Source of the DNA: Streptomyces lincolnensis
Lineage (GTDB): Bacteria; Actinomycetota; Actinomycetes; Streptomycetales; Streptomycetaceae
Direction of reading: 5' to 3'
Assembly: GCF_001685355.1 (NCBI RefSeq)
Contig: NZ_CP016438.1
Location: 4,650,001 to 4,714,000, forward strand
Length of the DNA: 64,000 nucleotides
The notes under the pieces were generated by a model that saw nothing but the letters and a program-made list of their open reading frames with translations, had not been told where the DNA came from and made no database searches. Position numbers and translations under genes: made by a program. Shown here in pieces: positions 1-64,000 of the stretch. Position 1 is the stretch's first letter. Each line of letters begins with the position of its first letter.

Positions 1-251
1 CCGTCGGGCGGGGCCACGACGACGACCAGGGAGACGGCGCGCGAGGCCGCCAGGGCGCGCAGCGCGTGGATGAGCATGGGCGTGCCGTTCAGCGCGCGAA
101 GCGCCTTGGGGGCGCCCGGGCCCAGTCGTACGCCTCGGCCGGCGGCGGGGATCACGGCGGCGGTACGGGCGTTCACCCGGGCTTTCACCGGTGGTTCCGC
201 GGACGCCTCCAGCGGGGTTTCCGCGGGCGAAGGGCGCGAATCGTCAGACAT
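1..251 (-). CDS. ispD: 2-C-methyl-D-erythritol 4-phosphate cytidylyltransferase, N-terminal part
   Basis: The first 83 codons of a minus-strand gene that runs off the left edge. After a Ser/Pro/Glu-rich leader of about 30 residues comes the nucleotidyltransferase start: AAVIPAAGRGVRLG (CTP-binding loop), then PKAL and GTPMLIHALRAL, the usual IspD opening. IspD couples MEP to CTP in the non-mevalonate isoprenoid pathway in the cytoplasm. ATG at 251 has AGGA a few bases upstream. carD lies upstream on the same strand, and carD-ispD-ispF is a familiar actinobacterial order. The C-terminal catalytic region is outside the window, so integrity cannot be judged. Confidence 0.9.
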   Translation of the reverse strand, partial: MSDDSRPSPAETPLEASAEPPVKARVNARTAAVIPAAGRGVRLGPGAPKALRALNGTPMLIHALRALAASRAVSLVVVVAPPD

Positions 252-567
252 CGGTTCCTGTCAGGTTTGTGTGCCGGGCCGTCGTGGGTATGGCCTCAGC
301 GTGCCGGGCGCGACACCTTGACCGGACCCTTCCGTGACACCGGTCGAGCAAGCTGCCCGGGCCCGGCACGCCAAGTATCGGGGGATCTCTCCTCCGAGGT
401 GAACCCGCGCACGGCATTGTTTTGAGCGCGAACATGCCGCAGCGCCCGGCGACGAGAAATACGTCATCGGGCACCGCGGCACTTATGTGAGACCCCTCAG
501 CACTGTGATGCTCGGCACTGTGATGAGCTGAGACCGGTTGCTGCGTCGAGACCGGCTCGCGTCGGAG
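252..567. other. carD-ispD intergenic region
   Basis: 316 bp without a convincing gene. Immediately past the carD stop, the 12-mer GGCACTGTGATG appears intact once and nearly intact just before it (about 497-530). ispD could be read from carD or from its own promoter here; the sequence does not decide. Confidence 0.5.
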
Positions 568-1050
568 TCAGGACGCGAGGACCTCGTCGAGCAGGGCCTC
601 GGCCTTGTCCTCGTTGGTGTTCTCCGCGAGGGCGAGCTCGCTCACCAGAATCTGGCGGGCCTTGGCGAGCATGCGCTTCTCACCTGCGGAGAGTCCGCGC
701 TCGCGCTCACGACGCCACAGGTCGCGCACGACTTCCGCGACCTTGATGACATCGCCGGAGGCGAGCTTCTCCAGGTTTGCCTTGTAACGACGAGACCAGT
801 TCGTGGGCTCCTCGGCGTACGGCGCGCGCAGCACCTCGAAGACCCGGTCCAGACCATCCTGACCGACCACATCACGCACGCCGACGAACTCCGCATTGTC
901 CGCTGGCACACGCACTGTCAGGTCACCCTGGGCGACCTTCAGCACCAAGTAGGTCTTGTCCACGCCTTTGATCTGGCGAGTTTCGATAGCCTCGATCAGC
1001 GCGGCCCCGTGATGGGGATAGACCACGGTGTCGCCAACCTTGAACGTCAT
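568..1050 (-). CDS. carD: CarD family RNA polymerase-binding transcription factor
   Basis: 160 residues, normal CarD length. The N-terminal RNA-polymerase-interacting Tudor-like domain (about 1-60) opens with [13 protein letters not shown], and the C-terminal helical DNA-binding domain includes [13 protein letters not shown] and [15 protein letters not shown]. CarD binds the beta subunit and the upstream fork of the bubble and stabilises open complexes at many promoters, including rRNA promoters. ATG at 1050 has AAGGGGT-like pairing upstream. It is the gene upstream of ispD on the same strand, as in other actinobacteria. Nothing looks unusual. Confidence 0.96.
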
Positions 1051-1346
1051 GTGACAGGTACCCCTTCCGTGGCTATCCAGGGTAACACGGAAACTGCGGG
1101 TTCTGAATGGCGTTTTCGCAGGTCAGGGCATATCTCGGGGCTTGACAACAGCAACAGGAACGTGCTGCGCGGGCCGAACGGAAGAAGGTATTCGCAGGTC
1201 GGAGCGGCTCTCCGGGGGAGGTGAAACGCGGCCGTTACACGCATCCGGAGGGCCGTCCGAGCGACCTAACATCCCCATATGTCCGCTTCCAAGTGTGCGA
1301 CTTCCGCTACTCCGTTCGATGCCCGGAGTCGCTTCCGCGCCGAATC

Positions 1347-1393
1347 CGGAATTGATCACGGGCGCCCAGCGGATCAGGCGGTGATCAATTCCG
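1347..1393. repeat. 13-bp inverted repeat with 21-bp spacer
   Basis: CGGAATTGATCAC at 1347-1359 is exactly repeated in inverse orientation at 1381-1393. The arms are AT-richer than their surroundings and lie mid-way between two divergent promoters, which suggests a looping or dimer-of-dimers operator rather than a terminator. Confidence 0.7.
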
Positions 1394-1486
1394 TGGGCGA
1401 TCGCGCATTCCTTCACTGAAGTTTTGCGAGCCGGCGGAAGGGGATGCGAGGGGTGCTTATGTGAATGGCGGACAAGTGCGGGGCCA

Positions 1487-1506
1487 AAGTGACTCAGGAG
1501 TCACTT
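1487..1506. promoter_or_regulatory. Palindrome AAGTGACT-4-AGTCACTT
   Basis: Perfect 8-bp arms around four bases, about 155 bp upstream of the lipoprotein start. Further GTGAC half sites follow at about 1507-1520. It looks like an operator; the regulator is unknown. Confidence 0.5.
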
Positions 1507-1661
1507 GTGACGGAGGTGACTACCCGCCGCTGCCGGAAGACGACGCTTCGGGGAGGGTCGGGTGCGGCGGCGCGGGAACGGCTCGGTAACCTAAGGCCGC
1601 TGACAGACACTTAGCGCGGCTTTACAGGCCGCCTCGTTCAAGTCAAGGAGTTGCCGCCGCC

Positions 1662-2321
1662 GTGAGCAGCAGCCTTCGACGCGGCGCCCTCGCCGCCGCC
1701 GCCATCGCGTTCTCGATCGCCTCGCTCTCCGCGTGTGCGGCCGGCAACAGCCCTCAGACCCTGGAGATCAAGCCGGACAACGCGGCCACGTCCCAAGGGG
1801 ACATCAAGCTCCAGAACGTCGTGATCATCACCCAGCCCGACCCCGAGACCAAGGGGCCGGCCGTGATCTCGGCCACCATCTTCAACAGCGGCCGCACCGC
1901 CGAGACGCTGGACTCGGTGAGCGTCCAGGGCGCCGGCACCGCCGCGCTCAAGCCCGCCAAGGGCAAGGGCAAGCTGACCGTCCCGGCCGGCGGCTCCGTC
2001 ATCCTCGGCGGCAAGGGCAACGCCTCCGCCGTACTGAAGGAGCTCGGCGAGTCCGTCCAGAACGGCAACGCGCAGCGGACCACCTTCACCTTCAGCAGGA
2101 CCGGTGAGGTGAGCCTGCGCGCCTTCGTCGTCCCGGCCGAGCACTACTTCTCCGGCTGGGGCCCGACCGAGATCCCGACGGCACCGGGCACCGCCAGCCC
2201 GTCCCCCAGCACCAGTGAGACGCCGGGTGCGGGCACCACGGGCTCGCCCAGCCCGTCCGTCACCCCCACGGGTGGCGCGACCGGCGGCGAAACGCCCGAG
2301 GGCGCGGCCGCCGGCCACTGA
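1662..2321 (+). CDS. Secreted lipoprotein of unknown function
   Basis: 219 residues. A positively charged start, a hydrophobic stretch (about 8-22) and the lipobox LSAC indicate a lipid-anchored exported protein. The middle is a beta-rich domain (VVIITQPDPETKGPAVIS, TIFNSGRTAETLDSV) resembling copper-chaperone-like PCuAC/DUF461 folds, but I see no Met/His copper motif. The last 50 or so residues are a Pro/Ser/Thr/Gly-rich tail. GTG at 1662 has AAGGAG about 10 bases upstream. It converges on phoP across a strong bidirectional terminator. Role unknown; proximity to phoPR is conserved in Streptomyces as I recall but implies no proven link. Confidence 0.85.
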   Translation: MSSSLRRGALAAAAIAFSIASLSACAAGNSPQTLEIKPDNAATSQGDIKLQNVVIITQPDPETKGPAVISATIFNSGRTAETLDSVSVQGAGTAALKPAKGKGKLTVPAGGSVILGGKGNASAVLKELGESVQNGNAQRTTFTFSRTGEVSLRAFVVPAEHYFSGWGPTEIPTAPGTASPSPSTSETPGAGTTGSPSPSVTPTGGATGGETPEGAAAGH

Positions 2322-2358
2322 GCGGTCGTACGAGAACGCCGTACGAGAACGTACGAGA

Positions 2359-2392
2359 AAGGGGCGGGACCTCCTGAGGAGGTTCCGCCCCT
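2359..2392. terminator. Bidirectional terminator
   Basis: A stem of about 16 bp, AAGGGGCGGGACCTCC pairing with the complementary strand ending in CCGCCCCTT around a very small loop. It sits between the 3' ends of the lipoprotein gene and phoP, so it can serve both strands. Confidence 0.85.
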
Positions 2393-2439
2393 TCGTCGTA
2401 CCGCCGGTGCGGACCGCTGACGCGGCCACGCGGGCCGGT

Positions 2440-3120
2440 CTACGGCTCGAACTTGTAACCGAGCCCCCGGACCGTCACCAGGTAACGCGGCGCGCCCGGG
2501 TCGGGTTCGATCTTGGCGCGGAGGCGCTTGACGTGGACGTCGAGGGTCTTGGTGTCGCCGACGTAGTCGGCGCCCCAGACGCGGTCGATGAGCTGCATGC
2601 GGGTCAGGACGCGGCCGGCGTTGCGCAGGAGCATCTCCAGCAGGTCGAACTCCTTGAGGGGGAGGTCGACCTTGGAGCCGGAGACCGTCACGACGTGGCG
2701 GTCGACGTCCATGCGGACCGGGCCCGCCTCCAGGGCGGCCGGGGTGACCTCCTCCGGCTCGCCGCGGCGGCGCAGGACGGCCCGGATACGGGCGACCAGC
2801 TCACGCGAGGAGAACGGCTTGGTGACGTAGTCGTCGGCTCCTATTTCCAGGCCGACCACCTTGTCGATCTCGCTGTCCTTGGCGGTCACCATGATGACGG
2901 GGACGTTGGAACGGCCGCGCAGCTGACGGCACACCTCGGTGCCGGGCAGGCCCGGCAGCATCAGGTCGAGGAGGACGAGGTCGGCGCCGTTGCGCTCGAA
3001 CTCGTCGAGTCCGTCGGGCCCGGTGGTCGCGACCGCGACCTCGAAGCCCTCCTTGCGGAGCATGTACGACAGGGCGTCGGAGAAGGACTCCTCGTCCTCG
3101 ACGACGAGCACTCGGGTCAC
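2440..3120 (-). CDS. phoP: Phosphate response regulator PhoP
   Basis: 226 residues, OmpR/PhoB type. The receiver domain (1-120) has the acidic pair in LVVEDE, the phosphoacceptor Asp52 in LVLLDLMLPG and Lys101 in YVTKPF. The C-terminal winged helix (about 130-226) contains LPLKEFDLLEMLLRNAGRVL and RVWGADYVGDTKTLDVHVKR. PhoP activates phosphate-starvation genes at PHO boxes and represses secondary metabolism. The start overlaps the phoR stop by 4 bp (ATGA), indicating translational coupling. The order phoR-phoP with divergent phoU matches S. coelicolor. Confidence 0.96.
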   Translation of the reverse strand: MTRVLVVEDEESFSDALSYMLRKEGFEVAVATTGPDGLDEFERNGADLVLLDLMLPGLPGTEVCRQLRGRSNVPVIMVTAKDSEIDKVVGLEIGADDYVTKPFSSRELVARIRAVLRRRGEPEEVTPAALEAGPVRMDVDRHVVTVSGSKVDLPLKEFDLLEMLLRNAGRVLTRMQLIDRVWGADYVGDTKTLDVHVKRLRAKIEPDPGAPRYLVTVRGLGYKFEP

Positions 3121-4400
3121 GGAAGGACCTCCGGGGAGGGAAGCGGTTCGTAAGAAGCCGTTGGCTGGGGGGACGGGGACGAGGGGTCGGCCTCTTCGGT
3201 CTCATCGTCGAGACCGTCGACGTCGGGGTGCTGGTGCGCACGGTCACGGGCCGCACCCGCCTCCGGCAGCCTCAGTGTGAAGGTGGAGCCCTGTCCCTCG
3301 GAGCTCCACACCGTGACCTCCCCGCCGTGCGAGGCGGCCACGTGCTTGACGATCGCCAACCCGAGCCCCGTGCCGCCCGTCTGGCGGGAGCGGGCCGGGT
3401 CGACGCGGTAGAAGCGCTCGAAGATGCGCTCCTTGTCCTTGTCGGAGATGCCGATGCCCTGGTCGGTCACGGCGATCTCGATGTGGTCTCCGCCGGGCGC
3501 GTTCACCCGGCGGGCGGCTATGCCGACGCGGGTGCGGGCGGGCGAGTAGTTGACGGCGTTCTCGACGAGGTTGCCGAGAGCCGCGGCGAGCTGGCCGCGG
3601 TTGCCCCAGATACGCAGATCGGCGGCGCCTCCGGCGGCCATCGTGATCTGCTTGGTGCCGGCCTGGTGGCGGCAGCGGTCGATGGCCTCGGCCACCAGTT
3701 CGTCCACCCGGACGGGCTCGGCGTCCTCCAGCGGGTCGTCGTTCTGCACGCGCGAGAGGTCGATGAGCTCCTGGACCAGATTGGTGAGCCGGGTGGCCTC
3801 GATCTGCATCCGCCCGGCGAAGCGTTCCACCGCCTCCGGGTCCTCCGAGGCGTCCATGACGGCCTCGGACAGGAGGGACAGCGCGCCCACCGGGGTCTTC
3901 AGCTCGTGGCTGACGTTCGCGACGAAGTCACGTCGCACCGCCTCTATGCGCCGGGCCTCGGTGAGGTCCTCCACGAGGAGCAGCACCAGCCGGGAGCCGA
4001 GGGGCGCGACGCGCGCGGACACGGCGAGGGCCTCGCCCCGCCCGGTCCCGCGCCGTGGCAGATCCAGCTCCACCTGGCGTATCTCCCCGTCCCGCCGGGT
4101 GTCGCGGGCCATCTGGAGCATGGGCTCCACGGACAGCTTGCCGCCGCGCACCAGCCCGAGGGCGTACGCGGCGGAGCTGGCCTTGACCACGGCGTCGGCC
4201 TCGTCGAGGACGACGGCGGACGAGCGCAGCACGGACAGGACGGTGTCCACGCCCGGCGGAAGCACCGGGTCCGTGTGCAGGGAGGTGCGGGTGGGGCGCT
4301 TCTGCTCCCGCTCGCTCCAGCGGAACGCCAGCATGGCGATGACGCCGGTGAGTACACCGGCGATCGCTGCCGCTGCGGCGACAGCCGCGTTCACGTCCAT
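3117..4400 (-). CDS. phoR: Phosphate sensor histidine kinase PhoR
   Basis: 427 residues. One membrane helix (about 5-27) anchors the kinase with almost no extracytoplasmic loop, typical of Streptomyces PhoR. A PAS-like region (about 50-150) precedes the dimerisation helix with the phosphorylated His165 in FVANVSHELKTP. The ATPase domain shows the N box (LVENAVNYSP), G1 (VTDQGIGIS), F box (IFERFYRVD) and G2 (GGTGLGLAIVKH). It autophosphorylates and passes phosphate to PhoP under phosphate limitation. ATG at 4400; transcription probably starts in the PHO-box region shared with phoU. Confidence 0.96.
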   Translation of the reverse strand: MDVNAAVAAAAAIAGVLTGVIAMLAFRWSEREQKRPTRTSLHTDPVLPPGVDTVLSVLRSSAVVLDEADAVVKASSAAYALGLVRGGKLSVEPMLQMARDTRRDGEIRQVELDLPRRGTGRGEALAVSARVAPLGSRLVLLLVEDLTEARRIEAVRRDFVANVSHELKTPVGALSLLSEAVMDASEDPEAVERFAGRMQIEATRLTNLVQELIDLSRVQNDDPLEDAEPVRVDELVAEAIDRCRHQAGTKQITMAAGGAADLRIWGNRGQLAAALGNLVENAVNYSPARTRVGIAARRVNAPGGDHIEIAVTDQGIGISDKDKERIFERFYRVDPARSRQTGGTGLGLAIVKHVAASHGGEVTVWSSEGQGSTFTLRLPEAGAARDRAHQHPDVDGLDDETEEADPSSPSPQPTASYEPLPSPEVLP

Positions 4401-4473
4401 GCCTCCAGGTTAGGCACGCAATCGCTCCTGGCCACAGCTGTCGAGGTGCGACCTCGAACACTCGTCGCCCAGA

Positions 4474-4506
4474 GTTCACCTTGGAGCCAGTATTGGTTCA
4501 TTTGGG
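4474..4506. promoter_or_regulatory. PHO box between phoR and phoU
   Basis: Three consecutive 11-bp units: GTTCACCTTGG (4474-4484), the degenerate AGCCAGTATTG, then GTTCATTTGGG (4496-4506). The outer two fit the Streptomyces PhoP direct-repeat unit and are exactly 22 bp apart. Location matches the known autoregulated phoRP/phoU promoter region. Confidence 0.88.
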
Positions 4507-4589
4507 ATGACGGAAACGGACGCGTAGGAGCCGGAACGTGGGAGCGTGGGGTGCGAAGCACCGGTTTACACGTACGAGAGGGAACCCTG

Positions 4590-5291
4590 ATGCGGGACGC
4601 GTACCACGAGGAACTGGACTCGATCAGCGACAGCCTGGTGGAGATGGCCCGGCTGGTGGGGTCGGCGATCGGGCGCGCCACGACGGCGATCCTCGACTCC
4701 GACCTGAAGCTGGCCGAAAGCGTGATCGAGGCCGATCAGAAGGTGGACGACCTCCAGCACGACCTGGAGGCCCGGGCCATAGCCCTGCTGGCCCGCCAGC
4801 AGCCCGTCGCGACCGATCTGCGGATCGTCGTGACGTCGCTGCGCATGTCGGCCGACCTGGAGCGTTCGGGTGACCTGGCCCAGCACGTGGCGAAGCTCGC
4901 CCGGCTGCGTTTCCCGGAGCGCGCGGTCCCGCACGACCTGCACGCGACGATCCTGGAGATGGGCCAGCTCGCGCAGCGCCTGATGGCCAAGGCCGCCGAG
5001 GTCATCACCACCAAGGACGTCGACCTGGCGCTCCAGCTGGAGCAGGACGACGACGAGATGGACCTCCTGCACCGCACGCTCTTCCAGCACCTGATCGACG
5101 AGCGCTGGAAGCACGGCATCGAGACGGCCGTCGACGTCACCCTCCTCGGCCGCTACTACGAGCGCTTCGCCGACCACGCGGTCTCCGTCGCCAAGCGCGT
5201 GGTGTACCTGGTGACGGGCGAGCACGCGGACGAGATCCAGGCGGACGTCCAGCCGGAGATCCAGCCGGTGACGGGGGCGGACGGGGCGTGA
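4590..5291 (+). CDS. phoU: Phosphate signalling complex protein PhoU
   Basis: 233 residues with two PhoU helical bundles. The first carries LVGSAIGRATTAILD and LRIVVTSLRMSADLERSGDL; the second carries VDVTLLGRYYERFADHAVSV. The repeated (R/E)xxD(H/L)A signature is the family metal-binding motif. PhoU links the Pst transporter to PhoR and dampens Pho signalling. ATG at 4590 follows GAGAGGGA. An open frame continues upstream through phoR in antisense, but its content is out-of-frame phoR and is not coding. It is divergent from phoRP and shares the PHO box. Confidence 0.95.
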   Translation: MRDAYHEELDSISDSLVEMARLVGSAIGRATTAILDSDLKLAESVIEADQKVDDLQHDLEARAIALLARQQPVATDLRIVVTSLRMSADLERSGDLAQHVAKLARLRFPERAVPHDLHATILEMGQLAQRLMAKAAEVITTKDVDLALQLEQDDDEMDLLHRTLFQHLIDERWKHGIETAVDVTLLGRYYERFADHAVSVAKRVVYLVTGEHADEIQADVQPEIQPVTGADGA

Positions 5292-5409
5292 CCCTCCGGG
5301 GGTCGGGCGGAGGTCTGTCCGGGGCGCGTACGAGCCTCTGTGCGCCGTTGATGCGCCCAGCTGAGCGGGCATCCAATGGGCACAGGCACCAGCCTTGAAT
5401 GGAGGGACC

Positions 5410-5568
5410 ATGGCCGAATCCCCCAGCACCCCCACATCCGACCCCACCCAGCAGCGCCCGACCGAACAGCCCACCGAGATCAAGAGCCTCCCGCTCTTCG
5501 GCGCGTGCGGCTGCGGATCGGGATGCGGGTGCGGGTGCCAGTCGGGCAACCCCTGCCAGTGCGGTTGA
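5410..5568 (+). CDS. Small Cys-rich, metallothionein-like protein
   Basis: 52 residues. The first half is Pro/Thr/Gln-rich and probably unstructured; the C-terminus packs seven Cys and many Gly in 22 residues (ACGCGSGCGCGCQSG, then PCQCG). This spacing suits a metal-thiolate cluster. ATG at 5410 is preceded by GGAGGGACC, a good ribosome-binding site. It lies 118 bp after phoU and ends 59 bp before a strong hairpin. The DUF4242 nickel-binding-type gene follows on the same strand, so a metal-handling role is plausible but inferred. It is too short for many gene finders. Confidence 0.7.
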   Translation: MAESPSTPTSDPTQQRPTEQPTEIKSLPLFGACGCGSGCGCGCQSGNPCQCG

Positions 5569-5626
5569 GGACGTCACGACTGTTCTTGTACGAGCGTTCT
5601 TGAACGAGCGTTTCCTGTACGACGGT

Positions 5627-5658
5627 GAAGGGCCCCGGCGCTGATGCCGGGGCCCTTC
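5627..5658 (+). terminator. Hairpin terminator after the Cys-rich gene
   Basis: Perfect 13-bp stem GAAGGGCCCCGGC with a six-base loop. It separates the phoU/Cys-rich unit from the DUF4242 gene. Confidence 0.8.
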
Positions 5659-5771
5659 GTCGTGCTCCCGTCCGGGCGTCCGGGCGGAACGCTGGCCCCT
5701 GCCGCCACACGGGCGCACTCTTGAAGGAGAGCAACAGAGCCTTGGGGGAGCGAAGAAAGGAAGGTCCGGCC

Positions 5772-6020
5772 ATGTCCCGGTTCATGGACGTCCACCACGG
5801 GATGCAGGGCATCACCGCCGACCAACTTCACCAGGCCCACCAGGCCGACCTCGCCATCGAGAAGGAAGAAGGCGTCCACTTCGAGCGCGCCTGGGCCGAC
5901 CCGGCCTCCGGCACGGTCTACTGCCTCTCCGAGGCCCCCTCCGCCGACGCGGTCCAGCGCATCCACGAACGCGCGGGCCACAAGGCGGACGAGATCCACG
6001 AGGTACCGCTGACGGTCTGA
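5772..6020 (+). CDS. DUF4242 nickel-binding-type protein (SCO4226-like)
   Basis: 82 residues, matching in length and character the S. coelicolor protein SCO4226, a nickel-containing dimeric ferredoxin-like protein of family DUF4242 (recalled, not searched). Visible features: FMDVHHGMQGITADQL, FERAWADPASGTVYCLSEAPS and AVQRIHERAGHKADEI. His and Cys side chains near the start and centre are candidate metal ligands. I chose ATG 5772, about 8 bases after AAGGAAGG, over earlier in-frame starts that would run through the upstream terminator. A nickel-responsive regulator (nur) is also in this window, at 59.4 kb. Confidence 0.85.
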   Translation: MSRFMDVHHGMQGITADQLHQAHQADLAIEKEEGVHFERAWADPASGTVYCLSEAPSADAVQRIHERAGHKADEIHEVPLTV

Positions 6021-6111
6021 GCGCGGGGAGGCGGGGACGGGGACCGGGGAGACCTGGGGCCGGGGAGACCGGGGGCCGGGAGCGCCCCTCCACGCGACCC
6101 CGCGTGACACA

Positions 6112-6140
6112 CCGCAGGGGGGGTGCACAACCCCCTGCGG
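6112..6140. terminator. Hairpin terminator
   Basis: CCGCAGGGGG at 6112-6121 pairs with CCCCCTGCGG at 6131-6140 across nine bases. It follows the DUF4242 gene and a G-rich low-complexity stretch (6021-6090). Confidence 0.65.
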
Positions 6141-6260
6141 GGTGCGGTCAGCACCACCCTCGATCCGGTGGGTCACTCCATGGTTCCGACCGGCGGCCGG
6201 CGGCATCGTAGAAGCATCGGATCCCAGCGGGGCGCAGCCCCCTCCGGAAGGGAAACTCCC

Positions 6261-6467
6261 ATGAAGTCGCCGCTCACCTCCCAGACAGGCACCCCGACGG
6301 CCCCCGAGTTCCCCTACCCGGCCGACCTCGCCCCCCTCCTCACCGCCTGGGACCAGACCCACCCCACCGCCACCGCCCCCGACCTCGACTGGCGCCACCT
6401 CCTCGACGAAATGGCCCACCCCGGCACGACCCAGGCCTTCCACCATCTGGCGGAGGCGGCGGCCTGA
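6261..6467 (+). CDS. Small hypothetical protein
   Basis: 68 residues, acidic and Pro/Thr-rich at the start, then LAPLLTAWDQTHPTA, LDWRHLLDEMAHP and TTQAFHHLAEAAA. No membrane segment or recognised domain. ATG at 6261 has GGAAGGGAAA upstream. It sits 20 bp before the Nudix gene and may be cotranscribed with it. Function unknown; codon use is normal for the genome, which favours a real gene. Confidence 0.6.
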   Translation: MKSPLTSQTGTPTAPEFPYPADLAPLLTAWDQTHPTATAPDLDWRHLLDEMAHPGTTQAFHHLAEAAA

Positions 6468-6487
6468 CGGGTGGGTAGGGTCCGTGG

Positions 6488-6895
6488 ATGAGGCACATCG
6501 AGGTCGTTCCGGAGAAGGTGGCCTGGGTCCTGGTGCGTGACGGGCGGGTGCTGGTGACGCGCAACCGCGGTCTGGACGTCTTCTACTTCCCGGGCGGAAA
6601 GCGGGAGCCTGGTGAGTCCGACGCCGAGACCCTGGCCCGCGAGATCGCCGAAGAACTACGGACCCGGGTCGATACGGCCACGATGGTGCACGTCGGCACC
6701 TTCGAAACACGCAACGACGACGACGGACGCACCGAGTTCCGGATGTTCTGCTACACCGCCGAGTACACCGGTCCGCTCCTCGCCTCGATGGAGGTCGAAG
6801 AGCTGGGCTGGTTCGGCTACGGCGATCGCGCGCGGGTCTCGGCAGTGGACCAGCTGGTCTTCGACGCGCTTCACACCTCAGGGCAACTGACCTGA
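6488..6895 (+). CDS. Nudix hydrolase
   Basis: 135 residues, a single Nudix domain. The Nudix box runs over residues 37-59: G, then E43 in EPGE, then REIAEEL with the metal-binding Glu pair 55-56. The final Gly of the consensus is Arg58. Nudix enzymes hydrolyse nucleoside diphosphates linked to another moiety; the substrate cannot be told from sequence. ATG at 6488. Its last 18 bp overlap the 3' end of the convergent gene at 6878-7351. Confidence 0.88.
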   Translation: MRHIEVVPEKVAWVLVRDGRVLVTRNRGLDVFYFPGGKREPGESDAETLAREIAEELRTRVDTATMVHVGTFETRNDDDGRTEFRMFCYTAEYTGPLLASMEVEELGWFGYGDRARVSAVDQLVFDALHTSGQLT

Positions 6896-7351
6896 GGTCT
6901 GGTACGACCGCATCGCGGTCCGCAGAGCTTCGAGTTCGGTCCGGGGAAACGGCCGGCCCCATCGAGACTCGTAGGCTTCTTCGCCCTGCTCGTAGTCGAT
7001 CCGGTCGAAGGCCCGGACGGCGGACCGTGCGAGTGCCGTGACGGTGTGGCGGCCTGCCCAGAGAACTACCCCTGAGCTGTCCGGAGCTTGGGCGTCGTCG
7101 GCCAGGACCAGGCGGACATCGACCACGGATCCGTCTCTGTGGAAGAAGCACCGGTACACCTGCGGCTCTCCCTCCAACTCGGCGCGGGTGTCCTCATCAC
7201 CGAGGACGAGCCGGGCAACGGCGTAAAGGAACTCCTCGGGCGCGTCATTGACGTAGGAAGCGATGGCCTCGGCCTCACCGTGATCGTCAGCGAACCTGAC
7301 GCTCGCCCAGCCGTGACTGCCCAACGTCCACGTGATCGCCAGAGACGACAT
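6878..7351 (-). CDS. Hypothetical protein
   Basis: 157 residues, soluble and acidic (LGDEDTRAELEGEPQ, FDRIDYEQGEEAYESRWG), no signal peptide or membrane helix. The first 50 residues look beta-rich (ITWTLGSHGWASVRFAD). Not recognised; it resembles uncharacterised actinobacterial proteins made of one small alpha/beta domain. Tail-to-tail overlap of 18 bp with the Nudix gene suggests antisense effects at the 3' ends but no functional link. Confidence 0.7.
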   Translation of the reverse strand: MSSLAITWTLGSHGWASVRFADDHGEAEAIASYVNDAPEEFLYAVARLVLGDEDTRAELEGEPQVYRCFFHRDGSVVDVRLVLADDAQAPDSSGVVLWAGRHTVTALARSAVRAFDRIDYEQGEEAYESRWGRPFPRTELEALRTAMRSYQTSGQLP

Positions 7352-7577
7352 CTCCCCCCTTGGAACGACGAAGCTCCGGCAGATTGCCTGAGGTTCGCCT
7401 CATCCAAACACGCCACCCACCCGACTGACGTGCCGTCAGAAAAAAGAGGGATGCTTCGCCAACCCGATGGCACCCCCGTCCGTCTCTAGGGCGAGCCTCC
7501 GGCGTACGGGTGGGGCTCCGGGGTTCCCGGGGTCGCAGGACGGCTCCTGTCGGATTTCCGAAGTGTCAGGAGTTCAG

Positions 7578-10500
7578 GTGGGGTTACGCGCGAGACCACG
7601 GCATGCGGTCGTGGTGGCAGGGGTGGCCTCCACGGCCCTTCTGCTGGGCGGGGTGGCTGAGGCGACGCGGTCCGGGGCGGTGGCCCAGCGGGCCGGTGCC
7701 GCCGGTGCCGCCCAGGTGGTGAGGACCGTGACGCTGGTGACCGGCGACCGGGTCCTGGTGGACGGCAGCGGTCGGGTCACAGGGGTGGAGCGGGCGGAGG
7801 GCCGGGAACGGATACCGTTCTCGGTCCGGGTGGTCGACGGGCACACCCATGTGGTCCCCGGCGACGCGGAGTTGCTGCTGGCACGGGGCAGGCTGGACCC
7901 ACGGCTGTTCGATGTGACCCGGTTGGTCGCGGACGGCTACGACGACACGGGCCGCGCCGACCTGCCGCTGATCGTCACGTTCCGCGGCAAGAAGGCGCCG
8001 ACGACGAGCCCGTTCACCCGGGCGGGGACCGAAATCGGCCGTGCGCTGCCGGTCGTCAACGGCAGGGCGATGCGCCCCGTGAAGAAGCGTGGTGCCGCGT
8101 TCTGGGAGGCCCTGACCGGAGCCGCCGGCCGCGATGCGGTGGGAACGGCGGAGTTCACCGCTTCGACGGCGGTGGAGAAGGTGTGGCTGGACGGCAGACG
8201 CCGGGCCACCCTCGACAGGAGCGTGCCGCAGATCGGCGCACCGACGGCCTGGGCCGCCGGTTACGACGGCACCGGCGTCAAGATCGCCGTACTGGACAGC
8301 GGAATCGACACGACCCACCCCGATCTCGCGGGCAAGGTCATCGCGGAGAGGAACTTCTCCGACTCGTCCGGCACCGGTGACGTGCAGGGCCACGGCACCC
8401 ACGTGGCGTCCACCGCGGCCGGGACGGGGGCCAAGCCCGGCGGTAAGTACAAGGGCGTCGCCCCAGGCGCGAAGATCCTGAACGGCAGGGTCCTGGGCGA
8501 CGACGGCTCCGGCTCGGACTCCGGCGTCATCGCGGGCATGGAATGGGCGGTGGCCGAGGGCGCCGACGTCGTCAACCTCAGCCTCGGCGACACGGACGGC
8601 CCCGGCATCGACCCGATGGAGGAGGCGGTCAACCGGCTCTCCGCCGAGACCGACACGCTCTTCGTCGTCGCGGCCGGCAACGACGGCGAGTTCGGCGAGG
8701 GGACGGTCTCCTCGCCCGGCAGCGCCGAGGCCGCGCTCACCGTAGGCGCGGTCGACAAGGCCGACCGGCTCGCCGACTTCTCCAGCCGCGGCCCGCGCGC
8801 CGGTGACAGCGGGGTCAAGCCGGACCTGACCGCGCCCGGGGCCGCCATCACGGCCGCCGCGGCCGCCGGCAGCGTCTTCGAGGGCGAGTACCCCTCCGAC
8901 ATACCCGGCTACCTCACCCTCGACGGCACCTCGATGGCGACCCCGCATGTGGCGGGCGCCGCCGCCCTCCTCGCCCAGCGGCACCCCGACTGGAGCGGCG
9001 AGCGCCTCGAGGCGGTCCTGACCGGCTCCGCGAAGCCCGGCTCGTACAGTTCCTTCCAGCAGGGCACCGGCCGCACCGACGTGGTGCGGGCGATGGGCCA
9101 GAGCGTCGTGACCGAGCAGGGGCCGCTCGGCTTCGGCATGCAGCGGTGGCCGCACGACGACGACAAACCGGTGACCAAGCAGCTCACGTACCGCAACCTC
9201 GGCACCGAGCCGGTCACCCTGGACCTGTCCGTCGACGCGTTCACCGTGGACGGCAAGCCCGCCGCCGAGGGCGTGTTCGCCGTCTCACCGCAACGGCTCA
9301 CCGTCCCGGCGGGCGGCGAGGCGAGCGCCGACGTGACCGCGGACACCCGCACCGGCAATACGTACGGCACCATCGGCGGCTCGGTGTCCGCCGTCTCGGC
9401 CGACGACAAGATCGCCGTACGCACCGCCGTCGGGGTGGAGCGCGAGGCCGAGACGTACGACCTGACGCTGAGGCACATCGACGAGAACGGCCGGCCGACC
9501 GGCGACGCCGCCACCTCCTTGCAGGGCTACGACGGCTCCTCGTCCTACCACCTCAGCGACGAGGACGGCGAGGTCACGGTGCGGCTGCCCAAGGGCGACT
9601 ACACCCTCAACGGTTCGATCCACCCCGACTCCCCGTCCGGCCTGGCCCTCCTGGTGCAGCCGAAGCTGCGGCTGGACAAGGACACCACCGTCGCCGTCGA
9701 CGCCCGGCAGGCAGAGCCGGTGGACATCACCGTGCCCGACACGGCGGCCGAGAACACCGAGGGCACGGTCACGATCAGCGTCGACCGGGGCGAGGGGCCG
9801 GTCGCCGGTACACGCCACTTCATTCTCCCGACCTTCCAGGGCGCGCGGTTCGGACGGCTCGGCCCGGAGCCGTCCGCCGACGACGTGTCCGCCCAGTACT
9901 CCGGCGACTGGACGAGCAGGGACGACAAGGGCAGGCCGGTCACCTACCACCTGGCCTGGGACCGCGGCAGCCGGCTGGGCGGTTTCGCCGCCGAGGTGAA
10001 GCGGAACCAGCTCGCCAAGGTCGACTTCCAGGCGGGTGCCACCGTCGCGGACAGGAAGGTCCAGGTCGAGGTCGCTCCCGAGGCGCCCGTCGGGGGCCTG
10101 ATTCCCACCGACAAGGACCTGAGGGGGGATCTGCCCCTGCGCACCACCGACTACATCCTCGGCAACGGCGTCAAGTGGTCCTTCCGCATGTGGCAGACCA
10201 GCGGCGAAGGCGACGACAAGCGCTTCGAGTCCTTCCTCATGCAGTTCCCCAGGACCTGGCAGGCCGGCCGGCACTACACCGAGCGGTTCAACGTCGGCGT
10301 CTTCGGCCCGGCCCTGGGCGGTACCGCGGACGCCCGGCCGAGACCGAGCACGGACCGCCCGGGTGCCGAACGGCACGGAAACGTCATCAGGGCCCATCTG
10401 CCACTCTTCGGCGACGGCGCCGGACACTGGGGCACCAGCGTGCACACTTCGGTGGAGAGCTCGCTCAAGGCCGACGGCAAGGAGATCCCCGACGACTTCG

Positions 10501-10979
10501 GCGTCCCGCCGACCGAGGGCGTCACCGAATACACCGTCCCCGCCCAGGACAGCACCTACCACCTGACTCTGGACAACTCCCGTGACCCCGCGGTGTACCC
10601 GGTCAGCACCCGCGTCCGGGCGGAGTGGACCTTCCGCTCCGCCAAGACCCCCGAGAACGAGCCGACCGCACTGCCGCTGTCGGTGATCCGCTTCTCCCCC
10701 GCCCTGACCCTCTCCAGCACGGCGAAGGCGGGCAAGCGGTTCGAGGTGCCCTTCAGCATCGAGGGAGCGACCACCGGACAACGGCCCGAGAACCTCACCT
10801 TCGAGGTCTCCTACGACGAGGGCACCACCTGGCAGCCCACCAAGCCCGTCGGCAACACCCACCTGTCCCTGACCCACCCGGCAAAGCCGGGCTCCGTCTC
10901 CCTGCGGGCCAAACTGACCGACCGCAAGGGCAACACACTGATCCAGACGATCGAACGCGCCTACCTCACGACCGAGTAG
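7578..10979 (+). CDS. Large secreted S8 (subtilisin-like) serine protease
   Basis: About 1,133 residues from GTG 7578, chosen because AGGAG lies five bases upstream and the next residues form a signal peptide (RPRH, then VVVAGVASTALLLGGVAEA). A propeptide of about 200 residues follows. The catalytic triad is Asp240 (AVLDSGIDTTHPD), His272 (GHGTHVAS) and Ser452 (GTSMATPHVAG), with oxyanion Asn368 (VVAAGNDG). The remaining 650 residues are beta-sandwich-type extensions, as in other Streptomyces subtilases of 1,100-1,250 residues, probably for substrate or cell-wall contact. A strong terminator follows at 11000. An upstream ATG at 7467 gives an unlikely leader and was rejected. Confidence 0.93.
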   Translation: MGLRARPRHAVVVAGVASTALLLGGVAEATRSGAVAQRAGAAGAAQVVRTVTLVTGDRVLVDGSGRVTGVERAEGRERIPFSVRVVDGHTHVVPGDAELLLARGRLDPRLFDVTRLVADGYDDTGRADLPLIVTFRGKKAPTTSPFTRAGTEIGRALPVVNGRAMRPVKKRGAAFWEALTGAAGRDAVGTAEFTASTAVEKVWLDGRRRATLDRSVPQIGAPTAWAAGYDGTGVKIAVLDSGIDTTHPDLAGKVIAERNFSDSSGTGDVQGHGTHVASTAAGTGAKPGGKYKGVAPGAKILNGRVLGDDGSGSDSGVIAGMEWAVAEGADVVNLSLGDTDGPGIDPMEEAVNRLSAETDTLFVVAAGNDGEFGEGTVSSPGSAEAALTVGAVDKADRLADFSSRGPRAGDSGVKPDLTAPGAAITAAAAAGSVFEGEYPSDIPGYLTLDGTSMATPHVAGAAALLAQRHPDWSGERLEAVLTGSAKPGSYSSFQQGTGRTDVVRAMGQSVVTEQGPLGFGMQRWPHDDDKPVTKQLTYRNLGTEPVTLDLSVDAFTVDGKPAAEGVFAVSPQRLTVPAGGEASADVTADTRTGNTYGTIGGSVSAVSADDKIAVRTAVGVEREAETYDLTLRHIDENGRPTGDAATSLQGYDGSSSYHLSDEDGEVTVRLPKGDYTLNGSIHPDSPSGLALLVQPKLRLDKDTTVAVDARQAEPVDITVPDTAAENTEGTVTISVDRGEGPVAGTRHFILPTFQGARFGRLGPEPSADDVSAQYSGDWTSRDDKGRPVTYHLAWDRGSRLGGFAAEVKRNQLAKVDFQAGATVADRKVQVEVAPEAPVGGLIPTDKDLRGDLPLRTTDYILGNGVKWSFRMWQTSGEGDDKRFESFLMQFPRTWQAGRHYTERFNVGVFGPALGGTADARPRPSTDRPGAERHGNVIRAHLPLFGDGAGHWGTSVHTSVESSLKADGKEIPDDFGVPPTEGVTEYTVPAQDSTYHLTLDNSRDPAVYPVSTRVRAEWTFRSAKTPENEPTALPLSVIRFSPALTLSSTAKAGKRFEVPFSIEGATTGQRPENLTFEVSYDEGTTWQPTKPVGNTHLSLTHPAKPGSVSLRAKLTDRKGNTLIQTIERAYLTTE

Positions 10980-10999
10980 GCGCCCGCCCCACATGACTT

Positions 11000-11031
11000 C
11001 GCCCGGGGCGGCTGGGCGGCCGCCCCGGGCG
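11000..11031. terminator. Strong GC-rich terminator
   Basis: Perfect 13-bp stem CGCCCGGGGCGGC with a six-base loop, 20 bp after the protease stop. It may also be the original terminator of gpmA, now separated from it by the inserted block (see the 18-bp repeats). Confidence 0.85.
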
Positions 11032-11054
11032 AGGTGTGTTTGTTCGGCGCTGCT

Positions 11055-11072
11055 TACTTCTTCTTGCCCTGG
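11055..11072. repeat. Attachment-site-like repeat, copy A (gpmA 3' end)
   Basis: TACTTCTTCTTGCCCTGG, identical to the last 18 bp of gpmA (20877-20894). In gpmA sense it would encode QGKKK and the stop. Similarity continues loosely for a few bases, then ends. It marks the left edge of the foreign block. Confidence 0.75.
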
Positions 11073-11140
11073 GTTTCGACCGCCCGGATTTTGGGGTTGG
11101 TCAGCGGGGTGTTCACCTCAACTGACCTGCGGTCGGACGG

Positions 11141-11170
11141 TCGTTGGTGGTCGTTGTCGGTCGTTGGTGG
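11141..11170. repeat. Three helically phased 10-bp repeats (arm-type sites), copy A
   Basis: TCGTTGGTGG, TCGTTGTCGG and TCGTTGGTGG directly follow one another. They begin 69 bp inside repeat A. The same arrangement follows repeat B at 14731. Ten-base phasing near an att core is typical of arm-type integrase binding sites. Confidence 0.6.
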
Positions 11171-11236
11171 TTGACCTCGGGGGTTCCAGGATTCGGCCCG
11201 GCTCGGGCTCCGATCTGCCGCTAGCGCTAGCGACAG

Positions 11237-11258
11237 GGGTCGCTAACGTTAGCGACCC
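11237..11258. repeat. Perfect 22-bp palindrome
   Basis: GGGTCGCTAAC followed by its exact complement, with CTAGCGCTAGCG just to the left and further GTTAGCG words to the right. Looks like an operator or iteron core. Confidence 0.7.
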
Positions 11259-11858
11259 TGATAGCGACCGAAGCCGCTCATGACCAGCACGTTAGCGGTT
11301 AGCGAGCTATCTAGGCAGACCCCGGAATTGTGCCGTTCGGCGCCTCTGAGAGGGGCGCCGGCCAGATCGCTATCGGGCCTGGGTCGCTTGTCGCTTGTCG
11401 GCTCACAGGTCAGAGCCTGTTTCGACTCCCGCGCAGTGCGCCGCTGCCTCCTCACGACAGGCGACAAGACAAGCGGGCGCCGGCATGGCCCTGTTGGCGG
11501 CCCCCTGGGGGATGAGCATGAAGGAGCGGCCTACGGCCGCGCGTTGATCGGCAGCTCGCTACGCTCGCGCGGCGACCTCGCCGGGACGAAGGCCGTAGCC
11601 GCCCACCAGGACGCCTGGACCCCCTGCACAGGGTGGAAGACGCCCGGAGGCGCGAACGGCCCCCGATGGCCCCGCGGAGGCGCTGTGATACGGCAGTTCG
11701 CGCCTTCCCTACGCGCGCGTGCGCGTAGGGCCCCCTGCCCGGAAACCATGGAAACTCGCAGGTCACAGAAGGTTGCAGGGGGTCAACCAGCCTTATCGAC
11801 GCAACCGGCGACTGCAACCACCCCAAATCGGGCGGGATGACGGCCCGGTGCACGGGCA

Positions 11859-11914
11859 CGTACAAGCAAGGGGAGCACCCCGCGCGGCGAGGTGGTGCTC
11901 CCCTTGCTTGTACG
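11859..11914. repeat. Perfect 21-bp inverted repeat, 14-base loop
   Basis: The arm 11859-11879 (CGTACAAGCAAGGGGAGCAC plus one C) is exactly complementary to 11894-11914. It can act as a bidirectional terminator or a structured RNA. Confidence 0.75.
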
Positions 11915-12046
11915 CGAGGACGGAAATCCAGGAGCGGGCGACGGACCTGCCTGCCCGCCTGGAATGCCATCCGGGGGCCTTCCAAGGGGCGGACGGCAGG
12001 CTTGGGTGAGCGTCGCTGGCCCTTCCCGCTCTGTGCGGCTCACCCC

Positions 12047-12102
12047 GGCTCTTCAGGAGGGGGCAGGCGGCCGCGCGCACCGGAATCCCCTCCTGAAGAG
12101 CC
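12047..12102. repeat. Perfect 16-bp inverted repeat, 24-base spacer
   Basis: GGCTCTTCAGGAGGGG at 12047-12062 pairs with CCCCTCCTGAAGAGCC at 12087-12102. A second small inverted repeat, CTCTCT/AGAGAG, follows at 12111-12126. No gene is attached to either. Confidence 0.65.
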
Positions 12103-12195
12103 GTCTTTCGCTCTCTTACTAGAGAGTTGAGGGGAGATAGCGTCCGCAGCGTCCGCCGGGGATCGCTCGCCTCCTCTGACCTGCACTGTTCCTGT

Positions 12196-12222
12196 GGACG
12201 CTAAACAAAACGTTTAGCGTCC
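12196..12222. promoter_or_regulatory. Palindrome GGACGCTAAAC-5-GTTTAGCGTCC
   Basis: Perfect 11-bp arms about a five-base centre. Half-sites recur nearby (12138, 12292, 13322), so one DNA-binding protein may recognise several places around the membrane protein gene at 12507. Confidence 0.55.
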
Positions 12223-12318
12223 GCAGTGTCCGGTCACCCCCAGCCACTAAGAGTGCGTTTCCGCAGGTCAGGCAGCCATCAGTGGAAGGCAGGTTGCGGA
12301 CGCTAACTCCTCGAAGCG

Positions 12319-12356
12319 CCGAAGAGGCCACCCCTGGCTATGGGTGGTCTCTTCGG
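12319..12356. terminator. 15-bp hairpin upstream of a membrane protein gene
   Basis: CCGAAGAGGCCACCC and its complement with one G.T mismatch, eight-base loop. It is followed by CGGCCGCCTAACAA (12354-12367), which recurs at 13306-13319 beyond the gene at 12507. Confidence 0.5.
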
Positions 12357-12506
12357 CCGCCTAACAACTTACGGAGCCCGATGGGCGTCGCGAGCTGCCA
12401 CGGGCCGCGCGGCCGTAAGCCGTTCCTTAGGACGCGGCCAGCATATGGAACCGGCAGCCTCTCCAGTGCGTTTCTGGGAGCACACACAGAAGCGCTGCGA
12501 GGATGT

Positions 12507-13217
12507 ATGCCCTCTCCAGTTCCCCAACCACACCCACCACGCCGAAGTGTCCGGCCGACTCCGCCACGCCCCGCCCTCCCCTCTCCTGCGGCCACAGAGC
12601 CTCAACAGGTAGCCCATGAGTCGCAAGCGGTCCAACCGCCCGACGCGCCGATCCGACGCGGCCTTAAGGGCTGGTACGAACGCGCCGACTTGAGTAGGCA
12701 CACCACGGTTATAGCCGCTGTGGTGGCCGCAGTCGGGCTCGGCGTCACCGCCTGGGGCACGGTGAAGTCTTCGCAGGTCGCAGACGACCAGCTCGATCAA
12801 TCCCGCGAGCAGCAGCTTGCGAGCGACCGTCAACAGGTTGCGCAGGTGAACTTTTGGGTTGAGGGAGGCAAGACGGTGATCGCCAACCGTTCGTTGGACC
12901 CAGTATCGATCTACTTTTCGACAAGGCCAGTGAACGATCCCGCCGTGTCTTCTCCCTTCCAATGGCTGAGCAAGATTCCACCTTGCAAGCGAGTGTTGCT
13001 CCCAGACCGTCTTCTCACTCCCAACGACCGAGACCCTCAGGTGTTGGCATCCCTTCTCGTGATCGATACGGACGGGAGAGCGTGGCTGCGTGACCACGCA
13101 GGGCGGATCGACCCCGCCTCGGCAGACGTGCCTATTGCCATCGCGCCGGTGTACGTTGATCGGCTCAGCGGGAAGGATGCGCAAGCAACCGACTTGGACA
13201 CCTGTGGATCCCCGTAG
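12507..13217 (+). CDS. Membrane-anchored hypothetical protein
   Basis: 236 residues from ATG 12507, chosen for GAGG four bases upstream. A Pro-rich N-terminus (about 55 residues) leads to RRGLKGWYERADLSRHTTV and one membrane helix (VIAAVVAAVGLGVTAWGTVK). A charged coiled segment (DDQLDQSREQQLASDRQQ) follows, then a C-terminal domain with VNFWVEGGKTVIANRSLDPV. Similar one-helix proteins of unknown role are common in Streptomyces mobile regions. GC content is below the genome average. It lies between two copies of a 14-bp repeat. Not recognised further. Confidence 0.65.
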   Translation: MPSPVPQPHPPRRSVRPTPPRPALPSPAATEPQQVAHESQAVQPPDAPIRRGLKGWYERADLSRHTTVIAAVVAAVGLGVTAWGTVKSSQVADDQLDQSREQQLASDRQQVAQVNFWVEGGKTVIANRSLDPVSIYFSTRPVNDPAVSSPFQWLSKIPPCKRVLLPDRLLTPNDRDPQVLASLLVIDTDGRAWLRDHAGRIDPASADVPIAIAPVYVDRLSGKDAQATDLDTCGSP

Positions 13218-13511
13218 CCTCCCTGTCCTGGATCTCAAGGCGACTACGAAGGGCGACTCTTAGCCGGGGGAACGCGGCTGGCGGGTTTCGCCTCCCTTGC
13301 CCTAACGGCCGCCTAACAAGGTTGCGGACGCTTTGGACGCTGGCCCCACTGGTTGAAGTGAAGAGGCCCCGGCACGGCGGAGGTGGCATCTTCGTCGACC
13401 GTCCGTCGCGCAGTGGCAGTGGACGGTGCGCGATGGTGCCAGTTTGCACGGCGGCCGTTGTGCGCGAGCGTAGCGAGCTGCCAAGGGTCGCGCGGCCGTA
13501 GGCCGCACCTT
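13218..13511. other. Intergenic region with element repeats
   Basis: 294 bp. It contains the second CGGCCGCCTAACAA copy (13306), GGTTGCGGACGCT (13319) and a CGAGCGTAGCGAGCTGCC repeat (about 13468) whose inverse occurs near 11550. No gene seen. Confidence 0.4.
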
Positions 13512-13835
13512 TTATGCCTTACCCTGCCGCGTGGCCTCGTCCAGTGCCTTCAGTACCGAATCGGGGTCCCCGTGGTACACGACGTGGGGCTCACCTGGCT
13601 CCGGAGGCACGAACCGGGTTCGGTAGCGGAGCAGGTCGCTTTCAGCGAAGTAGATCGAGTTCGGGTCGGCCTCATGCCGCGCATTCCGCTTGCTCACACG
13701 GGCCCAAAGTTCCTCGTGGCTCGCCTCCAGGTAGACGAGCACCGTGGTCGCGCCCGTTTCGGTCGCGAGCGACCGCCATCGAGCACGGTCGTCCGGCGTC
13801 AGAAACCATGGTTGAACCGGGGCATACCACCTCCA
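13512..13835 (-). pseudogene. C-terminal fragment of a P-loop kinase-like ATPase
   Basis: An open stretch of 107 codons bounded upstream by a stop at 13836-13838. It reads PWFLTPDDRARWRSL, then TVLVYLEASHEELWARVSKR, then YFAESDLLRYRTRFVPPEP. This is the C-terminal half of small AAA/P-loop kinases that end with a lid and base-contacting helices. The Walker A half is missing and no start is visible, so I treat it as a remnant. GC content is moderate. A shorter product could start at GTG 13742, but it would lack any catalytic part. Confidence 0.55.
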
Positions 13836-14024
13836 TCAGACTCGGAGCGGTTCAGCCGCGAGCGCGCTCGGAACGCTCTCAGCAAGGCGCTTCGCCCCTC
13901 TGCTCCACGCTGATTCTGTACGTGCGAACCCCTGTCGGCGCCCTCGGGCCAGGGGTTCGTTCCTGCGGCTCAGAAGAGGCTCAACCCGTGTTTCTGTACG
14001 ACGTAGGCGACGCAAGACGCAGTC

Positions 14025-14546
14025 ATGAACGGGTTGGAATGGGGCACCGTCCCCGCATGGCTCAGCGCCGTACTCACAGGCGGCTCCCTCCTCATGGGCT
14101 TCCACATCCTTCTACGTGACAGGAAGAAGGACGAACGGAACGAAGCCCTGAAGATCGTCACATGGGCGGAGCGGGATGCCAACGATGAAGGTAGCTTCAT
14201 CCGCATCCATGTCCGCAACACCGCTGATCGCCCCATCCTCTACGTCGATGCGCTCTACGAAGGCGCCGGGGGCATCGAGCGGTTGCCCTCCAACGTGCCG
14301 ATGGTGCTGAAGGACGAAGAAATCACCTTGGAAGTACCGCGCTACATGAACGGCCGGCGCACCCTTGCCCGTGGTATCGCTTTCCAGGACGCCAACGGTT
14401 TCTCATGGGTCAGGGACATCGCTTCGCACGACGTGTATCGACAGTCCCGGCTGCGACGCGGAGACCCCACACTACGGATGCTGTTCCTCTCGTTCGGCTC
14501 GTTCCGGCTGTACCGATCGACGAAGAAACGCATGCGGCGCGCATGA
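14025..14546 (+). CDS. Small membrane-anchored hypothetical protein
   Basis: 173 residues. One N-terminal helix (VPAWLSAVLTGGSLLMGFHILL) is followed by basic residues (RDRKKDER), so the body is cytoplasmic. The soluble domain (about 40-150) is beta-rich: SFIRIHVRNTADRPILYVDALYE would be its core. It ends in a basic tail (STKKRMRRA). Such proteins are frequent, uncharacterised cargo in Streptomyces integrative elements. No obvious Shine-Dalgarno sequence precedes ATG 14025. Function unknown. Confidence 0.65.
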   Translation: MNGLEWGTVPAWLSAVLTGGSLLMGFHILLRDRKKDERNEALKIVTWAERDANDEGSFIRIHVRNTADRPILYVDALYEGAGGIERLPSNVPMVLKDEEITLEVPRYMNGRRTLARGIAFQDANGFSWVRDIASHDVYRQSRLRRGDPTLRMLFLSFGSFRLYRSTKKRMRRA

Positions 14547-14597
14547 CGACGACCGCACTAGAGGTCCCGGAGAGGTTCCAGGGCACGAAAATGCCTC

Positions 14598-14624
14598 CCA
14601 CTTGCACCGTTAGTGCAGGTGGAA
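14598..14624. terminator. Hairpin before repeat B
   Basis: CCACTTGCAC and GTGCAGGTGG pair with one G.T wobble around about seven bases, 18 bp before the second att-like repeat. Confidence 0.45.
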
Positions 14625-14641
14625 GACATGATCACAAACCC

Positions 14642-14659
14642 TACTTTTTCTTGCCCTGG
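14642..14659. repeat. Attachment-site-like repeat, copy B
   Basis: TACTTTTTCTTGCCCTGG, one mismatch from copies A and C. In gpmA sense it again gives QGKKK and a stop; the frame upstream has a stop 15 codons before that, so it is not a gene end. It divides the foreign block into about 3.6 and 6.2 kb parts. Confidence 0.65.
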
Positions 14660-14730
14660 GTCTTGCCGGGGATCTTGGTGAGCTGGGTTTTTGCTGGTCA
14701 GGGGCGGTGGGCTCGTGCGCCTGGTGGTTG

Positions 14731-14760
14731 TCGTTGGTCGTCATTGGCGATCGTTGAGCG
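14731..14760. repeat. Three helically phased 10-bp repeats (arm-type sites), copy B
   Basis: TCGTTGGTCG, TCATTGGCGA and TCGTTGAGCG stand in a row, starting 72 bp inside repeat B. Position, orientation and spacing match the set at 11141. GCCTCGG follows soon after, as does ACCTCGG in copy A. Confidence 0.5.
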
Positions 14761-14808
14761 GCCTCGGACGGCCCAGGGACGGCCCAGCCATGGGTCACAT
14801 GAACGGCG

Positions 14809-15294
14809 TCAGCCAACGGACGTGGCCCGCCCTTGGGCGGTGATGCATCCCTCTTCCATGTCCCACCACTCCTTGGCCACGCCGTGCTTGAGGAGCCGTT
14901 GCACCTTGGCGAGATCGGCGGTGGGCGGAACGTCCAGGGCGACCATGCCGAACCGTTCTATGCCCTCGCCGTCGACGCCGAGTTCCTTGAACGCGTTGAT
15001 CACGCTCTGCCGTGCGGCTCCCGAGCCGCTGTCACGGAACACGATGAGGCGGATAGTGCAGTTCTCCGAACGCCGAACCACCTCGCCAGCCCATTGCACG
15101 CCTTCTTCGTCGGGCTCGGTAGCCACGAAGTCCCCGCACGCGATGCCTCGAACGAACCACGGGATGTTGTCGAGCCGCACGGTGCCGTCACCCTGGTCGA
15201 CGGCCCACAGGCTCTCCACCGATGCCGGGGGCCAGTCGTCCCCGATCTCAAGCCGGAAGTGCACCTTCACGTACGGGCCTTCGGGATTCGTCAT
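14809..15294 (-). CDS. DUF4265 domain protein
   Basis: 161 residues from ATG 15294 (an in-frame GTG at 15321 is possible). The pattern YVKVHFRLEIGDDWPPASVE, SLWAVDQGDGTVRLDNIPWF, RGIACGDFV and RLIVFRDSG fits DUF4265, small single-domain proteins of unknown function found in actinobacteria and often in accessory DNA. No membrane segment. The gene points back toward repeat B. I can assign the family from its characteristic order of motifs but not a reaction. Confidence 0.72.
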   Translation of the reverse strand: MTNPEGPYVKVHFRLEIGDDWPPASVESLWAVDQGDGTVRLDNIPWFVRGIACGDFVATEPDEEGVQWAGEVVRRSENCTIRLIVFRDSGSGAARQSVINAFKELGVDGEGIERFGMVALDVPPTADLAKVQRLLKHGVAKEWWDMEEGCITAQGRATSVG

Positions 15295-15753
15295 GGTGCC
15301 CAGGATGCACAGTGCTGCCACGCCTGCCGCAGGTGGGTGACCGATGACGTCTACTCAGACTTGGATACGGGTTTGTCTGTGCGTCAGCCGACGACAGCCA
15401 GCCACGACGGCGGGAGCGCCGACCGGATCAGGCGCGCGCGTGTCTCGCTCACCCCCACCGGCCTCGGCCACGCTACTGGCTTGTGTCGTCGATCAGAGCC
15501 ACATCCGATGACCGGCCCGGGAGGCGAGCGCTGGGCTCTGCACCTGGTGAGTCCCCGGCTCCGGCCGGTTAAGTGATCTACGGACAGTTGCCGGGCCAAA
15601 CCTCCCGGGAGCGATGAAGGCGGCTGGGTGGGGCATCGAGCTACTGGCACGCCACTGGCAAGACCTTGATCTTTTAGGTATCGCCCACACAGACAATGTC
15701 AAAGCGGCACAATACGTCCAGTCAGCACGCGCACACAGCACTGCGGAGGAAGC
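15295..15753. other. Intergenic region upstream of the TIR gene
   Basis: 459 bp. CCCGGGAGG (about 15508) and CCTCCCGGG (about 15601) form a 9-bp inverted repeat over about 80 bases. GC content falls sharply after about 15660, where TIR-gene promoters are likely (CTTGATCTTTTAGGTATC). No secure gene. Confidence 0.4.
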
Positions 15754-16857
15754 ATGGACGTCAACCCGACCGGCCAAGGAAACCGCATTTTTGTGAGCTA
15801 CGCCCATCTCGATGATGAACTGCTTAACCAGGCCGTAGAGCACTTCACTAAAGATTTGCAGAGTTTCTACGCCGCCAAGACGGGCGGCACACTCGATATC
15901 TTCTTTGATCGGGAGAGCATTGGCTGGGGAACGGACTGGAGGCGCAGAATTGACTCCGAATTGCGAGGGGCCTCCATTTTCATGCCGATTATCACGATGC
16001 AATACTTCAATCGTCCGGCATGCCGCGAGGAGCTGAATGCTTTTCATGGAAGCGCAGAACTGCTTGGGGCTGGGTATCTAATCCTTCCTGTGGTTATTCT
16101 CGGCGCGAGTGGCATTACTGCGGATAGCCAAATGCCCGAGGTGCGATTGATCGAGTCGCTGCAATTTGAGAATCTAGAGGAAGCTTTTTTGGCTGGTCGC
16201 GGGACAAGGGAATGGAGGGAAGCGCTTTCGCGTATCACGGATAAGCTGGTTAGTGTCATTTCCCGTGCAGAAGAAAATCTTGCAAATGTAGAATCTTCCG
16301 AATTGACCCTTGAGGCAGTGAGCGGTGATGATGACTTCGATCTTTTTCAGCACTTTGATGAATTGAATCAGATCGGGGAACGCCTCGCGTCGGAGATGGA
16401 AGACTCGACGCGAGATCTGACTAATTGGTGCACGGTTGTTCAGGATGAAATGCAGAAATTTGGCGCGACTTCGCCAGCCGTTTTGCGCGCTCAATCGGTG
16501 GTGATGGCTAGGGCCGTCCAGGAGCCGTCCCTAAAACTGCAGAGCAGCGCTACCGCTCTCGCCCAATCAGTTACGGGTGCAGATGCCCTCCTGCGTTCGA
16601 TGGTAGGACAGTTGGTTGGCGTCAACACCTCGCATGGTGCTGAGCTTGCAGAAAAGATCATCGCGGACATCACTCAAGGCTCATCCAGCCTTCAGCCCTT
16701 CGTGGATGGATTGGCGGAAATCTTGGAGATGCTGAAAACCATGGAAATCATGAGTGTCCCATTGCGTAAAGCGATTAAGCCCGGGAGGGTCGGATTCACT
16801 AAGTGGCAAGATGCGATGAAGACAATTGAGGGATGGCAAGGCCTGTCTGTTCGTTGA
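15754..16857 (+). CDS. TIR-domain protein, candidate NADase defence effector
   Basis: 367 residues. The N-terminal TIR domain (about 10-135) has RIFVSYAHLDDE (strand A and box 1), LDIFFDRESIGWGTDWR, ASIFMPIITMQYFNRPAC and the C-x-x-E motif C90-R-E-E93; Glu93 is in the position of the catalytic Glu of NAD-cleaving TIRs. The remaining 230 residues are helical with no membrane segment and no recognised sensor. ATG 15754 follows GGAGGAAGC. Base composition is near 50% GC with many AAA, TTT and ATT codons, unlike its neighbours, indicating recent transfer. It converges on the DUF4145 gene with a 3-bp gap. Role in phage defence is inferred from family and context. Confidence 0.85.
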   Translation: MDVNPTGQGNRIFVSYAHLDDELLNQAVEHFTKDLQSFYAAKTGGTLDIFFDRESIGWGTDWRRRIDSELRGASIFMPIITMQYFNRPACREELNAFHGSAELLGAGYLILPVVILGASGITADSQMPEVRLIESLQFENLEEAFLAGRGTREWREALSRITDKLVSVISRAEENLANVESSELTLEAVSGDDDFDLFQHFDELNQIGERLASEMEDSTRDLTNWCTVVQDEMQKFGATSPAVLRAQSVVMARAVQEPSLKLQSSATALAQSVTGADALLRSMVGQLVGVNTSHGAELAEKIIADITQGSSSLQPFVDGLAEILEMLKTMEIMSVPLRKAIKPGRVGFTKWQDAMKTIEGWQGLSVR

Positions 16858-16860
16858 TCC

Positions 16861-17487
16861 CTATTCCTTTTCTTCGCGTCGTTGCTTGAATTTTTCAAAT
16901 TGCGCCGCATAGACGTAGAGGTAATCCATCAGCGCTTCGGCAAGTGCCAGGGCATCGGCAGCGTCACCCTGCGTCACAGGATTATCGTTGTAGTGCGCTC
17001 CTTCATTTCCGAGCAGTCGGAGAGCTTGGCTCCATTCCAGGAGGCGCCCGTCGATCTTTCCGCTTTCTTTCAGCTCTTCCAGCATGCGGATTAGTGGTGC
17101 CCGCTTACTGACACCCTGATCAATAGAGACACCCTCCAATGTTCGCCGCACCATTACGACAGTGGCCGTATACGCTTTAACGGAAAAGCAGCGGTGGGCT
17201 TCCTCGTGCTGTCGCCTTAGTGGCTCAGGAATGAGCCAACTGAGCATTCTTCTGGTGTTGGGCCAAACTGTGACGGGCTCTCCATCCCAGCCCTTCCCGT
17301 AATCCTCTTCCAAAGCTAGAAGACCCTCGCCGCATTTAGTGCATCGTGCGAGTTGCAGAAGAGTTGGGAGCCCTTTTTCTAGATTTCTTTCGACTAGTTC
17401 GCCCTCGACCACCGCCATGACCATTTGGTCACAGGTACCGCACGTGGCGAGGATGTTGCTTCCAATACGATCGGATGCTTCTGTCAT
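16861..17487 (-). CDS. Zinc-ribbon plus DUF4145 (HEPN-like) protein
   Basis: 208 residues from ATG 17487; an upstream TTG at 17553 would add 22 residues. Two Cys pairs (CGTCDQ and CTKCGEG) form a probable zinc ribbon at the N-terminus. The C-terminal half is DUF4145: RRTLEGVSIDQGV, IRMLEELKESGKID and the signature LRLLGNEGAHYNDNPV, then a helix ending in YLYVYAAQFEKF. DUF4145 is helical, related to HEPN folds, and often adjoins restriction or other defence genes. GC content is low, as in the TIR gene it faces. Whether the two act together is unproven. Confidence 0.8.
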   Translation of the reverse strand: MTEASDRIGSNILATCGTCDQMVMAVVEGELVERNLEKGLPTLLQLARCTKCGEGLLALEEDYGKGWDGEPVTVWPNTRRMLSWLIPEPLRRQHEEAHRCFSVKAYTATVVMVRRTLEGVSIDQGVSKRAPLIRMLEELKESGKIDGRLLEWSQALRLLGNEGAHYNDNPVTQGDAADALALAEALMDYLYVYAAQFEKFKQRREEKE

Positions 17488-17734
17488 GGGGCCATCGTAA
17501 GGAGTTAACGACACCTCCAGCGGATGCTTTTGCAGATCTGACGAGGCGGCCAAGGGCGTGGGTTCGACCGGCCCCAGCCACGCCTCTCACAGCAAGCGGC
17601 TGATGGCTGTGCGCGCGGCATGGGCCCCGGCCGGGCTGGAGCGGGGCGGAGACTGGAGCGCAGGCCCGGCCGGGGGGCGGGCCGCGCGCGGGGAGCGGAG
17701 CGAGCCGCCTTGAACCAGTAGAGAAAGTTGCAAC

Positions 17735-17875
17735 TCAGTCGGTCCGCTGGGGCGGTCGGGGCTTGAAGTCGTATGCGCAGGCTGGGAGTTCTGTGCCTTG
17801 GCGGTGTGCGAGGGGCACGAAGATCACGGGGCGGATCGTCCATGTGATGCGGGTGGTGTAGAAGGTGACCGACAC
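17735..17875 (-). CDS. Possible 46-residue protein or gene fragment
   Basis: GTG 17875 to TGA 17735: VSVTFYTTRITWTIRPVIFV then PLAHRQGTELPACAYDF. Amino-acid composition and codon bias are better than in the overlapping frames. No clear ribosome-binding site. It may be the intact small protein or the end of a lost gene of the element. Low confidence. Confidence 0.3.
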   Translation of the reverse strand: MSVTFYTTRITWTIRPVIFVPLAHRQGTELPACAYDFKPRPPQRTD

Positions 17876-18075
17876 CGTGCAGGGTTCGGAGCGCAAGAGG
17901 GCTGTGACCGAGCACGGAAGTTGTCACGTTTGAGCTGCCCCGACCTTGCTCTCCGGGGTGCCGTGAGCACGATTGTTGTCACCGAAGGTGCATTGTTCTT
18001 GTCACCTTGAGATCGTTTGCGGTCTTGCTGTCACCAGTACGCCGGGTTCCGCTTCTCTGACGGGGTGGCGGAGCT

Positions 18076-18282
18076 TCAGGGGTCCGGTGGGGTACACGCC
18101 GGGGCAGCCGACGGTGCGGGGTACACGCCCTTGTGGTCGCATTCGGGTATGCGGGACCGGACGAGTGATTCGGTCAGGCCTTCCCAGCCGTGGCCGTGGC
18201 TCTCGGCGTTGTGATCCTCGAAGACGTCGGCGATCTGCGGAGGTCCGGGGTGCTCCGGATATCCAGTTGAGCAGATGATCAC
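18076..18282 (-). CDS. Possible small hypothetical protein
   Basis: 68 residues: GYPEHPGPPQIADVFEDHNA, then ESHGHGWEGLTESLVRSRIP, ending in an Ala/Pro-rich tail. Composition is protein-like, and it follows the 172-codon gene on the same strand after 73 bp. No family recognised and no strong start signal, so it may be a fragment. Confidence 0.3.
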   Translation of the reverse strand: MIICSTGYPEHPGPPQIADVFEDHNAESHGHGWEGLTESLVRSRIPECDHKGVYPAPSAAPACTPPDP

Positions 18283-18355
18283 TTGAGATCATGGCGCGGA
18301 CGACAGCGAGTGCCGCCGGCAGGCAAGGCTCCCAGGTCGGCCGGGAAGAGACGGC

Positions 18356-18874
18356 TTAGCGGCCGACGGTGCTCCAGTCGGTGGGGGCGGGAGCCACCAA
18401 GCGCCCCGCGGCGTGCTCGCGGAGGCGCCGGGTCAGTTCTGGCAAGTCGTATGCAGGGAAGCTCACTTGAAGCAGCTGTAGGCGAAACTGAGATGCCAGC
18501 TCCTCCTGGAACATCGCCGCGTCCATCGGCTTGACCGTCATGTCCCACGCGTCCGGGGCTGCCCAATGCGTCATCCGGACGTAGAACGCGTCCCGCAGGC
18601 CGGCGTTCGCCACGGCCGAGAGGAAGGCCAGGCCGCTGTCGACAGGGAAGTCGATCAGCGTCCAGCCGCGCCTGGACTCCACCCACTCCTCCATGTGCGG
18701 CAGCTTCTGCGGCCAGTCCGCGTTGCTCTCGCCGACATCCTGGCAGCAGGTGAAGGTGTCGAAACCACACTCCCAGATCGCCTGGATCGTCGGTGCGAGC
18801 TGCTCGTCGATCTGTGCGTGCCGGTCGCCGACCCGGACGAGAACGGTGGAGTGCGTTCCTTCGTGAGACGTCAT
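18356..18874 (-). CDS. Hypothetical cargo protein
   Basis: 172 residues from ATG 18874. The start STVLVRVGDRHAQIDEQLAP leads to IQAIWECGFDTFTCCQDVGE, with a Cys pair that might bind metal. WTLIDFPVDSGLAFLSAVAN and FRLQLLQVSFPAYDLPELTR follow. No membrane helix. Not recognised; similar proteins appear as orphans in Streptomyces accessory DNA. It is the only substantial gene between the IS21-like ends. Earlier in-frame starts (to 18985) give an implausible leader. Confidence 0.6.
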   Translation of the reverse strand: MTSHEGTHSTVLVRVGDRHAQIDEQLAPTIQAIWECGFDTFTCCQDVGESNADWPQKLPHMEEWVESRRGWTLIDFPVDSGLAFLSAVANAGLRDAFYVRMTHWAAPDAWDMTVKPMDAAMFQEELASQFRLQLLQVSFPAYDLPELTRRLREHAAGRLVAPAPTDWSTVGR

Positions 18875-19198
18875 CGAGCGAGCATAAGAGCAGGGTACGA
18901 CACCTGGGCTGGCGCTCCGGGTAGATGTTGTACCGGTCCGACATCCCCATGGCTGCCCACGGCCGAGCCCGCCCGCCGCGCTCACACGAGCGAGCCAGGA
19001 CGCTCAGTCACACCTGCACGGGAATCCGCCAGGCCGCACGGTGACAGTTGTCCTGCTCAGGTGACAACTAGCGTGCTCAGTCACAAGGGCTCGTCGTGTG
19101 TCTATGCGGCCGTCGTACAGCCACTGCCACGGCATCGCCTACCGCGCCGCAGCCGTGACTCCGGCCGCCTTCCCGGCTGCGATGGGGGCCACGGCCTG

Positions 19199-20161
19199 AT
19201 GTCCGATCTGGTGACACTTCTGGAGGTGGGTGGTCCTGTCGCCGCGCTCGGCGGCGGGGCTGCCTACACCCGGGCCAAGCACCCTCGCGTGTACTGGCCC
19301 ACGGTCGGCCTGCCGATATTCACCGCCCGGCTCCTCGGCTCGTACGGTTCGGTCATGGAGGCGTGCGGCTTGACCGTGGCGCCGTCCCGGCTGCGGGTCC
19401 TCGTCGTCAAGGCCACGACCCGGCGTGAGGTCCGGCCGGTGCCGCCTCGGCGGGGGATCAGTCGGCCTACTTCGACCGGGCTGCGGCTTCGTCTCCGGCT
19501 CGCTCCCGGACAGGAACCCACCGATGTCGCCGCTTCGGCCGAACGGCTTCGGCCTGCCTGGGGCGTTCACGCCGCGTACGTCTCGACCGTCAAGCCGGGC
19601 GTCGTCGAACTACGGCTCGTCGGCTTCGACGTACTGCGAAACGCGCGAATGCCCCGTAAGGCCACCGCCGAACTCCTCAAGGTGCCCGTGGCACTGCGAA
19701 AAGACGCCACTCCCTTCATACGCGACTACCACACCAGCTCACCCTCGGCGCCACCCTGTCCGGCAAGTCCATGTACCTGCGGCACCTGGTCACGGGCCTC
19801 GCCCGGCAGCCCGTCGCCCTAGTCGGCATCGACTGCAAGCGGGATGTGGAGCTGGCGCCGTTCGCCTCCCGGCTCTCGGCCCTCGCGACCGATCCCGACG
19901 AGGCGGCCGAGCTGCTGCCCGTGCTCGTCAAGGAGATGGAAGACCACTACGACCTGATCAAGGCCCGGCAGGGCATCGCGCCAAGAGGAGATCACCTCCG
20001 ACATCTGGGGCCTGCCCGAGGGCGAACGCCCGGTGCCGATCGTGCTGTTCGTCGACGAGGTGGCCGAACTCTTCCTCGTCGCCACGAAGAAGGACGAGGA
20101 ACGCCGGGACGAGATGGTCACCCAGCTCATCCGCCTCGCCCAGCTCGGCCGCGCCGCCTGA
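19199..20161 (+). pseudogene. Frameshifted FtsK/SpoIIIE-type transfer gene (Tra) of an integrative element
   Basis: The N-terminal part (MSDLVTLLEVGGPVAALGGG) with short hydrophobic segments is followed by LAPGQEPTDVAASAERLRPA. A frameshift near 19735 is needed to reach the Walker A motif LTLGATLSGKS and MYLRHLVTGLARQPV, GIDCKRDVELAPF. A second near 19982 leads to EITSDIWGLPEGERPVPIV and the Walker B stretch LFVDEVAELFLVATKKDEE. The frame stops at GRAA, where intact TraSA-type proteins continue for about 100 residues. Such septal DNA translocases move actinomycete integrative elements between mycelia. The lesions make this copy non-functional. ATG overlaps an upstream TGA, a normal operon junction. 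Confidence 0.8.
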
Positions 20162-20498
20162 TGCCGTCCAGCCAGGAGCGGACCCGCAAAGCTATGGCTT
20201 CGGTCTTCGATCACCAAAGACGTACGCCATGGTCAGAGCCAACCGCCGCAGGATCCGTCTGAACATTGTGCTGGCAATGTTCGCTGAAATGTTGAGCGAG
20301 CAAAGTTCGGGAGCACGCTCACAAAGTTGATTCGAGATTTCACGCGTGAGAGATTGGAGTCTAGAAAGACTGCGGACCTGGATCCGGCGGCAACCAGATC
20401 CAGGCCCTCGTGCAGTCAGCGAGCCCGGTCGCGTAGGAGCAGACCGGGCTCGCTGCATGTGCAGCACCCGATCCCGACCGTTCTCGCGCGTGACTCGC
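20162..20498. other. Remnant region after the transfer pseudogene
   Basis: 337 bp with only a 33-codon open frame (20229-20330, starting MVRANRRRIRLNIVL) of unclear status and a terminator at 20418. Probably decayed element DNA. Confidence 0.35.
20418..20454. terminator. Hairpin terminator
   Basis: AGCGAGCCCGGTC and its exact complement (13 bp) around 11 bases. It stands at the 3' side of the small minus-strand membrane protein gene and after the decayed transfer gene. Confidence 0.7.
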
Positions 20499-20618
20499 TC
20501 ATCGAGCGAACTGCATCACGCCGGTAGCGATGGCCACCACTAGGCCCGCTCCCGTAAGCCAGACCTGCCACCTCTCGGCGCTGGTCCACCCACGAGGCTC
20601 GTCCTTCTCAAGGCTCAC
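20499..20618 (-). CDS. 39-residue single-helix membrane protein
   Basis: GTG 20618, preceded by GGAG-type bases, gives VSLEKDEPRGWTSAERWQVW and then one helix LTGAGLVVAIATGVMQFA with a final Arg. Such tiny proteins with an amphipathic start and one helix are common and uncharacterised in Streptomyces. It ends 44 bp before a terminator. Later or earlier starts (up to 20687) are possible. Confidence 0.45.
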   Translation of the reverse strand: MSLEKDEPRGWTSAERWQVWLTGAGLVVAIATGVMQFAR

Positions 20619-20825
20619 CTCTACCACCTCCCCTTCTCCTCCAGCCGGCCCGCTTCTCAGACCGGAGCCTTTGAACTCGCATACCACTGCGCGGAGTTCA
20701 GGGGAGGTTCAGGTAAGGCGCGACAAGCATACCGGTGACTTCGTCAGTCACCGAGGCACACCGGAACGCTTGACAGCGGCCCCGAATCCCTTTCACGGCT
20801 CAGAGACGGCCCCAGCACAACAACG

Positions 20826-20862
20826 AGCCCCCTACCAGCGGACAACCCGCAGGTAGGGGGCT
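20826..20862 (-). terminator. gpmA terminator
   Basis: AGCCCCCTACC and GGTAGGGGGCT form an 11-bp stem with a 15-base loop, 14 bp past the gpmA stop. Confidence 0.75.
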
Positions 20863-20875
20863 TGATCAGCTCTGG

Positions 20876-21637
20876 CTACTTCTTCTTGCCCTGGTTCTTG
20901 ACCGCCTCGATCGCCGCCGCGGCCGCGTCGGGGTCGAGGTAGGTGCCGCCGGGGTTGAGCGGCTTGAAGTCGGCGTCCAGTTCGTAGGAGAGGGGGATGC
21001 CGGTCGGGATGTTGAGGCCCGCGATGTCGGCGTCGGAGATGCCGTCGAGGTGCTTGACCAGGGCGCGGAGGGAGTTGCCGTGGGCGGCGACCAGAACCGT
21101 GCGGCCGGTCAGGAGGTCCGGGACGATGGCGTCGAACCAGTAGGGGAGCATGCGGACGACGACGTCCTTCAGGCACTCCGTGCGCGGGCGCAGCTCCGGG
21201 GGGAGAGTGGCGTAGCGCGGGTCGGAGAACTGGGAGTACTCGGCGTCGATGTCGAGCGGCGGCGGGGGCGTGTCGTAGGAGCGGCGCCAGAGCATGAACT
21301 GCTCCTCGCCGAACTCGGCGAGGGTCTGGGCCTTGTCCTTGCCCTGGAGGGCGCCGTAGTGGCGCTCGTTCAGACGCCAGGAGCGGTGGACCGGGATCCA
21401 GAGGCGGTCCGCGGACTCCAGGGCGAGCTGGGCGGTGCGGATGGCGCGCTTCTGGAGGGACGTGTGGACCACGTCGGGGAGCAGGCCGGCGTCCTTGAGC
21501 AGCTCACCGCCGCGGACTGCCTCCTTCTCGCCCTTCTCGTTGAGGTTGACGTCCACCCAGCCGGTGAACAGGTTCTTCGCGTTCCATTCGCTCTCGCCGT
21601 GGCGGAGGAGGATCAGCTTGTACGGTGCGTCGGCCAT
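20876..21637 (-). CDS. gpmA: 2,3-bisphosphoglycerate-dependent phosphoglycerate mutase
   Basis: 253 residues, full length. Interconverts 3- and 2-phosphoglycerate in glycolysis through a phosphohistidine. His13 of [10 protein letters not shown] is the phosphorylated residue; [10 protein letters not shown] and the second His in [13 protein letters not shown] complete the active site. The C-terminus NQGKKK is encoded by the 18 bp that recur at 11055 and 14642, so the gene end appears to be an integration target whose reading frame has been preserved. ATG at 21637. Sequence and codon use are ordinary for a core gene. Confidence 0.96.
20877..20894. repeat. Attachment-site-like repeat, copy C (inside gpmA)
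   Basis: TACTTCTTCTTGCCCTGG overlaps the last six codons of gpmA. To its right is gpmA coding sequence without phased repeats, so this is the chromosomal side of the inserted block. Confidence 0.7.
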
Positions 21638-21790
21638 GCGGACGAGCGTAATCGAAGGGCTCGGCCTCTTGGGCGGTGCGCCCGGCAGGCGGACGGTTGA
21701 CGGGATCTGTTAATCGAGTGGTCACCGGCCACGCGCCCCTCGTAAGTTGCTCTTGCCGCCTGAGCCGCTTACATCCGTGGGGGATCCGTC

Positions 21791-23056
21791 ATGTCCGTCG
21801 TTGCCCTGAGACGTGCCGTCCGGGAGACCGTCTCCGGGCTTCCCCGCGAGTTCTGGTGGCTGTGGACCAGCACGCTGGTCAACCGGCTGGGTGCCTTCGT
21901 CGCCACCTTCATGGCCCTGTACCTGACCCTGGACCGGGGCTACTCCGCCTCCTACGCGGGGCTCGTCGTCTCGCTCTACGGGCTGGGCGGGGTGATCTCG
22001 TCCCTGGGCGGCGGGGTGATGACCGACCGGCTCGGCCGGCGGCCCACGCTGCTCATCGCGCAGGCGTCGACCGCGGTGTCCGTCGCGCTGCTGGGGTTCG
22101 TGCACCATCCCGTCGCGATCGCGGGGGTCGCCTGCCTCGTCGGCATGGCGTCCAACGCCTCGCGGCCAGCGGTACAGGCGATGATGGCGGACATCGTGCG
22201 GCCCGAGGACCGGGTGCGGGCCTTCTCGTTGAACTACTGGGCCATCAACCTCGGGTTCGCCGTCTCCTCCGCGGCCGCCGGGTTCATCGCCGAGACCAGC
22301 TACCTCGCGGGCTTCCTGATCGAGGCCGGTATGACCGCCGTGTGCGCGGTGGTCATCTTCCTCAAGCTGCCCGAGTCGCGGCCCGAGCAGAGGAAGGCCG
22401 AGAAGGGGTCCGTGGAAGACGTCCGGCTCGGGACCGTCCTGCGCGACGGGCGCTTCATGGGCGTCGTCGGACTGTCCTTCCTCATCGCGCTGGTCTTCCA
22501 GCAGGGCTCGGTCGGTCTGCCGGTGGCCATGGGCGAGGCCGGGTTCACGCCCGCGGACTACGGCGTCGCGATCGCCGTCAACGGCGTACTGATCGTCGCG
22601 CTCCAGATCCCGGTCACCCGGTTCATCGAACACCGGGACACCAAGCGGCTGCTGGTGGTCTCCTCGCTCCTCGCGGGCTACGGCTTCGGCCTCACCGCCT
22701 TCGCCGGGTCCCTCGGCCTGTTCGCCCTCACCGTCTGCGTGTGGACCCTGGGCGAGATGATCAACGCGCCGACGCAGACCGGCCTGGTCGTCCGGCTGTC
22801 CCCCACCCACGGCCGCGGGCGCTACCAGGGCATGTACACCCTGTCCTGGTCCGTCGCGGGCCTGATCGCCCCCCTGATGTCCGGCGTCGTCATCGACCGG
22901 TACGGCGCGGAGTGGCTGTGGGGGCTGTGCGCGGTCGTCGGCACGGTGGCCGCGATCGGATACGCGGCCCTGATGCGGCGCCTGCCGGCCGAGGAACCCG
23001 TCACCGCCGGGAAGCCGCCGGCGGCCACCGTGCCGACCGAGGTCGAACCGGCCTGA
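21791..23056 (+). CDS. MFS transporter
   Basis: 421 residues with about 12 hydrophobic segments. The loop between helices 2 and 3 has GGVMTDRLGRRPTLL, the classic DRxGRR signature of major facilitator proteins, and the second half has the weaker counterpart after VTRFIEHRDTKRLL. An ASRPAVQAMMADIV stretch resembles drug:H+ antiporters of the DHA1 type. Substrate unknown. ATG 21791 has GGGGGATC upstream. It is divergent from gpmA (153 bp apart). Confidence 0.9.
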   Translation: MSVVALRRAVRETVSGLPREFWWLWTSTLVNRLGAFVATFMALYLTLDRGYSASYAGLVVSLYGLGGVISSLGGGVMTDRLGRRPTLLIAQASTAVSVALLGFVHHPVAIAGVACLVGMASNASRPAVQAMMADIVRPEDRVRAFSLNYWAINLGFAVSSAAAGFIAETSYLAGFLIEAGMTAVCAVVIFLKLPESRPEQRKAEKGSVEDVRLGTVLRDGRFMGVVGLSFLIALVFQQGSVGLPVAMGEAGFTPADYGVAIAVNGVLIVALQIPVTRFIEHRDTKRLLVVSSLLAGYGFGLTAFAGSLGLFALTVCVWTLGEMINAPTQTGLVVRLSPTHGRGRYQGMYTLSWSVAGLIAPLMSGVVIDRYGAEWLWGLCAVVGTVAAIGYAALMRRLPAEEPVTAGKPPAATVPTEVEPA

Positions 23057-23070
23057 CAGTACCCCTGACG

Positions 23071-23496
23071 TCAGGGGTGCATCCGCGCCCCCTTCACCAC
23101 CTTGTCCACCGCGTTCCGCGGCCCGTACACGGCCAGCCCCACCAGGTCCAGGTCCCCCGTCGGCACGGCCCGCACCGCCGCCCGGTTGTCGCGGTCGTTG
23201 CCCGTGGCGAACAGGTCACTCGTGAACACCGCGCGCGGGAGCGCGCGGGACAGCACGCGCGCGTGGGCCGTCGTCAGCGTCTCCTTCGTGCCCTGGAAGA
23301 CCAGCACCGGCTGGCGGAACATCGGCAGGTAGGTCACGCCGTCGGCGTCCTCGTACGGCTCGCCGACCACCTCGGGGGCCTGCGTGCCCAGGCCGCTGAC
23401 GAGGAACGCGGTGACGTTCAGGCGCTGCCAGGGCTCCAGGTCCTCGCGGAGCAGGACGGCGATCTTGGTGTCGAAACGGATGGGTTCGTCGCTCAT
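23071..23496 (-). CDS. DUF2000 family protein
   Basis: 141 residues from ATG 23496. The motifs FDTKIAVLLREDLEPWQRLN, NVTAFLVSGLGTQ and PMFRQPVLVFQGTKETL fit DUF2000, a small alpha/beta family related to peptidyl-tRNA hydrolase PTH2 folds. The reaction is unknown. It is divergent from an AraC-type regulator with only 49 bp between starts, a layout that usually means the regulator controls both. Confidence 0.82.
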   Translation of the reverse strand: MSDEPIRFDTKIAVLLREDLEPWQRLNVTAFLVSGLGTQAPEVVGEPYEDADGVTYLPMFRQPVLVFQGTKETLTTAHARVLSRALPRAVFTSDLFATGNDRDNRAAVRAVPTGDLDLVGLAVYGPRNAVDKVVKGARMHP

Positions 23497-23545
23497 ACGT
23501 CGAGACTGCCGATCGGTGCCCGGTGTCGTCTTGTACGTTCTTTGC

Positions 23546-24355
23546 ATGGTCACCCGGCAGGAAGTCACCGCCTGGCGCCCGGCCGTCCCGGGCGTCACCG
23601 AGGTCTTCCACGCCCACTTCACCGAGTACGCCTATCCGATGCACGTCCATGAGGCGTGGACGCTGCTCATCGTGGACGACGGGGCCGTGCGCTACGACCT
23701 GGACCGGCACGAGCACGGGACGCCGGGCGACACGGTGTCGCTGTTGCCGCCGCACGTCCCGCACAACGGCTCGCCCGTCACACCGGACGGCTTTCGCAAG
23801 CGGGTCGTCTACCTCGACGGCACGCATCTGGGCGACGACCTCATCGGGCCCGCCGTCGACGGTCCCGATCTGCGGGATCCCGTACTGCGGCGGCGGGTCG
23901 GGCAGATGCACACCGCGCTCGCGCGGCCGGGCGAGGAGCTGGAGGCCGAGAGCAGGCTGACGCTGATCGGCGACCGGCTGCGGGTGCTGCTGCGGCCCCG
24001 GCTGTACGCGCGGCCCGCGCGCCGGGACCCCGCACTCGCCGGGCGGCTGCGCGAGCTGCTGGACGAGCGGGTGGTCGAGGGGCTGTCGCTGGAGGAGGCC
24101 GCACGGGTCGTACGGGCTCATCCGGCCCATCTCGTACGGGCGTTCAGTACCGCGTACGGCATCGCTCCGCACCAGTATCTGAACGCCCGCCGCGTCGACC
24201 GGGCCCGGCGGCTGCTGCTGGCGGGGCGCGGGCCGGCGGATGTCGCCGCGCTCACCGGCTTCCACGACCAGGCCCATCTCACCCGGCACTTCCGGAAGTT
24301 GGTGGGGGTCACGCCGGGTCGGTACGCGAGATCCGCGGAAGGCGTCCGTCCGTGA
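23546..24355 (+). CDS. AraC family transcriptional regulator
   Basis: 269 residues. An N-terminal cupin-like sensor (about 15-100: YAYPMHVHEAWTLLIVDDG, HEHGTPGDTVSLLPPHVPHN) precedes the double helix-turn-helix domain (about 165-260) with SLEEAARVVRAHPAHLVRAF and PADVAALTGFHDQAHLTRHF and the closing VGVTPGRYA. Probably senses a small molecule and controls the divergent DUF2000 gene and itself. ATG at 23546. Confidence 0.9.
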   Translation: MVTRQEVTAWRPAVPGVTEVFHAHFTEYAYPMHVHEAWTLLIVDDGAVRYDLDRHEHGTPGDTVSLLPPHVPHNGSPVTPDGFRKRVVYLDGTHLGDDLIGPAVDGPDLRDPVLRRRVGQMHTALARPGEELEAESRLTLIGDRLRVLLRPRLYARPARRDPALAGRLRELLDERVVEGLSLEEAARVVRAHPAHLVRAFSTAYGIAPHQYLNARRVDRARRLLLAGRGPADVAALTGFHDQAHLTRHFRKLVGVTPGRYARSAEGVRP

Positions 24356-24379
24356 TCGGCGGCGGTTAGCGTCCTTTCC

Positions 24380-24952
24380 ATGGAGGACACACAGACATCA
24401 CCGGAACCACAGAAACCTGATATGTCGCCCGCAGCCGGCGTCCTGCGGCTCAGACGGGTCTCGACGGCCGTCGCCGGGGCGGCGGCCCTGATAGCCCTCA
24501 GTGTCGGCGGGGTCGCCCTCGCGGCGAGCTCCGACGAGGGGCCCACTCCCGTGCCGACCGAGGCGAGCGAGGTGCCCGTCCCACCGGACGGGGGCTCCGG
24601 GGGCACGAGCGGAGGCGGCGGGACCGGCGGTGCCGACCCGAGCCCGACCTTCACGGACCCCGACACGTCGACCGGCCCGGGCGAGCCCACCGACCCGGAC
24701 GAGCCCACTGATCCCCAGCCGTCCGCACCGAGCGAGCTGGACGAGCTCAACCGGCGCATCACGGAACTGGACCGGAAGGTCGACGAGCTGCCGACGAAGA
24801 AGGAACTGGCCGACGCGCTGCGGGCCTTCGCCGACGAGCTGGACCGCGCGGACCAGCCGGGCGATCCCAGCGACGGGCCCCGGCCCACCGACGAACCCGG
24901 GCCCACCGACGGTCCGCGGCCGACCTCGTCGCTGCCCCCGGACCCCTCCTGA
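24380..24952 (+). CDS. Single-pass membrane protein with Pro-rich and coiled-coil regions
   Basis: 190 residues. A short cytoplasmic N-terminus is followed by one helix (about 31-49: AVAGAAALIALSVGGVALAA), then a Gly/Thr/Pro-rich spacer with PTDPDEPTDPQ-type repeats. A predicted coiled coil follows (LDELNRRITELDRKVDELPT, LADALRAFADELDRAD), and a second Pro-rich tail. No catalytic motif. It may be a wall-spanning structural protein. ATG 24380 lies 22 bp after the AraC gene stop; an internal ATG at 24422 is an alternative start. Confidence 0.7.
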   Translation: MEDTQTSPEPQKPDMSPAAGVLRLRRVSTAVAGAAALIALSVGGVALAASSDEGPTPVPTEASEVPVPPDGGSGGTSGGGGTGGADPSPTFTDPDTSTGPGEPTDPDEPTDPQPSAPSELDELNRRITELDRKVDELPTKKELADALRAFADELDRADQPGDPSDGPRPTDEPGPTDGPRPTSSLPPDPS

Positions 24953-25012
24953 TCGCGGATTCTGACCTCGGATCCTGATCGCGGATCCTGATCGCGGAGC
25001 GGAACTCCCGGG

Positions 25013-25513
25013 TCAGTCGGCCGACCGCTGGGTGAGGTGTGCGAACGCGTCCAGGTTGCGCGTCGACTCGCCCCGGGACACCCGCCACTCGTACTCCCTG
25101 CGGATGGCGGTCGCGAAGCCCAGTTCGAGGAGGGTGTTGAAGGCGCCGTCGGCCGCCTCCAGGACCTGGCCGAAGAGCCGGTCGAGCTCGTCGGCGGTGA
25201 TGGAGGACAGGGGGAGCTTGGCGGTGACGTAGACGTCGCCGAGCGGGTCGACGGCGTAACTCACGCCGTACAGCCTGAGGTTGCGCTCCAGGAGCCAGCG
25301 GTGGACGCCGGACTCGTTCTCGTCGGGGTGGCGAACGACGAAGGCGTTCAGCGAGAGGGAGTGGCGGCCGACCAGGAGGGACACGGTCGTCGACAGTTTG
25401 CGGGTGCCGGGGAGCTTGACGACGTAGTTGCCGTCGGCAGGGCTCTCCCATTCGAGTTCGGCGTCCTTGAGGAAGCCCTCGATGACCTGTCCCGCCTTCT
25501 GCGTGTCACCCAT
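25013..25513 (-). CDS. YbjN domain protein
   Basis: 166 residues, YbjN/type III chaperone-like fold: [59 protein letters not shown] and [20 protein letters not shown]. This family lies next to mshA in many actinobacteria; its role is unknown, possibly a chaperone-like regulator. The start overlaps the mshA stop by 8 bp, indicating translational coupling. Confidence 0.88.
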
Positions 25514-26843
25514 GGTGGGAGCGTACGTGACGGCGGTGCGACTGGGTCGCGGCCGTGTAGACGTCGGCGGTGGCGGCGGCCGCGGTGTCCCAGCCGAAGA
25601 ACTCGGCGTGCCGGGCGGCGGCCTCGCCCATGCGGGGCGCGAGCTCGGGGCTGTCGGCGAAGTCGCGCAGCACGCGCGCGTAGTCGGCGGGATTGTGCCC
25701 TCGTACGAGGAAACCGGTCTGCCCGTCGCGGACGGCGACCGGGAGTCCGCCGACCGCGGCCGCGAGCACGGGGGTGCCGGCCGCCTGCGCCTCTATGGCG
25801 ACCAGTCCGAAGGACTCGCTGTACGACGGCATGACGAGCACGGAGGCGGCCCGGAACCAGTCGGCGAGCTGCTCCTGCCCGACGGGCGGGTGGAACCGTA
25901 CGACGTCCGCGATACCGAGGCGGGAGGCCAGCTTCTGGAGGCCCTCCGGCTTGGCGAGGCCGCTGCCGCTGAGACCGCCGACGACCGGGACGAGGAGGCG
26001 GGAGCGCAGGTCGGGGCGTTCGTCCAGGAGGACCGCCACGGCGCGCAGGAGCACGTCGGGGGCCTTCAGGGGCTGGATGCGGCCCGCGAACAGCGGGATC
26101 AGGGCGTCCTGGGGCAGCCCGAGGCGGGCGCGGGCGGCCGCGCGGCCGTCGGCGGGGCGGAAGCGGTCGAGGTTCACGCCGGGGTGCACGACCGCGACCT
26201 TGTCGGGGTCGGCGGCGTAGTGCCGTACGAGTTCGTCGCGCTCCTCGGCGGTGTTGGCGATGAGGCGGTCCGCTGCGGCGACGATCTGGGTCTCGCCGAT
26301 GACACGGGCGGCGGGCTCGGGGGTGTCGCCGTCGGCCAGGTTGGCGTTCTTGACCTTGGCCATGGTGTGCATGGCGTGCACCAGGGGGGTGCCCCAGCGC
26401 TGGGCGGCGAGCCAGCCGACGTGGCCGGAAAGCCAGTAGTGCGAGTGCACCAGGTCGTAGTAGCCGGGGCGGTGGCCCGCCCACGCCTGCATCACGCCGT
26501 GCGTGAAGGCGCACAGCTGCGCGGGCAGCTCCTCCTTGGCCAGGCCCTCGTACGGGCCGGCGTCGACATGCCGGACGAGGACGCCCGGGGCGAGCTCGAC
26601 CGAGTGCGGGAGTCCGCCGGTGGTCGCCCGCGTGAAGATCTCCACCTCGATGTTGATCGCGGCGAGGCGCTGGGCGAGCTCCACGATGTAGACGTTCATG
26701 CCGCCCGCGTCGCCGGTGCCCGGCTGGTGCAGCGGCGAGGTGTGCACGGAGAGCATGGCGACGCGGCGGGGGCGGCGGTGCAGGCGCAGCCGGGGGGTGG
26801 CGGCCTGGGAGCGACGCTGGAGCCTGCTGACGTACTGGCTCAC
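25506..26843 (-). CDS. mshA: D-inositol-3-phosphate glycosyltransferase
   Basis: 445 residues from GTG 26843, placed 8 bases after AAGGAGG; a longer frame to 27116 has no signal. GT-B fold, family GT4. The donor/acceptor loop [20 protein letters not shown] near the start is diagnostic for MshA; the C-terminal half has [18 protein letters not shown] and [19 protein letters not shown] (the E-x7-E sugar-nucleotide site). It joins GlcNAc from UDP-GlcNAc to inositol 3-phosphate, the first step of mycothiol synthesis. A TGCCTAGGCA palindrome lies upstream at 26950. Confidence 0.95.
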
Positions 26844-27079
26844 GTGGCGTTCCTCCTTGCTGCGGGCATGCCGGGCGGAGGGTGTGGGGCGCCCTCCAAG
26901 GGTGTCCAACATCGGAGGGAGGGGTTCCCATTCCGGGCGCGGGGGTTTTTGCCTAGGCATTACCCCTGGTCGCTCAACCGTTCGAGGGGAGGGTGCGTTG
27001 ACGTTGACGGAGTGGGGAGGGGTGGTGGCCTCGCCTACGCGGTCTCGCCTACGGCGGCTGTCGGGAGCAGGCTGGAGGT

Positions 27080-27874
27080 ATGACCGACTACGGCAATCTG
27101 CCCGAGGTGGTGTCACGCGAGGAGTGGCACGCCGCCCGTCAGGAGCTGCTGGCCAGGGAGAAGGAGCTGACCCGGGCGCGCGACCGGGTCAACGCGGAGC
27201 GGCGGCGGCTGCCGATGGTCCGCGTCGACAAGCCCTACCGCTTCTCTGGCCCCACGGGTTCCGTGAGCCTGCTCGACCTGTTCGAGGGGCGGCCCCAGCT
27301 GGTCCTGCACCACTTCATGTGGACCTACGACATCGACGCCGACGGTGTCGAACACCCCCGTGACACCGGCTGCTCCAGCTGCTCCTCCGCGGCCGACACC
27401 ATCGCCGGGCTCCGGCAGCTGCACGCCCGCCGCACGACACTCGCCGCGGTGTCGCGTGCTCCGTACCCGAAGCTCGCCGCGTACCGCGCGCGGATGGGGT
27501 GGACCTTTCCCTGGTACTCCTCGGCCGGCGACGACTTCAACTACGACTTCCACGCGACCGTCGACGAACGTGTCGCCCCTGTGCGGGTCTTCGACCGCGA
27601 CGAGGCCGAACTCGCCGCGGCGGGAATGCCCTGGTCACCGGAGCTGCGCGGCGACTGGCCGGGCATCAGCGCGTTCCTGCGCGTGGGGGACGAGGTCTTC
27701 CACACCTACTCCGCGTTCGGCCGCGGTATCGAACACTTCCACTACAACATCCCCTACCTCGACCTCACCGCCCTCGGCCGCCAGGAGCACTGGGAGGAAC
27801 CGAAGGACCGCGCGCGACCGCTCGGGCGGGAGGTGGGCGGGGCGGGCATACGGCTGCCGGATGAGTACGGGTAG
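27080..27874 (+). CDS. DUF899 family thioredoxin-like protein
   Basis: 264 residues: [20 protein letters not shown] then [40 protein letters not shown] and [18 protein letters not shown]. These are the hallmarks of DUF899, peroxiredoxin-like proteins with a CxxCSS-type motif (here GCSSCSS). Redox activity is inferred from the fold. Divergent from mshA, 236 bp between starts, which suits a thiol-related context but proves nothing. Confidence 0.88.
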
Positions 27875-27895
27875 GGGTGGCGGTTGTGGGCGTCT

Positions 27896-28200
27896 GATGC
27901 CTCGCGGCGCGCTGTGCGGGTCCGGTGGGGGCGTGTGTAGCGCCCACGGTTGTGGGGTGGGTCGGGGCCGGGGCGGGGGGTCTCCGTCCTCGGTCCGGCG
28001 GTGCTGTGTCTTCTAGCTGTGCTGCGTGTTGGACGCCGGCCGCTGCGGGCGGACACCCCCCGCCCCGTCCCCTTACCGCCGTGGGCGGCTGAGACGCCCA
28101 CGGTCCGGAGGGTGCCTCATGCCCGACGGCGACTTCCGCTTTCCAGGGGCGCGGGGAACTGCGCGACCAGCCACAACAAACCCGCACCCGCCATACGACC
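27896..28200. repeat. Dispersed 300-bp non-coding repeat, copy 1
   Basis: Nearly collinear with 56869-57172; the first 110 bp or so differ at one base and overall about nine in ten positions agree by eye. It contains a CCGTGGGCG/CGCCCACGG hairpin (28079-28103) and ends with AGGGGCGCGGGGAACTGCGC, a string common in Streptomyces intergenic DNA. A shorter third copy of that end follows at 28263-28312. No coding frame is shared. Confidence 0.8.
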
Positions 28201-28363
28201 GAACAAGACACCCCAAACGTCGAAACCCGCACAGCCGGCCCTACGGCAACCACGGCTCCCCTAGGGGCGCGGGGAACTGCGCGACCAGCCACAACGAACC
28301 CGCAGCCGCCACACGACAGCACACCGCACCCCGCAAAGCGCACGGCCACATACCCTCATAGAC

Positions 28364-29176
28364 ATGACCCCCCGCGCCGCCACTCGCCCCGTTGGCACGG
28401 TCACGCGTGGGACCACGAATCCGAACCGGCTGAGAAGGATGGACCGCTGGATCGCGGCGACGCATGGGGCAGAGCTGCGTCGGGCCGTGGATCCCGTGGC
28501 CGTGGATCTGGGGTACGGGGCAGCGCCCTGGACGGCAGTCGAGCTGCTGGCCCGGTTGCGCGTCGCGGCGCCGCACACGCGTGTGGTCGGTGTGGAGATC
28601 GAACCGGCCAGGGTCGCGGCGGCGAGGCCGTACGAGCGGGACGGGCTCGTGTTCCGGCACGGCGGGTTCGAGATCCCGGTCGAGGGGCGGCCGTGTCTCG
28701 TCAGGGCCGCCAACGTGCTGCGTCAGTACGACGAGGACGAGGTCGTCGGTGTATGGGAGCGGTTGTGTGCCCGGCTGGCTCCGGCCGGGCAGGGATCGCG
28801 GGGCGGGCTGCTTGTCGAGGGGACCTGCGATGAGATCGGGCGGCGGCATGTGTGGGTCGCGCTCGGGCCCGAGGGGCCGCGCACGGTGACCTTCGCGACG
28901 CGGCTGGGGTCGTTGGAGCGCCCCACGGATCTCGCCGAGCGGCTGCCGAAGGCGCTCATCCACCGCAATGTGCCCGGCGAACCGGTGCACGCCTTTCTGC
29001 GCGACTTCGACCGCGCTTGGGCGGCCGCCGCTCCCTATGCCTCCTACGGCGCGCGCCAGCGCTGGATCCGGGCGGTGCGGGACCTGGCGGCCGACTGGCC
29101 GGTGACGGACGGGCCGGTGCGCTGGCGGCAGGGTGAAGTGACGGTGGCGTGGGAGGCGTTGGCACCGCGGGTGTGA
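28364..29176 (+). CDS. Class I SAM-dependent methyltransferase
   Basis: 270 residues. After a basic start (RRMDRWIAATHG) motif I reads AVDLGYGAAPWTAVELL, followed by VVGVEIEPARVAAA for the SAM-ribose Glu, then FRHGGFEIPVEGRPCLVRA. YDEDEVVGVWERLCARLAPA fits the region after motif II. Motif I (DLGYGAAP) is slightly altered from DxGxGxG. Substrate unknown. The start follows the dispersed repeat; ATG 28364. Confidence 0.82.
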   Translation: MTPRAATRPVGTVTRGTTNPNRLRRMDRWIAATHGAELRRAVDPVAVDLGYGAAPWTAVELLARLRVAAPHTRVVGVEIEPARVAAARPYERDGLVFRHGGFEIPVEGRPCLVRAANVLRQYDEDEVVGVWERLCARLAPAGQGSRGGLLVEGTCDEIGRRHVWVALGPEGPRTVTFATRLGSLERPTDLAERLPKALIHRNVPGEPVHAFLRDFDRAWAAAAPYASYGARQRWIRAVRDLAADWPVTDGPVRWRQGEVTVAWEALAPRV

Positions 29177-29368
29177 CCGTTGGGAACGATCTCGGTGAGT
29201 CGTTCGTCACACAGGCGGGGAGATCGTCATGCCGGGGGCGGGAGGAGGGGAGGAACCGAGCATTGAGAGCCACGACCTCTGTCGTTTTGCGTACATACGT
29301 GACACGATCCCCCCGGCGTCCGTAAGTTACTGACGGTAAATCAGATTCATCGGCTTTGGGGGCAAGCT

Positions 29369-30466
29369 ATGGGTGCGGGCAAGCGCGGGCTGATCACAGC
29401 GGCCGTGACCCTGGTCTGCGCGGTCACCGCACTGGCGGCACCGGGCACGGCGTTCGCGGCACCGACCCCGACGCCCACGCCGACCACTTCACCGGGCCCC
29501 GCGTCGGTCACCACCCCGACTCCTCTGCCCGACAAGGACCTTGAGGCCGTACGCCAGAAGCTGGACGACCTCTATCACGACGCGGCCGTCGCCACGGACG
29601 CGTACAACGCCGCCGAGGAGAAGGCCGAGACGCAGTCGGCCCAGATCGTCGCGCTGGCCAAGAAGATCGTCGAGGGCAGGGAGAAGCTCGACCGGCTGAA
29701 GGACCGCGCCGGTGCCGCGGCCCGCGCCCAGTACCGCAGCGGCGGGCTGCCGGACGAGGCGCAGTTGATGCTCAGCGACGATCCGCAACAGTTTCTCGAC
29801 GGTGCGGGCCGGGTGCTCCAGGGGCAGCGCGGCACCAAGGCGCTGATCGGGGAAATGACCCGCACCCAGCAGGACTTGGAGCAGTACGCGAGGGACGCTT
29901 CCGCCCAGTGGCAGAAGCTGGAGGAGAACCGCAAGGCCAAGGCGAAGGCCCAGAAGCGGATCGAGAAGCAGATCGCGGCGGCCGAGAAGCTCGAGAACCA
30001 GCTGGAGAAGGAGGAGAAGGAACGCCTCGCCGAGCTGGAACGGCAGGCCGCGCTCAAGGCCCAGACCGCCTGGCTCGGCTCCGGCGTCCTCGACGACATC
30101 AGCGGCAAGGCCTCCACCCAGGGCGAGAAGGCCGTGAAGTACGCCACGGAACAGATGGGCAAGCCCTACGAGTGGGGCGCCGAGGGCCCGACGTCGTACG
30201 ACTGCTCCGGGCTGACCTCCCAGGCCTGGGCGAGCGCCGGCAGCGTCATCCCGCGCACCTCGCAACAGCAGTGGCAGCAGTTGAAGCGCGTCGCCGTGAA
30301 GGACATGCGCCCCGGCGACCTCGTCATCTACTTCGGCGACGCCAGCCATGTCGCGATGTACATAGGGGACGGCGCGATCGTGCACGCCCCGCGTCCGGGG
30401 CGGACCGTGACGGTCGCGGGGGCGGGGTCGATGCCGATCCTCGGGGTGGTCCGCCCGGACGCGTGA
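29369..30466 (+). CDS. Secreted NlpC/P60 (C40) peptidoglycan endopeptidase
   Basis: 365 residues. A signal peptide (about 1-32, ending AFAAP) and a Pro/Thr linker precede a long coiled coil (about 55-235: LEAVRQKLDDLYHDAAVATD to LEKEEKERLAELERQAALKA), which usually regulates RipA/CwlO-type hydrolases. The catalytic domain (about 250-365) has Cys in YDCSGLTSQAW, His in ASHVAMYIGDG and the third polar residue in VHAPRPG. It cleaves stem peptides during growth or sporulation. ATG 29369; upstream (29177-29368) no riboswitch could be recognised. Confidence 0.92.
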   Translation: MGAGKRGLITAAVTLVCAVTALAAPGTAFAAPTPTPTPTTSPGPASVTTPTPLPDKDLEAVRQKLDDLYHDAAVATDAYNAAEEKAETQSAQIVALAKKIVEGREKLDRLKDRAGAAARAQYRSGGLPDEAQLMLSDDPQQFLDGAGRVLQGQRGTKALIGEMTRTQQDLEQYARDASAQWQKLEENRKAKAKAQKRIEKQIAAAEKLENQLEKEEKERLAELERQAALKAQTAWLGSGVLDDISGKASTQGEKAVKYATEQMGKPYEWGAEGPTSYDCSGLTSQAWASAGSVIPRTSQQQWQQLKRVAVKDMRPGDLVIYFGDASHVAMYIGDGAIVHAPRPGRTVTVAGAGSMPILGVVRPDA

Positions 30467-30782
30467 CGGTGGGCGGGCGCCACGGCGCTGGGTCGGTGGT
30501 GGCCCGGACCACACGGATCCGGGCGGCTGTGACCCGTGCCATGTGACTCAGGGCACGCCCAACCGGCCCGCAAACCCGTGCCGGACGTGACCTTCGTCAT
30601 CCCCGGACCGTTGCCGACCTGTCCAACTGCGGTACGGATCACGGCATATGACAGCGGCCAGGGTCGATGATGCGTGCCGTACACCATTCCGTTGCGGCGC
30701 CGACTACCGCTATGGTCCCCGTCGGTAGGTCGAGACCCCTCGCCCTACCGTGCCCTCGGGGGGAGGGAAGGAACCCAAGACA
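30467..30782. other. Intergenic region before the PP2C gene
   Basis: 316 bp without a supported gene or strong hairpin. It should contain the promoter of the receiver-PP2C gene; GGAGGGAAGGAA at its end is that gene's ribosome-binding region. Confidence 0.4.
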
Positions 30783-32237
30783 ATGCCCGTACCCGTACCG
30801 CGGCAGAGAGCGATCCCGGCCGTGGAGAGTGGTCAGGCGCAGGCCGCGTTCCCAGGCAGCGGCCCTTCTCAGGAAGGGGCCCGGCGCACGGAAGCCCCTG
30901 ACACCGACGTCCCGTGCACGGAAACTCCGGCCGGGGACTCCACGGCCGAGCGGATCAGCCCTGCTGCCGCCACAGCCACAACTACAGCCACATCTGTCAC
31001 CGGCCCGACCGGCGCCCCTGTCGCGGCCGGTCCCGCCGGTGTGCCCGCGCCGGCCGGTGCCCACACCACGCTGACCCTGCTGGTCATCGAGGACGATCCG
31101 GGCGGCTCCACGGTCGTGCCCGAGCTGCGGGACTCGGCCGGCAAGCCGATCCGCGTCCGCACGGCCCGCAACCTGACCGAGGCCGAGCGGCTGCTCACCG
31201 ACGACGTCCACTGCATCCTGCTGGACCTCGCGCTGCCCTCCCCCGGCCGCGTCGAGGACAACGACGACGAGCTCGCCGTACTCCGTCAGGTGCTGGAGCT
31301 CGCGCCCCGGCACGCCGTGCTCGCGCTCACCGCGTCCGGGGACGCCGAGCGCGGCACCGAGGCGGTGCGGGTGGGCGCCCAGGACTACCTGTTCCGCGAC
31401 GAGCTGGACGGGCGGCTGCTGAGCCGGGCGATCCGCTACGCGGTGGAGCGGAAGCGTTCCGACACGGCCGAGCGGCGACTCGCCGAGGGCCGGGTGCGTG
31501 CCCAGGAGAACCGGCGCCTGGAGCGCGGCCTGCTGCCCACGCCCCTGCTGGACGGCTCCTCGCTCCACTTCGCCGCCCGCTACCGCCCGGGCCGCTCCCG
31601 CGCCCTGCTCGGCGGTGACTTCTACGACACCGTGCGCACGCCCGACGGCACGGTCCACGCCATGATCGGCGACGTCTGCGGGCACGGCCCGGACGAGGCG
31701 GCCCTCGGTGTGGAGCTGCGCATCGCCTGGCGTGCGCTGACGCTGGCGGGCCTGTGCGGCGACGAGCTGCTCGGCACCCTTCAGCAGGTGCTGGAGCACG
31801 AGCGCTCCGACGACGAGATCTTCGCGACGCTGTGCACGGTGGACATCGCGCCCGACGGCCGCCGCGCGGGCCTGTGCCTCGCCGGGCACCCGGCCCCGCT
31901 GATCGCCCGCCCGGGCCGGCCGGCCCGGCTGCTGCCGTACGACAACAACGGCCCGGCGCTCGGGCTGCTGCCCGGGGCGCGCTGGCCGCGGATGCAGGTG
32001 GAGCTGGGCCGCGAGTGGAGCCTGATGCTCTACACCGACGGTCTGATCGAGGGCCGCGTCGGCGACAGCGGCGAGCGGCTCGGCCAGGACGGCATGGTGG
32101 AGATGGTGCGGCGGCAGCTGGCCGAGGGCCTGCGGGGCGAGCAGCTGCTGCGGGCCGCGGTGAACGAGGTGCGTGAGCTCAACGGGGGCGAGCTGACGGA
32201 CGACGTGGCGGTGGTGTTGCTGGACCGGGTGGCCTGA
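30783..32237 (+). CDS. Receiver-domain PP2C (RsbU/SpoIIE-type) phosphatase
   Basis: 484 residues from ATG 30783. A low-complexity Ala/Thr/Pro N-terminus (about 100 residues) leads to a receiver domain: LLVIEDDPGG, HCILLDLALPSPGR (phosphoacceptor Asp) and LALTASGD. The conserved Lys of receivers is replaced: GAQDYLFRDEL. A helical linker follows, then the PP2C domain with metal-binding Asp in LLGGDFYDTV and GDVCGHGPDEAA, then LCLAGHPAPL, LMLYTDGLIEGR and LTDDVAVVLL. Such enzymes dephosphorylate anti-anti-sigma factors in stress-sigma partner switching. The partner is not in the window. Confidence 0.9.
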   Translation: MPVPVPRQRAIPAVESGQAQAAFPGSGPSQEGARRTEAPDTDVPCTETPAGDSTAERISPAAATATTTATSVTGPTGAPVAAGPAGVPAPAGAHTTLTLLVIEDDPGGSTVVPELRDSAGKPIRVRTARNLTEAERLLTDDVHCILLDLALPSPGRVEDNDDELAVLRQVLELAPRHAVLALTASGDAERGTEAVRVGAQDYLFRDELDGRLLSRAIRYAVERKRSDTAERRLAEGRVRAQENRRLERGLLPTPLLDGSSLHFAARYRPGRSRALLGGDFYDTVRTPDGTVHAMIGDVCGHGPDEAALGVELRIAWRALTLAGLCGDELLGTLQQVLEHERSDDEIFATLCTVDIAPDGRRAGLCLAGHPAPLIARPGRPARLLPYDNNGPALGLLPGARWPRMQVELGREWSLMLYTDGLIEGRVGDSGERLGQDGMVEMVRRQLAEGLRGEQLLRAAVNEVRELNGGELTDDVAVVLLDRVA

Positions 32238-32298
32238 CCTGAACCGGGTGGCCTGACCTGAGCGGACTCCCGCCGTTCAGCTGCTGCGTTCTCGGCGG

Positions 32299-32350
32299 GA
32301 TTGTCCTTCGCGAGGGCGCGAGGGCGCGAGGGCGCGGGGGCGCGGGGGCG
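32299..32350. repeat. Short tandem repeat (GAGGGCGC-type, 8 bp)
   Basis: About five successive copies of an 8-bp unit, drifting to GGGGGCGC, between the PP2C gene and the DUF2516 gene. Probably simple slippage. Confidence 0.6.
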
Positions 32351-32366
32351 TCCTTCGTGGGCTCGC

Positions 32367-32717
32367 TCAGCGTCCGCCGTTGTACGGGCCGTAGGGGCCG
32401 TCGCTGCTCGAACCCCGCCTGCTGCGGCCGCCGCCCGGAAGGCTGCGGATGGCCGGTCGTACGTCGACCATGTACACGATCGTCGCGATGAGACCGATGA
32501 TCGGCAGGAACGACAGGATCGGGAAGATCAGGTTCACCACGAAGGCGATCCCGAGGATGATCAGCCAGAAGGGCTTGGTCTTCTTGTCGGCCGCGCGGTA
32601 GGCGTCCTCGCGGCGCGTGACGGCGTCCAGCAGCGCGAAGGCGCTGAACACGATCAGAGCCATGCTCAGCAGCCACATGAAGTTTGCGAAGCCCTGCATC
32701 AGCACTACGTCCACCAC
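32367..32717 (-). CDS. DUF2516 family membrane protein
   Basis: Up to 116 residues. Two helices: FANFMWLLSMALIVFSAFAL and the region PFWLIILGIAFVVNLIF running into FLPIIGLIATIVYMVDVRPA, joined by a charged loop (RREDAYRAADKKTK); then a Gly/Ser/Arg-rich tail. DUF2516 is an actinobacterial family of unknown role. The start may be GTG 32717 or ATG 32699 (MQGFANFMW); neither has a strong ribosome-binding site. Confidence 0.85.
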   Translation of the reverse strand: MVDVVLMQGFANFMWLLSMALIVFSAFALLDAVTRREDAYRAADKKTKPFWLIILGIAFVVNLIFPILSFLPIIGLIATIVYMVDVRPAIRSLPGGGRSRRGSSSDGPYGPYNGGR

Positions 32718-32778
32718 CCGAGTCGGCTCGTCCCTACGCGGTCACCGTACCCGTCCGGCAGGACCGCTACCCGGACAA

Positions 32779-32809
32779 CGGGCCGGGCACTCCTGGAGTG
32801 CCCGGCCCG
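32779..32809. terminator. Terminator of the HbhA-like gene
   Basis: CGGGCCGGGCACTCC and its exact complement, almost no loop (four or more bases when frayed). It sits 18 bp after the stop of the minus-strand gene at 32828. Confidence 0.85.
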
Positions 32810-32827
32810 GCCGTGTACCGCGACGCC

Positions 32828-33493
32828 TTACTTGGCGGGCGGCGTCGTCTTCTTGGCGGTGGTCTTGCGGGCGGCCGGCGCCTTCTTCGCGACGGGCTTC
32901 TTCGCGGGGGCGGGCGCGGGCGCGGCCTTGGCCTCGGCGGGCTTCGGCTCGGCCTTGACCTCGACCGGCTGCGGGGCCGGCTCCGGGTTCGGCTCGACCG
33001 CGACGGCCAGCTCCTCGATCTCCTCGGCGGCCTCGCCGCGCCAGGTCTTCACGGTCTGCTCGCCGTGCTCGGCGACCTTCTCGTAGGTCTCACGGGCCTT
33101 GACGGCGTACTCGGCGGCGACGCCGACGCTGCGCAGGGCGAAGTCCTGGGCGCTCTCGCCGAGCTTCTTCAGGTCCGCGTCGAGGGTGCTGCCGAGCTTC
33201 TTGAGGTCACCGTCGAGGGTGCCGATGAACTCGCCGACCTTGGTCTGGATGCTCTCCTGAGCCTCCTTGGCACGGTCGGCGGCCTCCTTGGCACGCGCCT
33301 GGGCCTTCTCCTGGACGGCCTTGGGGTCGGTGTTGCGAACGGCCTCGATACGGGCCGGGGCCTCGGCGCGCAGCTGCTCCACCAGGCCGGGCACCTTCTT
33401 GGCCTGCTGAAGAGCCAGGTCGGCGGTACCGGCGGCGAAATAGAGCGGAGTCGGGTCGCTGAGGGTCTTGCGCAGGTCGTCGGTGATGGCCAT
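32828..33493 (-). CDS. HbhA-like coiled-coil protein with Lys/Ala/Pro tail
   Basis: 221 residues from ATG 33493 with GGGAGGA nine bases upstream. The N-terminal three-quarters is an uninterrupted amphipathic helix (DLALQQAKKVPGLVEQL, KAVQEKAQARAKEAADRAKE, IQTKVGEFIGTLDGDLKKLG). The C-terminus is a (P/A/K)-rich tail ending PVAKKAPAARKTTAKKTTPP. This organisation is that of mycobacterial heparin-binding haemagglutinin and of nucleoid- or lipid-associated proteins. In Streptomyces an adhesin role is doubtful; membrane or DNA association is likelier. It lies downstream of the XRE regulator on the same strand. Confidence 0.85.
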   Translation of the reverse strand: MAITDDLRKTLSDPTPLYFAAGTADLALQQAKKVPGLVEQLRAEAPARIEAVRNTDPKAVQEKAQARAKEAADRAKEAQESIQTKVGEFIGTLDGDLKKLGSTLDADLKKLGESAQDFALRSVGVAAEYAVKARETYEKVAEHGEQTVKTWRGEAAEEIEELAVAVEPNPEPAPQPVEVKAEPKPAEAKAAPAPAPAKKPVAKKAPAARKTTAKKTTPPAK

Positions 33494-33570
33494 GGTGATG
33501 GTCCTCCCGGATTCTCTTTCGGCTGAGGGTTTTGGGGTCCGCAGTCGGGCGGCCGGTGCCCTGGTCCGGC

Positions 33571-34146
33571 TCAACTGGCCGTCTGCTGCGGGTCGGCGTC
33601 GCCGCCGTCGTTCCTACCGGCCTTGTCGCTCTGGTCGGCCCGGTCGTTCTTCTCGGTCCTACGGGTACGGCGCGTGGTGGCGGGCTCGCCCCCACTCGCC
33701 GTAGGGCTGCCGCTCGCGACGGTGTCGTCCGCGGCGGGGTCGCTCACAGCCGTACCGCCGCCGTCCCAGGTGTCCGCCGTGCTCATGGTGGCGATCTCGA
33801 ACCCGTTCTCCTTGCGGAAGGACTCGTAGATCTGGAGCAGCACCTGCTTCTGCCGCTCGTTCAGCGTGGGATCGGCGAGGATGACGGCACGTGTCTCCAC
33901 CTCGTCCCGGTCCCGCTCGGCGTCGAGGATGCCGGCCCGCACGTACAGCGTCTCCGCGGAGATCCGCAGCGCCTTGGCGACCTGCTGGAGCACCTCCGCG
34001 CTCGGCTTGCGCAGCCCGCGCTCGATCTGGCTCAGATACGGATTGGACACCCCGGCGGCATCGGCGAGCTGCCTGAGCGACAGCTGCGCGTTGCGCCGCT
34101 GCTCGCGCAGGTACTCACCGAGATTGCCGACGTTGAGCGTTGCCAT
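33571..34146 (-). CDS. XRE family DNA-binding protein
   Basis: 191 residues from ATG 34146. An N-terminal helix-turn-helix (about 5-65): LGEYLREQRRNAQLSLRQLA, GVSNPYLSQIERGLRKPSAE, then AETLYVRAG; this is the SinR/Cro type. The C-terminus is disordered and charged. The same gene pair (XRE then HbhA-like) is conserved in Streptomyces as I recall, suggesting it controls its downstream neighbour, 77 bp away. Confidence 0.88.
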   Translation of the reverse strand: MATLNVGNLGEYLREQRRNAQLSLRQLADAAGVSNPYLSQIERGLRKPSAEVLQQVAKALRISAETLYVRAGILDAERDRDEVETRAVILADPTLNERQKQVLLQIYESFRKENGFEIATMSTADTWDGGGTAVSDPAADDTVASGSPTASGGEPATTRRTRRTEKNDRADQSDKAGRNDGGDADPQQTAS

Positions 34147-34540
34147 GCCCCCACCTTGCACCATCCCCGCTAACTATTGCAAGCAGCCGCTTGCAAAAGT
34201 GCGCTATGCCACGTGTGACCGAGCGAAGGTCGAGTGTCCGGTCTCGCTGAAGGTGAGGCAGTCCCGCTCGGTCCGAGGTATCTGCACGGGTGCCTCGGAC
34301 CGAGCGGGACACCGCGCAGGTCACCAATCACCTGACGCAGGGGAGTTGCCGCGTGAGGTCATGACTGACGCCTGGATGCCCCACTTTCAGCGAGACGGGC
34401 CCGCCCGGAGGGCCTCGCTCAAAGCGAGGCATCCAGGTCAAGGCGTCGCCGCGCCTCAGATCCAGCGGGATCGGACATCGAGTGGCTGGATCTTCTGGAG
34501 AGCGGGAGCCGCCTCGCCCGCCCCACTACTGTGGCTCCGC
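34147..34540. other. Hairpin-rich intergenic region
   Basis: 394 bp without a gene. It includes the perfect 18-bp inverted repeat at 34261 and a second nested structure: CCTGGATGCC (34371-34380) pairs with GGCATCCAGG (34429-34438) around an inner AGCGAG/CTCGCT stem. It could encode a structured RNA. Confidence 0.45.
34261..34310. repeat. Perfect 18-bp inverted repeat, 14-base loop
   Basis: GTCCCGCTCGGTCCGAGG at 34261-34278 is exactly complementary to 34293-34310. There is no gene end nearby on either strand, so a simple terminator is not the obvious reading. Confidence 0.7.
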
Positions 34541-35446
34541 ATGACCGACTCCGAGATCGAGATCACCGCAGACCTGGTCCGCGAGTTGTTGCGGGAGCAG
34601 CATCCGGACCTGGCGGGGCTGGCCATTCGTGAGGTGGCGGGCGGCTGGGGCAACCAAATGTGGCGGCTCGGGGACGAGTTGGCCGTACGCATGCAGCGTA
34701 TGACCCCCACCCCGGAGCTCCAGCTCAAGGAGCGCCGATGGCTGCCCGTCCTGGCCCCGCGCCTGCCGCTCCCGGTGCCGACCCCGGTGCGGAACGGTGA
34801 ACCGTCCGCGCGCTTCCCCAAGCACTGGACCGTGATGACGTGGGTTCCCGGCGAGCCGCTGGACCACGCCCCGATCAGCCGCGGTGACCACGCGGCCGAC
34901 ACTCTGGCGGGTTTCCTCAGGGCGCTCCATGTGGAGGCGCCCGCCGACGCGCCCAGCATGTCGGACCGCGGCGGTCACCCCAAGGAGTGCACGGAGGGCT
35001 TCGAGAGGTTCTTGCAAGCCGTTGACCCTGGCGCCATCGCCGCCGACGACGTCCGGGCCGTCTGGGACGACGCCGTAGCGGCACCCGAGTGGGAGGGCCC
35101 GCCGGTTTGGCTGCACGGCGACCTCCATCCCGCGAACGTCGTGGTCACGGACGGGACGCTCTCGGGTGTGATCGATTTCGACTCCATATTCGCCGACGAT
35201 CCGGCGTGGGACCTCGCGGCCGCGTGGGTGCTCCTTCCCTCGGGCGCCGCCTCACGGTTCTTCGACGCGTACGCGCATGCGGACGAGGCGACGATCCGGC
35301 GCGCCCGCGGGCTGGCTGCCATGAAAAGCCTGTTCCTCATGCTCATGGGCCAGGCCGGAGACCGGGGCCTTCCCGGCGGCAAGCCGACATGGGGACCCGC
35401 CGGCCGGGCAGCGCTCGACCGCGTTCTGGCAGACGGTCTGACGTAG
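34541..35446 (+). CDS. Aminoglycoside phosphotransferase-family kinase
   Basis: 301 residues from ATG 34541. APH fold: nucleotide loop GGWGNQMWRLGDELAVRM, the hinge TVMTWVPGEPLDHAP, catalytic loop WLHGDLHPANVVV (HxDxxxxN) and metal-binding Asp in GVIDFDSIFADDPAWDLA. The family phosphorylates aminoglycosides, macrolides or small metabolites; nothing here fixes the substrate, and most chromosomal members are not resistance genes. The Nudix gene starts two bases after its stop, so the two form an operon. Confidence 0.88.
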   Translation: MTDSEIEITADLVRELLREQHPDLAGLAIREVAGGWGNQMWRLGDELAVRMQRMTPTPELQLKERRWLPVLAPRLPLPVPTPVRNGEPSARFPKHWTVMTWVPGEPLDHAPISRGDHAADTLAGFLRALHVEAPADAPSMSDRGGHPKECTEGFERFLQAVDPGAIAADDVRAVWDDAVAAPEWEGPPVWLHGDLHPANVVVTDGTLSGVIDFDSIFADDPAWDLAAAWVLLPSGAASRFFDAYAHADEATIRRARGLAAMKSLFLMLMGQAGDRGLPGGKPTWGPAGRAALDRVLADGLT

Positions 35447-35448
35447 AC

Positions 35449-35967
35449 ATGACGCTGACGGAGCGGTGGACGTCCCGAGTTCTCCTGGTGGACGACGATG
35501 ACCGACTACTGCTGCTGTGCGGTCGTGATCCGCGCAGTCCGGGGGCGAGATGGTGGTTCACCGTCGGTGGCGGCGTCGAGGAAGGCGAGGACTACCTCCA
35601 GGCCGCTGTGCGCGAGGTGTGGGAGGAGACGGCTCTGTCACTTCCTGTCGGGCGGTTGAGCCCCGTCGTCTGGACCCGGCAGGCGATCTTCAGCGTCGAC
35701 GGCCGGGGCTTTGACCAGTACGAGGAATACCGTCTTGCCCGTGTCGCCCCACATGAGGCGCGCGCGATGAACATCCGGACGGAAGAGGCCCTTTACGGGC
35801 ATCGCTGGTGGTCGATCACGGAACTGGCCGGCACCACGGAGACCGTTCGGCCGAAGAAGATGGCTTCTCTCCTGCCGGACCTGCTGGCGACCGTCCAACT
35901 CGACCGATGGCCTGTGCCTGTGCCTGTGCATCTGGGCGATTTCAACGAAGACACTGATCCGGAGTAG
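35449..35967 (+). CDS. Nudix hydrolase
   Basis: 172 residues. The Nudix box spans about residues 41-63: GGVEEGE, then REVWEETA, with the last consensus Gly replaced by Ala62. FDQYEEYRLARVAPHEA and GHRWWSITELAGT are typical of the C-terminal part. ATG 35449 sits two bases after the kinase stop, so translation is probably coupled. Kinase-Nudix pairs are often found in salvage or house-cleaning; the actual substrate is unknown. Confidence 0.88.
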   Translation: MTLTERWTSRVLLVDDDDRLLLLCGRDPRSPGARWWFTVGGGVEEGEDYLQAAVREVWEETALSLPVGRLSPVVWTRQAIFSVDGRGFDQYEEYRLARVAPHEARAMNIRTEEALYGHRWWSITELAGTTETVRPKKMASLLPDLLATVQLDRWPVPVPVHLGDFNEDTDPE

Positions 35968-36027
35968 GGCTCGCACATGGTTCGGGAGTGGCGAGCGACA
36001 AGACCGACTACACCCGACTACACCGCC

Positions 36028-36747
36028 TCAAGCGCCACCGAGCAATTGCCGCAGGAGGTCAACGACGAGGTCGGGCTGTCCTACGAACGGGGAGTGGCCC
36101 GTCTGCCACTCGCGCACGTCGGTGCAGCGCGAGGCCATCCTCCGTTGCAGCCCCGGGTCGATGGCCCGGTCCTGCGCGCAGACGACGTAGGTGGAGGGGG
36201 TGTGCTTCCAGCTGTGGTGCTCCGGGACTCCTCGCCCGCAGCCGGGGGCTTGCGCACGCAGGAGGCCGACCGCCCGGGCGGCAAGGGGTTCGGGACAGTC
36301 GCCGTAGAGGGTGTCGACAGCCAGGTCGGGGTGCAGGCTGGTCGAGCCGTCGGGCTCGGGGGTGATCGCGTCCTGGAGCCGCGGGGACGCCCCGCCCAGA
36401 CTGGTCGCGCTCTCGCCGGCGTCCGGTACGAAGGCCGCCAGATAGACCAGGTGTCCCGCTCCGCGCACCCCGGTGATCACTGATCCGCCGTAGGAGTGAC
36501 CGAGCACGAGCGGAGGCTCGTGCAGCGAGTCGATGGCCGCCTGGACCGCTGCCGTGTCGTCGGGCAATGAGCCCCGGTGGAGCTCGGGAACGACAACGTG
36601 GGTTCCCGCGGTCCGCAAGCGGTCTGCCACTACGTCGAAGTGCTCGGGACGGTGATACAGGCCGTGAACGAGCACCACGGCGGCCAATTCGCCCGCCTCC
36701 TCAGGTCGGCGACAGGCCAGTGAGCCTAGCGCCGGGACGCCACGCAT
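36028..36747 (-). CDS. Alpha/beta hydrolase
   Basis: 239 residues from ATG 36747. Oxyanion loop VVLVHGLYHRPEHF; nucleophile Ser in VLGHSYGGSVITG; acid in VCAQDRAIDPG; His in WQTGHSPFVGQPD. The arrangement resembles small plant-esterase-like (MES) hydrolases found across Streptomyces. Substrate unknown. Low-complexity GGGCTGAG-type repeats follow its start (36780-36880). Confidence 0.88.
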   Translation of the reverse strand: MRGVPALGSLACRRPEEAGELAAVVLVHGLYHRPEHFDVVADRLRTAGTHVVVPELHRGSLPDDTAAVQAAIDSLHEPPLVLGHSYGGSVITGVRGAGHLVYLAAFVPDAGESATSLGGASPRLQDAITPEPDGSTSLHPDLAVDTLYGDCPEPLAARAVGLLRAQAPGCGRGVPEHHSWKHTPSTYVVCAQDRAIDPGLQRRMASRCTDVREWQTGHSPFVGQPDLVVDLLRQLLGGA

Positions 36748-36933
36748 CTCACACCCGACCAGGCCGCGCCGCGGATCGGGGAGGCCGTCAAGGGCTGAGG
36801 CAAGAGCTGAGGCATGGGCTGGGTCGAGGGCTGGCCGAGGGCTGAGCCAAGGCGCCGAGTCGAGGGCTGGGCCGAGCGGCCGCGCCGCTCTGGGATAGCG
36901 TCCCTCTGACTCCGGACGAGTGAGAGGGACGTC

Positions 36934-37410
36934 GTGCAGGTTCAGGTGCGGGAGTGGGGCGTCCGCCGGTGGGTCGCGTTCGGGCTGATCGCGTTCGGGT
37001 CGGTGTTCTTGATCATCGGACTGATCCTGACGGGGAAGTCGATCTCGCTCCTGGCGGACGCACAGCGCGCCAAGGGCACGGTGGTGGCGCTGGAGTGGCG
37101 GGACGACGACAGCAACGGGGGCGTGTCCCGCAGGACGAGGGTGCCCGACAAGCCCTCGGCGTACCCGGTGGTCGAGTTCACCTCGGCGGACGGCGCGCAC
37201 AGGACGTTCCGGAGCACCACGGGCTCCAATCCGCCCTCGTACGAGAAGGGCGACCAGGTCGAGGTGCTGTACCGCGCCGACTCCCCCGAGGACGCGGAGA
37301 TCAACGGGTTCGCCTCGCTGTGGCTGCTGCCACTGATCTTCGGCGGGCTCGGGCTGGTGATCGCGGGGATCGGGACGGCCGTCGCGATGGTGGGGCGCCG
37401 GCGTTCCTAG
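36934..37410 (+). CDS. DUF3592 membrane protein
   Basis: 158 residues from GTG 36934. A helix near each end (WVAFGLIAFGSVFLIIGLIL; LWLLPLIFGGLGLVIAGIG) encloses a beta-barrel-like domain with GTVVALEWRDDDS, YPVVEFTSADGAHRTFRS and YEKGDQVEVLYRADSPEDAE. This layout defines DUF3592, of unknown function. It converges on the methyltransferase gene, 7 bp apart. Confidence 0.87.
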   Translation: MQVQVREWGVRRWVAFGLIAFGSVFLIIGLILTGKSISLLADAQRAKGTVVALEWRDDDSNGGVSRRTRVPDKPSAYPVVEFTSADGAHRTFRSTTGSNPPSYEKGDQVEVLYRADSPEDAEINGFASLWLLPLIFGGLGLVIAGIGTAVAMVGRRRS

Positions 37411-37417
37411 GCGCCTG

Positions 37418-38188
37418 TCACACGCCTGATTCCCGCCCTGATTCCACGGCATCGAAAGCCTGTTCGGGCCGCCGCGCGACGAACACGACCTCCTTGCCGG
37501 GCCGGTCGGGTGCGTCACGGACGCCCTCCACGACGTACCCCTGGGCGACCAGCTCCGTCTCGACCTCGCGCCGCTCGCGGAACCGCAGGGTCGACTCCGA
37601 GGTCAGCACCCGACCGTCCGCGGCGAAGACGTAGGTCCAGCGGAACGTCACGAGCGGGCCGGTCACCTCGATCACGTCGACCCAGGTCTCCACGGGGCCG
37701 ACGCCGGGGATCTCGGTCACGGCGTACGACGTCTCGCGGTCCCACTCCTCCCACGCGCGCCGGGCCGGGTCGCGGGTCTCGAAGACCAGGCGCCCGCCAG
37801 GCCGCAGGGCGCCGTAGGCACCCCGCAGGGTCTGCCGCCACGCCTCCGGGTCGGTGATCTGCTGGGCGGCGTTCGCCGTCATGGTCGCCAGGTCGACGCG
37901 GAGCGGTGGCAGCGCCGTCGCGTCCCCGTGGATCCAGCGCACCCGTTCGCCGCCGGGCTTGGCGGCGGCCACATCGAGGGAGGCCCGGGCGGGATCGACG
38001 CCTACGACCTCGACGCCCCGGCCGGCCAGGAGGAGCGCGAGGATCCCGGTCCCGCAGCCGATGTCCAGCACCCGGCGGGCCCCGAACTCCTCGGTCATGC
38101 GGACGTACGCCTCGAGATCGGCGCGGTCCGGTTCGAGCGCGTCGTAGATCGCGGCGAGCCGTGGATGCCCGAAGCACTCGTCAGCCAT
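37418..38188 (-). CDS. Class I SAM-dependent methyltransferase
   Basis: 256 residues from ATG 38188. YDALEPDRADLEAYVRMTEE, motif I VLDIGCGTGILALLLAGRG, post-I VVGVDPARASLDVAA, WIHGDATALPPLRVDLATMT and LRPGGRLVFETRDPARRAWE are all present. The C-terminal region is a beta-sheet extension. It is divergent from the TetR/SGNH operon, with the TetR operator between them, so TetR may also regulate it. Substrate unknown. Confidence 0.88.
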   Translation of the reverse strand: MADECFGHPRLAAIYDALEPDRADLEAYVRMTEEFGARRVLDIGCGTGILALLLAGRGVEVVGVDPARASLDVAAAKPGGERVRWIHGDATALPPLRVDLATMTANAAQQITDPEAWRQTLRGAYGALRPGGRLVFETRDPARRAWEEWDRETSYAVTEIPGVGPVETWVDVIEVTGPLVTFRWTYVFAADGRVLTSESTLRFRERREVETELVAQGYVVEGVRDAPDRPGKEVVFVARRPEQAFDAVESGRESGV

Positions 38189-38243
38189 GGGCCGACGGTA
38201 CGGGGGACGCGGGCACGGACTCGAACCAAAATGACGTGACTGG

Positions 38244-38273
38244 TTGCCTAAAAGCTTTAGGCATGGGCATAAT
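38244..38273 (+). promoter_or_regulatory. Promoter with TetR operator in the spacer
   Basis: TTGCCT (38244-38249) and CATAAT (38268-38273), 18 bp apart, fit -35 and -10 hexamers. The spacer holds TGCCTAAAAGCTTTAGGCA (38245-38263), a palindrome with 8-bp arms. Repressor binding would block polymerase directly. Confidence 0.8.
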
Positions 38274-38299
38274 CGACTCAGGTGAATAGGAGGGTTGTT

Positions 38300-38893
38300 A
38301 TGGTGCGTGCGGGACTGACCCCGGAGCGTCTGACCCACGCGGGGGCGGAGCTGGCGGACGAGGTCGGCTTCGAGGAGGTGACCGTCTCGGAGGTCGCCCG
38401 GCGGTTCGACGTCAAGGTCGCGAGCCTGTACTCGCACGTGAGGAACTCACGTGACCTCAAGGCCAGAATCGCGCTGCTCTCCCTGGAGGAACTCGCCGAC
38501 CGGGCCGCCGACGCCCTGGCCGGGCGGGCCGGCAAGGACGCCCTGATCGCCCTGGCCGACGTCTACCGCGACTACGCCCGGGAGCATCCCGGCCGTTACG
38601 CCGCGGCCCAGTTCAGACTCACCCCCGCGGAGGCCGCCGCCAGCGCGGGCATCAGACATTCCCAGATGACACGCGCCCTCCTGCGTGGCTACGACCTGCC
38701 GGAGCCGGACCAGACCCACGCGGTCCGCCTGCTGGGCAGCGTCTTCCACGGCTACGTCGACCTGGAACTGGCGGGCGGGTTCAGCCACAGCGCCCCCGAC
38801 TCGCAGGAGAGCTGGTCACGGATCCTCGACGCCCTCGACACCCTGCTGCGGAACTGGTCCGCGGTGCCACCGGAAGGAGCCCGGGAGAAATGA
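38300..38893 (+). CDS. TetR family regulator
   Basis: 197 residues from ATG 38300, six bases after AGGAGGG. The N-terminal helix-turn-helix reads VSEVARRFDVKVASLYSHVR. The C-terminal domain carries LLGSVFHGYVDLELAGGFSH, the WHG-type ligand domain. It is the first gene of an operon with the SGNH hydrolase, overlapping it by 4 bp, and most likely binds the palindrome at 38245. Confidence 0.92.
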   Translation: MVRAGLTPERLTHAGAELADEVGFEEVTVSEVARRFDVKVASLYSHVRNSRDLKARIALLSLEELADRAADALAGRAGKDALIALADVYRDYAREHPGRYAAAQFRLTPAEAAASAGIRHSQMTRALLRGYDLPEPDQTHAVRLLGSVFHGYVDLELAGGFSHSAPDSQESWSRILDALDTLLRNWSAVPPEGAREK

Positions 38894-40116
38894 ACACCGA
38901 CCACCAGAACACCGGCCACCACTGGATCACCACGCCCGTCACCGCGGAGCTCCTGCGCGGCGCCCTCGACGTGGAGCGCACCGAGGACGGTGTCCTGCCG
39001 CACCGGCTGCCGGCCTGGGCGCGCGCCCAGTGTCCCGACCCGCAGCTGGCCATGGCGGAGTCCCAGCCGTCAGGCGTACGACTGGCCTTCCGCAGCCGGA
39101 CCACCGCCGTGGAGCTGGACACACGGCCCACCAAGCGCGTCTATGTGGGTGCCCCGCCCCGGCCGGACGGTGTGTACGACCTGCTCGTCGACGGCCGCCC
39201 GGCCGGCCGGGGCAGCGTGAGCGGCGGCCACACCCTGACCATCGACATGGCCGCAGGGACGGCCGAGCACCGGTCCGGGCCGGCCGGCACCCGCCGTTTC
39301 ACGGGTCTGCCCGAGGGCGCCAAGGACATCGAGATCTGGCTGCCGCACAACGAGACCACCGAGCTCATCGCCCTGCGCACCGACGCCCCCGTCGAACCCG
39401 CCCGGGATCCGGGCCGCAGGGTGTGGCTGCACCACGGCAGCTCGATCAGCCACGGCTCCGACGCCGCGAGCCCCACCACCACTTGGCCCGCCCTCGCCGC
39501 CTCCCTCGGCGGTGTGGAACTGATCAACCTGGGCCTGGCCGGCAGCGCCCTGCTCGACCCGTTCACCGCGCGCACCCTGCGCGACACCCCCGCCGACCTG
39601 ATCAGCGTCAAGATCGGCCTCAACCTGGTCAACGCCGATCTGATGCGCCTGCGCGCCTTCGGCCCGGCTGTCCACGGCTTCCTCGACACCATCCGCGAGG
39701 GGCACCCCACCACTCCCCTGCTGGTCGTCTCGCCCATCCTGTGCCCCATCCACGAGGACACACCCGGCCCCAGCGCCCCGGACTTCAGCGCCATCAGCTC
39801 CGGGCGGCTGCGGTTCGTGGCCATGGGCGATCCGGCGGAACGCGCGAGCGGGAAACTCACCCTGGGCGTCATACGGGACGAGCTGTCCCGCATCGTGAAG
39901 CAGCGGGCGTCCGACGACCCCCACCTCCACCACCTCGACGGCCGCGACCTCTACGGCGAGGCCGACGCCGCGGAACTCCCCCTCCCCGACGACCTCCACC
40001 CGGACGCCGCCACCCACCGCCGCATGGGCGAACGCTTCGCCGGGTTGGTGTTCTCCGGCCAAGGACCCTTCGGCGAGGGCGACTTCAGGGACGGCAGTGC
40101 CGGCATGGCCGGGTGA
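38890..40116 (+). CDS. SGNH/GDSL-family hydrolase
   Basis: 408 residues. An N-terminal beta-sandwich (about 1-170; RLAFRSRTTAVELDTRPTKR) precedes an SGNH domain. The nucleophile Ser lies in WLHHGSSISHGSDA in place of GDS; VKIGLNLVNADLM holds the conserved Asn region, and the Asp-His pair is in LPDDLHPDAATHRR. The two-domain form resembles carbohydrate esterase family 2 or SsfX3-type acyltransferases. No signal peptide. Start overlaps the TetR stop (ATGA). Expression is probably repressed by that TetR. Confidence 0.85.
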   Translation: MNTDHQNTGHHWITTPVTAELLRGALDVERTEDGVLPHRLPAWARAQCPDPQLAMAESQPSGVRLAFRSRTTAVELDTRPTKRVYVGAPPRPDGVYDLLVDGRPAGRGSVSGGHTLTIDMAAGTAEHRSGPAGTRRFTGLPEGAKDIEIWLPHNETTELIALRTDAPVEPARDPGRRVWLHHGSSISHGSDAASPTTTWPALAASLGGVELINLGLAGSALLDPFTARTLRDTPADLISVKIGLNLVNADLMRLRAFGPAVHGFLDTIREGHPTTPLLVVSPILCPIHEDTPGPSAPDFSAISSGRLRFVAMGDPAERASGKLTLGVIRDELSRIVKQRASDDPHLHHLDGRDLYGEADAAELPLPDDLHPDAATHRRMGERFAGLVFSGQGPFGEGDFRDGSAGMAG

Positions 40117-40123
40117 CTCGGAC

Positions 40124-40208
40124 GTCCGAGGTGGGCGCAGGTCGGAGGTGGGTGTGGGTCCGAGGTGGGCGTGGGTCCGAGGTGGGCGTGGGTCCGAGGT
40201 GGGCGCAG
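40124..40208. repeat. Five 17-bp tandem repeats
   Basis: Unit GTCCGAGGTGGGCGTGG, five copies with small changes, plus a partial sixth. They fill the gap between the convergent SGNH and SDR genes. Confidence 0.85.
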
Positions 40209-40221
40209 GTCCGGCTTCCGC

Positions 40222-41004
40222 TCAGCGCTGCCGGGTCGGGCGGATGACCAGTTCGTTGATGTCCACGCCGGGCGGCTGCGCGATCGCGTAGGAGATGGCG
40301 TCGGCTATGGCGTCCGGCGGGATGGAGTCGGCTCGGTAGGTCCGCATCGCGTCCCGTGCGAGCGGGTCACTGATGGAGTCGGCCAGTTCGGACTCCACGA
40401 CACCGGGGGACACCGTGGTGACGCGGATGCTCGGGTCGAGTTCGAGGCGCAGGCCCTCGGTGACGGCCCAGGCGGCGTACTTCGTGGCGCAGTAGACCGC
40501 GGCCGTCGGCACCACCTGGTGGGCGCCGATGGAGGCGACGGTGACGAAGTGGCCGCCTCCCTGCTCCTGGAAGTGCGGCAGGGCGGCGGCGATGCCGTGC
40601 AGCAGACCGCGCACGTTGACGTCGATCATCCGGTCCCACTCGTCGGTGAGCAGGGCGTCCAGCCGGGACAGTGGCATCACTCCGGCGTTGTTGACGACGA
40701 CGTCGATCCGGCCGTGCCGCTCGACGGCGGCGTCCGCGAAAGCGACGACGTCCTCGCGGTCGGTCACGTCGAGGCGGTGCACGTCGGCCTTGCCGCCCGC
40801 GGTCTCGATCTCCCGCGCGATCTCCGCCAGGCGGTCCTCGCGGCGGGCGCCCAGGACCACCTGGTGGCCCTCGCGGGCGAGCCGGAGCGCGGTGGCCCGG
40901 CCGATGCCGCTGCTCGCGCCGGTGATCAGAACGGTTTTGGAACGGGTGGTATCAGAAGGGGTGGTATCGGAAGGGGTGATGGCGGAAGCCGGTGTGGTGG
41001 TCAT
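40222..41004 (-). CDS. Short-chain dehydrogenase/reductase
   Basis: 260 residues. Rossmann motif TGASSGIG, then LGARREDRLAEIAREI, LDVTDREDV and VVNNAGVMPLS; catalytic Ser in TVASIGAHQV and Tyr/Lys in YCATKYA; SPGVVESELADSI follows. An Arg after the Gly motif region and R in GARRE suggest NADPH. The first 20 residues are a short Thr/Ser/Pro repeat. It overlaps the upstream SDR by 4 bp. Substrate unknown. Confidence 0.9.
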   Translation of the reverse strand: MTTTPASAITPSDTTPSDTTRSKTVLITGASSGIGRATALRLAREGHQVVLGARREDRLAEIAREIETAGGKADVHRLDVTDREDVVAFADAAVERHGRIDVVVNNAGVMPLSRLDALLTDEWDRMIDVNVRGLLHGIAAALPHFQEQGGGHFVTVASIGAHQVVPTAAVYCATKYAAWAVTEGLRLELDPSIRVTTVSPGVVESELADSISDPLARDAMRTYRADSIPPDAIADAISYAIAQPPGVDINELVIRPTRQR

Positions 41005-41894
41005 GCGGTCTTCTCCTCGGTGGCGGGGTAGTCGGCGCTGAGTGTGAGATCGCGCCAGGTGTCGAAGGTGGTCCTGAGCGTGTCGAGGCGGGCCGAGGCG
41101 ATGTCGTAGGCGACCTGGCCGAGCAGCAGCCGCAGGGGCGGGGCGTCCGCGCCCACGGCCGTGATGATCGCTTCGGCGGCACGTGCCGGGTCGCCGGGCT
41201 GGCGGCCGTAGGTGGCGAGGGTGGCCGCGCGTCGGGCGCCGGCGGTATCGGTGTAGTCGTCGATGCGGATCCGCGACTGGCGCATGGAGGGGCCGGACCA
41301 GTTCGTGCGGAACGCGCCCGGTTCCACGAGCGTCACCCCGATGCCCAGCGGACCGACCTCGGCGGCCAGTGACTCGGAGAGACCCTCCACGGCGAACTTG
41401 GTGGCGTGGTAGTAGCCGGTGGCGCCGAACGCGGCCAGGCCGCCGAGCGAGGAGACGTTGACGATGTGGCCGCTGCGGCGGGCGCGCATGCCCGGCAGGA
41501 CCGCCTTGGTGACCGCAGCCAGCCCGAACAGGTTGGTGTCGAACAATGCGCGGACCTGCTCGTCCTCTCCCTCCTCCACGGCGGCCAGGTAGCCGTAGCC
41601 GGCGTTGTTGACCAGTACGTCGATGTGACCGAAGGCGGCTTCCGCCTGCTCGACGGCCCGCTCCGTCTGCTCCGAAACGGTCACGTCGAGCGCCAGGGGC
41701 AGGGCCCGGCCGGGGTGCTCGGCGGCGAGATCGGCCACCTGTCCGGCGTCTCGGGCGGTGACGACGGCTCGCAGGCCGCGTTCCAGGACGGCGGTGGCCA
41801 GGGCCCGGCCGAGGCCGGTCGAGCAGCCGGTGATGAACCAGACGGGGGTGGTGGGGGTGGGGGTGTCGTGGGTGGGGGTCTCGTGGACGGTCAT
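41001..41894 (-). CDS. Short-chain dehydrogenase/reductase
   Basis: 297 residues from ATG 41894. TGCSTGLGRALATAVLERG, VTARDAGQVADLA, VLVNNAGYGYLAAVEEG, catalytic Ser in VNVSSLGGLAAF and YYHATKFAVEGLSESLAAE; then VEPGAFRTNW. The C-terminal extension LLLGQVAYDIASARLDTLRT is common in this SDR subgroup. It begins with Thr/Pro repeats encoded by G-rich tandem sequence. Cotranscribed with the next SDR and probably controlled by the upstream XRE-type gene. Confidence 0.9.
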   Translation of the reverse strand: MTVHETPTHDTPTPTTPVWFITGCSTGLGRALATAVLERGLRAVVTARDAGQVADLAAEHPGRALPLALDVTVSEQTERAVEQAEAAFGHIDVLVNNAGYGYLAAVEEGEDEQVRALFDTNLFGLAAVTKAVLPGMRARRSGHIVNVSSLGGLAAFGATGYYHATKFAVEGLSESLAAEVGPLGIGVTLVEPGAFRTNWSGPSMRQSRIRIDDYTDTAGARRAATLATYGRQPGDPARAAEAIITAVGADAPPLRLLLGQVAYDIASARLDTLRTTFDTWRDLTLSADYPATEEKTA

Positions 41895-42107
41895 GGCGTG
41901 GTGCCTCTCCGAGGGGAGCTCTCTTGCCGGGGGTGCGTGGTGTGTGGGGGGGGCCGTCGTGCGGGCACTTGCGGGCACGACGGCATGGCGCGGCGGCGTC
42001 CGACGCGCGGGGATGTGGAGATCAGGGGGTGGAGGTCAGGTGGGTGGAGGTCAGGAAGTGGGGACCCGGATCCGGGGATCAGGAGGTGGGACCGGGAAGC
42101 CGAGCTG

Positions 42108-43043
42108 TCAGACCGTGTCGGGGTCCGCCGGAGGCCGGTGCGGCGAGTGTCGTGCGGGCTCTTGCGGGGCGGGCTGCCCCGGTCGCCGTCGCCGGACCTC
42201 TTCGGCGGAAGCACCGTCGTCGGCCGTGTAGCTGCCGAGCAGGGACAGTGCCTGTTCGGAGGGGCTGCCCGGGTCGGCGTGGTAGACGACGAGTTGCTGG
42301 CCGGGGGCGCTGTTCACGGTCAACGACTCGTAATGCAGGGTCAGTTCACCGACGACGGGGTGGCGGAAGCGTTTGGTCTCGTGGGTCTTCTGGCGGATGT
42401 CGTGACGGGCCCACAGCCGACGGAAGGTCTCGCTCTTGAGCGACAGTTCACCGACCACCTCGACGAGGCGGGGATCGTCGAGGTCGGTGCCGACGGCCGC
42501 GCGCAGACCGCCGACGGTGCTGGCCGCGACCCGGTCCCAGTCCGGGTAGAAGTCACGCGCGTCGGGGTCGAGGAAGACCAGCCGGACCAGGTCGTCGCGG
42601 TAGGTGTGGCCGTCGAAGAGGGCGGTGCCGAGGGCGTTGGCGGCCAGTACGGCGAGACAGCGGTCGAGCACCACGACGGGTGTCCGGGGCCAGGCCGCCA
42701 TCATGTTGAGCAGGTGCGGGCTGACGCGCTCGCGCCGGGCGGCCGGGCGTCGCCTCCGGGGTGTCGGGAGCGCGAGCCGGTGCAGGTGTGCGACCGCGTC
42801 CTCCTCCAGCTCCAGCGCCCGGGCCAGCGCCTCGACCACCTGGACCGACGGATGGCGCTCGCGCCCCTGCTCCAGCCGCACGTAGTAGTCGGTGCTCACA
42901 CCGGCGAGCTGCGCGACCTCCTCGCGGCGCAGCCCGGCCACGCGGCGGCGGCCGTCCGCCCGGATACCGAGGTCCTCCGGCCGGAGCCGCTCGCGGCGGG
43001 CCCGCAGGAACTGCCCCAGCAGGTTCTCGGTGTCGGTGTCCAT
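42108..43043 (-). CDS. XRE/MmyB-type transcriptional regulator
   Basis: 311 residues from ATG 43043. N-terminal helix-turn-helix with GLRREEVAQLAGVSTDYYVR and LEQGRERHPSVQVVEALARA. A C-terminal MmyB-like ligand domain follows: VVLDRCLAVLAANALGTALF, LVRLVFLDPDARDFYPDWDR and LTLHYESLTVNSAPGQQLVV. This pairing is frequent upstream of SDR or oxidoreductase genes in Streptomyces and probably responds to a lipid-like or redox ligand. The two SDR genes lie downstream on the same strand across 213 bp of G-rich tandem repeats. Confidence 0.9.
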   Translation of the reverse strand: MDTDTENLLGQFLRARRERLRPEDLGIRADGRRRVAGLRREEVAQLAGVSTDYYVRLEQGRERHPSVQVVEALARALELEEDAVAHLHRLALPTPRRRRPAARRERVSPHLLNMMAAWPRTPVVVLDRCLAVLAANALGTALFDGHTYRDDLVRLVFLDPDARDFYPDWDRVAASTVGGLRAAVGTDLDDPRLVEVVGELSLKSETFRRLWARHDIRQKTHETKRFRHPVVGELTLHYESLTVNSAPGQQLVVYHADPGSPSEQALSLLGSYTADDGASAEEVRRRRPGQPAPQEPARHSPHRPPADPDTV

Positions 43044-43125
43044 GCCCACGAGGCTAGGCCGGACACCCCACCCGGCACGAGCTCCCAGGGTGGCCGGGAC
43101 ACTCCTACCCTCACCACCTGCGCCC

Positions 43126-43671
43126 TCACCCCCTCGTCCGCCGAACCCACGCCTCCAGCGCGACGAAGTCGGCCTCGGTGAGACCGCACCGGGGATCCAC
43201 ACGGTGGAGCAGGGCCGGTGCGGGGTGGTGGGAAGCCACCCATGCCCGGTCGGCGGCGGTGATCTCGTCGTCGACCCAGACGAACGGCCGGTCGGCGGCC
43301 CGGGCGAGGAGGGGCCGGGTCTTCCAGTGGAGCCCGACCGCCCCCGTGTCACCGTCTGCCTCGCCCCCGCCCCCGACTCCGCCCTTGTCCCCGCCCTCGT
43401 CCTCGTCCTCGTCCGGCCAGTCCACCAAGGGCAGCGCAGGCAGTCCGAGCCACGGGGCCAGACAGGTGTTGGCGTCGTCCATCCAGGTCGTGGCCCACAC
43501 TAACTCACAGCCCAGCGCCCCCAGCCGAGCACCCAGCGCCGGATCGACACGGGGCAGCAGCGGGTGGGCGCCGGCCTGCTCGGGCAGGGCGAAGCGTGCC
43601 TCGTACTCCGGGTACGGGTGGGCCGCGCCGAAGGGAAGGAGTGTGCCGTCGACGTCGAGAAAGAGCAGCAT
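43126..43671 (-). CDS. HAD-like hydrolase
   Basis: 181 residues from ATG 43671. Motif I is LLFLDVDGTLLPFG (nucleophile and acid Asp), followed by LVWATTWMDDANTCLAPWLG for motif II. Late FVWVDDEITAADR supplies the acidic pair of motif IV. A Gly/Asp-rich insertion (DEDEDEGGDKGGVGGGG) breaks the middle and is likely disordered. Small-molecule phosphatase activity is plausible; substrate unknown. Confidence 0.82.
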   Translation of the reverse strand: MLLFLDVDGTLLPFGAAHPYPEYEARFALPEQAGAHPLLPRVDPALGARLGALGCELVWATTWMDDANTCLAPWLGLPALPLVDWPDEDEDEGGDKGGVGGGGEADGDTGAVGLHWKTRPLLARAADRPFVWVDDEITAADRAWVASHHPAPALLHRVDPRCGLTEADFVALEAWVRRTRG

Positions 43672-43712
43672 CACGGCCCAGGATGCCGCAGGACGCCCCA
43701 GCACATCGCAGA

Positions 43713-44336
43713 TCAGCCCCGGAACCCACCCCTGGCCAGGATCTCGTCGATCCGGGATCGATGGGCGGCCTCCCAGTCGTCCAGCGTCTCGGTGGCCTCC
43801 TTGGCGAGCTTGGTGCGGGCGGCGGTGAGGGTGTCGGTGCGGTGGGCGGCGGGGACGGTGACGACGCCTTCCTCGTCGGCGACGACGATGTCGCCGGGGG
43901 CGACGGTCACCCCGCCGCAGCGGACGGGTTCACCGAGGGGGGCCACGGCGGCCTTGGTGCCGGGGATCGGGATGATTCCGCGGGCGTAGACGGGGAAGCG
44001 CAGGTCGCGTACCTCGGCGAGGTCGCGGATCAGACCGTCGGCGACGAAGCCGGCGATGCCCCGGCGCTGCGCCACGGCACAGACGTTGCCGCCGGCGAGC
44101 GCGTAGTCCAGGTCGCCGGACTCGACCACGACGACCGAGCCGGGCTCGGCGCGGTGGATCGCCGCGTGCAGCATGAGGTTGTCGCCGGGAGGGCACCGTA
44201 CGGTGAACGCGGGCCCGGCGATCCGGGGCACCGGCCCCCACAACGGCCGTATCCCGATGTCCATGACCTGCTCACGGCCCAGCAGATCGGCCAGGGTGGT
44301 CGTGGGAATGTCCAGAAACTCGGTGGCTTCGATCAT
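43713..44336 (-). CDS. RraA-like / 4-hydroxy-4-methyl-2-oxoglutarate aldolase family protein
   Basis: 207 residues from ATG 44336. TTTLADLLGREQVMDIGI, GPAFTVRCPPGDNLMLHAAI, GSVVVVESGDLDYALAGGN, RGIAGFVADGLIRDLAEVRD and VPVY-type VYARGIIP give the RraA/HMG-aldolase fold; the Arg-Asp pair in GLIRD is the metal/substrate site. The family was once annotated as menaquinone methyltransferase. Whether this one is an aldolase or an RNase regulator cannot be decided; the aldolase branch is likelier in actinobacteria. Confidence 0.85.
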   Translation of the reverse strand: MIEATEFLDIPTTTLADLLGREQVMDIGIRPLWGPVPRIAGPAFTVRCPPGDNLMLHAAIHRAEPGSVVVVESGDLDYALAGGNVCAVAQRRGIAGFVADGLIRDLAEVRDLRFPVYARGIIPIPGTKAAVAPLGEPVRCGGVTVAPGDIVVADEEGVVTVPAAHRTDTLTAARTKLAKEATETLDDWEAAHRSRIDEILARGGFRG

Positions 44337-44402
44337 GCCGAGGACGCTACCGTCCCGTGCCATGACTGCCGGGTCGGCCTTGTGCCGTGAGCGAGTTGGG
44401 TG

Positions 44403-44425
44403 CCCGGCCTCTGAGTGAGGCCGGG
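44403..44425. terminator. Hairpin in the leader of the F420/hemerythrin gene
   Basis: CCCGGCCTC-TGAGT-GAGGCCGGG, perfect 9-bp stem, about 80 bp before the GTG at 44503. Confidence 0.5.
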
Positions 44426-44502
44426 GTGGGCCAGGGGCCCGCCCTCTCTCTGTGCCGCTTCGAAAGGAAACCAGCGACCACAGAGAGAAAGAAGAAGACA
44501 GC

Positions 44503-45345
44503 GTGCCCAACCCGTTCAATGATCAGATCATCGATGAGTTCCGCGCCCACAAGGGCCGCGTGGGCGGCTGGCTCGAAGGCGCCCGTCTGATCCTGCTCAC
44601 CACCACCGGCGCCCGTACCGGCACCCCGCACACCACTCCCGTCGGCTACCTCCCCGACGGCGGCGACCGGATCCTCGTCATCGCCTCGGCGGCCGGCGCG
44701 CCGAAGCACCCGCACTGGTACGGCAACCTCCTCGCGCATCCCCGGGTCACCGTGGAGACCGGCGCGTTCACCTATGAGGCACGGGCCGAGGTGCTCACCG
44801 GCGAGGAACGCGACCAGGCGTTCGCCCGGGCCGTGGAGGCGGAACCCGGCTGGGCGGAGTACCAGCGCAAGACGGACCGGGTGATCCCTGTGGTCGCCCT
44901 GCACGAGATCGCCCAGGGCGGCCCGCCGAACATCAACGCGGGCTCCTTCGGCGAGGCGATCAAGGTCGTCCACGACGCCTTCCGTCATGAACTCGCCCAG
45001 ATCCGCAAGGAGATGAGCACCGGCACCTCGACGCTCGGCGCCCAGCTCCGCGTCAACTGCCTGACGTTCTGCCAGGGCCTGCACAACCACCACACCGGCG
45101 AGGACATCGGCATGTTCCCCGTCCTCGCCGACCGCCACCCGGAGGCCGCCCCCGCGCTGGCGCGGCTGCGCGAGGAGCACGAGCGGATCGCGGCCCTCGC
45201 CGAGGACCTGCGCCGCGCCGTCACCGCCGAGGACACCGACCGGGCCACCGCCCGCGCGGAGGTCGAGCGCCTCACGACCGAGCTGGAGGCCCATCTGACG
45301 TACGAGGAGGAGCAGTTGATCCCGCTGCTCGACACGGTCGCCTGA
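44503..45345 (+). CDS. F420-dependent nitroreductase-family protein fused to a hemerythrin domain
   Basis: 280 residues from GTG 44503. Residues 1-135 are the Ddn/DUF385 deazaflavin (F420) fold: LILLTTTGARTGTPHTTPVG, ILVIASAAGAPKHPHWYGNL and RVTVETGAFTYEARAEVL. Residues 150-280 form a four-helix HHE/hemerythrin domain whose His/Glu ligands are in FRHELAQIRKEM, GLHNHHTGEDIGMFPVL, EEHERIAAL and LEAHLTYEEEQLIPLLD. The fusion suggests redox coupling of F420H2 to a di-iron centre that senses O2 or NO; this is inference. A Ser/Lys-rich AAAG leader precedes the start. Confidence 0.88.
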   Translation: MPNPFNDQIIDEFRAHKGRVGGWLEGARLILLTTTGARTGTPHTTPVGYLPDGGDRILVIASAAGAPKHPHWYGNLLAHPRVTVETGAFTYEARAEVLTGEERDQAFARAVEAEPGWAEYQRKTDRVIPVVALHEIAQGGPPNINAGSFGEAIKVVHDAFRHELAQIRKEMSTGTSTLGAQLRVNCLTFCQGLHNHHTGEDIGMFPVLADRHPEAAPALARLREEHERIAALAEDLRRAVTAEDTDRATARAEVERLTTELEAHLTYEEEQLIPLLDTVA

Positions 45346-45405
45346 CGGGCGGGGCGGCCGGCGCGCGCCCTCCTCTCCCGCCTCTCCCGCCTGAACGGCA
45401 ACCGC

Positions 45406-47436
45406 TCAGAACGGCAACGGCCGCCCGTGCACCACCTCCAGCCGGGACACCGCCCGCGTCAGCACCACGTACAGCCGGTGCAGGCCCCGCGCCTCCGACT
45501 CCGCGATCGCGGCGGGTTCGACGGCGACGACATGGTCGTACTCGAGTCCCTTGACCAGGCTCGCGGGGACGAGGTTCACACGGGCGGCCGGCTGGTCCGG
45601 CCCCGCCGCGGCGATTCCGGCCGCGGCGAGGGCGGCCGCCACCCGGTCCGTGTCCGCGTCCGCCGTGACGACCCCGACGGACCCCTCGCGCGCCAGGGCG
45701 TCCCGTACGGCGGCCACGACCGCGTCCGGGACCTCCGCCACCGCCGTCTCGCGGAACCTCAGCTCCCCGTCCCCGCGCAGGGAGCGTCCGGCCGGTACCT
45801 CCACGTCCAGCCGCGCCAGCAGCCGGTTGGCGAGCGCCACGACGGCCGCCGGCACCCGGAATCCGATGGTCAGCGGCACCACGGCAGCGTCCGGCTTCCC
45901 CAGGTGCCGCAGGACCGTGTCCCACGACCGCGCCGCCCACGGAGTGGTCCCCTGGGCCAGGTCGCCGAGCACGGTGAGCGAACCGAAGGACGCGCGCCGC
46001 GCGATGGCCCGGCACTCCATCGGGGAGAGGTCCTGCGCCTCGTCGACGACGAGATGGCCGTACCCCTCGGGATGCTCGATCAGCCCGGCGGCCTCGTCGA
46101 GGAGCACCAGGTCGGCGGCCGACCACCGCGCCGACTTCCACGACCGCGGCGGCCTCGGCCACAGCAGCGCCTTGCGCTCGTCGGCGTCCAGCACTCCCTC
46201 GGCGGCGGACGCCAACGCCCGTTCGTCACTGAGGAGTTCGGCCACCACCTCCTCCGGCCGCACCCGCGGCCACACGGCGTCGACGTACTCCTTGACCGCC
46301 CGCGCCCGCGAGACCCTCTGCACCCAGGCGCTGTTCTGCGGCCCGGCCCGCCGCTCGGCCTGCATCTGCACGCTCCGCACCACCCGGCTGCGCACCCGCT
46401 CCCGCCCGACGCCGTACGGCGGTTCCTCGGCACGTACGTCGGCCACGATCCGCGCGAGCTGCCCGACGTCGACCCGCCACCGGTACGAACCGTCGGGAAC
46501 CTCGACGGCGTCGACCGGACCGCCGTCCGACACCCGTGCGTACAGCGCCCGCCGCAGTACCTGAGCCATCCGCGCGTCGTGCTTGACGACGGCCGTCCGC
46601 TCCTCGTCGACCCCCTTGACCGGGTGCCGCGCGATCTCCTCCTGGAGCGTCGACTGCCGTACGCCGGTCTCGCCGAGGGCGGGCAGCACCTCCGAGATGT
46701 AGGTCAGGAAGGTCCGGTTGGGGCCGAGGATGAGCAGGCCGCCGCGACGGATGCGCTGTGGGTGGGTGTAGAGCAGATAGGCGGCCCGGTGCAGCCCGAC
46801 GGCGGTCTTCCCGGTGCCCGGAGCGCCCTGCACGCAGACGGACACGCCCAGATCTCCTCGTACGAGATCGTCCTGCTCGGGCTGGATGGTCGCGGCGATG
46901 TCCCGCATGGGGCCGACGCGGGGCCGCTCGATCTCCTGGGTGACGATGTCGCTGACGCGCGACTCCCCCTGGGCGAGGTGCTCGTCCTCCATCCCGGTGA
47001 GGTCGGCGGAGTCCCCCCGGCTGCCGGGCGCCCACCCGAACCGCCGCCGTACGGCCACGCCCTGCGGATCCCGGGCGCTGGCCTGGTAGAAGGCCCGGGA
47101 GACGGGCGCCCGCCAGTCCACGACGAGCGGCGGGGCGGCGGGATGCTCGCTGATCCGCAGCCGTCCGACGTGGTAGCTCTGCCCGGAGTGGTCCCCGGCG
47201 TCGTCCGTGAAGTCCAACCGCCCGAAGAACAACGGCCCTTGGGGCAGCTCCCGCATCTCCTTGGCCCGGCTCCGCAACCGATACCCGAGCACTTCGGCGT
47301 CGGCTCCGGAGGCCGAGACGTCCTCGCCGGTCACGACGTGTTCCTGGGCGCCGTCGACCATGGCGGCGAGGGCGGCGCGGCAGAGGGCGTGGTGGGCGCG
47401 TTCGCGGTGGAGGGCTTCCTGGAGTGCTGACGTCAT
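45406..47436 (-). CDS. HelR-type UvrD-like helicase (RNA polymerase recycling, rifamycin-resistance family)
   Basis: 676 residues. An N-terminal coiled segment (LHRERAHHALCRAALAAMVD) precedes an RNA-polymerase-contacting region (PLVVDWRAPVSRAFYQ). Walker A is VCVQGAPGTGKTAVGLHRAA, Walker B LVVDEAQDLSPMECRAI, and motif VI lies in LHRLYVVLTRAVSRLEVVHG. This matches HelD/HelR ATPases that displace rifamycin from polymerase. Classical helR genes carry a rifamycin-associated palindrome (GGGGCTTGC-type); I see none upstream here. A TetR gene lies upstream on the same strand and may control it instead. Confidence 0.88.
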   Translation of the reverse strand: MTSALQEALHRERAHHALCRAALAAMVDGAQEHVVTGEDVSASGADAEVLGYRLRSRAKEMRELPQGPLFFGRLDFTDDAGDHSGQSYHVGRLRISEHPAAPPLVVDWRAPVSRAFYQASARDPQGVAVRRRFGWAPGSRGDSADLTGMEDEHLAQGESRVSDIVTQEIERPRVGPMRDIAATIQPEQDDLVRGDLGVSVCVQGAPGTGKTAVGLHRAAYLLYTHPQRIRRGGLLILGPNRTFLTYISEVLPALGETGVRQSTLQEEIARHPVKGVDEERTAVVKHDARMAQVLRRALYARVSDGGPVDAVEVPDGSYRWRVDVGQLARIVADVRAEEPPYGVGRERVRSRVVRSVQMQAERRAGPQNSAWVQRVSRARAVKEYVDAVWPRVRPEEVVAELLSDERALASAAEGVLDADERKALLWPRPPRSWKSARWSAADLVLLDEAAGLIEHPEGYGHLVVDEAQDLSPMECRAIARRASFGSLTVLGDLAQGTTPWAARSWDTVLRHLGKPDAAVVPLTIGFRVPAAVVALANRLLARLDVEVPAGRSLRGDGELRFRETAVAEVPDAVVAAVRDALAREGSVGVVTADADTDRVAAALAAAGIAAAGPDQPAARVNLVPASLVKGLEYDHVVAVEPAAIAESEARGLHRLYVVLTRAVSRLEVVHGRPLPF

Positions 47437-47462
47437 TCTAAGGAGGATACCGGAATGACGTA

Positions 47463-47486
47463 ACCGAGTTAAATAATTTACTCGGT
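47463..47486. promoter_or_regulatory. AT-rich inverted repeat ACCGAGT-10-ACTCGGT
   Basis: Perfect 7-bp arms around a TAAATAATTT centre, overlapping the last codons of the TetR gene and lying 27 bp before the HelR start. A candidate operator for HelR expression. Confidence 0.5.
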
Positions 47487-48107
47487 AACGCTCTCCGTCC
47501 CACCGAGATACGGCAGCCCCGCCTCCAACAGCCCGAAGGCCCGCCGCGCGGCCGCCTCCGCGTCCGCCCGCACCTCCTCCACCCGCTCCCCGTCCGCGAT
47601 CCGCCGCCAGTTCTCCTCCGCGAGAATCCGCTGTACGGCGATGATCTGCCCGGCGGCCAGCCGCGCGTCCAGCCCACCACCGAGCGCCTCTGCCAACGCG
47701 GCCTCCGACCGCTCCAGATAGCCGTACAGCCGCGCCACCAGCGCCGGAGTGCCGTACAGCAGCGAATGAAAGGCGAGGACCCCGGGGTGACCATTCAGCC
47801 CAGTGACGGGATCCCCCTGCGCCAGCCCCTCCAGAAACCGCCGCCGCAACGCCCGCAACGGCGCCTCGTCCGAGCCCCTGACGACCCGCGCTGCCTCGTC
47901 CTCGTGATCGGCGAACCGGTACAGCACGAGGTCCTCCTTGGACGGGAAGTACCGGAACAACGTCGGCTTCGAGATCTCCGCCGCGGCCGCCACCTCGGCC
48001 ACGGACACCGCGTCGAAGCCCTTCTCCAGGAACAACCCGATCGCGATCTCCGACACGACCTCGTACATCCGCTGCTTCTTGCGCTCACGCAGCCCGATCT
48101 CAGCCAT
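47478..48107 (-). CDS. TetR family regulator
   Basis: 209 residues. RERKKQRMYEVVSEIAIGLF leads to the helix-turn-helix VSVAEVAAAAEISKPTLFRY-FPSKEDL. The C-terminal helices include HPGVLAFHSLLYGTPALVAR. ATG 48107. It sits directly upstream of the HelR gene on the same strand, 41 bp apart, and its last codons overlap the inverted repeat at 47463, so it is the likeliest regulator of HelR. Confidence 0.9.
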   Translation of the reverse strand: MAEIGLRERKKQRMYEVVSEIAIGLFLEKGFDAVSVAEVAAAAEISKPTLFRYFPSKEDLVLYRFADHEDEAARVVRGSDEAPLRALRRRFLEGLAQGDPVTGLNGHPGVLAFHSLLYGTPALVARLYGYLERSEAALAEALGGGLDARLAAGQIIAVQRILAEENWRRIADGERVEEVRADAEAAARRAFGLLEAGLPYLGGTESVTE

Positions 48108-48236
48108 GTCTGTGAGCCTACGCAGCCCGGCACGGTCACCGCGCTCGGCCCGGGCGCCCCGCAGGAGTGGCGCGGCCGACGCGTGGCCTCCTTCGTCCAG
48201 GGCAGCTACGCGTCACGGGCGGCGCCGCCCGCCGGC

Positions 48237-50432
48237 CTATCCCAGGGCCCTGGCGAGGTAGGGGTTGGCGGTCCGGCGGACGGGAAGACCGAGTGAGCCC
48301 GTCGCCGCGGCCAGGGTGATCGCGTACGAGTTCACGGCCCGCCGGACGTTGGGGGCGTCGAGGCTCTCGGCGGTCACCAGGCGGTCGAGGTCGATGTACG
48401 CGGACCGGACGATCTCGATCCAGCGGTACACCCGCCAGTCCTTGCGCCAGTCCTGGGTGCACGGGCGCGGCAGCTTCTTCTCCCAGCGGCGGAACATCCG
48501 GTCCCGGATCTCCGGCCGCGTCGGGGTGAGGTGCATGTGCCGGACCAGGTCGTAGAGCGGATCGCCGACCACCGCCATCTCCCAGTCGATGATGGTGAGC
48601 GCCAGGTGGTCGTCACGGCGTACGAGGTTCCACGGGTTGAGGTCGCCGTGCAGCAGGGCGGGCTTGCGGTGGCTCACCTCGTGACGGGACAGCAGCTGCC
48701 GCAGCCCCTCCGCGTCGGGCAGCCCGAGCAGCCTGGCCAGTTGCTGGGACTCCTTCGGGAGCTCCGAGACCAGCAGGACGAGCTGGTCCCGCAGCCAGTG
48801 GTGGAAGCCGCCGTCGCCGGCCGTCGGGTCCACCTGCTTGTAGTTCACCTGCGTCAGCGCGCAGAGCTGGTCGACGAGCCCGTCCGCCTCGTGCGGCAGG
48901 AGGCCGTGCACCGGGTGGCTCGGGGGCCGGCCGGTGTCGTGCGGTCCGGCGTACGTGTGGATGGCGAAGGTGTCGCTCGGGTAGCTCTCGCCCAGCGCGA
49001 GGACGCGGGGCGCCGCCACCTCGGCGGGCGACTCCTCGATGGCACGCAGCACGGAGTGCTCGCTGAGGAAGCTGCGCTCCCTGCGGCGGAACCCGGGCAC
49101 CTTGCGACGCACCACCACGGGGAAGTCCACGGCCGGCACCCACACCACCGAGTTGAGGTGCGCGGTTCCCTTGAACACCCGGCCGGCCGGTGCCGCCCCT
49201 TCCGCCGCCAGCGCGTCCCGTACGGCCCAGTTGGGGAAGTCCTCGCGTTCGGGGACCCGTCGGTCCGGCAACCAGACGAAGGACTTCGAGGCCCAGTCGG
49301 GGGCTCCTCCGTCGCGGCCGCTCCGTGACGCCCACCACCGGAACAGGGCCCGCTCGATCTCCTGCTCGCGCGGCACGTTCCTGAGCCGCAGCGGCTCCGC
49401 CGCCGCCTCCAGCGCCCGGCGGACCTCCGCCGTGGCCTCGTCCAGGCTCTTCTGGGTGAGGGAGTCGTCCAGGGACCGGGCGGCCCGCATCACGTCCGGG
49501 TAGACGGACTGCGCTCGCTCGAAGTTGAGGTAGGGCCGCAGATCCCTCGACAGACCGCTGACGGCGGCCGGGCGAATCTCGTGCATGGCTACGGCCCACG
49601 CCTCGATCACCTCGGCCCACTGGTGATCCGGGTACTGCATCCGGACCAGATGGGTCGCGAGGTCGTGCAGCGGGTCGCCGTAGGTCGCCAGTTCCCAGTC
49701 GACGCAGATGAGAGGCGGGACACCGGACTCGTACGACAGGATCAGGTTGTCCCGGTGCAGGTCCGCGTGGAGCAGGCTGTAGGGCCGCCGGGCCATGACG
49801 GGGACCCGCTCGGCCAGACGGAGCAGGGCGTCCTCCGGAATACCGAGGGCGGCGAACAGTCCACCGAAGGCAGCCCAGTTGGGCTGCCTGATCTGCCGGT
49901 CCGCCAGATGCGCGAGGGTCCGCAGGAACCCTTGGCTGTCCATGTCGTTGCTGGGCCACCCGGGTGGCAGGGGAGGCAGCGCCCCGCGCCGCACCTGGGC
50001 CATCTGGGCGAGCAGACCGGCCAGTGCCCGGATCAGCAGCGTGTCCACCGGCTTGCCGTTTCCACAGACGGTGGACAGCGGTACGCCTTCCACATAGCTG
50101 TGGATGGCGAATCGGTTATGCCTGACCAGGCACTGCGGGACGTGGGGCAGGACACCCTTGATGGCGTTGAGGATCTCCGCCTCGTCCCGCCAGGTCCTGA
50201 TCACCACCGGCAGTACGTCCGGACGCCGGATCCGCACGGTGACGGACGTGCCGGCCTCGCGGCCGAGCAGCTCCGCCATCTGCTCCGTCAGCGGCAGCAC
50301 GTAGTTCTGGTTGTGGTGTCCGCTGCTCGCCAGCCCGAGCTGCGTGGCCTGTTGCACGAATTCCACGACGTAGGAGGGGTCCAGCCTGGCGCGCTCCCCC
50401 GCGAGGTGAAGCGGATGAGGAGGTGCGCCCAC
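48237..50432 (-). CDS. Protein with two APH/choline-kinase-like domains
   Basis: 731 residues. The first kinase-like domain (about 60-330) has YSLLHADLHRDNLILSY and metal-binding PPLICVDWELATYGDPLHDL. The second (about 400-700) has ALLHGDLNPWNLVRR and TIIDWEMAVVGDPLYDLVRH. In both, the catalytic Asp (HxD) and the second Asp are intact. A VRIRRPDVLPVVIRTWR and a VVVRRKVPGFRRRERSF segment are the likely nucleotide Lys/Arg regions. Tandem APH proteins are rare; substrate unknown. The N-terminus is uncertain (GTG 50432 has no strong signal). It is adjacent to the GntR/microprotein cassettes. Confidence 0.82.
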   Translation of the reverse strand: MGAPPHPLHLAGERARLDPSYVVEFVQQATQLGLASSGHHNQNYVLPLTEQMAELLGREAGTSVTVRIRRPDVLPVVIRTWRDEAEILNAIKGVLPHVPQCLVRHNRFAIHSYVEGVPLSTVCGNGKPVDTLLIRALAGLLAQMAQVRRGALPPLPPGWPSNDMDSQGFLRTLAHLADRQIRQPNWAAFGGLFAALGIPEDALLRLAERVPVMARRPYSLLHADLHRDNLILSYESGVPPLICVDWELATYGDPLHDLATHLVRMQYPDHQWAEVIEAWAVAMHEIRPAAVSGLSRDLRPYLNFERAQSVYPDVMRAARSLDDSLTQKSLDEATAEVRRALEAAAEPLRLRNVPREQEIERALFRWWASRSGRDGGAPDWASKSFVWLPDRRVPEREDFPNWAVRDALAAEGAAPAGRVFKGTAHLNSVVWVPAVDFPVVVRRKVPGFRRRERSFLSEHSVLRAIEESPAEVAAPRVLALGESYPSDTFAIHTYAGPHDTGRPPSHPVHGLLPHEADGLVDQLCALTQVNYKQVDPTAGDGGFHHWLRDQLVLLVSELPKESQQLARLLGLPDAEGLRQLLSRHEVSHRKPALLHGDLNPWNLVRRDDHLALTIIDWEMAVVGDPLYDLVRHMHLTPTRPEIRDRMFRRWEKKLPRPCTQDWRKDWRVYRWIEIVRSAYIDLDRLVTAESLDAPNVRRAVNSYAITLAAATGSLGLPVRRTANPYLARALG

Positions 50433-50703
50433 TGGCTGCTCCGGGTACGAAGAGGGAGAAGATATGGCAAACGCTTAGCATGCGGTGAGGTCCCGCGCAC
50501 GACAGCGTGACGCCCGGGATGCCACTCGCGTGGCCCCGATGAATGGTTTGCCACTCTTCTGCGTGAGGGCTGTGCGAGGGCTGTGCGAAGCCGCCCGGAG
50601 TTGACCTGTTGGCCTATCCATACGCATGGAAGCGAGCGATTGCTCAGTCGGTGCGGGCGATGCTACAGCAAGCCGCAGCCCCCTCCGGCCGTGCCCTCCC
50701 GGG

Positions 50704-51576
50704 CTATTCGGCGAGCAGGTTCCACACCGAGTCGAACCACTTCTGCATGCTCTCCACGAAGACGGAGCCCGACGAGTTCGGATCGCCGTCCGCCACATGG
50801 TGCGTCAGGGTGGCGCCGAGGCCGAGGACGTCGAGTGCGGTGATCTCCTCGTCGGAGTCCAGCATGATCTTGCGCTCGATCACTTCGTACGCCCCGTGCA
50901 ACGCCTCGCCGCCGTTGAACAGGTAGACCTTGAAGGTCGGCGTCAGCGGGGCGTGACGGATCTGCACCTCGACGGAGGGTACGAGGCCTTCGGTCCGCAG
51001 ATCGTTCAGTGCGCTCAGGAGCGACGCCGTGTGCCGCTCGGTGATGACGCGCAGGCGCTCCTGCGGACGTGGGTCGCTCTGGTCGTCCTTGGCGCGCGGG
51101 TACGGCATCGGCAGCGAGGCGTCGGGCAGGAGCATGCGCAGGGCGATGCGCTGCGGAGCTATGTAGCCGCCGTGGATGCGTTCGGCCTGGAGCCGGATGT
51201 GCGCGTCCAGGGTCTGCGAGGTCAACGTGTAGACGTCCAGCGTGACTTCGGGCTGCTCGAACGCTTCGCTGATGAGCGGCTCCAGCCTCGGGCCGTGCCG
51301 CGATCTGGTGGCCCTGGGCGTGGGGGACTGGATGCGCTGGGTCTTGACCACCCTCGACCCGCTGCCCTGCCGCGACTCGATCCACCCCTCGCTGGCCAGC
51401 TCGCGCAGCGCCCGCTGCACGGTGTCCCGGGACACCCCGAGTTCCTCGGCCAGATCACGCTGTGACGGCAGGAAGGACCGCAGCGGATACGTTCCGTCGG
51501 CCATGCGGCCGCGCAACTCGTCTGCGATCCGCTGGAATTCCTTGCCGCCACCTTCGCCGGCCTGCTGTCCGTCCAC
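50704..51576 (-). CDS. GntR-type regulator, cassette 1
   Basis: 290 residues from GTG 51576; an upstream TTG at 51624 gives 306. N-terminal winged helix: FQRIADELRGRMADGTYPLR, LPSQRDLAEELGVSRDTVQR, ALRELASEGWIESRQGSGSR. The C-terminal 210 residues are not a UTRA or FCD domain that I recognise; they end FVESMQKWFDSVWNLLAE, closely matching FVEQSQKWFDALWETI in cassette 2. RHAPLTPTFKVYLFNGGEAL corresponds to LPFTPPVKLYLLNGEEAL. It is divergent from the microprotein at 51751. Most divergent of the three copies. Confidence 0.85.
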   Translation of the reverse strand: MDGQQAGEGGGKEFQRIADELRGRMADGTYPLRSFLPSQRDLAEELGVSRDTVQRALRELASEGWIESRQGSGSRVVKTQRIQSPTPRATRSRHGPRLEPLISEAFEQPEVTLDVYTLTSQTLDAHIRLQAERIHGGYIAPQRIALRMLLPDASLPMPYPRAKDDQSDPRPQERLRVITERHTASLLSALNDLRTEGLVPSVEVQIRHAPLTPTFKVYLFNGGEALHGAYEVIERKIMLDSDEEITALDVLGLGATLTHHVADGDPNSSGSVFVESMQKWFDSVWNLLAE

Positions 51577-51624
51577 AGGTGGACCGTACCGCCTCCAGTC
51601 CACCAGCAAACCATTTTTCCCCAA

Positions 51625-51636
51625 CTGGTCCGCCAG
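51625..51636. promoter_or_regulatory. Weak palindrome CTGG-TCCG-CCAG (candidate GntR operator, cassette 1)
   Basis: Lies within a longer imperfect AACTGG/CCAGATT repeat and before a TTGG-rich stretch, between the divergent GntR and microprotein genes. Position matches the stronger palindromes of cassettes 2 and 3. Confidence 0.4.
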
Positions 51637-51750
51637 ATTGGCCGGTTGGTTAAGGGATCACCGAGACAGGGCAGACCACCTTCACGGTAAGCAGTCCAAT
51701 TGGAATGACACTGGGGCGCTTCACCGGAAGTGGAAGGGAGGTGGATGGAC

Positions 51751-51933
51751 ATGTTCCTGTTTCACATGATCGCGGGACTCGGCGAGCTCTCCCTGAACCT
51801 GTGGGCGCAGACGCAGCTCGGGGTCGTCGGTGTGGTGCTCCTGTTCCTGATCGGCGTGGGCATACGGGCACGCCGCGCTGGTCTCGCGGTGGGAGCTGCC
51901 GTGGTGTTCGCGTTCCTGATGACTCAGGCCTGA
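51751..51933 (+). CDS. Membrane microprotein, cassette 1
   Basis: 60 residues from ATG 51751 (GGGAGG nine bases upstream; ATG 51745 is too close). Hydrophobic throughout with two or three short helices: MFLFHMIAGLGEL, LGVVGVVLLFLIGVGIRARR, then AGLAVGAAVVFAFLM. It aligns with the microproteins at 53766 and 55104 over QxxLGxxGxV and GI(K/R)A(K/R). Function unknown. Its last 10 bp overlap the 3' end of the HAD gene. Confidence 0.65.
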   Translation: MFLFHMIAGLGELSLNLWAQTQLGVVGVVLLFLIGVGIRARRAGLAVGAAVVFAFLMTQA

Positions 51934-52667
51934 GGCCCGGACCGGAGCAGTTCCAGAACCGGCTTGAGCGAGGGCACGATCGCTGTGGCGCCCGCGTCCC
52001 TCAGCAGCTTCTCCTTGCGTTCGTTACGCGCGTAGCCGAGAAACGGGACGCCGGCCGCATCGGCCGCGAGCAGGTCCGAGGGCGTGTCGCCGATCATCAG
52101 TGCGTCCGAGGGGGCCGAACCCATCGCGCTCAGGGCCCTGTTCAGGCAGTGCGGGTCGGGCTTGAGGTGGTTGAGCTGCTGCGTGCGGCCGTAGATGTGG
52201 GGAGCGAAGCAGGATGTCAGGCCGCGGCTCTCCAGGTAGGTGCGCACCACGCGCGGGGAGTTGTTGGTGGCGATCGCCAACCGGGAACCCACCGCTTGCC
52301 AGGTCCGTATCAGCGGATCTGCGTACGCCGTGGGCATCGCCGACGAGGTGGCCCGCAGCTCCTCCTGGGTGAGACGTTCCTCCAACTCGTCCACCAGGTC
52401 GCTGCCCGGGTGCCGACGGTCCACGGCCCGCAGGACGATGTGCGGGTCCAGGGACTTCCGTTCGCTCTCGGTCAGCAGCCCGTGCAGGCCGCGGCCTTCG
52501 AGCCAGTTCACCAGGTCGTCCGCCACCCGGTCCGCCGCATGGCCCGCGAACAGCCGGCAGATCGGCCCGTCGAAGTCCCAGAGCACGACGTGTGGCCGAG
52601 CGATCAGGTCACGCAGGTTCTCGATCTCCACTGTCACTGGTTCAGTCTGCGTCGTATCAGGAGTCAC
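51924..52667 (-). CDS. HAD-superfamily hydrolase, coupled to GntR cassette 2
   Basis: 247 residues from GTG 52667, which shares a base with the TAG of the GntR gene upstream, a tight coupling. Motif I is HVVLWDFDGPICRLFAG (Asp nucleophile plus Asp acid); motif II lies in LAIATNNSPRVVRTYL, motif III in LKPDPHCLNRAL, motif IV in ALMIGDTPSDLLAADAAGVP. Fits phosphoglycolate-phosphatase-like enzymes with a helical cap. Substrate unknown. Confidence 0.85.
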   Translation of the reverse strand: MTPDTTQTEPVTVEIENLRDLIARPHVVLWDFDGPICRLFAGHAADRVADDLVNWLEGRGLHGLLTESERKSLDPHIVLRAVDRRHPGSDLVDELEERLTQEELRATSSAMPTAYADPLIRTWQAVGSRLAIATNNSPRVVRTYLESRGLTSCFAPHIYGRTQQLNHLKPDPHCLNRALSAMGSAPSDALMIGDTPSDLLAADAAGVPFLGYARNERKEKLLRDAGATAIVPSLKPVLELLRSGPQA

Positions 52668-53524
52668 TAGGAGAGTGTCAGGTCCGTCGTGATGGTTTCC
52701 CAGAGGGCGTCGAACCACTTCTGCGATTGCTCCACGAACGCGGCGTCCCGTTGGCCGGTGCCCTTCTCGAAGGAGAAAAGGAGTGATTCGGTGCCGAGGA
52801 CGTCGTACATGTCGAGGACGCCGCTGTCGGAGGCCTCCTCGCGGCGGGTGACCATGTAGTAGGCGATGAGGGCCTCTTCGCCGTTGAGGAGGTAGAGCTT
52901 CACCGGTGGGGTGAACGGCAGGGCGCGGAAGGACACGTGTACGTCGATGCCGTGGGAGGAGCGCAGGGCGCGGAGGTTGTGGCGCAGGACGTGGGACTGG
53001 GCGTTGCGCATGTCGAGCCAGCGCTGGTGGACCGGGTCGTCGTCGCCGCGGCCGTCGACGGGGACCGGGAAGGCCAGGGAGATGTCGCGGGACGGCAGCA
53101 GGATGCGGACGTCGATGGAGTCGGGGCGTATGCGGCCCTCGTGAATGTGGCGGATGGGCTCGCCCAGGGCCAGCATCAGCGTCTCGGCCGTCAGACAGGC
53201 CGCGTCCACGCGGACGTGGGGGACGGTGAAGGCCTCGACCAGGCGGGGGGCCAGGCCGACCATCGTCGGCTGGGGCTCCTCCGCGCGGCCGGTTCGCGGG
53301 GGTTCGGCGATCCTCGGGGGGCTGCCCTTGCTGACGTTGCTGAGGAGACCGTCTTCCTGGAGCGCGCGCAGGGCCTGGCGGACGGTGCCGCGCTCGACCC
53401 CGAACTCCTCGGCGAGCTCGGCCTGGGTGGGCAGGCGGTCTCCCGCCCTGAGGTCGCCCGCACGGATGCGATCCCGCAGGGTGTCGGCGATCTCCTGGGG
53501 CGAGAGTCTTCTGCTGCCGTTCAC
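52667..53524 (-). CDS. GntR-type regulator, cassette 2
   Basis: About 285 residues from GTG 53524 (AGGAG nine bases upstream; GTG 53530 is possible). Winged helix: IADTLRDRIRAGDLRAGDRL, PTQAELAEEFGVERGTVRQA, LRALQEDGLLSNVSKGSPPR. The unusual C-terminal domain contains RILLPSRDISLAFPVPVDGR, RNAQSHVLRHNLRALRSSHG, LPFTPPVKLYLLNGEEALIA and ends FVEQSQKWFDALWETI. It is close to cassette 3 and more distant from cassette 1. Divergent from the microprotein at 53766 and coupled to the HAD gene downstream. Confidence 0.88.
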   Translation of the reverse strand: MNGSRRLSPQEIADTLRDRIRAGDLRAGDRLPTQAELAEEFGVERGTVRQALRALQEDGLLSNVSKGSPPRIAEPPRTGRAEEPQPTMVGLAPRLVEAFTVPHVRVDAACLTAETLMLALGEPIRHIHEGRIRPDSIDVRILLPSRDISLAFPVPVDGRGDDDPVHQRWLDMRNAQSHVLRHNLRALRSSHGIDVHVSFRALPFTPPVKLYLLNGEEALIAYYMVTRREEASDSGVLDMYDVLGTESLLFSFEKGTGQRDAAFVEQSQKWFDALWETITTDLTLS

Positions 53525-53632
53525 TGCCACGTTCTCCTGGGTCACGACCAAACGCTACAACTTCCATCCATCTATGTGGAGTTGTTTGAAAGTTGTTTTG
53601 AACCATGTACCAAGTGGGGACAACTACCATTG

Positions 53633-53647
53633 AGTTGGTTACCAACT
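53633..53647. promoter_or_regulatory. Palindrome AGTTGGT-T-ACCAACT (candidate GntR operator, cassette 2)
   Basis: Perfect 7-bp arms with one central base. It lies about 120 bp before the microprotein start and about 109 bp before the GntR start, alongside AGTTGT half sites (53583, 53593). Confidence 0.7.
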
Positions 53648-53765
53648 TGGTCTAGTTGGCTAAGGGTTCGCCTCATCCGAACCATCCCGGATCGTTCCGC
53701 ACCATCATGACCCCCCACGCCCGCCTCGCACCGCCTCGCCCGGCACGACCGAAGGGGGAACCACC

Positions 53766-53954
53766 GTGCCTGCTCTCGCCCTCCTCGCCGCCGTCTTCGT
53801 CGTCGGCATCGAGCAGACCGTCCAGTGGAAGTACGGCGCCGCCGGCGTCGTCGGTCTGCTGCTGCTCACCATCGGCATCAAGGCCAAGAGCCCGGCCGTC
53901 AGCTCCGTCGGAGCGGTCATGCTCGCCCTGCTCGTCGCGGGGCCCGCCTTGTGA
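53766..53954 (+). CDS. Membrane microprotein, cassette 2
   Basis: 62 residues from GTG 53766 (GAAGGGGGAA upstream). LALLAAVFVVGIEQTVQWKY, then AAGVVGLLLLTIGIKAKSPA and VGAVMLALLVAGPAL: two or three membrane segments, with a conserved QW(K) before a Gly-rich turn and GIKAK facing the cytoplasm by the positive-inside rule. Homologous to the products at 51751 and 55104. Function unknown; toxin, signalling peptide or transporter accessory are all possible. Confidence 0.72.
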   Translation: MPALALLAAVFVVGIEQTVQWKYGAAGVVGLLLLTIGIKAKSPAVSSVGAVMLALLVAGPAL

Positions 53955-53993
53955 CTCGACGGCCCCGCCTCACCATGACCCCTGTGGGAGACC

Positions 53994-54908
53994 TCAGGTC
54001 GTGAGCGTCAGCTCCGAACTGATCGTCTCCCACAGTGCGTTGAACCACAGATGGGACTGCTCGACGAACGTCGTGTCCCGCAGTCCGGCCCCCTGCTCGA
54101 AGGCGAACAGCATCGACAGGGCGCCCGTGGCGTCGTACATCTCCAGGTTCTCGTGGTCGATCTCCGCCTTGCGGCGCGACAGCGTGTAGTAGGCGAAGAG
54201 CGCCTCCACCCCGTTGAGGAGATACAGCTTCACCGGCGGGGTGAACGGCAGGGCGCGGAAGGACACCTGCACATCGATGCCGTGGGAGCCGCGCAGGGCC
54301 AGCAGGTTGTGCCTCAGCACCTGGCCCTGCGCGTTGCGCTGCGCCAGCCAGCGGTCGTGGACCGGGGCGTCGTGCTCGCTGCGCCCGTCGACGGCCACCG
54401 GGAAGGCGAGATCGATGTCCCGGCTCGGCAGCAGCACCCGGACCGCGATCTTGGCCGGTTTCAGTCGCCCGACGTGGATCTGGCGCAGGGGTTCGCCGAT
54501 GGCGAGCGTGAGGGAGACCGAGGTCAGACACAGGGCGTCGATCTCGACCTGCGGAGCCGCGAAGGCGGACTCGATGCGCGGCCCGAGGGCCACGGTGGTG
54601 GGCAGCGGTGGCGCGGCGGGACCCGTCAACGGCCTGGTCAGGGCGGGGTCGGGAGCCACGGTCGCGGGGCTTCCCTTGGATACGTTGGTCAACAGGTGCT
54701 CGGACTGAAGGATGTACAGCGCCTGCCGTACGACTCCCCGCTCCACCCCGAACTCGTCCGCCAGCTTGGCCTGGGTGGGCATGCGCTGACCCGGTCGCAA
54801 CTGCCCGGAGCGGATGCGGGCGCGCAACTCGTCGGCCACCTCACGATGTGACTTGTGTGGCTGCTGTGCCCTCCTCCGCCCATTGACGGCGGCGTGTTTC
54901 GGGTCCAC
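53994..54908 (-). CDS. GntR-type regulator, cassette 3
   Basis: 304 residues from GTG 54908, with no ribosome-binding site, so the transcript may be leaderless. Winged helix: VADELRARIRSGQLRPGQRM, PTQAKLADEFGVERGVVRQA. C-terminal domain with VRVLLPSRDIDLAFPVAVDG, RNAQGQVLRHNLLALRGSHG, LPFTPPVKLYLLNGVEALFA and FVEQSHLWFNALWETI. Long blocks are identical to cassette 2, pointing to duplication. Divergent from the microprotein at 55104. Confidence 0.88.
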   Translation of the reverse strand: MDPKHAAVNGRRRAQQPHKSHREVADELRARIRSGQLRPGQRMPTQAKLADEFGVERGVVRQALYILQSEHLLTNVSKGSPATVAPDPALTRPLTGPAAPPLPTTVALGPRIESAFAAPQVEIDALCLTSVSLTLAIGEPLRQIHVGRLKPAKIAVRVLLPSRDIDLAFPVAVDGRSEHDAPVHDRWLAQRNAQGQVLRHNLLALRGSHGIDVQVSFRALPFTPPVKLYLLNGVEALFAYYTLSRRKAEIDHENLEMYDATGALSMLFAFEQGAGLRDTTFVEQSHLWFNALWETISSELTLTT

Positions 54909-54994
54909 AACCAAACACTACAACTTCCCGCCATCTTTGGGCAGTTCAGCGAAAGGTGGTTATGAGCCGCATCCAAGCGGAGATAAGTACAGTG

Positions 54995-55011
54995 AAGTTG
55001 GTCGCCAACTT
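54995..55011. promoter_or_regulatory. Palindrome AAGTTGG-TCG-CCAACTT (candidate GntR operator, cassette 3)
   Basis: Perfect 7-bp arms with a 3-base centre, in the same intergenic position as in cassette 2. ACTACAACTTCC and CCATCT words upstream of the GntR start are also shared with cassette 2. Confidence 0.7.
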
Positions 55012-55103
55012 GAGCAACATGGTCAAGCTTCCGCAAGGTTGGCCCTCCAGGCGACCGGCGGGGACCACGTCCCGTTGGGGGACCGGCCCGAAGGAGGGAC
55101 CGC

Positions 55104-55289
55104 ATGCCGATCATCGCCCTCGCCATCGCCGCCCTTGCCGTCGGCTTCGAAGCACTCGTGCAGTGGAAGTGGGGCGCCATGGGCATCGTCGCCTTCGTCG
55201 CCCTGACCGTCGGCATCAAGGCGAAGAACATCGCGATCGGTGGGATCGGAGCGGTCATCCTCGTGATGCTGCTCGCCCATTCCGGCTGA
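55104..55289 (+). CDS. Membrane microprotein, cassette 3
   Basis: 61 residues from ATG 55104 with GGAGGGACC upstream. IIALAIAALAVGFEALVQWK, then WGAMGIVAFVALTVGIKAKN and AIGGIGAVILVMLLAHSG. It shares VQWK(W/Y)GAxGxV and TxGIKAK with the cassette 2 product. No cleavable signal. The end is followed by the five 13-bp repeats. Function unknown. Confidence 0.72.
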   Translation: MPIIALAIAALAVGFEALVQWKWGAMGIVAFVALTVGIKAKNIAIGGIGAVILVMLLAHSG

Positions 55290-55337
55290 CCGGGCTCCCT
55301 TCCGGAGGGGAGCCGGGAGCTCGGTCCGTCTGCACAG

Positions 55338-55490
55338 CCACAACTGAACATCGGCCACATTCAGTACAGCCACAACTGAACACCGGTCACATCGGCGATA
55401 CCGAGCTCAGTCACAACTGAACACGGCAACATCCGCACAGCCACAACTGAACAGCACGTCACGGAGGACCAGTACCGCCACAACTGAAGA
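55338..55490. repeat. Five 13-bp direct repeats (CCACAACTGAACA)
   Basis: Copies at 55338, 55370, 55411 (first base T), 55441 and 55478 (one mismatch near the end), 30-41 bp apart. Spacers are unrelated and uneven, so this is not CRISPR. The CAACT core resembles the half sites near the GntR genes. Confidence 0.75.
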
Positions 55491-55555
55491 GCTCGCTACG
55501 GATGCGAAGCAGCAAGACAGCACGACACAGCAACTGCCGTCGGCAGGAGGGAGGT

Positions 55556-56809
55556 TCAGAACATGTCCGGGCACCAAGGTCGCCTGGACGTACGCAGCAG
55601 GGCGTCGGCCGACCGGGCGGCGCCCGCTCGTTCTTCCCGCACCCGCCCCAGCGCCCTCAGCCGCTCGGCCGACTCGTCGCCCAGCCACAGGGCCGCCAGG
55701 TCGCTCACGTCGAGCGTGAGATCCGCGGACGCCGTCGTCGGCGTACAGGATCCGCCCTCCTCGGACGCCTCCAGCCGGTACCGCCCGCCGGCCAGCCCGT
55801 CCTTGTCGGCCACCTCCAGGATCAGAGTCCCCTCCCCCGCGTACGTCCGCGCCTGAAGCGCCCGTACGACGTCCAGGATCCGCACCCACAGCCAGTCCGC
55901 CTGCGCGGTGATCCTGGCCGCCCTCGGGTCCGGCAGGTAGAGCGGGAGCAGGTCGTCCGGGGACCGCCAGCCGCTCTTCACCCGCGTGATCCAGTCGATC
56001 GAGCAGAGGTAGTGCCACAGGGCGCGCTCCGCGGTCGGGGTCGACGCGATCAGCCAGTGGACGGTCGCCGTGTTGTGCGGCTGCTTGTCGTGCCAGTTGT
56101 CGTCCGACTTGTACGCGACGAGTCCCTCGACCTCGCCGTCCGCGGAGCGGTACACCGCGTAGAACGGCTCTGTCCACGTCGGGTCGTACCGTACGACCCC
56201 CGTGTTGATCTTCCACCACATGTCGTCGCGGCTCACCGCGCCCGGCTGGGCGCGCCTCACCCGCTCGTGCAGGTCGGGGCCGAGTTTGCGTACGTCCTCG
56301 CCGTCCACGAGGTCGATACGGGCGCCGTCGTCCGGGGCGGCCCTGCGGCGGTCGAGGCCCGTGCGGGGGACGTCGATGGCCCACTCCGCCATCCAGGTGG
56401 CGGGGCCGAAGCCGTAGCGGCCGTAGATCGGGTACTCGGCGGCGATCAGGGTCGCTACGACGTCTCCGCGTTCCTTCGCGGCGGCGAGGTCCTGGGCCAT
56501 CATGCGGGTGAGGATGCCGCGGCGGCGGTGTGTGGCGGTGACGGTGACGCCGGTGATGGCGTCGGCCTGCACGGCGGCGCCGCCCACGGCCGTGACCTGC
56601 TGGGCGAACGACCGGAAGGTGGCGACGCAGCGGCCGCTGTCGAAAGCGCCGAGGTACCGGCCGGGCTCGAACTGCCCCCGGCGGCTCTCCAGTTCGCTGT
56701 CCGGGACGGTGGGCGCGCGCAGAAAGCCGGTGTTCACGGCGCGCAGCCAGTCTCCGAGTTCGGGGTCGGTGATCGGGCGGACGTCGATGTCAGGGTGCGG
56801 GCGGGTCAT
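55556..56809 (-). CDS. Eis-like GNAT N-acetyltransferase
   Basis: 417 residues from ATG 56809. Two GNAT-like halves and a C-terminal SCP2-like domain, as in mycobacterial Eis. The acetyl-CoA loop is [59 protein letters not shown] and SLDW-type [17 protein letters not shown] follow; the C-terminal carboxylate lies in CPDMF. Eis enzymes acetylate aminoglycosides or lysines at multiple positions; here the natural substrate is unknown. Confidence 0.9.
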
Positions 56810-56868
56810 GAGTTCACGGTAGGTGCGCGGCGAGTGGGTGTCGCCAGGATTTCCCGGCCGGGCGTGCG

Positions 56869-57172
56869 GATGCCTCGCGGCGCGCTGTGCGGGTCCGGTG
56901 GGGGCGTGTGTAGCGCCCACGGTTGTGTGGTGGGTCGGGGCCGGGGCGGGGGGTCTCCGTCCTCGGTCCGGCGGTGCTGTCGGGCCAAGAGGTACTGCGT
57001 GTCGGACGCCGGCCGCTGCGGGCGGACACCCCCCGCCCCGTCCCCTTACCGCCGTGGGCGGCTGAGACGCCCACGGCCCGGGGGTGCCTCACGCCCGACG
57101 GCGGCTGCTGCTTTTCAGGGGCGCGGGGAACTGCGCGACCAGCCCCCACGCACCCGCACCCGCCATACGACC
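56869..57172. repeat. Dispersed 300-bp non-coding repeat, copy 2
   Basis: The partner of 27896-28200 in the same orientation. It occupies the space between the eis-like start and the rsiG stop, so transcripts from rsiG enter it in the reverse sense. It keeps the CCGTGGGCG hairpin and the AGGGGCGCGGGGAACTGCGC end. Confidence 0.8.
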
Positions 57173-57208
57173 GCACCCGCCACCCCCCAAAGCGCACGGC
57201 AACGAACC

Positions 57209-57808
57209 TCACACCAGCAAGTCATCCACCTGAGCCTCCCCCTCCCGATACCGCCGCGCGATCTCCGCACTGGAGCCGTCAGCCGTCCGCTGCAACCGCT
57301 GTCGGCGGCGGGACACCTGCTGCTCGTACCGCACGAGCCGCCCCATCGCGGTGTTGAGTTCGAGGTCGGTGCGGGCGGCGAGGTCGGAGAGTTCGACCTC
57401 GGCGAGCATCTCGGCGGCCAGCAGGCGGTACTCCTCGCTGTACGGGGTGCCGAGTGTGACGTGGCGGGCGGAGGAGCGGTGGCGGGCCGGGGCGTCGGTG
57501 AGGATCTCCGGGAGGCGCTCGAAGACCGAGGCCTCGGGGAGTCGCTCGACCAGGGAGGCCGCCGTCTCCGTCGGGGAGCGGCGGGCCAGTTCGGCCCGCA
57601 GGATGTCGATACGGCCCTGGAGCAGCCGCCGCACATAGCTGAGGTCGGCCTCGTCGCGCTGGGCGTCCCGGCGCAGGGTGCGCAGTTCGGGCAGGCTCAG
57701 CACGGCCAGGTCGGGCTCGGGTGGGTCGGTGGCCAGCAGTGGGCTGTCGGTGCGTTGAACGGGCGGCCGCTGGAATCCCAGCCGCCCCTCGGTACTCGGT
57801 GTGCTCAT
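57209..57808 (-). CDS. rsiG: c-di-GMP-responsive anti-sigma factor RsiG
   Basis: 199 residues. Two long antiparallel helices each carry the diagnostic E(X)3S(X)2R(X)3Q(X)3D motif: Glu53-Ser57-Arg60-Gln64-Asp68 and Glu162-Ser166-Arg169-Gln173-Asp177. In Streptomyces, RsiG binds a c-di-GMP dimer through these residues and then holds sigma WhiG, delaying sporulation. All ten key residues are present, so this copy should be functional. The N-terminal 40 residues are disordered. It was called from the motif pattern, not from a search. whiG itself is not in the window. Confidence 0.93.
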
Positions 57809-57966
57809 GTGCCTCTACCGTCCCCTCGACCGGCGTGTGGGAAGCATCGTGCCACCCCAAGTGGCCGCTATGTGACCGAGTGCCCCCGATCGGCCCCAGA
57901 TGGGGGGGTAAGGATCAAAAAGAAGCCCCCGAAGGGAGGCTCCGCACGGCACGGCATGATGGTCAT

Positions 57967-58392
57967 ATGCGTGCAGTGGTGCAGAGGGTGGACGGCGCGA
58001 GCGTCGTCGTGGACGGCGAGACGGTGGGCGCGATCGAGGGCGAGGGACTGTGTGTCCTCGTCGGCGTGACCCACGAGGACACCAAGGAGAAGGCGGCCCA
58101 ACTGGCCCGCAAGCTGTGGTCGATCCGGATGCTGGCGGACGAGAAGTCGTGCAGTGACATCGACGCGCCGCTGCTCGTCATCAGCCAGTTCACCCTGTAC
58201 GGCGACGCCCGCAAGGGGCGCCGCCCCACCTGGAACGCCGCCGCCCCCGGCGATGTGGCCGAACCCCTTGTCGAGGAGGTCGTCGCCCAGCTCCGGGCCC
58301 TCGGCGCGACGGTGGCGACGGGGCGTTTCGGCGCCCGGATGCGGGTGTCCCTGACGAACGACGGACCCTTCACCGTCCTCGTCGAGATCTGA
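57967..58392 (+). CDS. dtd: D-aminoacyl-tRNA deacylase
   Basis: 141 residues. [20 protein letters not shown] at the start, [20 protein letters not shown] (the SQFTL active-site motif) in the middle and [15 protein letters not shown] (the NxGP cis-Pro motif) at the end. It hydrolyses D-aminoacyl- and Gly-tRNA(Ala), proofreading translation. ATG 57967 is preceded by GGCATGATGGTCAT. It is divergent from rsiG and converges on ygfZ. Confidence 0.94.
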
Positions 58393-58411
58393 GGATCCGA
58401 GTTCTAGGGTT

Positions 58412-59377
58412 CTAGGGTTCTACGACGACTTCCTGGGCCGCCGCCGTCGTATCCACGACTAGGCGCGCGTCCAGGGGGACGTTGCGCTTGACCAGGGCGA
58501 GGGCGACCGGGCCGAGTTCGTGGTGGCGTACGGACGTGGTGACGAAGCCGATCTTGCGGCCGTCGGGGCCGTCGTCGGCCAGGCGGATGTCGGTGCCGGC
58601 CGGGGGCAGGTGGACCTCGCTGCCGTCCAGGTGGAGGAAGACCAGGCGGCGCGGGGGCTTGCCCAGGTTCTGGACGCGGGCGACGGTCTCCTGGCCCCGG
58701 TAGCAGCCCTTCTGGAGGTGCACCGCGGTGCCGATCCAGCCCAGCTCGTGCGGGATCGTGCGGTGGTCGGTCTCGAAGCCGAGGCGCGGGCGGTGGTGCT
58801 CGACGCGCAGGGCCTCGTAGGCCAGGATGCCGACCGGTGGGCCGGACTTCTCGGCGTAGGACTCCAGGTCCGTACGCGGGAGGAAGAGGTCGCGGCCGTA
58901 CGCCGTCTCGCGTACGACGGCTTCCCCGGGGACCTCGGCGATGGAACCGGCGGGCAGGTGGACGACCGCGAACTCGGCCGTGCGGTCGGTGACGTCGACA
59001 CGGTTGAAGAACTTCATCGACTCCAGGTACGCGACCAGCGCGTCCTGGGTGCCGGGTTCGACGTGCGCCCACACCGTGGTGCCGTCGTCGACGAGATACA
59101 GGGCGTGCTCGATGTGGCCGTGCGCGGAGAGGATCAGCGCCTCGGTGGCCTCGCCCGTGGGCAGGTCGCTGACGTGCTGGGTGAGCAGGAGGTGCAGCCA
59201 GCTCAGCCGGTCCTCGCCGGTGACGGTGACCACCCCGCGGTGGGAGAGGTCGACGAATCCGGTGCCGTCGGCGAGAGCGCGCTGTTCGCGGAACAGATCG
59301 CCGTAGTGGGCGGCGACGCCTTCGTCCACGCCCTCGGCGGGGACGGCGCCGGGCAGGGACAGCAGAGGGCTCTTCAT
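58412..59377 (-). CDS. ygfZ: YgfZ/GcvT folate-binding protein
   Basis: 321 residues. FVDLSHRGVVTVTGEDRLSW opens the domain; HLQKGCYRGQETVARVQNLG contains the conserved Cys of KGCYxGQE; the C-terminal barrel ends with TAAAQEVVVEP. Tetrahydrofolate-binding proteins of this type help maintain iron-sulphur cluster enzymes. ATG 59377; only 10 bp separate it from nur upstream, so they are cotranscribed. Confidence 0.93.
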   Translation of the reverse strand: MKSPLLSLPGAVPAEGVDEGVAAHYGDLFREQRALADGTGFVDLSHRGVVTVTGEDRLSWLHLLLTQHVSDLPTGEATEALILSAHGHIEHALYLVDDGTTVWAHVEPGTQDALVAYLESMKFFNRVDVTDRTAEFAVVHLPAGSIAEVPGEAVVRETAYGRDLFLPRTDLESYAEKSGPPVGILAYEALRVEHHRPRLGFETDHRTIPHELGWIGTAVHLQKGCYRGQETVARVQNLGKPPRRLVFLHLDGSEVHLPPAGTDIRLADDGPDGRKIGFVTTSVRHHELGPVALALVKRNVPLDARLVVDTTAAAQEVVVEP

Positions 59378-59387
59378 ATGCCTAAGC

Positions 59388-59825
59388 CTACGACTCGGTA
59401 GTTGAATGCTTGAGTGAGCAGTCCCGGCAGCGGCCGAAGATCGCGAAATGCTTCATGTCGGTCTCGAACCCGAACTCGCGACTCAGCTTGGCGGTGAACT
59501 CGGCGGCCACCTTGATGTCCGCCTCGATGACGTTCTGGCAGTCGCGGCAGACCAGGTGGATGTGGTGGTGCCGGTCCGCGAGGTGGTACGTCGGCGCGCC
59601 GTGCCCCAGGTGGGCGTGGCTGACCAGGCCCAGCTCCTCCAGCAGCTCCAGCGTGCGGTAGACGGTGGAGATGTTGACCCCCGACGCCGTCTTCCTCACT
59701 TCCACGAGGATGTCGTCGGGGGTCGCGTGCTCAAGGGTGTCCACGGCTTCGAGGACAAGCTGGCGCTGCGGCGTGAGTCGGTAGCCGCGCTGCCTTAGGT
59801 CGCTCTTCCAGTCGGTGCTCACCAC
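59388..59825 (-). CDS. nur: Nickel-responsive Fur-family regulator Nur
   Basis: 145 residues. DNA-binding wing with YRLTPQRQLVLEAVDTLEHA and NISTVYRTLELLEELGLVSH. Ligands of the S. coelicolor Nur structure are all present: nickel-site His70, His72 and His126, M-site His33, His86, His88 and His90 (the latter in DRHHHIHLVC). Cys pairs CRDC (93/96) and CRDC (133/136) follow. Nur represses nickel uptake and sodF with nickel bound. A DUF4242 nickel-binding-type gene lies at 5772. ATG 59825. Confidence 0.95.
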   Translation of the reverse strand: MVSTDWKSDLRQRGYRLTPQRQLVLEAVDTLEHATPDDILVEVRKTASGVNISTVYRTLELLEELGLVSHAHLGHGAPTYHLADRHHHIHLVCRDCQNVIEADIKVAAEFTAKLSREFGFETDMKHFAIFGRCRDCSLKHSTTES

Positions 59826-59841
59826 ACCAAGGAGTCTAGGA

Positions 59842-60417
59842 CTACTTGAAGAAAGCGATGCCGTCGTCCGGCATGTCGTCCGGGAGGGCCCTGGCCCAGC
59901 GCTCGACGTCCTCGGGGGTGACGACCTTCTTCAGGTGCGCCGACATGTAGGGGCGCAGCTCGACCTCGGGGGTCTGCTTCTCGCCGACCCACATCAGGTC
60001 GCTGTTGACGTAGCCGTACAGGCGCTTGCCTCCGCTGTAGGGGCCGGAGGCGGCGGTGCGGGCGACGGCGTCGGTGACCAGGTCGATCTGGGGCTTCTTG
60101 GCGGCGAGGTCGCCGTACCAGATCTCGACGACACCGTCGTCGCGGACCATCGTCACCTCGACCTTGCGGTCGGCGTCGATCCGCCAGAAGCCGGACTCCG
60201 TCTCCAGGGGCCTGACCTTGTTGCCGTCGTTGTCCAGGACCCAGGTCCGGGAGGAGTACTCCAGGAAGTCCCGGCCGTCGTGGGTGAAGCTGACCTCCTG
60301 CCCGAAGTTGCACTTCTCGGAGCCGGGGAAGTCGTGCACGCCCGCGCCCGCCCAGTTGCCGAGCAGGAAGACGAGGGGGACGAGGTCCTTGTGGAGGTCG
60401 GACGGAATCTCGATCAT
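59842..60417 (-). CDS. FABP-like / nitrobindin family heme protein
   Basis: 191 residues, a ten-stranded barrel. The N-terminal signature LVFLLGNWAGAGVHDFP (GxWxGxG) and the C-terminal MSAHLKKV with a candidate proximal heme His match nitrobindins and THAP4-like proteins; EYSSRTWVLDNDGNKVRPLE and GFWRIDADRKVEVTM are typical strands. Bacterial nitrobindins bind ferric heme and isomerise peroxynitrite. ATG 60417. It is immediately upstream of nur on the same strand, a conserved neighbour. Confidence 0.9.
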   Translation of the reverse strand: MIEIPSDLHKDLVPLVFLLGNWAGAGVHDFPGSEKCNFGQEVSFTHDGRDFLEYSSRTWVLDNDGNKVRPLETESGFWRIDADRKVEVTMVRDDGVVEIWYGDLAAKKPQIDLVTDAVARTAASGPYSGGKRLYGYVNSDLMWVGEKQTPEVELRPYMSAHLKKVVTPEDVERWARALPDDMPDDGIAFFK

Positions 60418-60440
60418 GAGTGGCGGTTCCTAGACGGGGA

Positions 60441-60542
60441 TCAGCGCTGGCCCTGGTACAGCTTCTTCACGGTCAGCCAGGCGAAACCGAGCACGCCTAC
60501 GCAGACCAGGATCAGCAGGGCTTCGAAGAAAACCTCAAGCAC
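60441..60542 (-). CDS. 33-residue single-helix membrane protein
   Basis: GTG 60542 with AGGAG six bases upstream. LEVFFEALLILVCVGVLGFA is a clear membrane helix, then WLTVKKLYQGQR on the inside. The strong start signal and 23-bp spacing to the nitrobindin gene support a real gene. Such proteins are usually missed because they are too short. Function unknown. Confidence 0.65.
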   Translation of the reverse strand: MLEVFFEALLILVCVGVLGFAWLTVKKLYQGQR

Positions 60543-60585
60543 GGAGTGCTCCTCGGACGATCGTCATGGGGCGGTACGGCAAAAG

Positions 60586-60616
60586 CCGGGCCCCAGCTTA
60601 CGCGGCCGGGGCCCGG
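60586..60616 (-). terminator. Terminator of the paralogous membrane-protein operon
   Basis: CCGGGCCCC at 60586-60594 and GGGGCCCGG at 60608-60616 form a perfect 9-bp stem, ten bases past the stop of the last gene of the operon. Confidence 0.75.
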
Positions 60617-60625
60617 TGCTCTGTG

Positions 60626-61495
60626 TCAGCCCAGCAGCTGGCTCTGCAAGGTCACCGTCTGCTGGAACGGAACGGCCTCGGCCGCGCCCCTGCGGGACTG
60701 GATGATCACGCCGAGGACGTCCCCGGCGGACAGGTAGGCCTGCCGGACCTGCTCGGCGCCGTAGGGCTTGTTCTCGACGTAGACCGAGCGCTCGACGTGG
60801 TCGGCCCGGGCCACCTCCGGGTACTGGTCGTCGAAGGCGAGCACCTCGCTGCCGTCGAGCATGTGGCCGGGGCTGTCGGCAGCGGCGAGGTCCGTGTACA
60901 GCTCGTCCGCGACGGCCGCGGTGTCGAAGTGCAGGAGGTAGACCCGGGTGCGGGTGCCGTCCGGCGTGGTCCAGCCGCGGGCCGCGATGTGCCGGAGGCC
61001 GTTGTCGGTGAGCTCCTGCCGGAACTCGTCGCGCTCCTCCGTCTCGTACTCGGCCAGGAAGTCCTTCGTCGCCAGCCAGCCGTCCGAGCCGCGCAGCGCC
61101 TTGTCCTCCGTGCCGCCCTCGGGAGCGGGAAGCAGGAGGGCGCGCAGGTCGGCGTAGTGGGCGCCGGCCTTGTTGGCGTCGGCGAAGGGCTCCGGGCTGC
61201 CGGACGGCAGCGGCGGCTTCGTCAGCTCGGGATACGCCCACCGGCCGTCCGACTCCGTCGCGAGTCCCGGTACGTCCGTCCGCTCCATCCGCGTGATCCC
61301 GTACGCCGACGCCGTGCCGAGGGCCGCGAAGACCACGACGGCCGCGGTCCAGCGCAGGACGGCGCGCAGGGCACGGCGGTCCTTGGGGGCGGAAGGGGCG
61401 GGCGGGGGCGGGGGCGTCATGAGGGGCGGGGGCGGCGGGGCGGGCTCCGTGTCGCGCGGCTCGCCGTCGATGGTCTGTGGCTGGTCGGTGGTCAT
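60626..61495 (-). CDS. Single-pass membrane protein, paralogue 3 of a tandem set
   Basis: 289 residues from ATG 61495. A Pro-rich cytoplasmic N-terminus (PAPPPPPLMTPPPPPAPS) precedes one helix (AVLRWTAAVVVFAALGTAS). An outside domain of about 220 residues follows: YADLRALLLPAPEGG, GWLATKDFLAEYETEERDEF and RSVYVENKPYGAEQVRQAYL. It shares layout and local motifs (DGWL, YLLHF/IRLIQY, V(Y)V(E/H)NKP) with the next two genes. Role unknown. It overlaps the preceding gene by 4 bp. Confidence 0.85.
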   Translation of the reverse strand: MTTDQPQTIDGEPRDTEPAPPPPPLMTPPPPPAPSAPKDRRALRAVLRWTAAVVVFAALGTASAYGITRMERTDVPGLATESDGRWAYPELTKPPLPSGSPEPFADANKAGAHYADLRALLLPAPEGGTEDKALRGSDGWLATKDFLAEYETEERDEFRQELTDNGLRHIAARGWTTPDGTRTRVYLLHFDTAAVADELYTDLAAADSPGHMLDGSEVLAFDDQYPEVARADHVERSVYVENKPYGAEQVRQAYLSAGDVLGVIIQSRRGAAEAVPFQQTVTLQSQLLG

Positions 61496-62361
61496 ACCGC
61501 CTCCCCCGGTTCGGATATGCGGTCCAGCTGCTCGCTCAGCAGCATCGCGACCCCTTTGGCGTCGATCGGCTTGACGCCGTCCGCGGTGGCGGTGACCAGG
61601 ACGTCGCCCTGATAGGCCGAGCAGAAGACGCTGTCGAGGTCGGTGTCGGCGTCCTTGGGCGGCAGGAAGCACTCGGCGTTCTTGTGGCCCTTGATCTCCG
61701 GGCCCTTGCGGAAGACGTCGAGCGCGTCGAGGAACTCCTGCTGGAAGGTGGAGATGTCCTTCACGGCCGCCCGGGACTCCATCCGCGCCAGCACGATGCT
61801 GACCGTGTAGATCCCGTCGTTGTTGTCGAGGGCGTACGGCTGCCCGCTCAGGTAGCTGCGCATCGCCATGCCCGTGAGCTTCTGCCGGTCGATCTGCTTC
61901 TCCAGCCCCTTGCGCTGGCTCCGCGGCAGACCGCTCAGCGACTCCTTGCGCAGCGCGGTCGCCTGGGCGCCGCTGAGCTGCGCGTCGGAGCCGTACGCGC
62001 CGAGGTCCGGGCCCCTGACCCAGCCGTCGGTCCCGTACGGCACGAGCAGGCCGGCGAGCCCCTCGGCGGTGGGCGCCTTCCCGGTGTCCTCCGTGGGCTT
62101 CGGGAACGTCCAGACGGGGTCGCCCGCGTCCCGGTCGGCCGCGTTCACGACGACGGCGGTGCCGGCGACCCCGGCGACGACGGCCCCGGCCAGCAGCACG
62201 GACCCGGCCACGGCGGCGATACGACGACGGAGGGCGGGGTTCTTGGCGGGCGGGGCGGCGACGGGCGTCGCGGGCGCGACGAACTCGACCTGGCCGACCT
62301 GGCCGACCTGGCCGGCGACGGGTTCCGGCGCCTCGCGCGGCTCGTTGGGGTGCTCGCTCAC
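61492..62361 (-). CDS. Single-pass membrane protein, paralogue 2 of a tandem set
   Basis: 289 residues from GTG 62361. N-terminal QVGQVGQVEFV repeats, one helix (RRIAAVAGSVLLAGAVVAGVAGTAVVV), then an outside domain with LAGLLVPYGTDGWVRGPDLG, YTVSIVLARMESRAAVKDIS, AECFLPPKDADTD and FCSAYQGDVLVTATADG. The two Cys could form an extracellular disulfide. It overlaps both neighbours by 4 bp, so three genes are translationally coupled. Function unknown. Confidence 0.85.
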   Translation of the reverse strand: MSEHPNEPREAPEPVAGQVGQVGQVEFVAPATPVAAPPAKNPALRRRIAAVAGSVLLAGAVVAGVAGTAVVVNAADRDAGDPVWTFPKPTEDTGKAPTAEGLAGLLVPYGTDGWVRGPDLGAYGSDAQLSGAQATALRKESLSGLPRSQRKGLEKQIDRQKLTGMAMRSYLSGQPYALDNNDGIYTVSIVLARMESRAAVKDISTFQQEFLDALDVFRKGPEIKGHKNAECFLPPKDADTDLDSVFCSAYQGDVLVTATADGVKPIDAKGVAMLLSEQLDRISEPGEAV

Positions 62362-63128
62362 AGCCGCTCCATCTGCCGCTTTGCCAGGTCCATGATCTTC
62401 TTCTTGGTGATCGGCCTGCTGTCGTGGATCCAGATCTCCACGGCGATGTCGCCGCGCCAGGCGAACGCCTCCGCGGTGTACATCGGCACGTAGCCGGCCT
62501 CGGTCTCGGGCTTGTTGTGGACGTACACCATGCCGTTGCCGGTGCCCGGGACGGTCCAGCTGTCGGTGTCGTCCTCGTCCCCGGCCCAGTACTGGTTGTT
62601 CTCCGCGCGGTCGGCGGCCGCGACGGCCTCCTCCTGCCGGTACTGGATCAGCCGGATCTCCACGGTGGTGTCGCCGCCGGCCTTCCAGCCGATGACGGCC
62701 GCCCGGCGGAACTCGTCGCCGATGAGCTCGCCGAAGATCTCGTCCGGCTTCTGGTAGCTGTCGGCGTACGCGGCCAGGTCCATCCAGCCGTCGTCCACGT
62801 TCAGCCACGTGGCGTCCTTCGCACCGCCCGGCTTCTTCAGCAGCAGCCTGCGCAGGTCGCCGTCGGTCCTCGCCCGCCGGTCCTGGGCGGCGGACAGCGG
62901 CTCGGGCCCCTCCCCCTTCGCCTCCCGCAGCGTCGGCTGGGACAGCGACGGCAGCTTCGTCGGCTCGCGGCCGGCCTGCACGACGTAGCCGGTGCAGGTA
63001 CCGGCGACGACGCCGAGCACGGCGGCCCCGGCGATCAACAGCGCCGTACGGCCGCGGCGGCGCGGCCGCGGCGCGACGGGTCTTTCCGGTTCGGGTACTG
63101 CTTCGGGTGCTTCCACGGGTACTTCCAC
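62358..63128 (-). CDS. Single-pass membrane protein, paralogue 1 of a tandem set
   Basis: 256 residues from GTG 63128, chosen for AGGGGA upstream; an upstream GTG at 63218 (286 residues) has no clear signal. Pro/Glu-rich start, basic PRPRRRGRTALL, one helix (IAGAAVLGVVAGTCTGYVV), then an outside domain with LRRLLLKKPGGAKDATWLNV, GWMDLAAYADSYQKPDEIFG and GMVYVHNKPETEAGYVPM. First gene of the three-gene operon, divergent from dsrE-like. Confidence 0.82.
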   Translation of the reverse strand: MEVPVEAPEAVPEPERPVAPRPRRRGRTALLIAGAAVLGVVAGTCTGYVVQAGREPTKLPSLSQPTLREAKGEGPEPLSAAQDRRARTDGDLRRLLLKKPGGAKDATWLNVDDGWMDLAAYADSYQKPDEIFGELIGDEFRRAAVIGWKAGGDTTVEIRLIQYRQEEAVAAADRAENNQYWAGDEDDTDSWTVPGTGNGMVYVHNKPETEAGYVPMYTAEAFAWRGDIAVEIWIHDSRPITKKKIMDLAKRQMERL

Positions 63129-63259
63129 TGCGTCCCCTACGACATGAGGCGCGCGTTCCGTACGCGCGCTCACAGGAGACTCACGGCCGACACCCGCGGT
63201 TGTAGGGAAACCGATCACGAAACGGCGACGGCGGGCCGGCCCGCACTACGCTTCGCCGC

Positions 63260-63622
63260 ATGAAGAAGAGGCTCGTGATCAAGGTGACCGCGGGGGCCGA
63301 CGCCCCCGAGCGCTGCTCCCAGGCGTTCACGGTGGCGGCGGTGGCCGTGGCCAGTGGTGTCGAGGTCTCGCTGTGGCTGACCGGGGAGTCGGCGTGGTTC
63401 GCGCTGCCGGGCAGGGCGGCCGAGTTCGAACTCCCGCACGCCGCCGCGCTGCCGGACCTGCTCGACTCCCTCCTCGCGGGGGGCCGTGTGACCCTGTGCA
63501 CGCAGTGCGCGGCCCGCCGGGACATCACGGAGAAGGACGTCATCGACGGCGTCCGGATCGCCGGCGCACAGGTCTTCGTACAGGAGGCGCTGGGGGACGA
63601 GACACAGGCGCTCGTCTACTGA
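63260..63622 (+). CDS. DsrE family protein
   Basis: 120 residues: LVIKVTAGADAPERCSQAFT, VAVASGVEVSLWLTGESAWF and LPDLLDSLLAGGRVTLCTQC, then RIAGAQVFVQEAL. The alpha/beta fold with a late Cys motif (TLCTQC) places it in the DsrE/TusD family of sulphur-relay or small-thiol proteins. Partner unknown. ATG 63260, divergent from the membrane-protein operon. Confidence 0.85.
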   Translation: MKKRLVIKVTAGADAPERCSQAFTVAAVAVASGVEVSLWLTGESAWFALPGRAAEFELPHAAALPDLLDSLLAGGRVTLCTQCAARRDITEKDVIDGVRIAGAQVFVQEALGDETQALVY

Positions 63623-63761
63623 GTGCCGTCGGGCGTCACCCCCGCGGGTCCTGTCACAGCTGATCGACAATTCTCGGGGCGTCGGGCGCCGCAGGGTTAC
63701 TCTCACGCTCGACGGCCACCCGTCCGTCGAGAACACCGCCGCCCCTGGGGGGACCCACCGC

Positions 63762-64000
63762 ATGCGCGCCCTGCGAATACTTCTGATCGTCGCCGTGATC
63801 CTCGGCGGCCTCTTCGTCGTCGCCGACCGCGTGGCGGTCCACTTCGCGGAAGGGGAGGTCGCGGACCGGCTCAGGACCCAGGAGGGCCTGGCCTCGACGC
63901 CGGACGTGTCGATCGAGGGCTTCCCGTTCCTCACCCAGGTGGCCGGCGGCGAGCTGGACGACGTGCGGGTCGGCATGAAGGACTACGAGGCGGACACCGG
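63762..64000 (+). CDS. DUF2993 (LmeA-like) lipid-binding protein, N-terminal part
   Basis: The first 79 codons of a gene leaving the right edge. A signal anchor (RALRILLIVAVILGGLFVVA) is followed by DRVAVHFAEGEVADRLRTQE, STPDVSIEGFPFLTQVAGGE and LDDVRVGMKDYEAD, the beginning of the DUF2993 domain. In mycobacteria LmeA binds phosphoinositides and aids lipomannan growth; the Streptomyces role is unknown. ATG 63762 lies about 8 bases after GGGGGGA. Confidence 0.85.
   Translation, partial: MRALRILLIVAVILGGLFVVADRVAVHFAEGEVADRLRTQEGLASTPDVSIEGFPFLTQVAGGELDDVRVGMKDYEADT

Follow-up and report, generated by a model that had tools for sequence, protein, structure and literature searches.

Streptomyces coelicolor carries, in the same order as the stretch analysed here, the regulator gene devA (SCO4190), the HAD gene devB, the divergent small protein gene devC and the regulator gene devE (SCO4188) (PMC3187754, available parts). 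According to those parts of the paper, aerial growth and septation break down at defined steps in devA and devE mutants, DevA represses its own gene together with devB, and DevE is 57.6% identical to DevA, with the authors arguing that DevE does not act on the devA promoter. S. sviceus DevF and DevG (SSEG00372/SSEG00373) are described there as extra DevA-like copies of about 30% identity, and the same parts mention no microprotein beside them. The grasp of DevA and DevE functions, regulons and sensed metabolites was still regarded as early-stage in this 2011 paper. SCO4189p, the SCO4189 promoter, is recognised by SigF/H/N in an E. coli two-plasmid system (available parts of PMC8346170), and what is available of PMC4681348 holds nothing on the dev locus.

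A dev locus with a third regulator-microprotein pair

The window, a stretch of 64,000 nucleotides from Streptomyces lincolnensis, contains the Streptomyces dev (sporulation) locus with devA, devB, devC and devE (Table 1), a locus known already in part. The published S. coelicolor devA flanks and SCO4189p map to the corresponding places in the window, with the two halves of the devA oligo agreeing with the ends of R2 at 45/55 and 38/40 bases, which identifies R2 as DevA, the HAD gene as DevB, M2 as DevC and R3 as DevE. The window also has the N-terminal GntR winged helix, co-directional devB and divergent devC of the DevA subfamily; this comparison used the published S. coelicolor oligo sequence and the DevE/DevA identity figure rather than the S. 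coelicolor proteins themselves. Unlike the dev locus described in the available parts of PMC3187754, the window carries a third copy, R1/M1, and R1 appears to resemble the DevF/DevG-type copies, to which we liken it by description and by a similar identity of about 30%.

A preliminary description of this DNA had recognised a triplicated cassette and suggested a regulatory role, both of which stand, and had missed its identity with the published dev locus (PMC3187754, available parts). The coordinates and pairing that it gave for three minus-strand GntR genes, each with a plus-strand gene for a hydrophobic protein of 60-62 residues, are correct. So are the HAD gene coupled to the second copy, which follows R2 directly by an overlap with the TAG stop of R2, and the double-APH gene adjoining the first, which encodes 731 aa and lies 271 nt beyond R1.

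Table 1. Features of the dev locus, in window coordinates
Feature	Position	Strand	Basis
Two-APH-domain protein after R1; conserved neighbour	48237..50432	-	
R1, DevA-family GntR regulator, third copy, putatively DevF/DevG-like; start codon uncertain	50704..51624	-	
M1, 60-aa membrane microprotein, divergent from R1	51751..51933	+	
DevB, HAD hydrolase; GTG start has one base in common with R2 stop	51924..52667	-	sequence reading
R2 = DevA; probable leaderless GTG start 53545	52667..53551	-	sequence reading
M2 promoter, SigB-type GTTTTG-N15-GGGGAC, equivalent of S. coelicolor SCO4189p	53595..53621	+	
Candidate DevA operator GAGTTGGTTACCAACTT, 10 nt after -10 box	53632..53648	.	
M2 = DevC, 62-aa membrane microprotein	53766..53954	+	
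R3 = DevE; probable leaderless GTG start 54908	53994..54914	-	
M3 promoter-like GGTTAT-N15-GGAGAT, layout as M2 promoter	54958..54984	+	
Candidate DevE operator AAGTTGGTCGCCAACTT, full palindrome match, 10 nt after promoter-like box	54995..55011	.	
M3, DevC-like 61-aa membrane microprotein, divergent from devE	55104..55289	+	
Five oriented direct repeats around CCACAACTGAACA, downstream of M3	55316..55491	+	

The repeat array downstream of M3 was considered as an RNA element and rejected: a search of Rfam up to E 1 gave nothing, and the folding z is -1.71. Its 17-mer has no other site in the genome within 2 mismatches. The array resembles the devE start region weakly, and loci with and without an array do not differ in this resemblance.

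Regulators with a predicted phospholipase-D-like domain

R1, R2 and R3 match the GntR winged helix PF00392 (E 5.5e-19, 2e-18 and 5.4e-17), which is present in all 70 members of our regulator alignment (17 of 120 listed proteins, 50 of 120 in a second list and 3 from the window). R2 and R3 are 64% identical, R1 and R2 37%, and R1 and R3 31%. Among the 24 matches to R3 in its own 10.3-Mb genome, only R1, R2 and R3 span the full length, the other 21 covering the N-terminal part. The pattern for leaderless regulator starts was written after the consensus had been seen.

The C-terminal domain is as unusual as had been proposed: Pfam and NCBIfam matches centre on the HTH, and a PDB sequence search returned matches to the N-terminal part only. 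Structure prediction points to a phospholipase-D (PLD)-like fold at residues about 92-293 of DevA, resembling the single-domain PLD proteins Nuc (1byr), NucT (6ehi) and Zucchini (4h4a). The PLD active-site motif is HxK(x)4D (HKD). With the motif placed by eye, the DevA family differs from these three in lacking the catalytic His, whose column holds L, P, M, T or A among the residues listed (70/70), and in having N for the HKD Asp (70/70); HxKxxxxD occurs anywhere in the sequence in just 1 of 210 surveyed regulators. Lacking the catalytic His, the domain probably binds a small ligand rather than cleaving one. TrmB reportedly joins a winged-helix DNA-binding domain to a PLD-like, non-catalytic sensor domain, and TrmB-type regulators are said to differ from DevA in HTH family, archaeal host and sugar ligands. 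TrmBL2 (5bpi) is among the Foldseek matches, a likeness that we take as a lead only because the alignment rmsd is 18.6. Our literature search found no report linking DevA with phospholipase D.

Conserved membrane microproteins

M1 extends for 60 aa from an ATG at 51751 preceded by GGAGG; the listed 67-aa ORF begins at an upstream GTG. At 60-62 aa, the three proteins compare with about 50 aa for S. coelicolor devC (PMC3187754, available parts). M2 and M3 are 49% identical and M1 and M2 27%, all are strongly hydrophobic (GRAVY 1.41-1.60), and searches of Pfam and NCBIfam gave nothing above curated cut-off. GI(K/R)A(K/R) is present in all three as reported, whereas QW(K) is confined to M2 and M3, M1 having QTQ. 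A conserved EQxVQW(K/R) lies between hydrophobic stretches, and the predicted fold is of low confidence; our microprotein alignment took in 25 of 120 listed proteins and 3 from the window.

The view that these small ORFs are translated gained support. For 45 DevA-side genes, pN/pS is 0.50 in the ORF's own frame, compared with 0.80 and 2.25 when the frame is shifted, and 45 of 58 DevA-side proteins have exactly 62 residues, with starts chosen by script. The coding signature is weak on the R1 side (median pN/pS 0.88, with 27% of pairs at 1 or above).

Pairing among relatives

We surveyed stretches from 100 relatives together with the window, one per genome, and counted 210 regulators after removing four matches shorter than 230 residues; copies elsewhere, e.g. 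G007:C1:976256, G092:C1:3476268, G139:C36 and G144:C94, lie outside these counts. A homologous microprotein faces the regulator in 136/210 cases and is missing in 74/210; any small hydrophobic ORF occupies its position in only 1 of these 74, so the pairing is beyond chance. By clade, microproteins adjoin 58/61 DevA, 36/68 DevE and 28/41 R1 regulators, leaving 32/68 DevE-clade and 13/41 R1-clade regulators alone, and 6 of 142 microprotein matches lie beside no counted regulator. A DevB-like gene follows 55/60 DevA-clade genes, and two genomes (L054 and L059) keep a microprotein next to a DevB-like HAD gene, no devA being seen in between.

In a class-wide sample the microprotein is found in one genus of 114, with all 33 matches adjoining a regulator match (compared by eye). 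Consistent absence of the microprotein beside homologous regulators had been named beforehand as evidence against the pairing. We found such absence outside the genus (0/11 genomes that match the regulator, one through the HTH alone) and in two outer groups within it (0/19); the DevA, DevE and R1 clades do not show it. According to the available parts of PMC3187754, S. sviceus and S. coelicolor are the only species to have kept the devE-side microprotein; the window has it too, and the microproteins and their control site are retained more widely than stated there.

A shared palindrome beside the divergent promoters

The published SigF/H/N-dependent SCO4189 promoter is the devC promoter. Its window equivalent has the GTTT (-35) and GGG(N)A (-10) of the SigB-type class, and the palindrome AAGTTGGnnnCCAACTT lies 10 nt beyond its -10 box, in intergenic DNA that is itself highly conserved. 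Strict SigB-type promoters precede 53/58 DevA-clade, 2/36 DevE-side and 8/28 R1-clade loci. We therefore rejected a SigB-type assignment for M3; a looser pattern, written after seeing the consensus, fits 25/36 DevE-side loci and none in shuffles. The palindrome occurs at 0/28 R1-clade loci and the promoter at few, so control in that clade differs. The devA and devE regions have one palindrome in common, despite the published argument on DevE (PMC3187754, available parts). A wider palindrome regulon was rejected: at up to 2 mismatches the genome holds 21 sites against 19 for the reversed pattern, and no regulon can therefore be read beyond the dev locus.

Weighing the explanations

We consider it fairly likely that DevA-type repressors, whose PLD-like sensor would be catalytically inactive, restrain their own gene and a SigF/H/N-driven membrane microprotein in aerial development. 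A less probable account makes the microprotein a membrane partner that holds or releases its own regulator, the cassette being a membrane-coupled sensor. The strict class-wide adjacency, the EQxVQW(K/R) stretch between hydrophobic segments and a clade pattern suggesting that the pair duplicated together more than once would suit it, but many DevE- and R1-clade regulators persist without a microprotein, and a few microproteins stand beside no counted regulator.

The toxin system raised in the preliminary description finds no support. Although the microproteins are like small membrane toxins in size, hydrophobicity and divergent gene arrangement, it is improbable that they are holin-like or membrane-depolarising toxins silenced by the regulator, given their restriction to one genus of 114 in the class-wide sample, the 32 DevE-clade regulators without one and the two genomes that keep one with no devA seen between it and the DevB-like gene. 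We infer that an in-frame devA deletion would derepress the locus, and the published null mutant of devA is viable and affected in development (PMC3187754, available parts), so a toxin is not supported. A toxin-antitoxin reading was likewise set aside. Still more improbable is a non-coding origin, in which conserved regulatory DNA between the regulator genes gives rise to the small ORFs incidentally: that DNA is indeed highly conserved, but the in-frame constraint and the uniform 62-residue length on the DevA side (with script-chosen starts) speak against it.

Under the favoured explanation, DevA-type proteins would be one-component repressors in which a GntR winged helix at the N-terminus is joined to a C-terminal PLD-like domain that probably binds a small ligand. 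DevA and DevE would bind AAGTTGGnnnCCAACTT as a candidate operator; from this position, 10 nt beyond the -10 box, a bound repressor would block the divergent microprotein promoter and feed back on the regulator's probably leaderless transcript. A shift in ligand level in aerial hyphae may then lift repression, allowing sporulation and stress sigma factors (SigF/H/N at devC) to make the microprotein, with devB made together with devA. The microprotein may enter the membrane as a hydrophobic hairpin of two or three helices and modulate a membrane process in aerial growth or septation.

More speculatively, and with the odds against it, DevA-type proteins may be dead PLD sensors each wired to their own membrane microprotein, the three cassettes acting as membrane-coupled one-component switches that are timed by sporulation sigma factors and set aerial hypha length and septation; the microprotein would then be the missing output, or a feedback partner, of the dev locus. 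Several features of the locus can now be put to experiment: the candidate operator is nearly confined to it, the distance from promoter to operator is fixed, the regulators have a fold predicted to bind a ligand, and the likely regulated product is a conserved membrane microprotein. The published view (PMC3187754, available parts) is also widened, in that more than two species have retained a microprotein with the devE duplicate.

Regulator and microprotein pairs in the window

The three GntR-type regulator genes R1, R2 and R3 each lie opposite a gene for a hydrophobic protein of 60-62 residues (the microproteins M1, M2 and M3, respectively), and the triple pairing proposed in the preliminary description holds. 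The probable start codon of M1 is the ATG at 51751. Close named relatives of the window proteins are from Streptomyces, and R3 had 24 matches in its own genome, only three of which span the full protein.

Features of the dev-type locus (window positions)
Feature	Position	Strand	Remark
Window	G000:C1:4650001-4714000		genome size 10.3 Mb
Double-APH gene	48237-50432	-	731-aa protein, two APH-domain matches; conserved neighbor of R1 or DevA-clade gene
R1	50704-51624	-	GntR-type
M1	51751-51933	+	microprotein
HAD gene	51924-52667	-	
R2	52667-53551	-	GntR-type
M2	53766-53954	+	microprotein
R3	53994-54914	-	GntR-type
DevE-side promoter-like box	54958-54984		
DevE-side palindrome	from 54995		
M3	55104-55289	+	microprotein
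Hairpin	55287-55326		GC-rich, predicted fold
Repeats	55316-55491		five oriented near-copies of ACAGCCACAACTGAACA, irregular spacing, downstream of M3

In S. coelicolor, according to PMC3187754, the GntR autorepressor gene devA shares a transcript with the phosphatase gene devB; the divergent devC encodes a small hypothetical protein (~50 residues), and devE is a devA duplicate. Gene order in the window fits this dev locus. The ends of R2 match the two halves of the published devA deletion oligo at 45/55 and 38/40 bases, and the SCO4189 promoter core, taken from PMC8346170, has exact copies in 7 named records, six titled Streptomyces (including S. tendae and S. violaceorubidus) and one Kitasatospora aureofaciens. 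In all 7 the core lies between the R2 and M2 matches and is directed at M2, the R2 match being split in two pieces in two of them. Because the oligo halves and the promoter core tie the window to the dev locus, we assign R2, the HAD gene, M2 and R3 by sequence as DevA, DevB, DevC and DevE, respectively. Judged on identity level only, R1 would be an extra DevF/DevG-type copy.

Coding signature and distribution of the microproteins

Median pN/pS of the microproteins was 0.51 on the DevA side, 0.59 on the DevE side and 0.88 on the R1 side, the last a weak signal. For 45 equal-length DevA-side genes, pN/pS was 0.50 in frame versus 0.80 and 2.25 in the shifted frames. Starts, as picked by script, were ATG or GTG in 134/136, and purine runs resembling ribosome sites were seen in the examples printed out.

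An R3 relative (E <= 1e-15) occurs in 101/150 genus genomes, the window's own included. Taking a single stretch per genome for the other 100, together with the window, gave 214 regulator profile matches, 210 of which were kept (ORF of at least 230 residues); 136 of these 210 face a microprotein homolog. By clade in the regulator tree, the microprotein was found opposite 58/61 genes of the DevA clade (support 0.86), 36/68 of the DevE clade (0.99), 28/41 of the R1 clade (0.95) and 14/40 regulators outside these, none of the 14 coming from the two groups that are outermost when the tree is rooted at its midpoint (0/19). Only 1 of the 74 regulators lacking a homolog had a small hydrophobic ORF of any kind at that position. 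Conversely, 6/142 microprotein matches adjoin no counted regulator. In two of these stretches (L054 and L059, from genomes G021 and G002) an M2-type gene adjoins a DevB-like gene (identity 53-55%), and devA was not seen between the two.

Across 296 genomes of the class, regulator matches occurred in 33 genomes and 7/114 genera (11 genomes outside the genus, one with an HTH-only match), and the microprotein in 18 genomes, all of one genus; all 33 class-wide microprotein matches adjoin a regulator match, as compared by eye. The Kitasatospora aureofaciens-titled record is the sole sign of the microprotein under another genus name. Given these clade counts and this distribution, the microprotein appears to have been added within Streptomyces to a regulator family of greater age, duplicated along with the regulator and then lost at about half of the devE genes. 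The DevE-side frequency is at odds with the statement in PMC3187754 that S. sviceus and S. coelicolor are the sole species to keep this copy.

Control region

A GTTT-N-GGGGA promoter directed at DevC lies between DevA and DevC at 53/58 loci (opposite strand, 9/58; shuffled mean, 1.04). The strict pattern precedes only 2/36 DevE-side microproteins, and a looser one, written afterwards, 25/36. The palindrome AAGTTGGnnnCCAACTT was present with at most 2 mismatches in 50/58 DevA-side, 33/36 DevE-side and 11/14 other regions, and in 0/28 R1-side regions; reversed sequences never had fewer than four mismatches. It starts 10 nt downstream of the -10 box in 43/45 cases, and in the window 10 nt likewise separate the DevE-side box from its palindrome. 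DevE-clade genes without a microprotein still have it (29/32). The window's genome contains three sites at <=1 mismatch, two of them in the window.

Read on the regulator strand, 46/58 DevA-side and 23/36 DevE-side regions have a -10-like TAG(C/T)GT placed 5-7 nt 5' of a GTG, against 0/28 and 0/14 of the remaining regions. This arrangement suggests that the R2 and R3 mRNAs may be leaderless, with putative starts at 53545 and 54908.

Neighboring genes and repeats

With the window left out, a DevB-like gene directly follows 55/60 DevA-clade, 5/67 DevE-clade, 5/40 R1-clade and 25/40 other regulators. A near-full-length double-APH gene was found in 26/100 stretches: in 18 of the 26 it follows an R1-clade gene at 139-455 nt, and in the other 8 it lies downstream of a co-oriented DevA-clade gene, at a distance of 600-1500 nt. 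Because the stretches are short, failure to find it in the rest carries little weight. Eight stretches (L050, L051, L058, L060, L061, L062, L065 and L067) carry a second HAD gene that is convergent with R1 and shares 33-37% identity with DevB.

At least two copies of the repeat ACAGCCACAACTGAACA (<=2 mismatches) lie beyond the devE start region at 37/68 DevE-clade loci, or 41/68 when start-region copies are included; copies total 136, with 0 on the opposite strand and 16 for the reversed motif. The exact 13-mer occurs in 44/150 genus genomes, and 52/63 matches are near devE, with coordinates judged by eye (reversed control, 2 matches); all 3 in the window's genome are at this locus. In one genome an exact 13-nt copy overlaps the devE start region (G099:C801:8122-8134, L113); in others the likeness there is weaker, and for many of them a shuffled motif matches almost equally well. 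The predicted hairpin directly 3' of the M3 stop, ahead of the array, has no T run and is absent from the terminator scan output.

Proposed role of the locus

In our best reading, a DevA-type repressor with a dead PLD-like sensor would control its own gene and also the membrane microprotein, itself driven by a sporulation sigma factor, with devB expressed together with devA. The palindrome's operator function, a ligand and the microprotein's membrane role are putative elements of this account. The locus is a member of the known dev locus that carries a third copy, and the microprotein family is retained more widely than PMC3187754 states; together these provide modest but concrete new handles on the dev locus.
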